64,000 nt of DNA. It comes from Archivesica marissinica (taxonomy: Eukaryota; Mollusca; Bivalvia; Venerida; Vesicomyidae). Position 1 is the stretch's first letter, and every line of letters starts with the position of its first letter. A program made the position numbers and the translations under genes. Shown piece after piece: positions 1-64,000 of the stretch. The notes below the pieces were generated by a model that saw only the letters and a list, made by a program, of their open reading frames with translations, was not told the DNA's origin and did not search any database. The DNA is taken from the NCBI GenBank assembly GCA_014843695.1, contig CM026387.1:81151128-81215127 (forward strand), in the 5' to 3' direction.

Positions 1-735
1 ATCGAAGAGTAATATTATACCCAATACATCGAGGAGTAATCTTATACCCAATACATCGAGGAGTAATCTTATACCCAATACATTAGAGTAATCTTATACC
101 CAATACATTGAGGAGTAATCTTATACCCAATACATCGAGGAGTAATCTTATACCCAATACATCAAGGAGTAATCTTATACCCAATACATTAGAGTAATCT
201 TATACCCAATACATTGAGGAGTAATCTTATACCCAATACATCGAGGAGTAATCTTATACCCAATACATCGAGGAGTAATCTTATACCCAATACATCGAGG
301 AGTAATCTTATACCCAATACATTACAGTAATCTTATACCCAATACATTACAGTAATCTTATACCCAATACATTGAGGAGTAATCTTATACCCAATACATT
401 GAGGAGTAATCTTATACCCAATACATCGAGGAGTAATCTTATACCCAATACATCGAGGAGTAATCTTATAACCAATACATCGAGGAGTAATCTTATACCC
501 AATACAATGAGGAGTAATCTTATACCCAATACATTGTGGTGTAATATTATAACCAATAAATTGTGGTGTAATATTATAACCAATACCTCAACAAGTAATC
601 TTATACACCCAATATATCATTGTATGATCTTATACCCAATACATCAAGACTTGATCGTATACCAAATACAACGTGGTGCGGTCATACACACAATACATGA
701 AGGCATGATCATATAACAAATACACCAATACCCAA
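1..735. repeat. 27-bp minisatellite (with 25-bp variants)
   Basis: Unit ATCGAGGAGTAATCTTATAC plus CCAATAC. Regular to about 600 and degenerate to about 735. It extends off the left edge and lies in the intron after exon 29. Confidence 0.95.
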
Positions 736-1162
736 TACGTCAATATGTTATTTTATATACTCTATGCAAAAGTACACTATGGGATTTGAGTCTGTATGGG
801 AGAATACTGAGCGCAGTACATCTGACATTACGCGTGTGTACCGACTCGTGTATTGTCATTTTCAAACTTGCTTGGATATTGCCTAAACTATTGTCTGTAG
901 TGTCAAGCCTATGGTGTATCATAATACTCTTCAAAATATTACAAGAAGTATTTTAGGGCCAGAACCGCACACATGACGTTGGTGATCATTTGTCCACACA
1001 CCCGAAGCATCTGTGAACCAAACATGATATTTTTCGCTTAAGGACATGGCCGATAACATATCTTAAGAGCAACTTTTCAATCCATTGTACTCCTTTCAAC
1101 AAAAAATGAAAATAGATGTTCATCATTGAAATCAATGTAAATATATTTTTAGCATCACCTAC

Positions 1163-1292
1163 CTCTCTTAAGTTGAGCTACAGTGATCTGTGAGGCTTCT
1201 GCCTTGTCCAGCTTCCTTTGATACTTTTGGAACAGGGCACGTTGTAGACGTAAAATACTGGGAATATACCGCAAAGCTCTAAGATGATGCTC
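1163..1292 (-). CDS. RNF213: RNF213-like exon 29 (C-terminal domain), last exon in window
   Basis: Encodes EHHLRALRYIPSILRLQRAL, then FQKYQRKLDKAEASQITVAQ and LKR. Matches E-A-E-L-R-L-V-K-F-L-P-E-I-L-A-L-Q-R. Acceptor TGTATATAG, donor GTAGGT, phase 0 in and phase 1 out. The remaining C-terminal exons must lie left of base 1; I see no exon between here and the window edge. Confidence 0.88.
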
Positions 1293-4200
1293 CTATATAC
1301 AGAATGCAGATAAATGAGAAATCCACATTAATTATTACTTAGCCAGTGATAATTGGAAACAGTTGGGCTATCCATAAATACATTGGCAATACTACTGGAG
1401 GACATCTTGATCATGCGATAAAGCATTGCTTGTTGCAATCAACTTTTAAAATAACCTTTAACCTGCTAATCGCAACTAACGTTTGTTTTGAAAACAACAT
1501 CGGGCCAGATCAGACGGCACAGAATGTAGTCCCGTTTGATCAGGTTCTATACTGCTTGCTATTCGGATAGTGGATAGCTAAACACTTAGTAGCAAACAAC
1601 ATAGATCGTGATCAAACGCGGTGTTACGATAATCTGAATGCAGTTACCATTTGTTGATATTCAATTTGAATTCGGTGTGGTATTATTTGTTCAATATTTG
1701 TTCAAAGCTATAAAATATATTGAAATTTATTTGTACAATTTCCTCGAAATAAGCATAATATAGCGGGAAATACAGGAAAATATTATCTAAATTTGATAGT
1801 ATTACGAAAAAATGCTATGCTTAGTAGTTTTAAGACCAAAAATGTGTAACACAATTTCATAATAAAATAGTCTACAACAAGCAAATATTCTGAGAAACCC
1901 TCATTATTACCAATGGTATTTGGTATGAATATTAAATGTTGCGATAATCCCTGCTGAACGCGAATCCATGTAAGGGAAACATATTTTGTTTACTGTCTAG
2001 AAGCAAACAAAGTGACAACAATGTTTGACACTTGACCATTTGCTAAGAAGTCTTGGCATTGATAGCTAATTGTCTAATTACAGGGTTAGTGGCTTTTGTC
2101 ATGCATACATTCAGATACTCTTTACATAAACAACACGAATCCTTTACAATAAGTGTTTATGATAAAACACATGTCTTATGTTGACAGTGACGAAAAAGGT
2201 TCATTGTCACTTATTCAACCTGCTGCAATCTGACAATTGTTTAAATAACCATTTAATGTCCATAGCATATGACTAGCATGAAAACAGTTAAGAAAACAGA
2301 AAATATATATGGAAATTCATATTTCCCGCGTAAAAGTCATATTTCCCATTTTGAGAGTATTTCCAAGATACTCTCCCAGTGTTGGATATACTAGCGGGAA
2401 ATTTCCCAGCCTATCGTGACTGTATACTATTAAATTATTCTTGTTCGTTCAATTAACAAAGTTGACATCGAATTTCGTTTATATTAAAACATCAGAACAA
2501 GAAGGTTTTCCAATAGGACTAATTTAGTTACCATGGAATTACCAGTGGTCCATTGTTTAGTCTAAGGTATACATGGGTCTCAATTATTTATTGATTCACT
2601 TTGATACAACACTATTTTGTCAAATGTACATTATTTCACCCACATTTCTGAAATATGAATCTGCCTGACAGATCTAATGCGTATTTGGTGTCCGGTAGAT
2701 TGAATACAATATGGTCATTGACATACCTCTTTCAGGAAGAGTTGGAGAACTTTATGTTGTCCATGAGTTAGTTTGGACTCAGTCTCTTGTCTGAGATGTT
2801 GTAGAGATATCGGTGTTCTGTATCGCCACACTCTGGCAATTTCCTGTAGTGATGCAGGATTCTCTCCGACCGTGTTTGAGTCTGTCTCATATAGCAGGCA
2901 GAGTAACGGGTCTGCTCCTTAAATACATATATATAGCTATATATACCGGTAACTTATAACAACTAGTGACATCCATATAAACGTATAGCTGAAGCATAAA
3001 GTCATGCTCATGATGGTCACTATGTCTGTGTTCAAATGTATCACATTAGTATCTTAGTGTCAGATGTGACCATTGATTCTCATGCACTCTACAATACTTG
3101 TTTGAAATGGATTCATTTTAAGTTTGTAATACTTGTTTGAAATGGATTCATTTTAATTTTGTAAAACTTGTTTGAAATGGATTCATTTTAATTTTATAAA
3201 ACTTGTTTGAAATGTATTCATTTTAATTTTGTAAAACTTGTTTGAAATGGATTCATTTTAATTTTGTAAAACTTGTTTGAAATATATTCATTTTAATTTT
3301 GTAAAACTTGTTTGAAATGGATTCATTTTAATTTTGTAAAACTTGTTTTTTATATATTCATTTTAATTTTGTAATACTTGTTTGAAATGGATTCATTTTA
3401 ATTTTGTAAAACTTGTTTGAAATGGATTCATTGTAATTTTGTAATACTTGTTTGAAATATATTCATTTTAATTTTGTAATACTTGTTTGAAATGGATTCG
3501 TTTTAATTTTGCTACATGTGCCAGTTGATTCTCATTCACACTACAATACTGGACTTTTGCTACATAATTGCGAGTTTGACCTTCGAGGTACATTTTGTCG
3601 CTTGTCACTACAACATTCCACTGCGGACAACGGGTGTATATGTAGTAATACACGGAGCAAATAATATATACATACATGTACAGTGAGGGTACGTATACTA
3701 AAGTTCCAAATGAGATATTTCAAATCTTTGTGCTTGGAATGAGAACTGTTGGGATCAATAAATGTGCCATGTAAGCATATGTGAAAATGGAAAATAATAC
3801 TTATGACCAATTCATTTTATAAAAGGTTCCATATACGGTACTGGAACGAGTCCATATATCAATTAATATAGACATGTACAAGCCCGTACATGAATCGTCT
3901 AGTATGTGAATCCACCACACATTTAAACACCATTACTTAAACTTTATTTATTTTACAACGATTGCGAAGCAAGTTCTATCAACTTATATTAATCACTCTC
4001 GTTTGCGCGGATGAAAGCTTATATGTGGTCATTCGTGTGGAGGAAACCGGAGTACCCGGATAAAACCCACCTGTCCGATCTGGCGACGACCGTATCATCT
4101 CACATACTTCCCAGTTCGAGGATCGAACCTGGGTTGCATTGGTGAGAAGCGAGCGTGTTAACCACTGTGCTAATCGGAGAGCCAGTGGACATCATTGTAA

Positions 4201-7200
4201 ACATAAATATTGCCTCCAAAGACTGACACAGAAGAATTCAATCACGAGTTTCATGACTAAGTATATTGTGGCAATGGAATATGGGAACATAAATCAAACA
4301 ATGGACATGCAAATTAATATAAAACTTTTCAATTTCTTTGAGCTTACTGGTAGCTAAATAGCAAAACCAGTATCCACACAGATTTGGTGCTGAATGACCT
4401 CATCACAAAATACATAATGCAACACATGACAAGATAAAAGCAATGTGTGAGACTGGTTTTCAAAACAAGGCTCTACATGATATGGACATACTGCATACAT
4501 ATATATATAAAAGAATGAATGTATAATTATTAAGAAATAATAAGTATCAACCGTGGTATATCGCAGAATAACCCGAGTTTAGAAGGCCTTCGTGATATAT
4601 GTCTACGCATAAGAACTTCAAACTCGGGTTATTCTGCGATATACCACGGTTGATACTTATTATTTCGATTCTAACACGACATACTTCTAATAATTTTAAG
4701 AATCAAAGGAGTATTTTCTTCAAACGCCGTTGTACTCCGCTGCATTTGGCTTTCGAAATTTCCTTCCGCGTGACGTTATTTTTTATGGAAAATATCAATC
4801 AGGTGTATAAATGAACAAAAGTTGTAGCTGATCAATAATTTTATTTATTTTGTCAAATAAAACTGTACAGAATAGTAACTGAAACGTTACTTAACAGAAC
4901 AACAAGACGGACAAGAGATTATCTGATTCTAAAAATAGCTCAATTCCGCGAATTACCACGGTAGTATTTTACAAACATCACGTGACTTTCATTCATAAAA
5001 CTTTACACACATTGTATAAATGGAATAGCCAAAACACGGTGAGCGCGCAGCATAGTTCAAGGTAGGTATATCGCAGAATAACCCAAGGTAGATTTAACTC
5101 TACAAGTATGTATGTTATTAGCTGGGTCGTGTTAGAATAGAAAATAGTTGTTCATCTCTGTGTATGCTTGTTACAAATGTGATAAAGTTAATGAACGTAC
5201 AGCGAGACTATTTGTTCATCTCTGTGTATGCTTGTTACAAATGTGATAAAGTTAATGAATGTACAACGAGAAATTTGGTTCCTCTCTGTGTATGCTTGTT
5301 ACAAATGTGATAAAGTTAATGAATGTACAGCGAGAATATTGGTTCCTCTCTGTGTATGCTTGTTACAAATTTGATAAAGTTAATGAATGTACAGCAAGAA
5401 TATTGGTTCCTCTCTGTGTATGCTTGTTACAAATGTGATAAAGTTAATGAATGTACAGCGAAAATATTGGTTCCTCTCTGTGTATGCTTGTTACAAATGT
5501 GATAAAGTTAATGAATGTACAGCGAGAATATTGGTTCCTCTCTGTGTATGCTTGTTACAAATGTGATAAAGTTAATGAATGTACAGCGAGAATATTGGTT
5601 CCTCTCTGTGTATGCTTGTTACAAATGTGATAAAGTTAATGAATGTACAGCGAGACTATTGGTTCCTCTCTGTGTATGCTTGTTACAAATGTGATAAAGT
5701 TAATGAATGTACAGAGAGACTATTGGTTCCTCTCTGTGTATGCTTGTTACAAATGTGATAAAGTTAATGAATGTACAGCGAGACTATTGGTTCATCTCTG
5801 TGTATGAGTATGTATGAGTGTATTCAGCAACTCAGAATTGAAAGCAATACTATGATGATACCATATTAGAATTGCAATTACACAACCTTGTGCTTAAAAA
5901 CATCATAGCTGGATTTAGGATCTGAAGGCTTACACCATTATGGTAAAGACGTTTTAGATATCATATCTTCAATTGCCAAACATGAGAAGTGATACATTTA
6001 TTTCACCATTAATGTATTTGAGAATATAAATTATGTTTATTTACTTCTGTAATTGTATGAATATATAATGTAGCAATGGGCAATAATATATAATTTAGCA
6101 ACATGCATGAATATATAATGTAGCAACATGCATGCATATATAATGTAGCAATGGGCATGAATATATAATGTAGAAAGGGGCATGAATATATAATGTAGCA
6201 ATGGGCAAGCATATATAATGTAGCAATGGGCATGCATATATAATGTAGCAACTGGCATGCATATATAATGTAGCAACGGGCATGCATATATAATGTAGCA
6301 ATGGGCATGCATATATAATGTAGCAACGGGCAATAATATATAATGTAGCAACATGCTTGAATATATAATTTAGCAACATGCTTGAATATATAATGTAGCA
6401 ATCTGACCAGTGATGCATATACAGTCATATTAATAATGTATTACATTATAAACGTTTCTATATATTTACCAAGTCTTTGATCCTGGGCAAGAATTTGGTT
6501 ATTGTTCTTCAAGATATTGTCTAGGTTCTGTAAATATTGAACATACATGTATAAATTAAAGACATCTCACATTGTTCAGTAAGTTCACCTGGCATGTTCC
6601 ATCATATTTCAATAAATAATGTTATGATAGTATGTTATATTTCCGGTTTTACGCCTGCATCAGCACCATGTTGGGCTATATCACCGGCGGGCAGTTCACC
6701 TAACAACACCTTTCCTGGGCAGGCTTCAGCGGTTAACCAATACTTGGGTGCACCAACCTCCGTAAGAAACTGCCAACGTTTTCATATAAATGAGACAATG
6801 CCTGAGCGGGGCTCGAACCCGTGACCATCAGTGATGATAGGTTACAGTGGTATACAAGTCAGCGACCGTAACCACTCGACCACGGAGAACCCGTGACCAT
6901 CAGTGATGATAGGTTACAATGGTATACAAGTCAGCGACCATAACCACTCGACCACGGAGACCCGTGACCATCAGTGATGATAGGTTACAATGGTATACAA
7001 GTCAGCGACCGTAACCACTCGACCACGGAGAACCCGTGACCATCAGTGATGATAGGTTACAGTGGTATACAAGTCAGTGACCGAAACCACTCGACCATGG
7101 AGAACCCGTGACCATCCGTGATGATAGGTTACAATGGTATACAAGTCAGCGACCGTAACCAAATAAATAATGTATGCACTACTTTTACAACAGATGAAAA

Positions 7201-10200
7201 AAGTGTTAATAGCATATATCTGTCATAAAAGCTTCTAGACATGCTTAAAGAACTAAACAGAGTTAGTATACCTATGCTGGATGACTAATAGTAGCCGGGT
7301 AATTGGTCTGGAAAGTCATTAGAGGTATGAGATTCCCAAGGCAAATTCCAATTACAAATCGTTTAGTGAGGTAATGGCGGCAAATCTGGTAGCTATGATG
7401 GCAATGTTTGATTGTATATGGAAGTTTTGGTTGTAATTTCACTTTGAGGTCTATTAGAGATAACTTGACAGCATTTCATTAAATCATACTGGATATGAAG
7501 AAATATGCCATTGATCTACACTATGGTATTCATACATACAACGTGATACATGCCACCTAAGTATACTGGTGTTTAATGGCAGTTCTTTAACTGATAGGGT
7601 AATATTATTTAAAATGAGACTGACTGTGTGACAACTCTGCCAAGTTTATTGATTTCATAGAGGGTAAAAAAGGATTCATATTTATACCTTAACTTTCAAC
7701 ATTGTCATACCATCCTATCCTATTTCTGACGGCCCCCAAGAGGGAGATTTAATTTTCCCAAGAGGGAATTTCCAAGATGTAGATCCCCCCAATGTTTTCT
7801 GACGAAAATTATCATTCAAACTACACGTAGTATGTTCATGAGCCAAGACATACGTATGGCTGGGGACTGGATGCTAAGCATGCCGACATTCAAATTGCAT
7901 GGAGGGTTGTCAGTTATGCATTGCAATGGTAGAATCAGATTTATGTTGTCACAGATGATCAGTCCGTGTGAACTATTGGGTTGTCACAGGTAAGATATGC
8001 ATATTCATGTAACTTGTATGCCTTGTATTTCCACACATTTTGAAACGGATTCCAAGTGAAATATATTACTATAATTATAATGTGAACAGGTAGATTACGA
8101 TTGTCGATTCTTAAACTTCATCTTTCTTTACGTGCTGTTCATGTGTCCGAATGCATACCTTTCATATCTTTATTACATAATAGACCTGATAGATGATTAT
8201 AGGTTACAAGTCGGCACAAACCTATACTGTACCAAAGAAATATGTTTTATTTAGAGGATTGTTAACGATAAATCCATTTCAACAATAAGAATGATGTTTT
8301 AACCCCATATATTACATGAATTTTGATTGCCATTTGCATTTTATAAAACTACATTAAGTAGTAATTTCGTATTGGTAAACATTCGAATATTTTCATAATG
8401 TATAATAATTATTTTGCTAAAATAAAATCGGATAAGGCCCGTAGTTGTTTTTAATGTGGAAGATGGACAATATTGAAAGGATATGGTGGGGCTGGTGGCC
8501 AATTTCGGCCAAGATATAGTTTGTTTTGAAAATTGTAGCAGCCTTGTCAATAAATGTAGAAATACCGTACATGTGTAAATTGTTGTGTCGGGTAACAGGC
8601 TCTTAAAGTGTAAAACATATTGATATAATGGAACTAGTGGAAGTAATGTCTGAAATAGATGCATCATACCACGTTTTCAGAAAGGCTTAGAAAATGTGCA
8701 TATATTTGTGACAGGCAAACACACATTCAATGCATATTTCACTAATGATTTTGCAGTTGTATGTACATCTCATAAACTTTTATGGCTGTTGTTATTTTTA
8801 TTTTCAGTTTATTTAACGTTGCTACCGGTTTCCCATTTGAGCGACGGGCTGTTGTTATCTATGTTGATGGAATTTATTACGCAGCGGAGATGTACATAAT
8901 CTACAGATAGAGAGAAGTACACCAGCACACACATATCGAGATGTACAGGTAGGGAGAAGTATACCAGCACACACATATCGAGATGTACAGGTATCGAGAA
9001 GTACACCAGCACACACATATCGAGATGTACAGGTAGAGGTAAGTACACCAGCACACACATATCGAGATGTACAGCTAGAAAGAAGTACACCAGCACACAC
9101 ATATCGAGATGTACATATAGAGAGAGGTACACCAGCACACACATATCGAGATGTACAGGTAGGGATAAGTACACCAGCACACACATATCGAGATGTACAT
9201 GTAGGGATAAGTACACCAGCACACACATATCGAGATGTACAGATAGAGAGAAGTACACCAGCACACACATATCGAGATGTACAGGTAGGGATAAGTACAC
9301 CAGCACACACATATCGAGATGTACAGGTAGAGAGAAGTACTCCAGCACACACATATCGAGATGTACAGGTAGAAAGAAGTACACCAGCACACACATATCG
9401 AGATGTACAGGTAGAGAGAAGTACACCAGCACACACATATCGAGATGTACCGATAGAGAGAAGTACACCAGCACACACATATCGAGATGTACAGGTAGGG
9501 AGAAGTACACCAGCACACACATATCGAGATGTACAGGTAGAGAGAAGTACACCAGCACACACATATCGAGATGTACAGATAGAGAGAAGTACACCAGCAC
9601 ACACATATCGAGATGTACAGGTAGAGAGAAGTACACCAGCACACACATATCGAGATGTACAGGTAGAGAGAAGTACACCAGCACACACATATCGAGATGT
9701 ACAGGTAGAGAGAAGTACACCAGCACACACATATCGAGATGTACCTGTAGAGAGAAGTACCCCAGCATACACATATCGAGATGAACATATAGAGAGAGGT
9801 ACACCAGCACACACATATCGAGATGTATATATAGAGAGAAGTACACCAGCACTCACATACCGAGATGTACAGATAGAGTGAAGTACACCAGCACACACAT
9901 ATCGAGATGTACAGGTAGAGAGAAGTACTCCAGCACACACATATCGAGATGTACATATAGAGAGAAGTACACCAGCACACACATATCGAGATATACATAT
10001 AGAGATAAGTACACCAGCACACACACATATCGAGATGTACATATAGAGAGAAGTACACCAGCACACACATATCGAGATGTACAGGTAGAGAGAAGTACAT
10101 CAGCACTCACATACCGAGATGTACAGATAGAGAGAAGTACACCAGCACACACATATCGAGATGTATATATAGAGAGAAGTACTCCAGCACACACATATCG

Positions 10201-13200
10201 AGATGTATATATAGAGAGAAGTACTCCAGCACACACATATCGAGATGTATATATAGAGAGAAGTACTCCAGCACACACATATCGAGATGTACATATAGAG
10301 AGAAGTACTCCAGCACACACATATCGAGATGTACATATAGAGGGAAGTACTCCAGCGCACACACATATCGAGATGTACATATAGAGAGAAGTACTCCAGC
10401 ACACACATATCGAGATGTATATATAGAGGGAAGTACTCCAGCACACACATATCGAGATGTACATATAGAGAGAAGTGCTCCAGCACACACATATCGAGAT
10501 GTACATATAGAGATAAGTACACCAGCAAACACATATCGAGATGTACATATAGAGAGAAGTACACCAGCACACACATATCGAGATGTATATATAGAGAGAA
10601 GTACACCAGCACACACATATCGAGAGGTATATATAGAGAGAAGTACACCAGCACACACATATCGAGATGTATATATAGAGAGAAGTACACCAGCACACAC
10701 ATATCGAGATGTATATATAGAGAGAAGTACACCAGCACACACATATCCACAGTGAATAGTGAATCAGTTGCATTGATTGATTTTGTAACTTTTTGGTATA
10801 TTTTCTAACTTTCCAAATAAATACTAATTAGTATGTTCTAGGCAAATATTAAAATAATTGATTCTGACTAATACACGTGAGAACCTACCTGAAACACTTC
10901 TTGTATATATCTGGTAGATATTTTAGTTTCCCACTGACTTCTTCCTTGTTTGCTTGACAGATTACTCACTTCGGCTCCAACTTGTACACCTACATATCAA
11001 CAATTAATCACAAGGATAAATAAAGTAGACCTGCATATCTGTATAACAAATGGATTTATCTTATATTAAATATCGTTTCGTTTTGCAATTACTACGCTGT
11101 CACGCGATGAAGATATGATGTGTAATATGTTCCTATTGCGTTAATATCAATTTCCTCGTTGATATCAACGTCAACGCTAACATCATGTTGATATCTTGTT
11201 GCGTAGCAATGACAACAGGGTAATTAATTTGAAACAATGTCAATAAAATATTTGCTCTGCCTAAATCACAGTGAATGCCGTAAATTTATCTTTATAGTAG
11301 TAAATTATAAATGACTTAATTCTTTTCCTAAAATTACACGTACATGTACATTCAATTATGTTCTATGACTGTTAGTCAAAGCCAGTTCACAATTAATTTA
11401 TAAACTAGGTTGAACAATTTACACAATACAGAAACAGGATTATAATGAATGACAGAGTCTTATACATGTTCATGTATAATACAGTCCTTTACATGTTCAT
11501 ATATAATACAGTCCTTTACATGTTCATGCATAATACAGTCCTTTACATGTTCATGTATAACACAGTCCTTTACATGTTCATGCATAACAGTCCTTTACAT
11601 GTTCATGCATAATACAGTCCTTTATATGTTCATGTATAACACAGTCCTTTACATGTTCATGCATAATACAGTCCTTTACATGTTAATGTATAATACAGTC
11701 CTTTACATGTTCATGCATAATACAGTCCTTTACATGTTCATGTATAATACAGTCCTTTACATGTTCATGTATAATACAGTCCTTTACATGTTAATGTATA
11801 ATACAGTCCTTTACATGTTCGTGTATAATACAGTCCTTTACATGTTCATGTATAATACAGTCCTTTACATGTTCTTGCATAATACAGTCCTTTTCGTGTT
11901 ATTGTATTATACAGTCCTTTACATGTTAATGCATAATACAGTCCTTTACATGTTCTTGCATAATACAGTCCTTTACGTGTTCATGTATAATACAGTCCTT
12001 TACATGTTAATGTATAATACAGTCCTTTACATGTTAATGTATAATACAGTCCTTTACATGTTAATGTATAATACAGTCCTTTACATGTTAATGTATAATA
12101 CAGTCCTTTACATGTTAATGTATAATACAGTCCTTTACATGTTAATGTATAATACAGTCCTTTACATGTTAATGTATAATACAGTCCTTTACATGTTAAT
12201 GTATAATACAGTCCTTTACATGTTAATGTATAATACAGTCCTTTACATGTTAATGTATAATACAGTCCTTTACATGTTGTAATAGTCTTTCATGTTAATG
12301 TATAATACATCCTTTACATGTTACTGTATAATATAGTCATTTACATGTTAATGTATAATACAGTCCTTTACATGTTAATGTATAATACAGTCCTTTACAT
12401 GTTAATGTATAATACAGTCCTTTACATGTTAATGTATAATACAGTCCTTTACATGTTCTTGCATAATATAGTCCTTTACATGTTACTGTATAATACAGTC
12501 CTTTACATGTTAATGTATAATACAGTCCTTTACATGTTAATGTATAATACAGTCCTTTACATGTTAATGTATAATACTGTCCTTTACATGTTAATGTATA
12601 ATACTGTCCTTTACATGTTAATGTATAATACAGTCCTTTACATGTTCTTGCATAATATAGTCCTTTACATGTTACTGTATAATACAGTCCTTTACATGTT
12701 CATGTATAATACAGTCCTTTACATGTTAATATATAATACAGTCCTTTACATGTTACTGTATAAACAGTCCTTTATATGTTACTGTATACAGTTCTTTACA
12801 TGTTACTGTATACTACAGTCCTTTACATGTTACTGTATAATACAGTTCTTTATATGTTACTGTATAATACAGTCCTTTACATGTTACTGTATAATACAGT
12901 CCTTTACATGTTAATGTATAATACAGTCCTTTACATGTTACTGTATAATACAGTCCTTTACATGTTAATGTATAATACAGTCCTTTACATGATCATGTAT
13001 AATACAGTCCTTTACATGTTACTGTATAATACAGTCCTTTACATGTTAATGTATAATACAGTCCTTTACAAGTTAATGTATAATACAGTCCTTTACATGT
13101 TAATGTATAATACTGTCCTTTACATGTTAATGTATAATACTGTCCTTTACATGTTAATGTATAATACAGTCCTTTACATGTTCTTGCATAATATAGTCCT

Positions 13201-16200
13201 TTACATGTTACTGTATAATACAGTCCTTTACATGTTAATGTACAAAACAGTCCTTTACATGTTAATGTATAATACAGTCCTTTACATGTTAATGTATAAT
13301 ACAGTCCTTTACATGTTAATGTATAATACTGTCCTTTACATGTTAATGTATAATAATTCCATTACATGTTAATGTATAATACAGTCCTTTACATGTTAAT
13401 GCATAATATAGTCCTTTACATGTTCATGCATAATACAGTCCTTTACATGTTACTGTATAATACAGTCCTTTACATGTTAATGTATAATACAGTCCTTTAC
13501 ATGTTCATGTATAATACAGTCCTATACATGTTACTGTATAATACAGTCCTTTACATGTTACTGTATAATACAGTTCTTTACATGTTACTGTATAATAGTG
13601 TTCTTTACATGTTAATGTATAATACAGTCCTTTACATGTTAATGCATAATACAGTCCTTTACATGTTACTGTATAATACAGCCCTTTACATGTTACTGTA
13701 TAATACAGTCCTTTACATGTTACTGTATAATACAGTCCTTTACATGATAATGCATAACACAGTCCTTTACATGTTCATGTATAATACAGTCCTTTATATG
13801 TTACTGTATAATACAGTCCTTTACATGATACTGCATAACACAGTCCTTTACATGTTACTGTATAATACAGTCCTTTACATGTTACTGTATAATACAGTCC
13901 TTTACATGTTCATGTATAATACAGTCCTTTACATGTTAATATATAATACAGTCCTTTACATGTTACTGTATAATACAGTCCTTTATATGTTACTGTATTA
14001 TACAGTTCTTTACATGTTACTGTATACTACAGTCCTTTACATGTTACTGTATAATACAGTTCTTTACATGTTACTGTATAATACAGTCCTTTACATGTTA
14101 ATGTATAATACAGTCCTTTACATGTTAATATATAATACAGTCCTTTACATGTTCATGTATAATACAGTCCTTTACATGTTAATGTATAATACAGTCCTTT
14201 ACATGTTACTGTATAATACAGTTCTTTACATGTTACTGTATAATACAGTTCTTTATATGTTACTGTATAATACAGTCCTTTACATGTTACTGTATAATAC
14301 AGTCCTTTACATGTTCATGTATAATACAGTCCTTTACATGTTAATGTATAATACAGTCCTTTACATGTTACTGTATAATACAGTTCTTTACATGTTACTG
14401 TATAATACAGTTCTTTATATGTTACTGTATAATACAGTCCTTTACATGTTACTGTATAATACAGTCTTTACATGTTACTGTATAATACAGTTCTTTACAT
14501 GTTACTGTATAATACAGTCCTTTACATGTTACTGTATAATACAGTCTTTACATGTTACTGTATAATACAGTTCTTTACATGTTACTGTATAATACAGTTC
14601 TTTACATGTTAATGTATAATACAGTTCTTTACATGTTAATGTATAATACAGTCCTTTACATGTTACTGTATAATACAGTCCTTTACATGTTAATGTATAA
14701 TACAGTCCTTTACATGTTAATGTATAATACAGTCCTTTACATGTTAATGTATAATACAGTCCTTTACATGTTAATGTATAATAAAGTCTTATACATGTAT
14801 AATTCTTCTCCTCAAGAATTGATTACGTCCATTATTATGTTGCTTCTGGGATTATAATTCCAGCACACAGATATGGTTGTTTTAGCTTCTTCTTTTGATT
14901 ATTACTCTTCCGAAATGAGTGTTTGTATAATTATGGTGAACGGATTCAAATGTATAAAACCAACAAATACGCTGTTATAAACTGATATTATAATGAAATT
15001 ATTTGTATTTGTTCTCAATAAAAAAAAACATAATACACCTATACAGAAAAATAATATTCGACATAACCCGATGATATTGATTCGCGGAGGTTAATGGCAA
15101 CTGTCCTCAGTGACGATGTTAGCGCGATGTAACAGGATCAACGTATGATGCGCGATGTTTGAAACATGTGTTGATAAATAGTGTAGGTACAGTGACGGGC
15201 ATTGATTTGAAGTAATTTAACCATCATCACTAAGTCACGAAGATCTAAAAAGGGAAATAAGTTTCATACAACACGTATTAACAAATGCCCTACCATTCTA
15301 CAAATACATGGATTTCTACTGATTTATAAAATTGGATCTGATAATAATATTCATAACACCAACCTTCCTGGTGATTTCTCATAATAGAATCAATAGTGGT
15401 ATGCATTAGCAGTAGAACATCGTCGACACTTCGACCTAGGGCTCTGTGAAGGTCGTCAACATCTAGCTGTATATGAGCCCACACAAATTCTTCTACATGA
15501 GTGACGTCAATGTCTGGCTTTATAATCCTATGTACTCCCTGAAATGTTCGTAACACTCTCAAATATAACTGGATAGCAACTACTTCAAAGGAATAAATAA
15601 CTTATATTAAGATACTCAACCGTATTGCGCATTGCACTGTTTGAAACTTAGGTTTTGATGTGTGATATATTTCTCTAATTGCTCGCAATTTCGCTGGTTA
15701 TAACTAGGTTGATGGAACACTATAAATACTTGTTTACTCCTTCTATATATATACCTACTGTGTCACTTTATATGAAAAGGTTGGCAGTTTCTTACACAGG
15801 TTGGTGCACAAAGTACTGGTTATCAGCTGGAGCCTCCCCAGGAAATGTTTTGTTAGGTAAACTGCCCGTCGTTCAAATGGGCAACCAGTAGCAACGTTAT
15901 TTAAATATTAATAAAGAAAACAAACATATATATACCTGCTGGTTTCTTCCTGCCCCTATATACATAGCCAAGTGCATCAATAACCTGAGTGAAGCGCAGT
16001 AAGCTGGGGTAAGTGTTCTTTCAGGCTTTGGACCATGACCTCTAGCATCAGCACGGCCAAGTATATGACCAGTCATCGTATTGTCCTTTCTGCATAATTG
16101 ACAAAATTAAATACTACAGAACATTACAACACATAAATGAAATGAAAAGTTTATTTAGTCTCTGGGTATATTTAACATGTAGAGCTCAATGTCGAACCTC

Positions 16201-19200
16201 ATACCATTTATTAATATTTTAAAACAAGCCAATATTCCGTCTCAATATTTTAAAGAAGCGACTAGTGTACATCTAAACTAAATATTAACAGTTCAGAGAT
16301 ATCATCTTCATGATGGCTAATCATTTATTAATGGTAGTGCATTTTCAAAAGTGATTGAATTACTTTTCAAATAGACAAGAAAATAGACAGAATCAATGGT
16401 CCGAGACAAGAGTACTTAAATGAAATGTGCATTGTGTATCCAAGGGGTGCCGGCTGATTCGTGCTCAGAACAAAACATATGTGTGCAATTAACTCGCATA
16501 ATGTGGTACACACATAGTTGGTGAGAGTTTCACTGTGCAGATTTATGTGAAGATTAATATGCAGACATTTTCCACAGCTGTAAGACATTATATTCTGGTG
16601 CAAGCTATGTATGATGTCATTGACCATGACCGTAAATTTCAACACAGTATACTATCTCATAATGATGAACATTGGTACTCGGTTATTGCTGCATTAAGAG
16701 TTCACCTTTGACCCCAAAGTGTGACATTGACCTATGACGTGCATTCCTGAAGTTGCGCATAAGACACAACACGACTCTTATTGTGAAATTACATGTCGTG
16801 CTTGGGGCATTATTGTCGAAAAAAGATTTGACAATATTTGAGCCTGGATATCTGCACGACATTGACGTGATATGGTCAGAATAGGACATTATCAGAATGA
16901 CCAGTATTTCATAATATTAAATCAGTTGCAGTGTTTTTAGAACCATGAATGAAATATGACATTACAGGTATGACAAACACGCTTTCACCTATATTCTAAT
17001 TGCATGATGGCATAATATTATGCACTTTTGTTTGTGGAAATATATTCACATAAACCAACCCAGTATCCTGGGAATTTGTAGGAAGCAGTCTGTGACCCTG
17101 ACCTCCAATTTCAGCCCCACATTTACATCTGGCTACCACATACGGCCTACCACACTAAATAGACAATAAATAAAGTGAATAGAAGGAATATGTGTTAAAT
17201 TAAATACATTCTGAATGTCATAGAGTTTCGAAGACCAGGAACGAATTTTAATCAATGCAGAAATTTGGGAGTATATGGAGTCCATATACCCAAAAATACG
17301 GCACTGTACTAATCTAAAGATCAGATGTTCCAAATACTCGGGGTATTTGCAATCCAATCCGTGAACTCCTGTGTATGGAACTATATTTTGCCATAGTTGC
17401 CCCCAATTTCCTTATAAAATGGTTTTTAATGTAATAAAGTTGAAACAAAACTCAATGACATTTCATGAACATAACACATAGCAATCATGTTGTTAACAGT
17501 TGAACAAAAATTCACACACAGAGGAAACAAACTTCCACATAAATATGTTCAAAAGAATATATGCCAGATACATGTAGATAAATTACAACTTTTATAAAAC
17601 TTTGCACACAAGCAACGTTTGATTCCCCTGAGTGAATTTACAGTTCAATGTGTCACTTCTGAGCAATAACTGACCCTGGGTCTTGTATATTGCCTGGGCG
17701 GAGTCTGTAACCCTCTCCCCCAATAGTAGCACCACAGTCTCTGCAATTTCCGACTGTTGCTGGACGTCCACACTAAGGTATAGAAGCATTATTTGAAAAC
17801 AGTCCTCCTTAGAAAAAATGATAATAGCAGCACATAATCTGGGTGATCTAGCCTAAAGATAATGCTACATATTGAGAAAACTCAAGTAATACTAAACCTG
17901 GTTCGGTCTATGGTACCATTCTATGGTACCATTCTATGGTACAATTCTATAATGCTATGTTACAATGCTATGGTACAATTATATGGAACAATTCCATGGT
18001 ACAATTCAATGGTATGATGCTATGGTACAATTATATGATACAATTCTATGGTACAATGCTATGGTACAATGCTATGGTACAATGCTATGTTACAATGGTA
18101 TGGTACAATTATATGGAACAATTCCATGGTACAATTATATGGTATGATGCTATGGTACAATTCTATGATACAATTCTATGGTACAATGCTATGGTACAAT
18201 GCTATGGTACAATGTACAATGCTATGGTACAATGCTATAGTACAATAATATGGTACAGTGCATTGTGCTATGGTACAATGCTATGGTACAATGCTATGGT
18301 ACAATTCTATGGTACAATGCTATGGTGCAATGCTATGGTACAATTCTATGGTATGATGCTATGATACAATGCTATGATACAATGTTATAGTATAAATTAT
18401 ATGGTACAAGGCTATGTTACAATGCTATGTTACAATGCTATGTTACAATGCTATGGTACAATTCTATGGTACAATGATATGGTACAATTATATGGTACAA
18501 TGCTATGGTACAATGCTATGGTACAATTCTATGGTACAATGCTATGGTACAATTCTATGGTATGATGCTATGGTACAATTATATGGTACAATGCTATGGT
18601 ACAATTCTATGATACAATGTTATGGTATAAATTATATGGTACAATGCTATGTTACAATGCTATGGTACAATGCTATGTTACAATGCTATGATACAATGTT
18701 ATGGTATAAATTATATGGTACAATGCTATGTTACAATGCTATGGTACAATTCTATGGTACAATGCTATGGTACAATGCTATGTTACAATGCTATAGTACA
18801 ATGCTATGTTACAATGTTATGGTACAATTATATGCTACCATGCTATGGTACAATGCTATGGTACAATGCTATGATACAATGCTATGGTACAATTCTATGG
18901 TACAATGCTATCATACAATGCTATGGTACAATGCTATGATACAATGCTATGGTACAATGCTATGGTACAATGCTATTGTACAATGCTATGGTACAATGCT
19001 ATTGTACAATGCTATGGTACTATGCTATTGTACAATGCTATGGTACAAATGCTATGATGCATAATGGATATTAAAGATATGACATTGTAATAATAAGAAT
19101 ATTATTCAGGGAACCTCATACATGAACAGTGTCACAATTCATAAGAATAACATCGTTCATAACAATATAACCATTCATAACAATGTCATGGTTCATAACA

Positions 19201-22200
19201 ATATCATGGTTCATATTATCATTATTCATAACAATACCATGGTTCATAACGATATCATGGTTCACAACAATATCATGGTTCATAGCAATATCATGGTTCA
19301 TAGCAATATCATGGTTCATAACAATAGCATGGTTCATATTATCATTATTCATAACAATATCATGGTTCATAACAATATCATAGTTCATAACAATACCATG
19401 GTTCACAACAATATCATGGTTCATAGCAATATCATCAGTCATAGCAATATCATGGTTCATAACAATATCATCGTTCATAACAATATCACCATTCATACAA
19501 ACATAATATCAGTCAATACATAAAATTATCATATGCTGCAAGTTTATACTCATGAATCTACCTGGTTTACAAATATATTACATACTTACATCACCAATGA
19601 CATATGGATGGCCATTCGGACATCCTGAAATAGAAGTCAATGCTATAATACAATGCATCCTTTTGGTAATTATTGATGTTCACAAAAATAATTGTCTCAT
19701 AAGCCGAAAATGGCTGATCTTTCAATAGGTTTGACACCACAATAAACAAAAACTTTACTTTAGATAACGTATATAAATAACAATTCCAGCCGATGCAATT
19801 CCAAACTTTACTTTAGATAACCTATATATATAACAATTCCAGATGATGCAATTCCAAACTTTACTTTAGATAACCTATATATATAACAATTCCAGATGAT
19901 GCAATTCCAAACATTACTTTAGATAACGTATATAAATAACAATTCCAGCTGATGCAATTCCAAACTTTACTTTAGATAACCTATATATATATATATATAA
20001 CAATTCCAGATGATGCAATTCTAAACATTACTTTAGATAACGTATATAAATAACAATTCCAGCTGATGCAATTCCAAACTTTACTTTAGATAACCTATAT
20101 ATAACAATTCCGGATGATGCAATTCTAAACTTTACTTTAGGTAACGTATATATATAATAATTCCAGATGATGCAATTCCAAACTTTACTTTAGATAATGT
20201 ATATATATAACAATTCCAGATGATGCAATTCCAAACTTTACTTTAGATAACGTATATAAATAACAATTCCAGATGATGCAATGAAAACAATTGAAGTAAC
20301 CTGATAGAACTAGTTAATCCCAGATTAAAATTTCCCAATCTTCTAATTGATGCAGATTCAGTACAATAATACTGAAGGAACAAAACACACATATACAAAT
20401 AATTACTTACGGTAGAATACAGGATACTGTAGGAACAAAACACACATATACAAATAATTACTTACGGTAGAATACAGGATACTGAAGGAACAAAACACAC
20501 ACATACAAATAATTACTTACGGTAGAATACAGGATACTGTAGGAACAAAACACACATATACAAATAATTACTTACGGTAGAATACAGGATACTGTAGGAA
20601 CAATACACACATATACACATGATTACTTACGGTAGAATACAGGATACTGAAGGAACAAAACACACATATACAAATAATTACTTACGGTAGAATACAGGAT
20701 ACTGAAGGAACAAAATACACACATACAAATAATTACTTACGGTAGAATACAGGATACTGAAGGAACAATACACACATATACAAATAATTACTTACGGTAG
20801 AATACAGGATACTGAAGGAACAAAATACACACATACAAATAATTACTTACGGTAGAATACAGGATACTGAAGGAACAAAACACACACATACAAATAATTA
20901 CTTACGGTAGAATACAGGATACTGTAGGAACAACATATACAATATTACTTACGGTAGAATACGGATCTGAGGAACAAAACACACATATACAAATAATTAC
21001 TTACGGTAGAATACAGGATACTGAAGGAACAATACACACATATACAAATAATTACTTACGGTAGAATACAGGATACTGTAGGAACAAAACACACATATAC
21101 AAATAATTACTTACGGTAGAATACAGGATACTGAAGGAACAATACACACATATACAAATAATTACCTACGGTAGAATACAGGATACTGAAGGAACAAAAC
21201 ACATATACACATAATTACTTACGGTAGAATACAGGATACTGAAGGAACAAAACACATATACACATAATTACTTACGGTAGAATACAGGATTATTATCACC
21301 ACCGGTTTGGTTTCTCGCTGCTAGTAAAGCTTCCTTCACATCCTCGAGGTCATCTTGAGGCATTGTGGGTAAAAACATGTTCTGAAATGAGACATACGTG
21401 TGACCTGAACTTATGCAATGGTATATTTACATAATTATTACATAGGCTGACGCACTTTAACAATTCAATTCAACTTTATTGGCATAATCAGCAAACAAGT
21501 TGCCTTTGGCCATTTACAAACACAAAAAACTATGGCAAAGACAAATATAAATACATATGGTAATGAATATTAAATATATACATGTATATTTATACATTTT
21601 CATACAACATACATTTAAGAAACAATTAAAATGGCCAGGGCATTTTTCCTTATTAACATACATTCTTTAATATATTTAGATAAGTTTACTTGCAAATGTT
21701 TATTTTTTGTCGAACAACATAGCATAACATGATATTCTGATTCAACTGCATGTTGACTACATAACTTACACACTCTGTTTTCTCTTTCAATACCGCTATA
21801 CCGACCATATTCAATCTCTAAGTTGTGAGAAGACAATCCTAATCTAGAAAAATGTGTTCTTAATTCATCATTGGTAATATTACAAAGATAACCTTCAAAT
21901 ACAAAATCTGTTTTATATTTACAATAGTGATCCAATTTTGACATAGTGTTAATAGCTTCTCTCCATACCAAGATGATCGATTACTGAATTAATTTTAGTC
22001 GCCCAATTCGTATTTACATTTTGATAGAGATCATTATACATTTTAATCATAGGTGAATCATTTTTTTGTCATAATATTTAACCAATATTTTATTGATCTC
22101 TCTCTACAGATGATTGATAATGGGAATCTTCCCAGCTCTCCAAGTACAGCACTATTTGGAGTTTGATGTTTCACTCCAAGGATATATTTACAAAATCTTA

Positions 22201-25200
22201 TATGTAGTTTATCAACACATTTGAAACTAGTATTATTATATATTCACCACACTTCAGCACCATACAGCAATATTGGTACCACCATTTTGTCAAACAATGA
22301 TAGTTTAGTTTTAATATAAAAATTTACTTTATTAAACAATGATAAAAGATTATGATAAGCTCTAAGCACTTGATCATGTAGGGATTTTACAGCTCCTGAC
22401 ATATTACCGGTGTATGTAAATTTTACACCTAGGTACGTGAAATGTTCTACTCTTTCAATGCTTTCTCCATTTATGTTAAAGTCAGGGTAGACGTTTTGCT
22501 TACGCTTTTCAAACACACATATTTTAGTTTTACTAAAGTTAATTTTCAAGCCCCATGTTTCTGAATACTGATAGATACTATTGATTTGTGCCTGCATGCT
22601 TTTCGGATCAGTGATGAACAACACCATATCATCGGCAAATAATATCATATACATTGTTAGCAAATCAAGATCTCTGTCTGTTAACGAATTAATATCCAAA
22701 TCTCCAATAAGATCATTTATAAATAGTATAAATAAGAGGGGGGATAAAGGTTCTCCCTGTTTTAGACCGATTGTTACATCAAAGAAATTGGACAATTCCA
22801 CAGTACTTGACAATTTAACACAATATTGAACAACATTATAAATACATTTAATCATATTGACCATTTTACAGCCGATACCTGTTTCGAGTAATTTTACCCA
22901 CAATGCATCACGATTAACGGTATCAAAGGCTCTCTTATAATCGATGAAAATGCATCACAGCCTAGAACGTTTTGATAATACTTTTTGAATAATAGTATGT
23001 AACAGAAAAATAGCATCAGCTGTAGAACGTCTGTCACGAAACCCAAATTGTGTATCATTAAACACATTTTCTGATTCACACCATTTATTTATACGATTTC
23101 TCAATAAAAGTGAGAAGATTTTACCAATAACATTTACTAATGTGATTCCTCTATAATTAGAGGGGTTACTCGTTACACCCTTCTTAGAAATGGGTACAAT
23201 AACTCCCTTTATCCATGAATATGGGTAAGCACAGTTAGCAAATATATGATTAAACATACGACATCAATAAGGTGATATAAAAGAGTTTGTATCAATGAAA
23301 AAATCAGACACATTATTTTCATAATCACTACTCTTATAACGGTTTAACGTAGAAATAGTTTTTTCTATTTCTTCTACAGTTATTGGTCTATCTAATTGAT
23401 CAATATTTACAGTTTCGTCACGTGACACATTGTGATCATTTACAACAAATCGACCTTGAGATTCATTAGAAATATTCGAAATTCTTCCAAATTCACGTTA
23501 TTAGCAGTGGTAGTATTAGTTTTAAATTTCTTAATATATTTCCAAAATTGACGCGGTGACTTCTTGCTCATATATGACAATTTAATTTTCTCTTTATAAT
23601 AGAAGCTTGACTTGGCTTGTAGTTTATTTTCATCAGACCTATCAAACATAAATCACCGTTTGGCTGCAAAAAAGTTATGCTTTGCTGTTCTACAATTTTC
23701 ATCAAACCAAGGAGATTTCTTCTTTTTAAATTTCGGAGGACTATTTACTGTCCTTTTAACATTTAAAAGAGATGTCATGAGCTAAATTTGAAATCTCGTT
23801 CATACACTGATCTATATCATATTCTCCTGATAACAATTTGCTATTAATACTGTCAAATAATAAACTGTTGCTATTTACTTCTTCTAGAAAAGACTCTTTC
23901 TTGGATATATCCCAGAAAATCCTATCATATTTTACAGAATCATTTTGTGGTACATCAATACAATAGTTCAATGCAAATACAATAGGACAATGATCCAAGA
24001 ACTCTCTGTTATATCAAGAACACAAAAATCTGTTATATCTTGATAATCCTCATATCCCGTAATAATATAGTCAACTAAACTACAAACTGGTTTATTTTTC
24101 AAAATAGAGTGAAAAGTACACCTTCCGTCATCGTGGTGACCATTTATTATACACATGTCATTTTCTTTACAAATATTTAATAGGTTTAACCCAAAATTGT
24201 TGATCTGTTGATCTTGGTTACGTCTAACAGGTAAACTGGTCGTCTGCGCATCAGATTGAGGTATATCAACATAACGGTCAAGGTTTAGATTAGGGATATA
24301 ATCAACCAAGTCACCCGTGCGATAATTTAGGTCACCTACCAGTAAACAGCACCATGGTCACTATAATTACGTATTTCAGTATTAATATGCTCAAAAAAAT
24401 CAAATTCATATAATGTAGAATTATTGTTTCTATACAAAGCTGAATTTTCAGGCGGTATGTAGCTCACACAAAAATAACAATAATGCTTATCAAGTTTAAA
24501 CCAAATTATACCTCTCACATCTAAACTAATAAGCTCTAAATAATGTTTATAGCATTCTTTATAATACACAATAACTCCCCCGCTATTTCGTTTAGCCCTT
24601 TTATTTGACTTTGGACGAGGGCAGTTAAAATTATCAAAACCTTAAATTTTAATATTTGTGTTGTTAGAGTTCCACGATTCCACAAATAACAAAATATCAA
24701 AATCGTTTACATGTAATTGCAAGTTCGTATTGGTTGCATTAACAATATAAAAATGGTTTTCACATTCTACACAGCTGTTGAAATTAGGAATCAATTAAGA
24801 GACTTGCCCAGAATACATTGTGGCAAACTTGGTAAAAGTTTATACAAGATAATTATGTTTACTCAACAGAACACATACTACACATGTTTGTGGATTTGTC
24901 ATCAATGCTATGAGTGGCTGTAGTAGAGTTCTGTCCCCCTTAACATGTGACAAGACCGATTGGAAGTGAACAAGAAGGCACTGTATCCCTTGTAAGCGTA
25001 AAGCCTCTCCCTCGGTTATCACTAGATGTCTTGGTACCAGCTGGTTGATAAGCATGTCACGCATCAATGGCTAAAGAAAGAACAGAAGCACATAAACCAC
25101 ACACATGCATAATACAAATGTTCGGCTTATATAATTAAAATGTTATCGAGTTCTCATTCAGTGTCCATTTGAATGATTTGATTTAAATGAAATTTAAAAC

Positions 25201-28200
25201 ATATTCAGTATTTTGAGTGACAAGACTGTTTGCAATCCAAATGCTGACATGGTATCATGAGTTTGTTATAAATACGTCAGCAGACATAATCCGAGATCGG
25301 ATGGATCTGTAGTCCAGTGCTAACACGGTGGACTGGTAATCCAGGGATCGCAGGTTCGATCCCCCGTCTGATCCTGATAAAATTAACAGTGTTTCAGATG
25401 GGACTTTAAGCCGAGGTCTCGTGTCGGTGCTTTACACCGTGCACGTAAAATAAACCAGAGGTGACTCTGGAATGGGTCTCTGTCTGTATCATTGCACTAT
25501 CCTCCAAAAATCTAAAATGACTAATCTCTTCAGGAGGCGTCGGTAACCGGTAGCGACGATAAATAAACGTCAGACACACACCTCCGAGATAAATTTTATA
25601 TAAGTATGAATAGGCACATCACACAATAAGCCTGCATCTCTGGCAACTTAGAGAATATGCCTGAACTTGGTAAATCGAAAGCAGCCCCTAAAAATACAAC
25701 TCCAGTTTAGATTTAAAAATGATGTTATAATTATATATAGGTATTAGGCAGTTTACCAATCCAATGCACCAGAGCAATAACCTGGACATAATATAAGTAT
25801 GCCTTGCATATATACCTTCATTCCGACCCATGTATCATATTGTATGCACGAGACATTTAATTGTTAAATAACAACATTGCTTGGGAATGCCCATTAGCTA
25901 TGCAGAAGTCAGACATAACCAATACCCTTCACTGAGTTGAATAATACTCTGGAACGACCATTGGTGGCTATATATTATAATGCAGGTCCCATCGTGTGTC
26001 ATCAATCGATTTAGATTATCACATTGTTATCAATGCATAAATATGAAATAAAGAAATAAGACGACAAAAATGAAATTACAAAATTAATCAGGATGTTACC
26101 ACTAATCATTTTATTTTACACTTAATAAACATTTAGCTTTTGTTTCTTTAGATTATTAATATTACCTTATTTTTCACGAAATCACAGTTTTCAACAAATG
26201 TGTTCAGAGTAAGCATCACCTGAAATAAATAGCAAAACACTGATTTGACAGCTGTCTAAAACATGTAATATTCTTTATGCCGAGGTGTACAGACGGATCA
26301 TTAGTCTAGTGGTTAACACATTGGTCAGTGAATCCAGAGATCACAGGTTCGATACCCAGTCTGACCATAATAATATTAACACTCTTTCAAACGGGACTTT
26401 AAACAAAGGTCTCGTGTCGTTGCTTTACATTATGCACGTAAAAGAACCAGAGGATACTCTGGAATGGGTCTTTGTATAATTGCATTATCCTCCAAAAGCA
26501 CTCATCTCTTTAGCAGGCGTCGCTCATATGGGCAACCGATAATGACGATAAATAAACGTACAAAAATACACACTGTCCACTACCACAAATATACTTCACT
26601 CATTCAGAATTACACTGATCACCATCTGACTGTATTCTAAAATGCTGCAGATGACTTGATTCTTTATAAAGTTTAACTTCAATTATTCATAACAAGATTA
26701 TCCTGTCAAATGATATACTGCAAAAGTGAATTATTATTTAATTTCAACACTTTTCACTAACAGGACCGAAATGCTTGGTTTTGCACAAAATTCAGTTGAG
26801 AATGAAATGATAGAATCAGAGTGCTGAAACCAAACCACATATCTATTCAGAATATATTACTGCTGAAGATGAGAAAAAACATACACCGATTACTAACAGA
26901 TATATACTGGAATAATGCAGTTTGTTTGGCACTAACCTCAGGTGTAAGTTTTCTCTGTTGTTGTGGATAGAGATACGAACTGGTGATCTCTCTATGTATT
27001 GCTAGTAGCAATAAACACTCTACTCTCACACCAGCTGTGTGAAGTTCCTAAAATATAGACACGAAATATTATACATGTACTATATATACACACACATCAA
27101 GCATTCTCCTAGTTGGGTGAATGTGCAACTTGAAATGGTCCAAATGTCTTTAAAAGAAACTATGTTTTCATACACTTATGAAAGAACCCCATTGAGAATG
27201 CTGATGTTTTCTTCTTTATCAATGTAAATATTTCACATGTCCTGCTTTAGAATGACAAACTGGTGTTCCCATTGGGGCTTGTATTAATTCAATAATAATG
27301 TAACATAAAATGAAAAATAGAAACTGGTTCTCTACTTCGTTTTGCAACTTTACGCGATTGCATAATTTCCTATTATGATCTGATACCAACCATTATATTG
27401 TAGGCATGACATTCTCCTTGATTACTGTCCACGGATAGGATCAGCAAATGAACAGTGTACATATTGGTTCAAGTTCAAAATCCCCAGACCAACGGATGAG
27501 ACTTTAAATAGTGCAGAATTGAGATATCTTCCGTGCCTAGAAATATCGTCCATCAGACCAACACTCGCTTCTGGACGCCCTACCTTTTTAATAGACTGGT
27601 GATGACGAGAAATAAACACATACTATAGTGTCTGTTATATACTCTTCCTTAATACCTGCACAGTTTCTTGAAGGCATTCTACATTTTCACCAAGTGCCAC
27701 CTTTGTTACAGCTTCTCTAATGTTGTGGTAGTGTTCACCACACACAATATACCTATCAGAAACTTCAACAATCTGAAAGGATTATTATAAATATTAGCTT
27801 GTCAATTATGTCCCATTACGTCAATTTAACCAGTCGCCGCCTGTCAGTCTAATTTATCAATGCACAATCAGCTATCGTTACTTCACACAACATCAGACAA
27901 CCCTTATATTTTATACTTTCCTCGAAGAAAATGGGGACATGATTACTACAACATACATTCTGTTTTCTTCGTAGATAAACAGAGATACGTATCTGTGTAA
28001 ATGCAAGATTGGTCGGCGAGAATGATGTCGCTATGATTCACCTCAAACTCTCCTTCGGGAAATCATTACCATACCAAATGACACAACGGTCAGAGGAATG
28101 AGTATCAGGGCGAATACGAGCGACTATTAGACAACCAAAGATACTGTTTTGTTCACGGGACACCTGAACGTTGACCCATATTACAGGGGACATTGGAAAG

Positions 28201-31200
28201 TTGACATGTTAGAAGAGCATGTCAACCTAAAACAGTATTTAAGTATTGCTAGTACACAGCGAGGTCAAGCCACAATGGGTGAGGGACCTCTTACAGTGCC
28301 TACATGCGGGTAGACCTCTATCACCGGAAAACAGCCAGTAAGCTGCATCTAGCAGAATGATAAAAGAATACGGTGCAGCAACTGGGATATTAACCCTTTG
28401 CCTGCTGAGTAAATAAAATCACATTTGCAAACAACATAGATCCAGATCAGCCGCGGCGTAACACCGCGTCTGATCAGGATCCATGTTGTTTGCTATTCAG
28501 CCAAGTGTTTTAGCTCCACTATCCGAATAGCAAACAGCATTGAGCCTGATCAGACGGCACGTTCTGTGCCGTCTGATCTGGCTCTATGCTGTTTGCAAAG
28601 GTGATTTTATCTGCCGCTAGCGTGCAAAGAGTTAAATAGATATGGAAATTAATTGTATGTAAACATTAAACAAATATTACTTACATATAATAAAGATAAA
28701 ATATTAGCAAGATACTTATAAAGATAAACCGATATCGATTAATAATATTTAGGTTTGTTGAGCAGAGATAGAAATCATTCGACTTTCATTAACACAAACT
28801 GTTTGTATAAAGACCATCATTTATCTGTTGAGATTTTAAATGCTGATGATTTGTTACTAATCTGAAAGTTCCAGGCCATTATTTAAAGTGTTTAGTATGT
28901 ATTTGTTAGGTAGTGCATGCCCAATATGTTATATTATATTAGTTCGTGTATACGACAATACAAATCGAGATATTTTCAGAGAAGTTGTATTTGCAAACAA
29001 ATGTCCTCCATTCGTTCTACTCCATTTGCAGAAATCTTCTACTTCTGTTGGGTTGATATCATTCAGAATAGAAAGGGCAATCAAAAAACAGAACGGTGGT
29101 TCTGCATTTATTAAACTTAGAATTAGTGGGTTTCTGCAAAATTTCATTCACACATTTCATAACTTCCTTTCACCCGGATCTGTTTAATTTGATATATCAC
29201 TAGCTAATAACAATTACTTTAATTTGATGTAATTCCTACTAATATAGGCGATCGAATATAGAACTTATAGTGTTCCCCGAGTTTCCGCATTTATTAAACC
29301 ATTTATCAAAGTTTAACCTGGAATTAGCAGATTTCCGCATTCTCAAAAACGGTTAATTTCATTCAACTAATTTTATATCATGCTTTCCTCCAATCTGTTA
29401 TTGTTATATATCAAATTAAAGCTATTAACAATTCCTTTAATTTGATTTAATTCCTACTAAATCGAAAATAGATATTATAAAGGGTTCCACGGGTTCTGCG
29501 TTTTCCAAACGGAGAAATATGGGGATATCCGCAACACCGCAAAAACATTGATTTCATTCAGTTATTTGTATAACTTCCTGTTGTCCGATCATCAAATTCA
29601 AAACAATAACAATTCCTTTAATTTGATATAATTCCCACTAATATACCCCATTGAATACAGATATTATAAAGTGTTCAGTGGAGTTCCGGGTTTTCCAAAA
29701 GTATAACTATCGGATTTCGTCAACCCCACAATTATTATTATAGTTGTTTTATTTATAACTCCCTGTCGCCTGAAAAATAATGTCGATATATGTAGGTAAT
29801 ACCTTCAATATATGTCCCTGAGGGTTCCGTAAATTCCGCGTTTTCCACCGGCAAAAATGATCGGGGTTGCGGGGGAATAAACCTGCCCTTTAATTAACAT
29901 GTATATTATACAAGATACCGTTATAATGATTGGGGATTCGATATTAGGACAGCTTTTTGCCAACAAAACACAGAAATTGTAAAGAAAGCCTGATACTTCC
30001 TGGTACATGTACTAATATATGGATATATAGTTAAACATTTACATTTGTTGTAATTATTAGGAATTCATAGACAACATTATTACATCATTACAACGATAGA
30101 GATATAAAGCATGCAAGTGACATATGCAGGGCATGTTGACACTGGACACTATATGGACATTACACTAGTATCAAAGACATTTTGAATTACAGCACAACGG
30201 TTTTCCATGGTCTATTCTAAGCTTAAATTTGATGCTAATTAATTTCTGGGGGTGTAGAAAATTATAATGAGTATAATTAGTTTATATGTATCAGAAGGTA
30301 TCTACAAGGAATGGATAGAGGCCCCAACTGTTGTCTACAGCAGGAAATGGATAGATAGATGCATTGACGTTTTAAATGAATACACAACAAGTATTTTCTC
30401 TTTCCCACTCTTTGTGCAACAAATATTGGTGTAAATGCCGCTATTATATTAGTGCGAATACAAATATTTTAAAGTTAAACGATTGCCAAGCAAGTTTTAA
30501 CAACTTCTATTAATCAACTTATATTAATCATCTCGTTGACGCGGATGAAACCGGAGTACCCGGAGAAAACCCACCTCTTTGATCTGGTGACCACCTTAAG
30601 CAAGTTTTAACAACTTATATTAATCATTCTCGTTGGCGTAGATGAAAGGGTATATGTGGTCATTCGTGTGGAAGGAAACCGGAGTACCCGGAGAAATCTT
30701 ACCTTTAGACAACTTTAATGGACAAAACAAAAACTAAAAAACTTGTTAACATTTCAAAACAAAAGATCTTCAAATGACAAGTTCAAAACAAAAGATATAT
30801 TCTTGCTTACTATACACATACACATACTATACACATACACATACTGTACACATACAGAACAGCGTAGGGTCTTAATTCTGTTACAAATGGCCACTCTGTA
30901 GGACTGTAATTGACTTACTTGGTTTCTGTTCATATCTCTTATACATATCCATCTCATGTATGGTGCTGGATTTCGGCATATTGCTTGGTATATATCTATA
31001 CCATAATATCTACAGAGGTATTTCACTAGGTACACCCTAAAATGATACCAGAAACACATGGTTACAACTGTATAGCACATTCTGTAGTAAAGAGCTGTTA
31101 ACATTTTTAAATAATACACAGACGGATCTGTAGTCCAGTGGTAAAACGCTTGACTGGTAATCCAGGGATCGCAGGTTGGATCCCCCGTCTGACACTAATA

Positions 31201-34200
31201 CAATTAACAGTCTTTCAGAGGGGACTTTAAACCGAGGTTTCGTGTCTGTGATGTACACTGTGTGCGTAAAAGAACAAGAGGTGACTCTGGAATGGGTCTT
31301 TGTCTGTATCATTGCACTATCCTCCAAAAACCTAACATGACTAATCTCTTCAGGAGGCGTCGCTCATATGGGCAACTGGTAGCGACGATAAATAAACGTA
31401 AAACACACACATTCAAATAATAAATATAAGTTTAAATTTTGCGAAACAAGCTGTAACAACTTATATTAATCATTCTCATTTGCGCAGATGACAGCGCATT
31501 TGTGGTCATTCCGTAAGTGAGGAAACTGGAGCGTGCTAACCACTGTGCTAATCGGACAGCCTAATAATACAATGATAATAGTATTCTGTATTAAATAACA
31601 AAACTATGATGTTGGTGACTAACCAATACATATGATCATTTTATAATTATCAAGCACACGTGTCAACAAGTACGGTGTAAGTACGACACAACCAGAAGCC
31701 CAGTAGGAAAGGTAGGGTTTTAAATAACCATACCTTGTCCATTTTACATTTGTTTCCTCGCACAGTATCTCAGCTTCCTCAATCATCTTCCTCACACTAC
31801 GATCTATATGTCCTTGATTTCTAACAATTTTTGCTATGTATTTGGCTACTGTCGCTAGGCCCATTCTTGCATTGGCTAGTGCGTACAGTTTCTCTACTGT
31901 CAACTCTTCTCCGTTGATGTGCTGTGTAGCCTGCTGTAAGGCCTGCGAGGTGTATTGTGTTTCGACGACATTTGCTCTAGTGGCTTCTTGTGTAAACATA
32001 TCCTGTTCACAAACATATTTAAACAGTTGATAAATCGGTTTACCCAAAATCGTATGCTTAAGCATTAACAAAACATCAAAATCAAAACTATCAACACACT
32101 ATGTCTGTCAAAGAAATAGTTTAGATTTTGTTCAAACTATTGGGTGAGGAAATAACTCATTGTAGACCGGATGCCAAACCTTTGATTTAAATTCAGCGAC
32201 AATAAGGGCATGTTCACGGAGACCGCTCCATTACATACATACATACATACATACACTCACATTACATACAAGTATCTACCTATGAAACAGGAAATTTAAT
32301 TCACATGTTAATTCCTAGTATATATTTACTTCAGCTGTGACCACATAGAGAGTATGAATGGCATCATGTTGCAACTGTGACAGTTATATACAGTCGAAAT
32401 ACATCGATTGTTTTTTCAACAAGTGCACCATTTGCCTCGATTCATTGTATGATTGATTGTAAGTGAGTCAAGTATCTAGAAATACTGATCTACACCTGTA
32501 TGAACATTTATTGTCTGATTCCCTGAATGTGAGAAAAATATGTCAATTGGTTCAGCAGCAATGACTAAATCTTTAACATTAAAGATATGTCTTATTTTGG
32601 AAACAACAGGTCACGTCGATTATCAAGATGAAATATGTGGAAGTGTATGAGAGAATGGGTTGAGATGCTATGACCAATCACCGAAATCGCTTATTCTGGA
32701 ATTGGAAATATATTGCACAATCATGAAATAAGAGGTCTATGCTGGTCATGGGTTGCTCACCACCAGAGTATTAGTAGTACACGATTGGGGAGCAGGGAAG
32801 ATTGGCTGGTCAGGCATGCTCACGTAATTCCAATTAATTATTACTATTAATCTCGATGCCACCTACTAGTAATTTTGATGCCAAGTTAACAGTCATCATC
32901 TATTAATCTCGAAGCCAATGTAACATTTTCATCTACTAGTCATCTCAATGACAAGCTAAAACTTTAATTTACTTGTTTTCTTGATGCCAATATAACGCTT
33001 TAATTAGTCAAATTTAATATATCAACGGTGAACATTTGTGGCACATAGTTTTCAAATCCCTCTATAGCCGAAGAAGTTACAGACTGGATTGTAAATATTG
33101 TACCTATATATCCCAGTTAACCTCCGAATGTGACATTGACCGCGAAGCTACGGATATAGGTATTGTGAACGATACATCACCTATAGATGACATTGATTGT
33201 GAAGCTACGGACGTAGGTATTGTGAACGATACATTACCTATAGATGACATTGATTGTGAAGCTACGGAAGTAGGTATTGTGAACGATACATCACCTATAG
33301 ATGACATTGATTGTGAAGCTACGGAAGTAGGTATTGTGAACGATACATCACCTATAGATGGCATTGATTGTGAAGTTACAGACGTGGGTATTGTGAACGA
33401 TACATCACCTATAGATGACATTGATCGTGAAGCTACGGACGTAGGTATTGTGAACGATACATCACCTATAGATGACATTGATCGTGAAGCTACGGACGTA
33501 GGTATTGTGAACGATACATCACCTATAGATGACATTGATCGTAAAGCTACGGACGTAGGTATTGTGAACGATACATCACCTATTGATGACATTGATTGTG
33601 AAGCTACGGACGTAGGTATTGTGAACGATACATCACCTATAGATGGCAAACATTTGTGATACATTGAAATCCATCCATAGCCGATGAAGTTACAGCCCCA
33701 GAAGGAAATATTGGCTCGGACATATCCAACATTGCATATTAGCAACATATACGGAATTCATACACACATACAAGTTGCATAGCCACATGAATCCTATACC
33801 TAGACAATTAGACAGTAAATCTATTGTTCTCTTAGCCACGTACGTACCATTTTATCGGAAGAACGGACAGTGTGAACACTATATGCTCAGGAAATGAAAT
33901 TCTTGGTCATACAATGTACCTCAATTGCGGTCATTTATGATATCGGATAGAACGATTTTGGCTAGTCTTTATGTTCTATATGACACTGCTATATGGCAGC
34001 CATTTTTGTTAATACATTGGAACTTGTATCTGCTAGTAACCACATTGCTCGATGCGCAGTTTATAAAAATATTGGACAAGAGGTTTTAGTGGAGATATTG
34101 TTTGTAGAAATTGTGGATGGCCTGTACTGTGTGCACACCAGACGACTGGCCTATTCTAAACGATCAAGTCAGCTAATAGAACGAGCAAGTCTTAACACAA

Positions 34201-37200
34201 AAACTAGTTTACTTGAGGGTACATGTTTAGTGATCAGGGAGTTGTCAGAGATAAAATATGATGGAACAGTTTTCTAAGTAGCAACAAAATCCCTCATTCG
34301 GTTGCAAGGTCATTGCAAATACACGAAGGAAGTGATTTGTACAATAGCCCCAAGTGTGAACTTGATATTGTATGTAGGGACAAGGGTTGTACTATAATCT
34401 CAAGTGTTAGCTTGACATTGCAGACAGGGACAAGGGTTGTACTATAATCTCAAGTGTTAGCTTGACATTGCAGAAAGGGACAATGGTTGTACTATAATCT
34501 CAAGTGTTAGCTTGACATTGCAGACAGGGACAAGGGTTGTACTATAATCTCAAGTGTTAGCTTGACATTGCAGACAGGGACAAGGGTTGTACTATAATCT
34601 CAAGTGTTAGCTTGACATTGCAGACAGGGACAAGGGTTGTACTATAATCTCAAGTGTTAGCTTGACATTGCAGACAGGGACAAGGGTTGTACTATAATCT
34701 CAAGTGTTAGCTTGACATTGCAGACAGGGACAAGGGTTGTACTATAATCTCAAGTGTTAGCTTGACATTGCAGACAGGGACAAGGGTTGTACTATAATCT
34801 CAAGTGTTAGCTTGACATTGCAGACAGGGACAAGGGTTGTACTATAATCTCAAGTGTTATCAAGTGTTAGCTTGACATTGCAGACAGGGAAAATGGTTGT
34901 AGGTAGGACAAGGTGGCTATAGCATCAAGTGGTACTTGACATTGCAGCTAGGAACAAGGGTTGTACTATACCTCAAGTGTTAGCTTGACATTGCAGACAG
35001 GGAAAATGGTTGTACTACAATCTCAAGTGTTATCAAGTGTTAGCTTGACATTGCACTGTTAGCTTGACATTGCAGACAGGGAAAATGGTTGTACTACAAT
35101 CTCAAGTGTTTACATTGCAGGTGTTGTACTCTCATGTTCCATTGCAGCGGAACAAGGGTTGTACTATAATCTCAAGTGTTAGCTTGACATTGCATAACAA
35201 GGGTTGGACTATAGCCTCAAGTGTTAGCCTGACATTGCAGACAGGGACAATGGTTGTACTATAATCTTAAGTGTTAGCTTGACATTGCAGACAGGGACAA
35301 GGGTTGTACTATAATCTCAAGTGTTAGCTTGACATTGCAGACAGGGACAATGGTTGTACTATAATCTTAAGTGTTATCAAATGTTAGCTTGACATTGCAG
35401 GTAGGAACAAGGGTTGGACTATAGCCTCAAGTGTTAACTAGACATTGCAGGTAGGAACAAGGGTTGGACTATAGCCTCAAGTGTTAACTTGACATTGCAG
35501 GTAGGAAGAAGGGTTGGACTATAGCCTCAAGTGTTAACTTGACATTGCAGGTAGGAAGAAGGGTTGTACTATAATATCAAATGTTAACTTGACATTGCAG
35601 GTAGGAACAATGGTTGGACTATAATCTTAAGTGTTATCAAATGTTAGCTTGACATTGCAGACAGGGACAATGGTTGGACTATAATCTCAAGTGTTATCAA
35701 ATGTTAGCTTGACATTGCAGGTAGGAACAAGGGTTGGACTATAGCCTCAAGTGTTAACTAGACATTGCAGGTAGGAAGAAGGGTTGGACTATAGCCTCAA
35801 GTGTTAACTTGACATTGCAGGTAGGAAGAAGGGTTGTACTATAATATCAAATGTTAACTTGACATTGCAGGTAGGAACAATGGTTGGACTATAATCTTAA
35901 GTGTTATCAAATGTTAGCTTGACATTGCAGACAGGGACAATGGTTGGACTATAATCTTAAGTGTTATCAAATGTTAGCTTGACATTGCAGGTAGGAACAA
36001 GGGTTGGACTATAGCCTCAAGTGTTAACTAGACATTGCAGGTAGGAACAAGGGTTGGACTATAGCCTCAAGTGTTAACTTGACATTGCAGGTAGGAAGAA
36101 GGGTTGGACTATAGCCTCAAGTGTTAACTTGACATTGCTGGTAGGGACAATGGTTGGACTATAGTTTCAAGGTTTAACTTGACATTGAAAGTAGGAACAA
36201 GGGTTGGAATATAGCCTCAGGTGGGAACTTTGTAGATATGGCCTGATAGACAAATGCAGTGTTTGATCTATATATGGAGAAGTATCTGACAGACAGATGC
36301 AGTGTTGAACTATATATGGAGAAGTGTCTAATATATGGATGGAGAGTTTGAACTATATATGGAGAAGTGTCTTACATACGGATGGAGAATTTGAACTATA
36401 TATGGAGAGGTGTCTTACATACGGATGGAGCATTTGAACACTATGACTCATTAAGACGTGATATATAAAAAGGAGGCATGGTCCTGTAGTTCTAGTATAA
36501 TTGTGCTACCCAACGATATATCCAACACAGTGCATGTATTTTAGTTCAACCTATATTTATTTCTTTGAATAAACATAGTCAAGTATAATTAATATGTACA
36601 TACATGTACATGTATGATTTGAGGAGAAAGCAACCTGCTTGAAGGTTACCTCTTTCATACGACATGTCTGTTTACATGTTCACTTGCTTATACTTTTATA
36701 ACTTTTGTGCACTAGCAGTATTTTGACACCGATTTCATTAACTTGAAACAAATAAAAGTTGTATCAGACCGATGGATGATATATTCAGATATTCGAGAAA
36801 TAATATCGGTTTGTTACCTGGACAATTATTTTAAATTGTTCTATTTCTACAATATTACCTGTCGATGTCATTAGTGGAGGTTTACTCTGTCAGTGCAGAA
36901 AACCAGAGGTTTACTCTGTCAGTGCAGACAATTAGAGGTTTACTCTGTCAGTGCAGACAATTATAGGTTTACTCTGTCAGTGCAGAAAACTAAAGGTTTA
37001 CTCTGTCAGTGCAGACAATTAGAGGTTTACTCTGTCAGTGCAGACAATTAGAGGTTTACTCTGTCAGTGCAGACAATTAGAGGTTTACTCTGTCAGTGCA
37101 GACAATTAGAGATTTACTCGGTCAGTGCAGACAATTAGAGGTTTACTCTGTCAGTGCAGACAATTAGAGGTTTACTCTGTCAGTGCAGAGTCAGTGCAGA

Positions 37201-40200
37201 AAACTAGTTAAATAGATGCATTGACATTACTTGTTGATACTGTGCCATGGATGCACTAAAGGAGAGCGCACTGACTGCAACAACTAAGTAATGTGTATGC
37301 TCTAATTGGTGTATGCTCTAATTGGTAAAAGACCGTGATGATATTGGCATCAACTTTAATTGCGTTCTCATAATGACACAAATATGGCACATTACGTTGA
37401 TATGTGTTGAGTAGATTACCTCTAGACACTGTATAACAAGCAGACTTAGTTCCACATAATGTTGTTCCTTGTCAGTTGAATTTTCCCTTATAAATTCTTG
37501 TGCCTCACTCAGATATCGTTGCAGGTTATCCATTACGTTCTGTTCACTGTAAATTGAAACATTTTACACACATGTTGTACCATTACCTCACACAAGAAAA
37601 TGTATCATGGGTAGAATTCAAAAAGAAGTCCCGAACTGGTATTATTTGTGATTATTCTAACAGAAAATGATCTATATGTGGTTAGCATGTTCAGACGAAA
37701 CTAAAAGGCGATATATAACATAAAAACAGAGACCTATCACAACAATAATACCCCAAATAATATGCAACTCTATGTCTGCTCCTGGTAAATTGTAAATGTA
37801 CATAGAATATTGATACAATATTGTGTATGTTTTAGCATTGATGATTTAATCATTGCAAAATGGCAGGTTTACAATAATTGTAAATTGGTTTAGTTGATTT
37901 TCTATGCTTAAATCTTTAGCAACCATTGTATTTAATCATATTTTATTGCAAATCAATAGTACATATGTCATACATATTAAGATACAATACATAGCATGAA
38001 ACTACAAATGGTTGGGCCACACGTTTTAACAACATTAGACAACAGCCCGCACAGCACAGCAACATGTTAAATTCACGTCATAAACTCTTCAGGTATGTAA
38101 CATCATGTTATTTTGCAAGTTCTTGTGCGGTTTTTCCAAACTCTGCTTGAAAAAAAAGCAATCTAATTGAGATATATAATGTATTTATAAGTCACCTTGT
38201 TCTCATAAGAAGTTGCAGAAGGAAGGATCTAAACACAGGATTAGGATCTATCCCAGTATCAAATATTGTCAGGTTTCTTGTGCGCTGACGTTGTCCTCGT
38301 GTAGTAAAGAAGATGTATCCCAGCAGTTTCTCTACAACTTCCTGTGATGGTGCCCTGTTTTCAGCAAAGCACAGCTGGGATACAACATCCATGAAGAATG
38401 TGTTACATCGCTTCTGATAGTCTTTCAATTTATCTATTGCATCTCTGGTAAAAAGTAAATTGCAACATTATACAATGACAAATCATGTTGTACAAGTCCC
38501 ACATATTTGATTTTGGTCTGTGTATACTAAAAATAGTCATTGCCATTGACGTGCTAAGTAATAATTGTTTCATTACAGAGCAATATTGCATGAGCAACAT
38601 AGCTGACTTTTGTTACCTCCCTTGGCAGATAACGTCGGATTTATACCAAATTGTAAATAGGTCCTTTTAGTTGGAATCCTTAGTTTTTACTATTGTTCAT
38701 TAACAAGATGTTGCGGTAGGATACATGTCTCAGATTATTTGTTATTCTCTAGAAGGGTGTTCAAACTTGTGTAAAGACATTTCAAATCCCTATTGCGGTT
38801 CAATCCCCTATCTCAATAATGGCAATCATCTGTCCTGTGCACATGTCATAGGGGCAATTGTGTTTGGTTGCAACTCTGCTTCCTGAGAATATGAAATAAA
38901 ACTAGAAACTTGGTTGCTATAGTCAAGTAATGTTGCAGAATCTTAAATTAGTATAAATATAGTATAATAATGTAGAAAGTACGACTTTGCACTGTAAACC
39001 ACTGGGCATATCAGGAATACTTAAATGTGAGTTGTGCAATAGCTATATCACATCTGACTACATGAACACATGATCTCATGCTATAACTACATAATAAAAC
39101 AATTATTTGGTTAGCTGATGTATGGATTTCGTCTGTCAGCTTATAATTAAATACTTTTTGGCTGTCTGATTAGCGCAGTGGTTAGCGCGCTCGTTTCTCA
39201 CAAATGCAAACAGGGTTCGATCCTGGGACCGGGAAGTATGTGAGATGGTACGGTGGTCGCCATATCGGACTGGTGGGTTTCCTCCGGGTACAGCGGTTTC
39301 CTCCCACATGAATGGCCACATTTACGCTTTCATCCGCGCCAACGAGAGTGATTAATATAATTTGTTAGACCTTGCTTCACAATCGTTGTAAAATAAATAA
39401 AGTTTAAGCTTGTGATTAAACATTTGAAGGGTCATTATAGTTTACCTTCAATGGTTTCTTACAACTACAGAAACAAAAGAAGCAATAAAATGTTTTTTAT
39501 TATTTATTAAGTGTTTGTACAATGATGCCAAAGAGAGATTTTAGAAAGTATACAATATGATAAAGCTAGCATGTGTTCATTCTATCAGAATATGGACCAG
39601 CAAACATACATATGCATGATTTATGTACACAAATTATATGTTCCTTTCAGTGACAGGGATACCAACTACAATCCATAATAATTACCATTCAACTACATAA
39701 TTATGTGTTGTAATGATAAAAACTTTACTTTTTAGCCGTTTGACGCTCTGGAGTCCAGTCGCTTGGAATCTGTTTACGACATTTGACACACATGTTCTCT
39801 TTGAGGGCTTGCATTCCATCGTAACACTGGTCACACAACACATGCTTGCAGGGCAACGTGATTGGTGGACCCTCCAGCACAGACTCGCATCCATTGCACT
39901 TCACTTCAGCTCTATACAATGGATACATTATATGATAGAACCAATAGCTTATAAGAACATAATGTTAATATGAATAGAGTACACTACATACCAGTCTATG
40001 GTAGCAGTATTGGGGACAAATCTGATAGTCAGAGATACTATTAATATCACACTAATTGTCTGACAGTTGCTACTAAAAGGCCGAAAATTGGGAACATAGT
40101 TGTTCTTCCTCACATATTGCATATAGGTCAATGGTCCAATTGCAGTGTGTTACTTCATAGTAATGTTTGCGGAGACGATCGTGGTGTCTAACTCAATCTA

Positions 40201-43200
40201 GAGTTGTGAGTGCCAGCACCACAATTCGGTGACTTTGTGGTGATGTTACCAAGCTAGACACTTACATAAATATTGTCTCATTTATTTCTCTTATTGGTTG
40301 GATTCCATAAGAAATGAGATATTGACAGTGATTATTGTAATGTTGACATATGGAGAGGGGAGGCCAGACACATCATAACAACTCATTGATATAAAACAAA
40401 AAGGAAACATAGGAAGGTTTTGAGGGGGATTTGTGAAACTTAGCAATTTAAATACATTTGGACCTCGTAACAGTGACAGCAGGCCCGTAACAGTGACAGC
40501 AGCCAGCCCGTAACAGCAGCCTGTAACCGTGACAGATGCCCGTAACAGTGACAGCAGCCTGTAACAGTGACAGCAGCCTGTAACCGTGACAGATGTCCAC
40601 CTTGAAGGGGGATATCATGTGCATGGACATATTCAAATATGTTGTTCTCTCACCCCATATACTCCTTCATGGCCTGCTTATTACAGCTCCTAAGGAATTT
40701 TTCCACTCCTATCAATGACTTCAGTTCCTTCAAATCTGTCTCCTCACCCAGTATCTACAACATTACACATAACAATCAGAAATAATTGAAAGAGGAAACT
40801 CATACAACAAAACAGACCACTATAACAGCGCATGTGAAACAATCATATGCTTGACATATTACGGTCTCAGATAATGTGTGAATATACTAGAGTGTTAGGA
40901 ACCCAAACATGGTAGTATACGGAACCATTAAAGTGACATTACATCACAAAAAGCAAATAAAATGCATTTGTTCACCTATAAATGCATTGCTACTACAAAT
41001 TCTTCCGAATACATTCGAACACTAACATTGAAGCAATAACGAGTGATTTTGTGGAGTGAAAGTGGAATTTCATATAATGGTCATCCATGCTCCTGAAATG
41101 ACGTTTGTTTGTCATCGGTGTCAATACCAAACGCCGATAATGTCGTTTAGAGATAATTTAACTACGAATGGTCTACAAATAAATAGGCACAAATGTGAGA
41201 TATAACTGTAAATCTGTACAATAAATCGTGCTATTCACGATACACGAGTAGTATTACGCATGGATGTTAACATTATTTTGCTGTGTCAACAAACCGCGTA
41301 TACGACGTTTGTTTATTAGTTAAACTACTCAGTATTTGAGTCAAATATGTGGGGGATAATTATACAATATAATAGGAAATTATATTCTGTAGAAATTTGT
41401 GTTTTCACTGATGTATTGTCGCTTTAACTACATGTTAGTTTATACAAATTTACTTTAGCTCGATTGCGAAACAAGTTCTTACAACTTATATTAATCACTC
41501 TCGAGACCTCATTCCTGATGGAATTCATCGCCGTGAAGGAGATAGAAGAGGCAATGTGGAATTTAAATGCCTTGCCTAAGGGCACAATCGTAACAGCTCC
41601 TGCGGACCTTTCGTACCTGAAGCGAACGCGCTACCACGACTTCCAATTTACTCGGTGTTCTATGTTTTTAAACTGTCCATTCCCGTACACTGGGATTTAC
41701 GGGTACACTGCCGTACATGAATTAATTTCACTCAGTGTTGATATTCTATTAACCATGGCCGAGCATTGTTGATCATCTGATATCCCCAGAACTACACAAT
41801 GACATGTGGGAATATTTGAATCTGGATCTGGAATAATTTTATTCATTTAAGTGGACTATACTAATCACGAGTTGTACATGTACGTGTAGGAAACTAGAAA
41901 TGTTGGTAACTAGAGATTTGGTTTGAAAAAATAAACATTGTCTCCCCCACTCATGTTTGCCACAGTGGAGTGAGTAATGGACATTAAATATATGAAGTAA
42001 TTGCAATAAAGAGTCATAATCTAGTAGTAAATCAGCTAGAAATCATTCAACCGGAACAATATTCACAATATGCAAAACTAGACATCATACTGGCTCTTCA
42101 TGCCAAGATTGGTAAAAGACGTTATGTTATTCGGGAGATAAAGCACAGGCAAGCGTTGTGTTATAAACATGTTAAAATTGCTGTTAATCCGGAAAAATCA
42201 TCCAACCGGAACGGTATTAAAATATGCACAACTATACATCATACTGTTGCTTCCTGCCAAGTTGGAGAACATGCAGCAAGGGGTTATAGATATGAAGCGT
42301 GGACACGTTTTGTTTCATAAATATGTTCAGAGTTTGGCGCAAAATGATAAAGCGGAAAATGGCAATGGCAAAAACAGTATTTCTCTCCCATCCATATTGA
42401 CAAGCTGTTAGTGCACACAATCCACAGTGACAAACTATTAGTACATACAATCCATAGTGACAAGCTCTGTTAGTACATAAAATCCACAGTGACAAGCTGT
42501 TAGTACATACAATCCACAGTGACAAGCTGTTAGTACATACAATCCACAGTGACAAACTGTTAGTACATACAATCCACAGTGACAAGGTGTTAGTACATAC
42601 AATCCACAGTGACAAGGTGTTAGTACATACAATCCACAGTGACAAGCTGTTAGTACATACAATCCACAGTGACAAACTGTTAGTACATACAATCCACAGT
42701 GACAAGGTGTTAGTACATACAATCCACAGTGACAAGCTGTTAGTACATACAATCCACAGTGACAAGCTGTTAGTACATACAATCCACAGTGACAAGCTGT
42801 TAGTATATATATAATCCACAGTGACAAGGTGTTAGTACATACAATCCACAGTGACAAGCTGTTAGTATATATATAATCCACAGTGACAAGGTGTTAATAC
42901 ATACAATCCACAGTGACAAGCTGTTAGTACATACAATCCACAGTGACAAGCTGTTAGTATATATATAATCCACAGTGACAAGGTGTTAATACATACAATC
43001 CACAGTGACATACTGTTAGTATTTACCATCCACAGTGACAAGCTGTTAGTACATACAATCCACAGTGACAAGGTGTTAGTACATACAATCCACAGTGACA
43101 AACTGTTAGTACATACAATCCACAGTGACAAGGTGTTAGTACTTACCATCCACAGTGGCATACAGTGTTTGATTGTTATTTTATCTTCTCTCTCAGAGGC

Positions 43201-46200
43201 ACACACATGCTCAAGGAATAACTTTACAACAAGAACTCTACTCCATAATCCCCTGAAAAAACGGAATGGATGAAAAGGTTACTACCTATTAATGTGTCCA
43301 TCACCCATAATTACGTTCAAGTGCACGAATTTGTAGAAAGGGTTTATCTATTCTAAAGATAGATGGCTGGATAATACAAGCAGTGTGGAGGTTCGTTTTA
43401 CTCAGATGGTTAGTTCCAAGCAATGTCAAAGAGCTTCGAATTACACATACATGTACATATATTATAGACTGTCATCAGTTCAAATTAAATTAGACCAGAT
43501 TACTTATTAATTACAACATTTTCAAATTCAATTATCACAATCCAATTTTCTGGTTCTGAGTGAATCTACACTAACTTTGCCCTTCGTACAGACTGGAAGC
43601 TATGAGCCCCATACAAATTGGAGTCTTCCCCATGTAGACTGATCACTTTCTCTACCACTGGTCTGTATCGGTGAACTCTGTTCAACCAATGGGAGCGCAC
43701 TCTTGAATTGTTCAGGTCTGTTCCTTTTGGTGCTATGTTCTCTAGTAGTAGACACAATGCAGCAAATGTCTACAACAAAAAACATACTGAATTTGTAGAT
43801 ATGAATGATATATTTTTAATTTCAACACCCAATAATCATCATTACTTGCAGCCTCCATAATTGAGCTTATATTTATTTGTCCTCGTTTGGGCTTAAAATC
43901 ACACCAATACCTTACTTCACATAGTGACTTCCAATGACCCCCGTCCAGACAGTATTCCATGCCCAGGTGGGAACCCAAGTAGAAACATCAACTTGCTGCT
44001 GGATGAATCACTCCTAGTAATGAAATAATATGTCACCCCCAGTAGGATTCAATCAAAGTGATGAGCGTAATTAAGTAACAAGTGATGAGCGTAATTAAGT
44101 AACAAGTGATGAGCGTAATTAAGTAACAAGTGATGAGCGTAATTAAGTAACAAGTGATGAGCGTAATTAAGTAACAAGTGATGAGCGTAATTAAGTAACA
44201 AGTGATGAGCGTAATTAAGTAACAAGTGATGCTCATGCATTGGAGTTAGCCATATGGACGAGCGCCGTTATGCATCCTGTAATGAGAAAGAGTCAATATT
44301 TTAAGTTAAAAACAGTTTTCAATCACTATTTTTGTTTAACTGTCAGCTCCGCTGGAGCCGTTAAAATTGTGCCCTTAGGCAAGGCATTTCAATTCCACAT
44401 TGTCTCTTCTCTCTCCATCGTGGCGATGGGGTTCCATCAGGAATGAGGTCTCGAGAGTTATTAATATATGTTGTAAGAATTTGTTTCGCAATCGAGCTAA
44501 AATAAATGTGTATAAACTAACTGTCACCGATTTCACAGCACATCCAGATATGGAAGCTCGTATATTTCCCATATTTTCCCATACATTATGTCGCTGTTTG
44601 TCCTACCAGATGTTAAGAGATTCAACATACTTAAATGGTGAAAAAAATATAGAAAACTTACTTCAATGTTTATATCGAAGATTTGTATACAGTCAAACCT
44701 GTGTTAGTGGTCACCTCCATTAAGCAGCCAACCTGTATTAAGCAGCCAGTTTCCAGATTCCCAATCGGTTGTTTTATTATATATTTGACCTCTATTATGC
44801 AGCCACCTGCACTAAGCAGCCGCTTTCTCTGACTCCCTTGGCTGGCTGCTTAAGACAGGTTTGACTGTAATTTATTGTGCAATTCAATTTTGCACAGTGT
44901 ATAAGATTTGCGAGGCAGAGAAAGATATGTATATTAAGCTTTATAAAATCACTAGGTTATCCAATATAAAACACTGCATTAAAACCTAATGAAACATATA
45001 TATTACACTAACAGATTACATTACATTCAATATCGCAATTGTGGTTGTCATGTTTTATCTCACTCAGCCCAGAATAGACCAGTGCGTGTTTATGTCGGAC
45101 AATGGTGCACTTTCATTGATTGCATTTTCCAGTATACAACTTGGGTAGAAATCTAGTCATTCATACACAACAACGAAGCTTTCTTACTTTAAACACCAGA
45201 TTTATGAATTTGAATGGAAGACTTATTAAGGTTTCATAAGAGATACTTACAAATTCCTGCTCTTTGAACATGAAGTGATCTGGCTTAGTTGTTTTCAGTT
45301 CTACAATAGCAACGCTACACTCTGGCCAAACACTGTTCATCGCTCTGAAGTAAGTCAGTCTTGGTGCCAATGTCCGGTAGGCAAGATGCACATTAATCAG
45401 ACTGTGCAGCAGACTGTTCCCTCGGGCCTCTGTTGATATTTCATTGGCTACGTAGTACACCGACTGGCACACCAACTAAAACAGCATAAATCTTATACTT
45501 AATATACCGAGAAATTATAGCATCAGGTTTTCGAACCATCACATTTTTCGCAAGTCTGTTACCGGTAGTTACATACAAACATTGTATTAATTTGAAGTTT
45601 CTGATGAAACTTTATTTCCCAATAAAATACATTCTTTTAAATTAACTTTTACAATTGGAAGTCATTGTCGTGCCCGAAATAGTTCAGTGTTAGTGGTAGG
45701 GTGGCGGACTTACTATGGAAATTGATAATAATTACTTCTCGGATTGTGTATCAATACCGTTCACAGTTTTTAATGTCACTGCTAGGATCGGAAAATTCGG
45801 TATCTGTAAAGAATTAGTCCACTGATGTGTATGTAAAGTTTCAAAGAAATATATTATAAGAAACATTGAGTATAATTTGACGGGTTAAACGTTTCTGAAT
45901 ACCACATCATTATTGTATCAACATTTTAAGTTCAATGTTATGCTTGGGATGGAACTTGTGAGGGGGCAAGGATCAACCCCTAGAAACAGTATGCAACTAA
46001 TCAAAGCATGATATGTGATGGTATTTAGTGGAAAGTGAGACTAAGCAGTCAGTCACCTTTCTGATTGGGGCTCCATCAACAATTGCATATTTGCATATAA
46101 CTAAACTAGAAATATCACACTATGTGATAAATGTCCCCTAGCATTTATATGTTTGAGATGTACTGAAAACGACATACAGGAATGGTAAATATTCAACATT

Positions 46201-49200
46201 TGAAGACATGATAGAGTTATTTAATTTAAATGAAAAGGATTTCTTAACCTATCATAAACTAAAAAATAATATACCACAATCATAACGTAAATATAATGTA
46301 CCAACGACTCCTTGCAGAAACAAGAACAGAAACGTTAATTGACAAACTAAAAACCTCAAAAAGCCCCAATCAACTACTATATAAAACACAAATGGACAAT
46401 TCAGATATTGAAGGAAGTAAATCAGAAAATAAATGGAATATCATACTAGGTAAACAAGATTTTCAATGGAAACGTATTTATTCAGTTTTGTATTTTGCGA
46501 CAATAGATACAAAGTTAAGAAGTTTTCAATACAAATTCTTGAAACATATTCTACCGACTAATACACATTTATTAAAATGCAAAATAGTTTCTTTGTGATT
46601 TCTGTAATATGAATGTCGAAAATATTGTTTTGGGAATGCCCATGTGTACAACACATGTGGAATCAACTAAGCATATTTCTAAAAACAAAAAATATTGATG
46701 TGGATATAAATTTTGAAGTAATTTGTTTTGGTAAAATAAACAACTCAGTAATAAACAATACAATTAATTTCGTAATTATTCTATGTAAATCTTTTATATA
46801 TAGAATGAAGTGTAGAAAAGAATTGCCACGTCTTGAGTGCTTTAAAAGTTATCTAAATATTATAATTAATTTAGAACGCGAAATTGCTTTACGAACAGAC
46901 AAATTAGAAAAACACAACTCCAATAATCAATTAATTCCTCTATTTGTATGTTCTTGTGTAATTGAAAGTAAATAAATGGAAACGATCACCCATATGCCTT
47001 CCCCCTCCCTTCTCTTTAAAATTTATTTTTCAAAACCTGGGATACTTATCCGTAAATAACTCTTTTGTGTATATATATGAAAGGCAAAAGTTTTATTAGA
47101 AGCTTTATGTTATAAAATTGTGTAAATGCTTATTATGTATATACAAGGAAGAAATAAACGGGGTTACCCGAAAAGGGGCCTCAAAATTTAAAAAAAGAAA
47201 AGAAACGACATACAGTATAGCAATAATCTTAATTTGGAGAAAAGTATCTTATCCGCTACTCAGTTCAGTAAGCTTGAATTGTGACATGCGCAGTGACATA
47301 ATTATTACATAACGATAGCAGGTGTTGTCGAAACAAACATAGTCGTTTTGTTAGTGTTACGGACACTTTTCGGAATAGTATTTATGTTTGCTACGACTAC
47401 CAAAAACAGTGAAACAGCTATTATTATTAAACATTATAGTAAATAGATATTAACTGTGCTCTACATTTGTCTCATATCACAACAAAACCAACAACATGGA
47501 GGCAGTTTTCAACTGTTTAATTCTATAGTTGCATGTACCTGAATTACAGAAACATTATTATATGTGGCGTATGTGCTGACCTGATGTTCTTGCTCTGATC
47601 CAGCATGATACAGGGTGTGAACGAAATCATAGATGTATTCCTGGGCAGCTTCGGTTACTGTTTGCTCTTGGTGAACACAGCTTAGTACCCTACATAATGC
47701 GTGTTCACTCAGCACTCTCACAGCCGATTCTGCTAATGAAATATTCTCCTCTTCCTCTATAAAATACACGTATCATACAACATGAACACAAGTGGAGTTT
47801 AAGAAATAATAGTTGTCTTTCAGTTATTTAATGTTATGTTATATTTCGGGTTTTACACCTGCATCAGCACCATTTTGGGCTATATCGCCGGCGGGCAGTG
47901 TTACCTAACAACACCTTTCCTGGGCAGGCTCCAACGGTTAACCAGTACTTGGATGCACCAACCTCCGTAAGAAACTGCCAACTTTTTCATATAAATGAGA
48001 CACGGCCTGAGCGGGGCTCGAACCCGTGATGATAGGTTACAGTGGTATACAAATCAGCGACCGTAACCACTCGACCACGGAGGCGGACTCGAACCCGTGA
48101 TGATAGGTTACAGTGGTATACAAATCAGCGACCGTAACCACTCGACCACGGAGGCGGCCTCGAACCCGTGATGATAGGTTACAGTGGTATACATATCAGC
48201 GACCGTAACCACTCGACCACGGAGGCGGACTCGAACCCGTGATGATAGGTTACAGTGGTATACATATCAGCGACCGTAACCACTCGACCACGGAGGCGGA
48301 CTCGAACCCGTGATGATAGGTTACAGTGTTATACAAATCAGCGACCGTAACCACTCGACCACGGAGGCGGACTCATTCGTCTATAAATAACGCAAATACA
48401 AATATGACCAAAATATATAAAAAGAGCAAAAACAGTTGGTTGTTATTTCTTAGAGTGTGTAAATGACGTCCCAAAACTACAAAAATGATGAAATGTTTGA
48501 CAACACATGTTAAACCATGTAATTATCCACAATTTCAATTCATTAATATTTTGAAGGGTGCCTGCCTGTCTGACAGAACACAAACTCGGAATGGCATCGT
48601 GAGTCTTCCTCCATTATTTAAATCTGAAATGCCTCAATTGAAACAAAGCTGTTGGTATACTAAATTAAAATTAAGAGATAAATGTCTTTATTATACCCCC
48701 GTGATCGTGTGATCCTGCCGACGGGTGATCCAGTGTCAGTATTTCACCTATCTTGGATATCAACAACCAAGAGAAGGGCATTCTAGAACTGAACATGTGA
48801 CCTTCACATCCGGTTGTCAGAACAACCACTTCCTTAAGGTCACTCTGCCTGGTAGGGGACTGTAAATCCGTAAACTGAAACAAAATAAAATCAGTAAACT
48901 AAATTCAAATTACTGTGATACGACTTCTTAAGGATATCAGGCTATCAAAACGGTCTCATTCCCTAACTTATTGTTCATTAAATTTTACTAAAACAATATA
49001 CACGTTAATCACATAACTGGGCTTGTATTCAATCTCATAATGTTTTTATAAGTACACACTGTAATAACACCTTGAAGGATGAGAGAATAGTCCCGATAAT
49101 TTGTAAATTAAACTGTAAATTATGCATATATCTAGGTGAAGTTAATGATAAGACAAACGACGATTTAAAAGAAGTCTCAACGCAATTATAATGCTGTATA

Positions 49201-51082
49201 AAAAATCAATGTAACGCTGATTTGCGTAGTGATGTCATGATATTTTAGTGACGTCATTAATATTCGGCCTCCACCAATTTTAACCACGCCTAATGTAGTT
49301 CATACCCCGATGAAAACTATTCTTACTCCGCGATTCATTCCTTAAACATACATAGTGTGGTCGTTTTAATAATTAAAACAGCATGGTTATATACAAATTA
49401 AATACTTTCCACCATGGTTGTCTCAGAACAATCATTTGGTTATTTGATTAGCATAGTGGTTAGCATGCTTGCGTCTCACCAGTTCGAGTCCGTTCCTCGC
49501 GCAGGGAAGTACTGGTAATTGAAATGGTAAGGTGAGCACAATATCAGATGGGTGGGTTTTCTCCCGATACTACAGTTTCATACTACATGAACGACAACAC
49601 ACATGCTTTTATCTGCGGCAATGAGAGTGATGACTATAAGTTGTTAAAGCCTGTTTCGCAATCATTGTAAAATACATATAAAGCAAACTACCCACCTGTA
49701 GGTTAATTGCATCTGCAGTGTTCAGAAAAGATAACCACACAGTTTGTTTCCAGGAACATTGTGATTCTTGAAGAATATTCAGGTTATTATTTGTGTCTAG
49801 GTATGCTATAATGCCAGCGAGGATCGGTGATACCTTGGTTTCTAGAGTCTGAATACATGAACGTCTGAAAGAAACCAGAACGGTTGAGATACGTATAATT
49901 AATTGATGGAAATGTTTGAGTCACAGTGAGTAAATGTGTGTAATTAGATACCGTTATTTGCAAAGAGCACTGCCAGAATGTGCAGAAAATGATGTGGTCG
50001 TAATGCAAACTAATAAAATCAACATGGTACAAGGAATCATAAGACCATTATATATTAATATGGATGTGTCGGCCACAAAATTGCGTGGGTGAGAATCTGG
50101 GATTAGCTTTTCTACGACAATAATATGGGTAGTATGTGCCTTGCATGCTCAACTCCCTGAAAAAACCATTACACATCCTATTCGTACATGATGTTATATC
50201 AACAGACCTGAATGTACCAGCCTTGTTTATATTTTCTTTGCATGCAGCCTCATTAATTAGCCAATGCTGTGTCATTTGGGCACTATGTGTCTTGGATTCC
50301 TTCTCTTTAAGAAGCCTGGCTATCAGGCAACACACTCCATGTAGGAAAGATGCTTGACCTAGAAATAACATTATAATAACTTGATAATGGAACACCACAA
50401 ACTGAATAATTGTTTGACAGATAGAAACACCTCGCTGATAAAATTCCATTGACTGGATACTATTATTTGAATATAATGCAATTTGTTTAGATAACAGGCA
50501 ATAGAATGAATAGACATAAATTTTATTTTTGACTTTGTGCAGGATAATCAAGATATTTTAATGCATTGATCAACAGTTTATATATAATATAGTTTATACC
50601 TCCTTCATCGTGTTCCTGGTGTAACAGTTTCAGCAAAAGAGCAACTCTATCTGTCTCTCTACTTGAATTTTCCTGCTTGTCTTTCACCATGGACAGTGCA
50701 GCCTGTACACACGCCAGAATTAGTCCTTTAACATTCAGTCTACGCTGACCATAATCTGGTTCATTTTGTTGGTTTACATTTTGCAAGTCTAATAGCACAT
50801 CCTCTAACTGTAATGGTTCTCCTCTAATTCTGCCCTCCATCCCAGGTTCCAGTATATCCAAGCCATCATGAAAAGGCTTTGTGTCTTCTACACTCCAGTC
50901 CATCTGTTCTCCAGAAGCACTGCATAACATAGGTCATATATTAAATACTGTTCTGTTCCAATATATTTCAAAACATTATCATTACGTGTTATTTATAAGA
51001 AATAAAATATGCACTACAATTATGCACAGATCTATTACTTACATTGCCATGCAATGCAAACATATTTGGCACGTGTTGATGA

Positions 51083-51115
<33 letters not shown>

Positions 51116-52203
51116 TACAGTTGCAGTAAAATAAGCATTTTAATTTCGAATCCATTAATAAGAAATTGACAATGTTACTTCTCTCTTGAAATGTCTTCTT
51201 CCATTTCCATAGCAGATGCGCCACTGACTGCATCAGTGAATAACTTGGCTATCGATTTCCCCGCCATTTCATGTAGTGTAGGCATGTTCATATCTTCTGT
51301 ATACAAATCATCTATGTGTGCAGAGTGCCAGACACCACACTAGCAAAATAGATCAATATATGAAATGTTGTATGTGTCAACGGAAAACACTATACCATTC
51401 GGAAAACACTATACCATTCGGAAAACACTATACCATTCGGAAAGCACTATACCATTCCGAGATGTTTGTTAAATATTAAAAAGTCAATAAAGGTCATGAA
51501 ACATCATTTAATACCTTCTGGTTTTATATTTTAGAGCATAATTATATTCTACTATTTATAATCATGTTCACAAACAAGTATGGCTATTATTAAAAATAAG
51601 AGAAATTTTGCAATCGCAATATAAACTTATCGTACTGCCCACCCATAATGTATCTATTGCAAGATCAGCCTTCAGCTGTTTTTCCAATGAAGACATAAAT
51701 TATTCTTAGGAGTTAATGGGTGGTACATGAACGCTCCTTGAAACATTTCAGGTTACTACTGGAGAATCCAAAATACGTTTATCGTGTTTGTCAGACATTG
51801 ATGATTTATAAACAAACATGCACTAGATTCAGTTGTATATATTTCAATTATTTTGTACTATTATATTGTCCTAAATATGTTTCTCCTTCTCCACTATGTC
51901 GTTATATAAGACATATATTTAAAATGGTGATTTCAATAATTTTGGAAAGATGAATATGATTGTAACATCATATTGCATGAAATTATATTAGAAAGTACCT
52001 GAAATCCGGTAAATGCTGCTCCTCTAGGAAGTTGTACAATAAAAACAACATGTACTGGTGCCCGCAGTTCCTCTCTCATTTTTTCAAACTCATCCATGAC
52101 ACAGTACCGGGCGCAAGCTATCAGGTTGGCATTGACATCACCGGAGTCACATTGTATCACCATCAGACTGGGTTCTTTATTAGTGTTCTTCTGTATGTGC
52201 TGT
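1163..52203 (-). CDS. RNF213: RNF213-like giant E3 ubiquitin ligase, E3 and C-terminal half (30 exons, partial at both ends)
   Basis: Spliced minus-strand gene; exons are listed singly below. I recognised it by order and similarity to vertebrate RNF213: the pre-RING block with QCDSGDVNANLIACARYC and WHSAHIDDLY, a C3HC4 RING, post-RING CNTFFMDVVSQLCF, the RZ finger CPNGHPYVIGDCGRP..CGATIGG, then TMTGHILG and LRLLMHLAMYIGA. RNF213 proteins are cytosolic AAA+ ATPase/E3 ligases of about 5,000 residues. In vertebrates they act on lipid droplets and ubiquitylate bacterial lipid A, for which the RZ finger is needed. About 1,480 codons are here; the AAA+ half should lie right of 52203, and the C-terminus continues left of base 1. 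Every exon junction chains in phase with GT/AG sites. Introns are loaded with minisatellites and transposons, but the exons are open. Family assignment is firm; the lineage-specific role (probably antimicrobial) is inference. Confidence 0.92.
1485..1645 (-). mobile_element. Diverged fragment of the TTAA MITE family
   Basis: Shares, in reverse orientation, the blocks CCAGATCAGACGGCACAGAA, GCTATTCGGATAGTGGA and AGCAAACAACATAGATC with the intact element at 28394-28631. Both ends appear eroded. Confidence 0.75.
2727..2917 (-). CDS. RNF213: RNF213-like exon 28 (C-terminal domain)
   Basis: Encodes GADPLLCLLYETDSNTVGEN, then ASLQEIARVWRYRTPISLQH and KVLQLFLKE. Matches the vertebrate Y-G-D-P..I-W-S-C-R-K-R-I-T-V-E-Y-L-Q-H. 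Acceptor GTATTTAAG (AAG, weaker than average), donor GTATGT, phase 1 in and phase 0 out. Confidence 0.88.
3088..3510. repeat. 35-bp minisatellite, about 12 copies
   Basis: Unit AATACTTGTTTGAAATGGAT then TCATTTTAATTTTGT. It lies in the intron between exons 27 and 28. Confidence 0.95.
3939..4183 (-). mobile_element. tRNA-derived SINE, family A
   Basis: Read on the minus strand: a tRNA-like head with A box GATTAGCACAGTGGTTA and B box GGTTCGATCCT, a core with GGTGGGTTTTATCCGGGTAC, and a tail ending TAAAATAAATAAAGTTT. It is essentially full length. The core motif is shared with many metazoan SINEs. Confidence 0.85.
4541..5142. mobile_element. Nested palindromic TIR element (unclassified MITE-like)
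   Basis: A perfect inverted repeat of about 45 bp (roughly 4541-4585 against 4623-4667) surrounds a short spacer. The inner part of the arm, GGTATATCGCAGAATAACCC, recurs near 5064-5083, and ATTCTAACACGAC near 4670 is mirrored near 5126-5138. These look like two overlapping or nested TIR elements of one family. No coding capacity seen. Confidence 0.6.
5140..5815. repeat. 64-bp minisatellite, about 10 copies
   Basis: Unit contains TCTCTGTGTATGCTTGTTAC, then AAATGTGATAAAGTTAATGA. Spacing of 64 bp was measured between successive TGTATGCTTG motifs. Confidence 0.95.
6045..6410. repeat. 25-bp minisatellite, about 14 copies
   Basis: Unit ATATATAATGTAGCAATGGG plus CATGC. The 25-bp period gives a 25-residue protein repeat in every minus frame, so the open frames here are artefacts. 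It abuts exon 27. Confidence 0.93.
6470..6527 (-). CDS. RNF213: RNF213-like exon 27 (58 nt, C-terminal domain)
   Basis: Encodes NLDNILKNNNQILAQDQRL. Corresponds to H-L-D-K-T-L..N-N-L-I-S-Q-D-K-R in vertebrate RNF213. Acceptor ATATTTACAG, donor GTAAAT. Phase 0 in and phase 1 out supplies exactly the bridge needed between exons 26 and 28. A 25-bp minisatellite begins about 60 nt past its donor. Confidence 0.87.
6637..7160 (-). mobile_element. SINE family C with tandemly amplified tRNA-like head
   Basis: The body is at 6637-6815; its head (A box TGGTCGAGTGG, B box GGTTCGAGCCC) is followed by about four further copies of a 72-bp head unit to 7160. In the extra units the B box is disrupted at the unit junction (GGGTTCTCCG). 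Confidence 0.8.
7165..8890. other. Intronic sequence, nothing recognised
   Basis: Part of the intron between exons 26 and 27. I find no exon, repeat unit or element here. The open frame at 8341-8667 on the minus strand lacks similarity and splice-site support. Confidence 0.5.
8900..10748. repeat. 42-bp minisatellite, about 44 copies
   Basis: Unit ACACATATCGAGATGTACAG then GTAGAGAGAAGTACACCAGC plus AC. The period is a multiple of three without stops, so all minus frames are open for hundreds of codons with 14-residue repeats. Intronic. Confidence 0.97.
10889..10989 (-). CDS. RNF213: RNF213-like exon 26 (C-terminal domain)
   Basis: Encodes GVQVGAEVSNLSSKQGRSQW then ETKISTRYIQEVFQ. Aligns with the vertebrate F-D-T-E-L-S-T-K..W-E-K-E-I. 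Acceptor ATATGTAG, donor GTAGGT, phase 1 in and phase 0 out. It sits between two long arrays. Confidence 0.87.
10990..11440. other. Intronic sequence, nothing recognised
   Basis: Short AT-rich stretch between exon 26 and the 27-bp array. Confidence 0.5.
11450..14800. repeat. 27-bp minisatellite, about 124 copies
   Basis: Unit CCTTTACATGTTAATGTATA plus ATACAGT; longest array in the window. Variant blocks are visible: TTCATG-type units at the left end, TTAATG-type around 12.0-12.7 kb, TTACTG-type frequent after 12.78 kb. The 9-residue repeat VLYMLMYNT is only the array in translation. Confidence 0.97.
15364..15538 (-). CDS. RNF213: RNF213-like exon 25 (C-terminal domain)
   Basis: Encodes GVHRIIKPDIDVTHVEEFVW, then DVDDLHRALGRSVDDVLLLM and HTTIDSIMRNHQE. 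Matches I-I-K-P..H-I-x-x-D-L-E-x-L-x-x-x-L-G-x-S-x-D-x. Acceptor AACATTTCAG, donor GTTGGT, phase 0 in and phase 1 out. The next intron contains the 3.3-kb 27-bp array. Confidence 0.9.
15781..15888 (+). mobile_element. SINE family C body fragment
   Basis: GGCAGTTTCTTACACAGGTT through GTTAGGTAAACTGCCCG matches the body of the family C elements at 6.6 and 47.8 kb. The tRNA-like head is missing. Confidence 0.7.
15936..16089 (-). CDS. RNF213: RNF213-like exon 24 (C-terminal domain)
   Basis: Encodes KDNTMTGHILGRADARGHGP then YCASLRLLMHLAMYIGAGRN. Close to the vertebrate D-R-T-Q-T-G-H-V-L-G..L-I-R-L-L-T-H-L-A-L segment right after the RZ finger. Acceptor TTATGCAG, donor GTATAT, phase 2 in and phase 0 out. 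Confidence 0.92.
16090..17059. other. Intron between exons 23b and 24, nothing recognised
   Basis: I looked for a third RZ half-exon here (minus-strand TGTGG..GGAGG pattern) and found none. Confidence 0.5.
17060..17154 (-). CDS. RNF213: RNF213-like exon 23b: second half of RZ finger, version b
   Basis: Encodes CGRPYVVARCKCGAEIGGQG then HRLLPTNSQDTG. Homologous to 23a, with one codon fewer between the last two cysteines (C-x1-C instead of C-x2-C). Acceptor TCTATTTAG, donor GTTGGT, 95 nt, phase 0 in and phase 2 out, joining cleanly to exon 24. If read after 23a the frame shifts and meets a stop within eight codons. Confidence 0.85.
17675..17772 (-). CDS. RNF213: RNF213-like exon 23a: second half of RZ finger, version a
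   Basis: Encodes CGRPATVGNCRDCGATIGGE then GYRLRPGNIQDPG. Ligands C-x8-C-x2-C followed by the I-G-G motif, the standard RZ spacing. Acceptor TACCTTAG, donor GTCAGT, 98 nt, phase 0 in and phase 2 out. Without splicing it reads to a stop at 17653-17655. Phase-equivalent to exon 23b, so the two cannot be used together in frame. Confidence 0.88.
17908..19060. repeat. 13-bp minisatellite, about 85 copies
   Basis: Unit CTATGGTACAATG. Three units make 13 codons, giving spurious open frames. It fills much of the intron between exons 22 and 23a. Confidence 0.96.
19118..19505. repeat. 18-bp minisatellite
   Basis: Unit TTCATAACAATATCATGG, about 21 copies, open on both strands as six-residue repeats. 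It ends about 85 bp before exon 22. Confidence 0.95.
19590..19624 (-). CDS. RNF213: RNF213-like exon 22: first half of RZ zinc finger (35 nt)
   Basis: Encodes RCPNGHPYVIGD, the C-P-N-G-H-P-Y-x-I-G signature of the RZ-type finger. The Cys and His are predicted zinc/catalytic ligands. Very short exon with strong sites (ATTTCAG acceptor, GTAAGT donor), phase 1 in and phase 0 out. It is followed by one of two alternative second halves. Confidence 0.92.
19745..20280. repeat. 53-bp minisatellite, about 10 copies
   Basis: Unit ACTTTACTTTAGATAACGTA, then TATAAATAACAATTCCAG and ATGATGCAATTCCAA. The TATATA tract varies in length. Confidence 0.93.
20360..21295 (-). repeat. 55-bp minisatellite carrying exon 21's end and 5' splice site
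   Basis: About 17 units. On the gene strand each reads TTTTGTTCCTTCAG, then TATCCTGTATTCTACC, then GTAAGTAATTA. The rightmost unit contains the real exon 21 end and donor. Each unit therefore holds a plausible acceptor and donor around 16 nt. Confidence 0.93.
21276..21381 (-). CDS. RNF213: RNF213-like exon 21: entry to the RZ finger, 3' end amplified into a minisatellite
   Basis: Encodes NMFLPTMPQDDLEDVKEALL then AARNQTGGDNNPVFY. The FLPTMP motif precedes the RZ finger in all RNF213 proteins I know. Acceptor ATTTCAG, donor GTAAGT, phase 0 in and phase 1 out. Its last 13 nt plus the donor recur about 17 times in the 55-bp array immediately downstream (20360-21275). Confidence 0.9.
21463..24740 (-). 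pseudogene. Broken non-LTR retrotransposon (LINE), left copy
   Basis: Minus-strand fragments in order: endonuclease (GGVIVYYKECYK and later NGHHDDGRCTFHS, SLVDYIITG, DHCPIVFAL), reverse transcriptase (NPSNYRGITLVNVIGKIFSL, LKQGEPLSPLLFILFINDL, catalytic FADDMVLF) and a C-terminal zinc knuckle C-x2-C-x8-H-x4-C (VCKLCSQHAVESEYHVMLC). Several frameshifts and stops break it. The 3' end reads AATAAAGTTGAATTGAATTG, a simple-repeat tail. The 5' part seems truncated near exon 20. It lies in the gene's orientation in intron 20. Clade uncertain (jockey/I/L2-like). Confidence 0.88.
24879..25070 (-). CDS. RNF213: RNF213-like exon 20, left copy
   Basis: 64 codons: PLMRDMLINQLVPRHLVITE, then LRLQGIQCLLVHFQSVLSHV and LMTNPQTCV. 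Acceptor TTCTTTAG, donor GTATGT, phase 0 at both ends. The next intron received a LINE in the gene's own orientation. The right copy has I-to-V and R-to-C changes. Confidence 0.87.
25293..25582 (+). mobile_element. tRNA-derived SINE, family B
   Basis: Head GGATCTGTAGTCCAGTGC with B box GGTTCGATCCC, body with GACTCTGGAATGGGTCTCTG, tail GACGATAAATAAACGTCAG then a CA-rich end. Opposite strand to the gene. The corresponding copy is at 57063-57351. Confidence 0.85.
26166..26219 (-). CDS. RNF213: RNF213-like exon 19 (18 codons), left copy
   Basis: Encodes VMLTLNTFVENCDFVKNK. It is short but has a good acceptor (TTTATTTCAG), donor GTAATA, and phase 0 at both ends. It sits where vertebrate RNF213 has the 'V-S-K-F-I-G-E-C-K' helix. 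Confidence 0.8.
26288..26572 (+). mobile_element. tRNA-derived SINE, family B (diverged)
   Basis: Head AGACGGATCATTAGTCTAGT, B box GGTTCGATACC, body ACTCTGGAATGGGTCTTTG, tail AATAAACGTAC. The corresponding copy is at 58058-58341. Confidence 0.83.
26937..27047 (-). CDS. RNF213: RNF213-like exon 18, left copy
   Basis: 37 codons: ELHTAGVRVECLLLLAIHRE then ITSSYLYPQQQRKLTPE. Matches the vertebrate stretch Y-F-L-L-T-L-F-R-E-V..P-T-P-E. Acceptor ATATTTTAG, donor GTTAGT, phase 0 at both ends. One Leu is Gln in the right copy. Confidence 0.87.
27656..27772 (-). CDS. RNF213: RNF213-like exon 17, left copy
   Basis: 39 codons: IVEVSDRYIVCGEHYHNIRE then ALGENVECLQETVQ. The D-R-Y-x-V-x-G-x-x-Y motif is characteristic of RNF213. 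Acceptor CCTTTCAG, donor GTATTA, phase 0 at both ends. I see no difference from its right-hand copy. Confidence 0.9.
28390..28635. mobile_element. 238-bp piggyBac-like MITE with TTAA target duplication
   Basis: The element spans 28394-28631, flanked by TTAA at 28390-28393 and 28632-28635. Ends are CCCTTTGCCTGC and, inverted, CTCTTTGCACGC. TTAA duplication with CCCTTTG-type termini is typical of piggyBac-family MITEs. Internally it contains two adjacent imperfect hairpins built from GTCTGATC/GATCAGAC blocks. The duplicated block has the empty site (single TTAA at 60195-60198). Confidence 0.88.
29195..29870. repeat. Degenerate tandem repeat of roughly 190 bp, left copy
   Basis: Three to four diverged units each carry a TTTAATTTGAT..AATTCC block, then TATTATAAAG..GTTCC and GTTTTCC. 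The corresponding copy is at about 60705-61370. Confidence 0.5.
30470..30705 (-). mobile_element. SINE family A tail fragments (two, head-to-tail)
   Basis: Two partial copies of the 3' half (CAAGTTTTAACAACTTATAT..GGAGTACCCGGAGAAA) lie one after the other. The corresponding copy is at about 61975-62208. Confidence 0.75.
30919..31036 (-). CDS. RNF213: RNF213-like exon 16 (post-RING shell), left copy
   Basis: Encodes VYLVKYLCRYYGIDIYQAIC then RNPAPYMRWICIRDMNRNQ. It aligns with the vertebrate block R-V-Y-L-V-R-K-L.. before D-R-Y-L-V-Y-G. Acceptor ATCATTTTAG, donor GTAAGT, phase 2 in and phase 0 out. The right copy differs by I-to-L. Confidence 0.9.
31118..31410 (+). mobile_element. tRNA-derived SINE, family B
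   Basis: Best-preserved copy: CAGACGG pairs with CCGTCTG as a seven-base acceptor-stem remnant around the tRNA-like head. The body and CA-rich end are intact. The corresponding copy is at 62624-62916. Confidence 0.86.
31435..31562 (-). mobile_element. SINE family A, internally deleted
   Basis: Tail (GCGAAACAAGCTGTAACAAC) joins directly to the head (GTGCTAACCACTGTGCTAAT) with the core missing. The corresponding copy is at about 62940-63067. Confidence 0.75.
31734..32002 (-). CDS. RNF213: RNF213-like exon 15 (post-RING shell), left copy
   Basis: 269 nt encoding DMFTQEATRANVVETQYTSQ, then LYALANARMGLATVAKYIAK and ILCEETNVKWTR. Acceptor TTGTGAACAG, donor GTATGG, phase 0 in and phase 2 out. The copy at 63240-63517 has three extra residues (DTR) plus N-to-S and E-to-A changes. 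Confidence 0.87.
32003..33100. other. Intronic sequence with a short CATA microsatellite
   Basis: Intron between exons 14 and 15. A (TACA)n tract is near 32233-32262; otherwise nothing recognised. The right-hand copy loses about 36 bp here and a few CATA units. Confidence 0.5.
33130..33655. repeat. 57-bp minisatellite, 9 copies
   Basis: Unit GACATTGATTGTGAAGCTAC, then GGACGTAGGTATTGTGAACG and ATACATCACCTATAGAT. It is a multiple of three and open on both strands (plus DIDCEATDVGIVNDTSPID, minus SMSSIGDVSFTIPTSVASQ). No start context, splice support or similarity, so treated as an intronic array. Confidence 0.92.
33660..34330. other. Intronic sequence with an unrecognised 94-codon plus-strand frame
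   Basis: A frame at 33993-34277 (+) begins MAAIFVNTLELVSASNHIAR. I do not recognise it. It lies antisense within the gene's intron, with no sign of splicing or a promoter. Confidence 0.3.
34330..36230. repeat. 50-bp minisatellite, about 38 units, with higher-order structure
   Basis: Unit CTCAAGTGTTAGCTTGACAT, then TGCAGACAGGGACAAGGGTT and GTACTATAAT. Left part homogeneous. Right of about 34.85 kb, variants GTAGGAACAAGGGTTGGACT and AGTGTTATCAAATGTTAGC recur in blocks of several units. Confidence 0.95.
36240..36440. repeat. Short tandem repeat of about 45-60 bp
   Basis: Four to five diverged units with TTGAACTATATATGGAGAAG and GTCTTACATACGGATGGAG. Confidence 0.7.
36875..37200. repeat. 29-bp minisatellite, about 11 copies
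   Basis: Unit AGGTTTACTCTGTCAGTGCA plus GACAATTAG. Ends about 220 bp from exon 14. Confidence 0.95.
37420..37546 (-). CDS. RNF213: RNF213-like exon 14 (post-RING shell)
   Basis: Encodes SEQNVMDNLQRYLSEAQEFI then YVELSLLVIQCLE. This corresponds to the V-K-D-Y-I-x-x-Y-L..ELYxLFINCLE helices of RNF213. Acceptor AATTTACAG, donor GTAATC, phase 2 in and phase 0 out. The downstream intron holds four tandem arrays. Confidence 0.87.
38196..38444 (-). CDS. RNF213: RNF213-like exon 13 (post-RING shell)
   Basis: Encodes DAIDKLKDYQKRCNTFFMDV, then VSQLCFAENRAPSQEVVEKL and RSFLLQLLMRTR. It aligns with the RNF213 segment C-N-S-F-F-x-D-L-V-S-x-x-C-F just after the RING. Acceptor TTTTTACCAG, donor GTGACT, phase 2 at both ends. 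Confidence 0.9.
39160..39405 (+). mobile_element. tRNA-derived SINE, family A (full length)
   Basis: Head GATTAGCGCAGTGGTTAGCG with B box GGTTCGATCCT, core GGTGGGTTTCCTCCGGGTAC, tail GTAAAATAAATAAAGTTT. Confidence 0.87.
39729..39911 (-). CDS. RNF213: RNF213-like exon 12: C3HC4 RING finger
   Basis: Encodes GAEVKCNGCESVLEGPPITL, then PCKHVLCDQCYDGMQALKEN and MCVKCRKQIPSDWTPERQ. Ligand spacing is C-x2-C-x12-C-x-H-x2-C-x2-C-x11-C-x2-C, a complete RING-HC with all eight zinc ligands. It should bind an E2~ubiquitin, although in RNF213 the RING is reported not to be the main catalytic centre. Acceptor TTGTATAG, donor GTAAAG, phase 2 at both ends. Confidence 0.93.
40460..40600. repeat. Short GC-richer tandem repeat
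   Basis: Alternating CCCGTAACAGTGACAGCAG and CCTGTAACCGTGACAGATG units beside exon 11. Confidence 0.75.
40654..40754 (-). CDS. RNF213: RNF213-like exon 11 (just before RING)
   Basis: Encodes ILGEETDLKELKSLIGVEKF then LRSCNKQAMKEYMG. Acceptor AATGTTGTAG, donor GTGAGA, phase 0 in and phase 2 out. Only phase 0 is free of stops. It leads straight into the RING exon. Confidence 0.82.
40755..41450. other. Intronic sequence, nothing recognised
   Basis: Right part of the intron between exons 10 and 11. No exon is required here because the phases of exons 9, 10 and 11 already chain. Confidence 0.5.
41451..41640 (+). mobile_element. SINE-like element, family D
   Basis: TTAGCTCGATTGCGAAACAA..CTCGAGACCTCATTCCTGAT..TTGCCTAAGGGCACAAT. 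Shares the ATTGCGAA-CAAGTT-TAACAACTTATATTAAT tail with family A. An inverted relative is at 44336-44510. Confidence 0.65.
42415..43165 (-). repeat. 30-bp minisatellite carrying exon 10's end and 5' splice site
   Basis: About 25 units. On the gene strand: CACTGTGGATTGTATGTACTAACAG plus CTTGT. The rightmost unit overlaps the real exon 10 end (CACTGTGGATG|GTAAGTACTAAC). Most other units carry GTATGT at the donor position, and each contains TACTAAC, matching the branch-point consensus. Confidence 0.93.
43147..43252 (-). CDS. RNF213: RNF213-like exon 10 (pre-RING region), 3' end amplified into a minisatellite
   Basis: Encodes GLWSRVLVVKLFLEHVCASE then REDKITIKHCMPLWM, 35 codons plus the base completing a Lys codon. 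Acceptor CCGTTTTTTCAG, donor GTAAGT. Phase 2 in and phase 0 out bridge exons 9 and 11, which cannot join directly because both other phases of exon 11 contain stops. The last bases and donor (CACTGTGGATG|GTAAGTAC) are the first unit of the 30-bp array that fills 42.4-43.1 kb. Confidence 0.78.
43576..43769 (-). CDS. RNF213: RNF213-like exon 9 (pre-RING region)
   Basis: Encodes TFAALCLLLENIAPKGTDLN, then WLNRVHRYRPVVEKVISLHG and ending SVRRAK. Acceptor TTTGTTGTAG, donor GTTAGT, phase 0 in and phase 2 out. Reading on past the donor hits a stop within two codons, supporting the splice. Confidence 0.8.
44040..44230. repeat. 24-bp minisatellite, 8 copies
   Basis: Unit GTGATGAGCGTAATTAAGTA plus ACAA, almost perfect, which suggests recent expansion. 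Confidence 0.95.
44336..44510 (-). mobile_element. SINE-like element, family D (inverted relative)
   Basis: Reverse complement of the 41451-41640 element: GTGCCCTTAGGCAAGGCATT..ATCAGGAATGAGGTCTCGAG..TTTCGCAATCGAGCTAA. Confidence 0.65.
44688..44869. mobile_element. Tc1/mariner-like MITE
   Basis: Inverted termini CAGTCAAACCTG (44690-) and CAGGTTTGACTG (-44867), each flanked by TA. The interior has TTAAGCAGCCA repeats and no coding capacity. CAGTCAAACC-type ends with TA duplications are common in animal mariner MITEs. Confidence 0.75.
45251..45475 (-). CDS. RNF213: RNF213-like exon 8 (pre-RING region)
   Basis: Exactly 75 codons: LVCQSVYYVANEISTEARGN, then SLINVHLAYRTLAPRLTYFR and ending HFMFKEQEF. 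Acceptor GCTGTTTTAG, donor GTAAGT, phase 0 at both ends. The large upstream intron contains a LINE 3' fragment on the opposite strand. Confidence 0.82.
46165..46978 (+). pseudogene. LINE 3' end fragment (opposite strand to gene)
   Basis: Reads TFEDMIELFNLNEKDFLTYH, then WKRIYSVLYFATIDTKLRSF, LKHILPTNTHLLKCKIVS, a frameshift, and FKSYLNIIINLEREIALRTD. The 'FQYKxLxxILPTNxxLLKCKI' block is the usual segment after reverse transcriptase in L1/Tx1-type LINEs. The RT itself is absent. Confidence 0.7.
47581..47756 (-). CDS. RNF213: RNF213-like exon 7 (pre-RING region)
   Basis: Encodes EEEENISLAESAVRVLSEHA, then LSCVHQEQTVTEAAQEYIYD and ending GSEQEHQ. Acceptor TATTTTATAG, donor GTCAGC, phase 1 in and phase 0 out. 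The upstream intron holds a SINE whose tRNA-like head is tandemly amplified (47841-48372). Confidence 0.82.
47841..48372 (-). mobile_element. SINE family C with tandem array of tRNA-like heads
   Basis: The body at 47841-48015 is followed by five 71-bp head units. Each, on the minus strand, has A box TGGTCGAGTGG and an intact B box GGTTCGAGTCC. Independent of, but parallel to, the 6.6-7.2 kb locus. Confidence 0.82.
48697..48874 (-). CDS. RNF213: RNF213-like exon 6 (pre-RING region)
   Basis: Encodes FTDLQSPTRQSDLKEVVVLT, then MFSSRMPFSWLLISKI and LDHPSAGSHDHG. Acceptor TTTTGTTTCAG, donor GTATAA. Phase 0 in, phase 1 out, matching exon 7. The F-S-W-L-x-x-x-I motif ahead of the RING is typical of the family. 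Confidence 0.82.
49440..49684 (+). mobile_element. tRNA-derived SINE, family A (diverged)
   Basis: Head TTGATTAGCATAGTGGTTAG, degraded B box, core GGTGGGTTTTCTCCCG, tail CGCAATCATTGTAAAATACAT. Confidence 0.78.
49696..49864 (-). CDS. RNF213: RNF213-like exon 5 (pre-RING region)
   Basis: Encodes RSCIQTLETKVSPILAGIIA, then YLDTNNNLNILQ and WKQTVWLSFLNTADAINLQ. Acceptor GGTTTCTTTCAG (strong pyrimidine tract), donor GTGGGT, phase 2 in and phase 0 out. The pattern 'V-P-x-L-A..D-x-N-x-N-L' followed by a WxxxW helix is a recurrent RNF213 feature. Confidence 0.82.
50208..50358 (-). CDS. RNF213: RNF213-like exon 4 (pre-RING region)
   Basis: Encodes GQASFLHGVCCLIARLLKEK, then MTQHWLINEAACKEN and NKAGTFR. 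Acceptor TATTTCTAG; donor GTCTGT chosen over an upstream GTACAT because only GTCTGT gives phase 2, which keeps exon 5 open. The frame runs on past the donor without similarity. Confidence 0.78.
50600..50919 (-). CDS. RNF213: RNF213-like exon 3 (pre-RING region)
   Basis: 320 nt exon encoding NASGEQMDWSVEDTKPF (first residue shared with exon 2), then VKGLILACVQAALSMVKDKQ and ending LLKLLHQEHDEGG. The LxxCVQAA-SMxKD helix is typical of this region in RNF213. Acceptor TTATGCAG, donor GTATAA, phase 2 in and phase 1 out. Largest exon in the window. Confidence 0.85.
51083..51112. repeat. (AT)n microsatellite
   Basis: About 15 AT units in the intron after exon 2. Confidence 0.9.
51179..51339 (-). 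CDS. RNF213: RNF213-like exon 2 (pre-RING region)
   Basis: Starts CGVWHSAHIDDLYTED, directly continuing exon 1 (GFQ|CGVW). It matches the RNF213 motif G-F-x-G-G-x-W-x-S-x-H-I-D-D-L. Acceptor TTTGCTAG, donor GTAACA, phase 0 in and phase 2 out. The following intron contains an (AT)n tract at about 51083-51112. Confidence 0.88.
51381..51457. repeat. 19-bp tandem repeat, 4 copies
   Basis: Unit CGGAAAACACTATACCATT, upstream of exon 2's acceptor. Confidence 0.9.
51999..52203 (-). CDS. RNF213: RNF213-like exon 1 of window (pre-RING region)
   Basis: Encodes QHIQKNTNKEPSLM then VIQCDSGDVNANLIACARYC and VHVVFIVQLPRGAAFTGFQ, 68 codons. This matches the conserved RNF213 stretch between the AAA+ core and the E3 module. 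The acceptor is at 52204-52206 (AAATTCAG) and the donor is GTACTT. The exon ends in phase 0. It is the most upstream exon visible; the preceding exon is not between here and the assembly gap at 52779. Confidence 0.88.
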
Positions 52204-52260
52204 CTGAATTTATACAGTCAAAATACATTAAAGGCAATCCTCCGATATATATTAACAACA

Positions 52261-52549
52261 CAGGCGGGTCTGTGGTCCAGTGATTAACATGTTGGATTGG
52301 TAATCCAGGGATGGCAGGTACGATCCCCTGTCTGACAGTAATTAACGGTATTTCAGATGGGACATTAAATGGAGGTCTCGTGTCGGTGCTTTACACCGTG
52401 TACGTAAAGGAACAAAAGGAGACTCTGGAATGGGTCTATGTTTGTATCATTGCACTATCCTCCAACACTCTAAAATGACTAATCTATTCAGGAGGCGTCG
52501 CTCATATGGGCAACAGATAGCTACGATGAATAAACGTAAAACACACACA
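52261..52549 (+). mobile_element. tRNA-derived SINE, family B
   Basis: Head GGCGGGTCTGTGGTCCAGTG, degraded B box GGTACGATCCC, body GACTCTGGAATGGGTCTATG, tail AATAAACGTAAAACACACAC. Confidence 0.83.
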
Positions 52550-52700
52550 TATCCTAACAAAGCTGGAAAATCTGGTGGTGATCAAAAATTACATTATTAA
52601 AAGTGAACCATTGACAGATAACATGTTTTAAGCTTGCTTCCATTCTTCTACAACAATCTTTACTAAGAATGATTCAACCAGAATATAAAGTATTTACCCT

Positions 52701-52778
52701 ATATGGATACTAGGGATTCAACGAATGTTCGAATATGCATTCGATAGTTCGAATATTAAACGTGTATTCGAATATAAC
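52701..52778. other. TTCGAA-rich sequence at contig end
   Basis: GGGATTCAACGAATGTTCGA..ATTCGATAGTTCGAATATTA..TATTCGAATATA runs into the N block. It resembles the end of a repetitive element, plausibly why the assembly broke here. Confidence 0.5.
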
Positions 52779-53778
52779 NNNNNNNNNNNNNNNNNNNNNN
52801 NNNNNNNNNNNNNNNNNNNNNNNNNNNNNNNNNNNNNNNNNNNNNNNNNNNNNNNNNNNNNNNNNNNNNNNNNNNNNNNNNNNNNNNNNNNNNNNNNNNN
52901 NNNNNNNNNNNNNNNNNNNNNNNNNNNNNNNNNNNNNNNNNNNNNNNNNNNNNNNNNNNNNNNNNNNNNNNNNNNNNNNNNNNNNNNNNNNNNNNNNNNN
53001 NNNNNNNNNNNNNNNNNNNNNNNNNNNNNNNNNNNNNNNNNNNNNNNNNNNNNNNNNNNNNNNNNNNNNNNNNNNNNNNNNNNNNNNNNNNNNNNNNNNN
53101 NNNNNNNNNNNNNNNNNNNNNNNNNNNNNNNNNNNNNNNNNNNNNNNNNNNNNNNNNNNNNNNNNNNNNNNNNNNNNNNNNNNNNNNNNNNNNNNNNNNN
53201 NNNNNNNNNNNNNNNNNNNNNNNNNNNNNNNNNNNNNNNNNNNNNNNNNNNNNNNNNNNNNNNNNNNNNNNNNNNNNNNNNNNNNNNNNNNNNNNNNNNN
53301 NNNNNNNNNNNNNNNNNNNNNNNNNNNNNNNNNNNNNNNNNNNNNNNNNNNNNNNNNNNNNNNNNNNNNNNNNNNNNNNNNNNNNNNNNNNNNNNNNNNN
53401 NNNNNNNNNNNNNNNNNNNNNNNNNNNNNNNNNNNNNNNNNNNNNNNNNNNNNNNNNNNNNNNNNNNNNNNNNNNNNNNNNNNNNNNNNNNNNNNNNNNN
53501 NNNNNNNNNNNNNNNNNNNNNNNNNNNNNNNNNNNNNNNNNNNNNNNNNNNNNNNNNNNNNNNNNNNNNNNNNNNNNNNNNNNNNNNNNNNNNNNNNNNN
53601 NNNNNNNNNNNNNNNNNNNNNNNNNNNNNNNNNNNNNNNNNNNNNNNNNNNNNNNNNNNNNNNNNNNNNNNNNNNNNNNNNNNNNNNNNNNNNNNNNNNN
53701 NNNNNNNNNNNNNNNNNNNNNNNNNNNNNNNNNNNNNNNNNNNNNNNNNNNNNNNNNNNNNNNNNNNNNNNNNNNNNN
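52779..53778. other. Assembly gap of exactly 1000 N
   Basis: Round-number run of N, so a scaffolding placeholder rather than a measured distance. Open frames crossing it are meaningless. Confidence 0.99.
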
Positions 53779-56510
53779 CTCCATACCAAGATGATCGATT
53801 ACTGAATTAATTTTAGTCGCCCAACAATTCGTATTTACATTTTGATAGAGATCATTATACATTTTAATCATAGGTGAATCATTTTTTTGTCATAATATTT
53901 AACCAATATTTTATTGATCTCTCTCTACAGATTATTGATAATGGGAATCTTCCCAGCTCTCCAAGTACAGCACTATTTGGAGTTTGATGTTTCACTCCAA
54001 GGATATATTTACAAAATATTATATGTAGTTTATCAACACATTTGAAACTAGTATTATTATATATTCACCACACTTCAGCACCATACAGCAATATTGGTAC
54101 CACCATTTTGTCAAACAATGATAGTTTAGTTTTAATATAAAAATTTACTTTATTAAACAATGATAAAAGATTATGATAAGCTCTAAGCACTTGATCATGT
54201 AGGGATTTTACAGCTCCTGACATATTACCGGTGTATGTAAATTTTACACCTAGGTACGTGAAATGTTCTACTCTTTCAATGCTTTCTCCATTTATGTTAA
54301 AGTCAGGGTAGACGTTTACGCTTTTCAAACACACATATTTTAGTTTTACTAACGTTAATTTTCAAGCCCCATGTTTCTGAATACTGATAGATACTATATG
54401 CATCAGTGGTGAACAAGACCATATCATCGGCAAATAATATCATATACATTGTTAGCAAATCAAGATCTCTGTCTGTTAACGAATTAATATCCAAATCTCC
54501 AATAAGATCATTTATAAATAGTATAAATAAGAGGGGGGATAAAGGTTCTCCCTGTTTTAGACCGATTGTTACATCAAAGAAATTGGACAATTCAACAGTA
54601 CTTGACAATTTAACACAATATTGAACAACATTATAAATACATTTAATCATATTGACCATTTTACAGCTGATACCTGTTTCGAGTAATTTCACCCACAATG
54701 CATCACGATTAACGGTATCAAAGGCTCTCTTATAATCGATGAAAATGCATCACAGCCTAGAACGTTTTGATAATACTTTTTGAATAATAGTATATAACAG
54801 AAAAATAGCATCAGCTGTAGAACGTCTGTCATGAAACCCAAATTGTGTATCATTAAAGACATTTTCTGATTCACACCATTTATTTATACGATTTCTCAAT
54901 AAAAGTGAGAAGATTTTACCAATAACATTTACTAATGTGATTCCTCTATAATTAGAGGGGTTACTCGTATCAGCCTTCTTAAAAATGGGTACAATAACTC
55001 CCTTTATCCATGAATATGGGTAAGCACAGTTATCAACTATATGATTAAACATACTACATCAATAAGGTAATATAAAAGAGTTTGTATCAATGAAAAAATC
55101 AGACACATTATTTTCATAATCACTAGTCTTATAACGGTTTAACGTAGACATAGTTCTTTCTATTTCTTCTAAAGTTACTGGTCTATCTAATTGATCAATA
55201 TTTACAGTTTCGTCACGTGACACATTGTGATCATTTATATCAAATCGACATTGAGATTCATTAGAAATATTCGAAATTCTTCCAAATTCACGTTATTAGC
55301 AGTGGTAGTATTAGTTTTAAATTTCTTAATTATATTATATTTCCAAAATTGACGTGGTGACTTCTTGCTCATATATGACAATTTAATGTTCTCTTTATAA
55401 TAGAAGCTTGACTTGGCTTGTAGTTTATTTTCATCAGACCTATCAAACATAAATCACCGTTTGGCTGCAAAAAAGTTATGCTTTGCTGTTCTACAATTTT
55501 CATCAAACCAAGGAGATTTCTTCTTTTTAAATTTCGGAGGACTATTTACTGTCCTTGCAAAACATTTAAAAGAGATGTCATGAGCTAAATTTGAAAACTC
55601 GTTCATACACTGATCTATATCATATTCTCCTGATAACAATTTGCTATTAATACTGTCAAATAATAAACTGTTGCTATTTACTTCTTCTAGAAAAGACTCT
55701 TTCTATCATATTTTACAGAATCATTTTGTGGTACATCAATACAATAGTTCAATGCAAATACAATAGGACAATGATCCAAGAACTCTCTGTTATATCAAGA
55801 ACACAAAAATCTGTTATATCTTGATAATCCTCATATCCCGTAATAATATAGTCAACTAAACTACAAACTGGTTTATTTTTCAAAATAGAGTGAAAAGTAC
55901 ACCTTCCGTCATCGTGGTGACCATTTATTATACACATGTCATTTTCTTTACAAATATTTAATAGGTTTAACCCAAAATTGTTGATCTGTTGATCTTGGTT
56001 ACGTCTAACAGGTAAACTGGTCGTCTGCGCATCAGATTGAGGTATATCAACATAACGGTCAAGGTTTAGATTAGGGATATAATCAACCAAGTCACCCGTG
56101 CGATAATTTAGGTCACCTACCAGTAAACAGCACCATGGTCACTATAATTACGTATTTCAGTATTAATATGCTCAAAAAAATCAAATTCATATAATGTAGA
56201 ATTATTGTTTCTATACAAAGCTGAATTTTCAGGCGGTATGTAGCTCACACAAAAATAACAATAATGCTTATCAAGTTTAAACCAAATTATACCTCTCACA
56301 TCTAAACTAATAAGCTCTAAATAATGTTCATAGCATTCTTTATAATACATAATAACTCCCCCACTATCTCGTTTAGCCCTTTTATTTGACTTTGGACGAG
56401 GGCAGTTAAAATTATCAAAACCTTAAATTTTAATATTTGTGTTGTTAGAGTTCCACGATTCCACAAATAACAAAATATCAAAATCGTTTACATGTAATTG
56501 CAAGTTCGTA
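53779..56510 (-). pseudogene. Broken LINE, second copy (3' end lost in gap)
   Basis: Same fragments as the 21.5-24.7 kb element (FADDMVLF, LKQGEPLSPLLFILFINDL, NGHHDDGRCTFHS), sharing its inactivating breaks, plus a few private indels (shortened segments near 54340-54410 and 55700). The zinc-knuckle end is missing at the gap. Confidence 0.87.
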
Positions 56511-56659
56511 TTGGTTGCATTAACAATATAAAAATGGTTTTCACATTCTACACAGCTGTTGAAATTAGGAATCAATTAAGAGACTTGCCCAGAATACATT
56601 GTGGCAAACTTGGTAAAAGTTTATACAAGATAATTATGTTTACTCAACAGAACACATAC

Positions 56660-56851
56660 TACACATGTTTGTGGATTTGTCATCAATGCTATGAGTGGCT
56701 GTAGTAGAGTTCTGTCCCCCTTAACATGTGACAAGACCGATTGGAAGTGAACAAGAAGGCACTGTATCCCTTGTAAGCATAAAGCCTCTCCCTCAGTTAC
56801 CACTAGATGTCTTGGTACCAGCTGGTTGATAAGCATGTCACGCATCAATGG
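56660..56851 (-). CDS. RNF213: Second copy of RNF213-like exon 20
   Basis: 192 nt with three substitutions seen, giving HLVVTEGEALCLQ in place of HLVITEGEALRLQ. Splice sites intact. To its left come the LINE copy and then the gap, so exon 21 of this copy is not present in the window. Confidence 0.85.
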
Positions 56852-57062
56852 CTAAAGAAAGAACAGAAGCACATAAACCACACAAATGCATAACACAAAT
56901 GTTCGGCTTATATAATTAAAATGTTATCGAGTTCTCATTCAGTGTCCATTTGATTGATTTGATTTAAATGAAATTTAAAACATATTCAGTAAGACTGTTT
57001 GCAATCCAAATGCTGACATGGTATCATGAGTTTGTTATAAATACGTCAGCAGACATAATCCG

Positions 57063-57351
57063 AGATCGGATGGATCTGTTGTCCAGTGCTAACACGGTGG
57101 ACTGGTAATCCAGGGATCGCAGGTTCGATCCCCCGTCTGATCCTGATAAAATTAACAGTGTTTCAGATGGGACTTTAAGCCGAGGTCTCGTGTCGGTGCT
57201 TTACACCGTGCACGTAAAATAAACCAGAGGTGACTCTGGAATGGGTCTCTGTCTGTATCATTGCACTATCCTCCAAAAATCTAAAATGACTAATCTCTTC
57301 AGGAGGCGTCGGTAACCGGTAGCGACGATAAATAAACGTCAGACACACACC
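57063..57351 (+). mobile_element. SINE family B, copy of 25293-25582
   Basis: Near-identical insertion at the same position of the duplicated block. Confidence 0.83.
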
Positions 57352-57934
57352 TCCGAGATAAATTTTATATAAGTATGAATAGGCACATCACACAATAAGC
57401 CTGCATCTCTGGCAACTTAGAGAATATGCCTGAACTTGGTAAATCGAAAGCAGCCCCTAAAAATACAACTCCAGTTTCGATTTAAAAATGATGTTATAAT
57501 TATATATAGGTATTAGGCAGTTTACCAATCCAATGCACCAGAGCAATAACCTGGACATAATATAAGTATGCCTTGCATATATACCTTCATTCCGACCCAT
57601 GTATCATATTGTATGCACGAGACATTTAATTGTTAAATAACAACATTGCTTGGGAATGCCCATTAGCTATGCAGAAGTCAGACATAACCAATACCCTTCA
57701 CTGAGTTGAATAATACTCTGGAACGACCATTGGTGGCTATATATTATAATGCAGGTCCCATCGTGTGTCATCAATCGATTTAGATTATCACATTGTTATC
57801 AATGCATAAATATGAAATAAAGAAATAAGACGACAAAAATGAAATTACAAAATTAATCAGGATGTTACCACTAATCATTTTATTTTACACTTAATAAACA
57901 TTTAGCTTTTGTTTCTTTAGATTATTAATATTAC

Positions 57935-57988
57935 CTTATTTTTCACGAAATCACAGTTTTCAACAAATGTGTTCAGAGTAAGCATCAC
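57935..57988 (-). CDS. RNF213: Second copy of RNF213-like exon 19
   Basis: 54 nt, identical by eye to 26166-26219. Confidence 0.8.
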
Positions 57989-58057
57989 CTGAAATAAATA
58001 GCAAAACACTGATTTGACAGCTGTCTAAAACATGTAATATTCTTTATGCCGAGGTGT

Positions 58058-58341
58058 ACAGACGGATCATTAGTCTAGTGGTTAACACATTGGTCAGTGA
58101 ATCCAGAGATCACAGGTTCGATACCCAGTCTGACCATAATAATATTAACACTCTTTCAAACGGGACTTTAAACAAAGGTCTCGTGTCGTTGCTTTACATT
58201 ATGCACGTAAAAGAACCAGAGGATACTCTGGAATGGGTCTTTGTATAATTGCATTATCCTCCAAAAGCACTCATCTCTTTAGCAGGCGTCGCTCATATGG
58301 GCAACCGATAATGACGATAAATAAACGTACAAAAATACACA
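58058..58341 (+). mobile_element. SINE family B, copy of 26288-26572
   Basis: Near-identical insertion at the same position of the duplicated block. Confidence 0.83.
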
Positions 58342-58705
58342 CTGTCCACTACCACAAATATACTTCACTCATTCAGAATTACACTGATCACCATCTGACT
58401 GTATTCTAAAATGCTGCAGATGACTTGATTCTTTATAAAGTTTAACTTCAATTATTCATAACAAGATTATCCTGTCAAATGATATACTGCAAAAGTGAAT
58501 TATTATTTAATTTCAACACTTTTCACTAACAGGACCGAAATGCTTGGTTTTGCACAAAATTCAGTTGAGAATGAAATGATAGAATCAGAGTGCTGAAACC
58601 AAACCACATATCTATTCAGAATATATTACTGCTGAAGATGAGAAAAAACATACACCGATTACTAACAGATATATACTGGAATAATGCAGTTTGTTTGGCA
58701 CTAAC

Positions 58706-58816
58706 CTCAGGTGTAAGTTTTCTCTGTTGTTGTGGATAGAGATACGAACTGGTGATCTCTCTATGTATTGCTAGTTGCAATAAACACTCTACTCTCACAC
58801 CAGCTGTGTGAAGTTC
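58706..58816 (-). CDS. RNF213: Second copy of RNF213-like exon 18
   Basis: 111 nt, one substitution (VECLLQLAI versus VECLLLLAI). Splice sites intact. Confidence 0.85.
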
Positions 58817-59424
58817 CTAAAATATAGACACGAAATATTATACATGTACTATATATACACACACATCAAGCATTCTCCTAGTTGGGTGAATGTGCAACTT
58901 GAAATGGTCCAAATGTCTTTAAAAGAAACTATGTTTTCATACACTTATGAAAGAACCCCATTGAGAATGCTGATGTTTTCTTCTTTATCAATGTAAATAT
59001 TTCACATGTCCTGCTTTAGAATGACAAACTGGTGTTCCCATTGGGGCTTGTATTAATTCAATAATAATGTAACATAAAATGAAAAATAGAAACTGGTTCT
59101 CTACTTCGTTTTGCAACTTTACGCGATTGCATAATTTCCTATTATGATCTGATACCAACCATTATATTGTAGGCATGACATTCTCCTTGATTACTGTCCA
59201 CGGATAGGATCAGCAAATGAACCGTGTACATATTGGTTCAAGTTCAAAATCCCCAGACCAACGGATGAGACTTTAAATAGTGCAGAATTGAGATATCTTC
59301 CGTGCCTAGAAATATCGTCCATCAGACCAACACTCGCTTCTGGACGCCCTACCTTTTTAATAGACTGGTGATGACGAGAAATAAACACATACTATAGTGT
59401 ATGTTATATACTCTTCCTTAATAC

Positions 59425-59541
59425 CTGCACAGTTTCTTGAAGGCATTCTACATTTTCACCAAGTGCCACCTTTGTTACAGCTTCTCTAATGTTGTGGTAG
59501 TGTTCACCACACACAATATACCTATCAGAAACTTCAACAAT
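59425..59541 (-). CDS. RNF213: Second copy of RNF213-like exon 17
   Basis: 117 nt; I find no difference from 27656-27772, splice sites included. Confidence 0.85.
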
Positions 59542-59695
59542 CTGAAAGGATTATTATAAATATTAGCTTATGTCCCATTACGTCAATTTAACCAGTCGCC
59601 GCCTGTCAGTCTAATTTATCAATGCACAATCAGCTATCTTTACTTCACACAACATCAGACAACCCTTATATTTTATACTTTCCTCGAAGAAAATG

Positions 59696-59781
59696 GGGAC
59701 ATGATTACTACAACATACATTCTGTTTTCTTCGTAGATGGGACATGATTACTACAACATACATTCTGTTTTCTTCGTAGAT
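59696..59781. repeat. 43-bp tandem duplication private to the right copy
   Basis: GGGACATGATTACTACAACA..TTTTCTTCGTAGAT occurs twice here and once at the matching place near 27935. Confidence 0.9.
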
Positions 59782-60704
59782 AAACAGAGATACGTATCTG
59801 TGTAAATGCAAGATTGGTCGGCGAGAATGATGTCGCTATGATTCACCTCAAACTCTCCTTCGGGAAATCATTACCATACCAAATGACACAACGGTCAGAG
59901 GAATGAGTATCAGGGCGAATACGAGCGACTATTAGACAACCAAAGATACTGTTTTGTTCACGGGACACCTGAACGTTGACCCATATTACAGGGGACATTG
60001 GAAAGTTGACATGTTAGAAGAGCATGTCAACCTAAAACAGTATTTAAGTATTGCTAGTACACAGCGAGGTCAAGGCACAATGGGTGAGGGACCTCTTACA
60101 GTTCCTACATGCGGGTAGACCTCTATCACCGGAAAACAGCCAGTAAGCTGCATCTAGCAGAATGATAAAAGAATACGGTGCAGCAACTGGGATATTAAAT
60201 AGATATGGAAATTAATTGTATGTAAACATTAAACAAATATTACTTACATATAATAAAGATAAAATATTGGCAAGATACTTATAAAGATAAACCGATATCG
60301 ATTAATAATATTTAGGTTTGTTGAGCAGAGATAGATATCATTCGACTTTCATTAACACAAACTGTTTGTATAAAGACCATCATTTATCTGTTGAGATTTT
60401 AAATGGTGATGATTTGTTACTAATCTGAAAGTTCCAGGCCATTATTTAAAGTGTTTAGTATGTATTTGTTAGGTGGTGCATGCCCAATATGTTATATTAT
60501 ATTAGTTCGTGTATACGACAATACAAATCGAGATATTTTCAGAGAATTTGTATTTGCAAACAAATGTCCTCCATTCGTTCTACTCCATTTGCAGAAATGT
60601 TGGGTTGATAGAATAGAAAGGGCAATCGAAAACAGAACGGTGGTTCTGCATTTATTAAGCTTAGAATTAGTGGGTTTCTGCAAAATCATTAATTTCATTC
60701 ACAC

Positions 60705-61370
60705 AATTACTTTAATTTGATGTAATTCCTACTAATATAGGCGATCGAATATAGAACTTATAGTGTTCCCCGAGTTTCCGCATTTATTAAACCATTTATC
60801 AAAGTTTAACCTGGAATTAGCAGATTTCCGCATTCTCAAAAACGGTTCATTTCATTCAACTAATTTTATATCATGCTGTCCTCCAATCTGTTATTGTTAT
60901 ATATCAAATTAAAGCTATTGACAATTCCTTTAATTTGATTTAATTCCTACTAAATCGAAAATAGATATTATAAAGGGTTCCACGGGTTCCGCGTTTTCCA
61001 AACGGAGAAATATGGGGATATCCGCAACACCACAAACACATTGATTTCATTCAGTTATTTGTATAACTTTCTGTTGTCCGATCATCAAATTCGAAACAAT
61101 AACAATTCCTTTAATTTGATATAATTCCCACTAATATACCCCATTGAATACATATATTATAAAGTGTTCAGTGGAGTTTCGCGTTTTCTAAAAGTATAAC
61201 TATCGGAATTCGTCAACCCCACAATTATTATTATAGTTTTTTTATTTATAACTCCCTGTCGCCTGAAAAATAATGTCGATATATGAAGGTAAAGCCAATA
61301 ACAATACCTTCAATATATGTCCCTGAGGGTTCCGTAAATTCCGCGTTGTCCTCCGGCAAAAATGATCGGG
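60705..61370. repeat. Degenerate tandem repeat of roughly 190 bp, right copy
   Basis: Counterpart of 29195-29870, with the same TTTAATTTGAT..AATTCC blocks. Confidence 0.5.
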
Positions 61371-61974
61371 GTTGCGGGGGAATAAACCTGCCCTTTAATT
61401 AACATGTATATTATACAAGATACCGTTATAATGATTGGGGATTTGATATTAGGACAGATTTTTGCCAACAAAACACAGAAATTGTAAAGAAAGCCTGATA
61501 CTTCCTGGTACATGTACCAATATATGGATATATAGTTAAACATTTACATTTGTTGTAATTATTAGGAAATCATAGACAACATTATTACATCATTACAACG
61601 ATAGAGATATAAATCATGCAAGTGACATATGCAGGGCATGTTGACACTGGACACTATAATTATGGACATTACACTAGTATCAAAGACATTTTGAATTACA
61701 GCACATGGTTTTCCATGGTCTATTCTAAGCTTAAATTCGATGCTAATTAATTTCTGGGGGTGTAGAAAATTATAATGAGTATAATTAGTTTATATGTATC
61801 AGAATGTATCTACAAGGAATGGATAGAGGCCCCAACTGTTGTCTACAGCAGGAAATGGATAGATAGATGCATTGACGTTTTAAATGAATACACAGGTATT
61901 TTCTCTTTCCCACTCTTTGTGCAACAAATATTGGTGTAAATGCCGCTATTATATTAGTGCAAATACAAATATTT

Positions 61975-62208
61975 TAAAGTTAAACGATTGCCAAGCAAGT
62001 TTTAACAACTTATATTAATCAACTTATATTAATCAATCTCGTTGACGCGGATGAAACCGGAGTACCCGGAGAAAACCCACCTCTTCGATCTGGTGACCAC
62101 CTTAAGCAAGTTTTAACAACTTATATTAATCATTCTCGTTGGCGTGGATGAAAGGGTATATGTGGTCATTCGTGTGGAAGGAAACCGGAGTACCCGGAGA
62201 AATCTTAC
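61975..62208 (-). mobile_element. SINE family A tail fragments, copy of 30470-30705
   Basis: Two head-to-tail 3' fragments, as in the left copy. Confidence 0.72.
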
Positions 62209-62424
62209 CTTTAGACAACTTTAATGGACAAAACAAAAACTAAACAACTTGTTAACATTTCAAAACAAAAGATCTTCAAATGACAAGTTCAAAACAAAAG
62301 ATATATTCTTGCTTACTATACACATACACATACTATACACATACACATACTGTACACATACAGAACAGCGTAGGGTCTTAATCCTGTTACAAATGGCCAC
62401 TATGTAGGACTGTAATTGACTTAC

Positions 62425-62542
62425 TTGATTTCTGTTCATATCTCTTATACAGATCCATCTCATGTATGGTGCTGGATTTCGGCATAATGCTTGGTATATA
62501 TCTATACCATAATACCTACAGAGGTATTTCACTAGGTACACC
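62425..62542 (-). CDS. RNF213: Second copy of RNF213-like exon 16
   Basis: 118 nt, sites conserved. One amino-acid difference (YQALCRN versus YQAICRN). Confidence 0.85.
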
Positions 62543-62623
62543 CTAAAATGATACCAGAAACACATGGTTACTACTCTATAACACATTCTGTAGTAAAGAG
62601 CTGTTAACATTTTTAAATAATAC

Positions 62624-62916
62624 ACGGACGGATCTGTAGTCCAGTGGTAAAACGCTTGACTGGTAATCCAGGGATCGCAGGTTGGATCCCCCATCTGACA
62701 CTAATACAATTAACAGTCTTTCAGAGGGGACTTTAAACCGAGGTTTCGTGTCTGTGATGTACACCGTGTGCATAAAAGAACAAGAGGTTACTCTGGAATG
62801 GGTCTTTGTCTGTATCATTGCACTATCCTCCAAAAACCTAACATGACTAATATCTTCAGGAGGCGTCGCTCATATGGGCAACTGGTAGCGACGATAAATA
62901 AACGTAAAACACACAC
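62624..62916 (+). mobile_element. SINE family B, copy of 31118-31410
   Basis: Near-identical insertion at the same position of the duplicated block. Confidence 0.84.
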
Positions 62917-62939
62917 ATTCAAATAATAAATATAAGTTT

Positions 62940-63067
62940 AAACTTTGCGAAACAAGCTGTAACAACTTATATTAATCATTCTCATGGGCGCAGATGACAG
63001 CGCATTTGTGGTCATTCCGTGAGTGAGGAAACTGGAGCGTGCTAACCACTGTGCTAATCGGACAGCC
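62940..63067 (-). mobile_element. SINE family A deleted copy, counterpart of 31435-31562
   Basis: Same tail-to-head junction as the left copy. Confidence 0.72.
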
Positions 63068-63239
63068 TAATAATACAATGATAATAGTATTCTGTATTAA
63101 ATAACAAAACTATGATGTTGGTGACTAACCAATACATATGATCATTTTATAATTATCAAGCACACGTGTCAACAAGTACGGTGTAAGTACGACACAACCA
63201 GAAGCCCAGTAGGAAAGGTAGGGTTTTAAATAACCATAC

Positions 63240-63517
63240 CTTGTCCATTTTACATTTGTTTCCTCACACAGTATCTCAGCTGCCTCAATCATCTTCCTCA
63301 CACTACGATCTATATGTCTGGTGTCTCCTTGATTTCTAACAATTTTCGCTATGTATTTGGCTACTGTCGCTAGGCCCATTCTTGCACTGGCTAGTGCGTA
63401 CAGTTTCTCTACTGTCAACTCTTCTCCGTTGATGTGCTGTGTAGCCTGCTGTAAGGCCTGCGAGGTGTATTGTGTTTCAACGACATTTGCTCTAGTGGCT
63501 TCTTGTGTAAACATATC
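63240..63517 (-). CDS. RNF213: Second copy of RNF213-like exon 15
   Basis: 278 nt with the same splice sites as 31734-32002. Nine extra bases add DTR after RNQG, in frame. Other changes are N-to-S and E-to-A. The frame stays open. It belongs to the duplicated block right of the assembly gap. Confidence 0.85.
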
Positions 63518-64000
63518 CTGTTCACAAACATATTTAAACAGTTGATAAATCGGTTTACCCAAAATCGTATGCTTAAGCATTAACAAAACATTAAAATCAA
63601 AACTATCAACACACTATGTCTTTCAAAGAAATAGTTTAGATTTTGTTCAAACTATTGGGTGAGGAAATAACTCATTGTAGACCGGATGCCAAACCTTTGA
63701 TTTAAATTCAGCGACAATAAGGGCATGTTCACGGAGACCGCTCCATTACATACATACATACACTTACACTACATACAAGTATCTACCTATGAAACAGGAA
63801 ATTTAATTCACATGTTAATTCCTAGTTATATATTTACTTCAGCTGTGACCACAGAGAGAGTATGAATGGCATCATGTTGCAACTGTGACAGTTATATACA
63901 GTCGAAATACATTGATTGTTTTTTCAACAAGTGCACCAGTGAGTCAAGTATCTAGAAATACTGATTTACACATGTATGAACATTTATTGTCGGACATATT

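What the first reader, a model, noticed from the sequence alone, without database searches (positions are those of the whole stretch)
17060..17772. Two alternative, phase-locked exons encode the second half of the RZ zinc finger
Exons 23a (98 nt) and 23b (95 nt) are homologous, adjacent and both phase 0 in, phase 2 out. Either one joins exon 22 (RCPNGHPYVIGD) to exon 24 (KDNTMTGHILG) in frame. Using both puts a stop within eight codons of 23b; using neither shifts the frame. This is the layout of mutually exclusive exons. They differ where zinc ligands sit: 23a has C-x8-C-x2-C, 23b C-x8-C-x1-C, and the residues between (PATVGN against PYVVAR) differ strongly. In RNF213 the RZ finger is the catalytic/lipid-A-directed element, so a splice switch could swap substrate specificity or make a catalytically altered isoform. 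I know of no such switch described for RNF213.
Basis: partly seen in the sequence, partly recalled or inferred. Interest (0 to 1): 0.85.

Follow-up and report, generated by a model that had tools for sequence, protein, structure and literature searches.

The report
Alternative exons swap RNF213 active site
A clam-type immune gene (RNF213) carries two interchangeable exons for the working part of its ubiquitin-transferring zinc finger, one with the expected catalytic histidine and one with a tyrosine, and the same swap appears between near-identical proteins of other clams and a ribbon worm, so splicing may be able to change what this defence enzyme does.

Summary
On the minus strand exon 22 (19590-19624) joins exon 24 (15936-16089) in frame through 23a (17675-17772) or 23b (17060-17154); both together, or neither, give an early stop in all three dual-exon loci. 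Both joined fingers pass Pfam PF20173 and match RNF213.

23b is not a relic. Mercenaria P0003 and P0004 carry 23b-like sequence (84, 88%); Mercenaria P0059 and Mactra P0056 carry 23a-like sequence (88, 88%). Of 57 homolog pairs with flanks of 78% or more, three have both flanks at 95% or more (Mercenaria, Mya, nemertean Lineus); all three differ abruptly over exon 23, at its borders, and exchange His and Tyr at the predicted general base (human H4537, PMC11549300). In the window 23a has Tyr, 23b His.

Six loci in this genome: three hold both exons (two of them identical), three lost 23b by different deletions.

Best reading: old mutually exclusive exons that toggle the RZ active site. No RNA was available; exclusive use, regulation and chemical effect are inferred. 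New variant of a known kind.

The parts
19590..19624 (-). Exon 22, 35 nt, ending CPNGHPYVIGD; first part of the RZ finger with two zinc ligands (human C4505, H4509)
   Evidence: AG/GT borders and neighbours; residues assigned through PMC11549300 and the alignment
17675..17772 (-). Exon 23a, 98 nt, CGRPATVGNCRDCGATIGGEGYRLRPGNIQDP; canonical C-x2-C, Tyr at the H4537 position
   Evidence: 85-88% identical to Mercenaria P0059 and Mactra P0056, by where the segment is cut
17155..17674 (-). Intron between 23a and 23b, 520 nt, GT-AG, no U12-type donor seen
17060..17154 (-). Exon 23b, 95 nt, CGRPYVVARCKCGAEIGGQGHRLLPTNSQDT; C-x1-C, His at the H4537 position
   Evidence: 84 and 88% identical to Mercenaria P0003 and P0004
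15936..16089 (-). Exon 24, 154 nt, (G)KDNTMTGHILGRADARGHGPKPERTLTPAYCASLRLLMHLAMYIGAGRNQQ
39728..39907 (-). RING-finger exon of the same gene, upstream in the transcript (borders approximate)
   Evidence: tblastn with P0003, 70% identity
21274..21378 (-). Exon before exon 22, ...LEDVKEALLAARNQTGGDNNPVFYR (borders approximate)
   Evidence: tblastn with P0003 and P0004, 80% identity

Best explanation
23a and 23b are tandemly duplicated, mutually exclusive exons of an RNF213 gene. Each encodes the later part of the RZ finger, starting at the ubiquitin-accepting cysteine. SHOWN: both are intact, homologous, equal in phase and frame-incompatible with each other, and both sequence classes are conserved and found singly in annotated proteins of other species at the same borders. 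INFERRED: the spliceosome takes one or the other; transcripts with both or neither carry an early stop and would be removed by nonsense-mediated decay, which keeps the output exclusive without steric blocking; 23b gives a finger with the usual Cys-His pair but C-x1-C zinc spacing, 23a gives canonical zinc spacing but Tyr in place of the predicted general base. The two forms would differ in transfer rate or acceptor preference (protein, lipid A or other), a second layer of variety on top of gene duplication.
For: Frames and stops. Both joined fingers pass PF20173, 62 and 59.9 bits against a cut-off of 27, and match RNF213 chains at 3e-15 and 6e-13. pS 0.81 against pN 0.29 between 23a and 23b. 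The four Mercenaria proteins nearest to the window gene in the flanks among the 40 compared carry either type: P0059 23a type 88%; P0003, P0004, P0005 23b type 84, 88, 81%; Mactra P0056 23a type 88%. All three of 57 pairs with both flanks at 95% or more differ in exon against flank: P0059/P0077 15/33 and 11/275, p 4e-10; Lineus P0089/P0091 15/33 and 8/275, p 3e-11; Mya P0012/P0083 9/34 and 7/275, p 6e-6; each exchanges His and Tyr. Within the scanned part (up to 1500 aligned columns before and 700 after) exon 23 is the lowest of 1963, 2167 and 1762 windows of 33, apart from one tie at a misaligned C terminus in Mya. Potamilus P0078 is 74% identical to window 23a with 53% in the flanks, but 50% to its nearest conspecific His-form P0082 with 79% in the flanks. 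On a tree of flanks (29 rows) the 23a/Tyr label is not clustered: 8 changes, shuffled mean 7.9, 356 of 500 shuffles as low.
Against: No RNA was examined. The pairs in other species are gene models without genomic context here; their flanks are not 100% identical, so they are probably paralogs rather than isoforms of one locus, and clustering at 90% hides isoforms. In the Mercenaria pair another window (column 4145) falls to 20/33, close to the 18/33 of exon 23, and the N-terminal parts of the Mercenaria and Lineus pairs differ widely. His/Tyr also changes without a clear exon swap: Saccostrea P0011/P0061 (exon 82%, p 0.17) and Potamilus P0008/P0081 (82%); three other pairs with flanks of 90-95% keep His in both (P0075/P0080, P0069/P0071, P0019/P0072). 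23b is deleted in three of six loci here, one of which keeps only the Tyr form. The window's 23b donor GTTGGT departs more from the consensus than GTAGGT of its paralogs (not scored). Recent purifying selection on 23b cannot be shown: 2 of 95 bases differ, both nonsynonymous, against 3.3% in introns.
Confidence: 0.7

Rival explanations
1. Paralog sorting without a live switch: an ancestral exon pair resolved differently in each duplicate gene, and in the dual-exon loci one copy is a leftover that is rarely or never spliced.
For: Three loci lost 23b by three different deletions, 115 nt, 158 nt and 391+92 nt; weaker-looking 23b donor in the window; each homolog model read shows one exon type, and the pairs that differ look like paralogs.
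Against: Both exons are intact with splice sites in the dual-exon loci, which form two distinct sequences 3.3% apart in introns. Random deletions of 115 and 158 nt in this intron would contain 23b with probability 0.014 and 0.045 (about 505 nt: 0.38), which suggests that 23b was competing in splicing rather than dead.
Confidence: 0.22
2. Unproductive-splicing control: 23b (or 23a) acts mainly as a poison exon; inclusion of both creates a stop and lowers the amount of enzyme.
For: Inclusion of both gives a stop at the eighth codon from the junction in all three dual-exon loci.
Against: A frame-shifted read of about 31 codons holds a stop by chance in most cases (my estimate); both exons keep the finger's protein sequence and are found as productive coding sequence in other species.
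Confidence: 0.05
3. Assembly or haplotype artefact.
For: The window has an N gap and a partial 31.5-kb tandem repeat; loci at 78.197 and 78.616 Mb are identical over 1578 intron bases.
Against: The pair is seen in two clearly different sequences (window, and 78.197/78.616 Mb) in the same order with similar spacing, and both exon types occur in other species.
Confidence: 0.03

Closest known systems
Vertebrate RNF213 RZ finger (human C4505, H4509, C4525, C4528 zinc; C4516 nucleophile; H4537 base; PMC11549300, passages seen)
   Same: Same gene family, same finger, same position downstream of the RING; both exon types start at the C4516 equivalent
   Different: The words exon and isoform do not occur in the main text of that paper. 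The clam gene offers Tyr or His at the base and C-x2-C or C-x1-C
Oyster alternative oxidase, tandem duplicated exon 10 (PMC5589949, passages seen)
   Same: Bivalve gene with a duplicated exon, either copy supplying residues near functional sites, stress-dependent use
   Different: There the exons are terminal with their own stops and an alternative 3' splice site; here they are internal and exclusivity rests on frame
Classical mutually exclusive exon pairs (Dscam, tropomyosin, ion channels; recalled, not read)
   Same: Adjacent homologous exons of equal phase, frame-incompatible if both are used
   Different: Those I recall change binding or gating surfaces; here the exon begins at the predicted catalytic Cys and changes a predicted catalytic residue of a ubiquitin ligase

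Membership tests
Mutually exclusive exons | Adjacent homologous exons with splice sites and equal phase | tested here: met
   19 of 31 residues identical, GT-AG, phase 0/2
Mutually exclusive exons | Both together or neither breaks the frame | tested here: met
   Early stops in all three dual-exon loci
Mutually exclusive exons | Both exons conserved as coding sequence in other species | tested here: met
   23a type in Mercenaria P0059 and Mactra P0056, 23b type in Mercenaria P0003, P0004, P0005, P0077
Mutually exclusive exons | Transcripts hold exactly one of the two | not testable with these tools
   No RNA data on hand
Mutually exclusive exons | Enforcing device: short intron, U2/U12 mismatch or intron pairing | tested here: inconclusive
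   Intron 520 nt and donors look U2-type, so the first two do not apply; best intron pairing z -2.5 of 10 comparisons against mononucleotide shuffles; frame and decay remain
RZ finger PF20173 | Profile score over the curated cut-off | tested here: met
   62 bits (22-23a-24) and 59.9 bits (22-23b-24), cut-off 27
RZ finger of RNF213 | Nucleophile Cys (human C4516) | tested here: met
   First residue of both exons
RZ finger of RNF213, 23b form | Human-like zinc spacing C-x2-C (not kept in all homologs) | tested here: not met
   23b is C-x1-C, as are 9 of 74 homologous fingers; 23a meets it
RZ finger of RNF213, 23a form | Human-like general-base His (H4537; not kept in all homologs) | tested here: not met
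   23a has Tyr, 23b has His; among 74 homologs 52 His, 21 Tyr, 1 Asn
RNF213 | RING upstream of the RZ finger | tested here: met
   RING exon at 39728-39907, 70% to P0003
RNF213 | AAA+ ATPase core | not tested
   It lies outside the matched part of the window; P0003, P0004 and P0059 carry AAA Pfam domains

The most novel reading that the evidence does not exclude
An old lophotrochozoan splice switch, as old as the split of bivalves and nemerteans or evolved again and again, exchanges a His-form and a Tyr-form of the RZ active site of RNF213, so that one gene makes two ubiquitin ligases with different catalytic chemistry, and gene families keep re-sorting the two forms between paralogs.
Probability: 0.4. 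Interest if true: 0.88.

Novelty: new variant of a known kind. Interest (0 to 1): 0.75.

Why it matters
RNF213 ubiquitylates bacterial lipopolysaccharide and coats pathogens (PMC11549300 and PMC12440826, passages seen); its RZ chemistry is still a model with a predicted nucleophile and base. A natural His/Tyr pair at the predicted base, offered by alternative exons in one gene and swapped between near-identical proteins in three lineages, gives a ready-made experiment on what that residue does. It also suggests that animals without antibodies diversify the catalytic end, not only the recognition end, of an immune effector. RNF213-like genes respond strongly to microbial patterns in the Manila clam, some up and some down (PMC7430831, passages seen), so a regulated switch is testable.

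Tried and rejected
Relic or chance similarity: rejected by pS/pN, the simulation and conservation in other species. Two exons of two different genes lying side by side: rejected, since introns and exons 22 and 24 keep their order in three loci and intron flanks persist where 23b is deleted. Steric blocking and U12 mixing as the exclusivity device: rejected on the 520-nt intron and the donor sequences; intron pairing gave nothing convincing. Rfam at gathering threshold found nothing in 15.9-19.7 kb. A seventh exon-24 match at 77.066 Mb is an isolated fragment; no convincing match to exons 22, 23a or 23b in the 20 kb fetched, which include 1000 N. Of the four C4 RZ matches only L001 was read; it looks ZNFX1-like (name from recall). 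Of 92 proteins found I surveyed 78; the 14 left out are P0027, P0033, P0036, P0041, P0045-P0049, P0051-P0053, P0093, P0094 (several without a readable finger by the patterns used, several not lophotrochozoan; P0046, P0049 and P0051 had readable C-x2-C fingers with Tyr, His, His). Four of the 78 gave no finger (P0017, P0020, P0043, P0050). The flank tree used 28 of the proteins then on hand and predates.

Full report
WHAT IS THERE. The window is G000:C2:81151128-81215127, part of an unnamed 1.54-Gb genome. The gene runs on the minus strand; Mercenaria P0003 matches it exon by exon from position 52211 down to 1164, including the RING at 39728-39907. Exon 22 is 19590-19624 (35 nt), 23a 17675-17772 (98 nt), 23b 17060-17154 (95 nt), exon 24 15936-16089 (154 nt); the introns are about 1.8 kb, 520 nt and 970 nt. 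Both exons have GT-AG borders. 22-23a-24 and 22-23b-24 stay open; 22-23a-23b-24 reads ...QDPGVVGRMW* and 22-24 reads CPNGHPYVIGDKGQYDDWSYTWPC* in all three dual-exon loci.

WHAT THE TWO EXONS ENCODE. Both joined fingers pass PF20173 (62 and 59.9 bits, cut-off 27) and align to RNF213 chains of the PDB over 94-96 residues. In human RNF213, C4505, H4509, C4525 and C4528 hold the metal, C4516 is the predicted nucleophile and H4537 the predicted general base; H4509A and C4516S failed to ubiquitylate the three pathogens tested (PMC11549300, passages seen). Counting along the alignment, C4505 and H4509 lie in exon 22 and C4516 is the first residue of exon 23 in both copies. The H4537 position is Tyr in 23a and His in 23b. 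23b lacks one residue between the last two zinc cysteines (C-x1-C). So the alternative part starts at the nucleophile and carries the predicted base.

IS IT MORE THAN CHANCE. Between 23a and 23b of the window 39 of 93 aligned bases differ, 19 of 31 residues are the same and 12 of these 19 codons differ synonymously; pS is 0.81 and pN 0.29. None of 20,000 simulations (uniform substitution, all change on one copy) reached 19 identities or kept the Cys plus IGG without a stop; 31% had no stop. Both exons have therefore been under purifying selection for much of their separate history.

PARALOGS IN THE SAME GENOME. Six loci on C2 carry exons 22, 23a and 24. The window, 78.197 Mb and 78.616 Mb have 23b as well; the last two are identical over 1578 intron bases and count as one sequence, so two distinct dual-exon sequences are known. 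A 23b-like exon was found nowhere else (3 of 13 matches; the search scores candidates only). The loci at 78.106, 77.901 and 81.671 Mb have no 23b. Their gaps differ: window 17051-17165 (115 nt); 16996-17386 plus 17410-17501 (391 and 92 nt); 17022-17179 (158 nt), respectively. 23b was thus ancestral and lost three times; 23a was kept in 6 of 6. A random deletion of 115, 158 or about 505 nt in this intron would contain 23b with probability 0.014, 0.045 or 0.38, so its removal looks favoured; that is an inference. At the base position 23a has Tyr in four loci (window, 78.197, 78.616, 78.106) and His in two (77.901, 81.671), both without 23b; 78.106 lacks 23b and still has Tyr, which is against a simple rule of compensation.

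OTHER SPECIES. Three protein searches gave 92 proteins; 78 were surveyed, 74 had a readable finger. Spacing of the last two Cys: 62 C-x2-C, 9 C-x1-C (Mercenaria 6, Ruditapes 1, Lineus 2), 3 C-x4-C (Mytilus). Base position: 52 His, 21 Tyr, 1 Asn. The Mercenaria proteins nearest in the flanks carry 23a type (P0059, 88%) or 23b type (P0003 84%, P0004 88%, P0005 81%), with flanks of 66-78%. Mactra P0056 has 23a type (88%, flanks 64-69%). For these the exon is more conserved than its surroundings.

THE SWAP. Fifty-seven pairs had mean flank identity of 78% or more. Exactly three have both flanks at 95% or more: Mercenaria P0059/P0077, Mya P0012/P0083, Lineus P0089/P0091. In all three the sequences part just after the first residues of exon 23 and rejoin just before (R/G)DNT. 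Differences in exon against flank: 15/33 and 11/275; 9/34 and 7/275; 15/33 and 8/275 (Fisher p 4e-10, 6e-6, 3e-11). Scanning windows of 33 residues from up to 1500 aligned columns before to 700 after, exon 23 scores 18, 24 and 18 identities; the lowest window elsewhere scores 20 (Mercenaria), 24 (Mya, at a misaligned C terminus) and 25 (Lineus). So exon 23 is the extreme in each pair, but in Mercenaria another stretch comes close, and the N-terminal parts of the Mercenaria and Lineus pairs, outside the scan, differ widely. Each of the three pairs exchanges His and Tyr. Not all change at this residue is by swap: Saccostrea P0011/P0061 and Potamilus P0008/P0081 are Tyr/His with exons 82% alike; and three pairs with flanks of 90-95% keep His in both. 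Potamilus P0078 is 74% identical to window 23a with 53% in the flanks, while its nearest conspecific His-form, P0082, is 50% in the exon with 79% in the flanks. In the flank tree of 29 rows the window gene groups with Mercenaria P0003, P0004, P0005 and P0059 (99/99), P0004 and P0059 are sisters (100/100); the 23a/Tyr label needs 8 changes against a shuffled mean of 7.9 (356 of 500 as low), whereas the C-x1-C label (3 against 5.6) and the remainder (6 against 9.8) are clustered. One exon per gene inherited vertically would have clustered; old alternative exons, exchange between paralogs, or repeated mutation would not.

HOW IT PROBABLY WORKS. Shown: sequence, frames, conservation, swap. Inferred: one exon per mRNA; decay of double-inclusion and skip products; a finger with Cys/His (23b) or Cys/Tyr (23a). 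Tyr is common in these homologs (21 of 74), so the Tyr form is unlikely to be simply dead; a change of rate or acceptor is more likely. Which form serves which substrate is unknown. What picks the exon is unknown: the 520-nt intron is too long for steric blocking and intron pairing was unremarkable.

LITERATURE. Nine answered searches of the held open-access library gave listings and abstract starts (no paper); passages were opened in PMC11549300, PMC12440826, PMC9304896, PMC7430831, PMC7982604, PMC10925056, PMC9993606 and PMC11299980. No passage seen describes alternative RZ exons. One notes differential splicing of human RNF213 in T cells without naming the exon (PMC10925056); others report expansion of RNF213 in symbiotic bivalves (PMC9993606) and RNF213-like genes up or down in Manila clam after microbial patterns (PMC7430831). 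Other listed papers were not opened and most subscription papers are not held. The oyster alternative oxidase with a duplicated exon 10 (PMC5589949, passages) is the nearest bivalve precedent found.

LIMITS. No RNA, no genomic context for the other species, isoforms hidden by 90% clustering, species of the window unknown. Annotated proteins are gene models; whether reads support each was not seen. Selection on 23b within this genome is untestable (2 of 95 bases differ).

Noticed in passing
22-32.5 kb and 53.8-64 kb: Partial tandem repeat of the gene's E3 region, offset about 31.5 kb, with a LINE-like reverse transcriptase frame (named from recall) in both copies; an N gap (52778-53794) ends the second copy. 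A RING-adjacent exon of a further copy lies just beyond the window at C2:81220554.
   Followed up: partly
17900-19530: Arrays of about 13-bp and 18-bp repeats fill the intron before 23a; the distance from exon 22 to 23a ranges from 803 to 3545 bases between loci.
   Followed up: no
17675-17772 compared with C2:81.671 Mb and 77.901 Mb: 23a differs at 9 and 10 of 98 bases from these loci, nearly all in nonsynonymous codons, while the introns differ by 2.1% and 5.1%; the two loci share several changes. Fast evolution or gene conversion of this exon.
   Followed up: partly
C2:78.197 Mb and 78.616 Mb: Two inverted copies identical over 1578 intron bases: very recent duplication or false duplication in the assembly.
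   Followed up: no
19590-19624: Exon 22 is a 35-nt micro-exon that carries two of the four zinc ligands.
   Followed up: no
Mytilus P0028, P0029, P0064: RZ fingers with C-x4-C in place of C-x2-C between the last zinc cysteines.
   Followed up: no
C4:35.0-35.2 Mb (L001-L004): Four further RZ matches, each within one open frame, on another contig; only L001 was read and it looks ZNFX1-like.
   Followed up: partly
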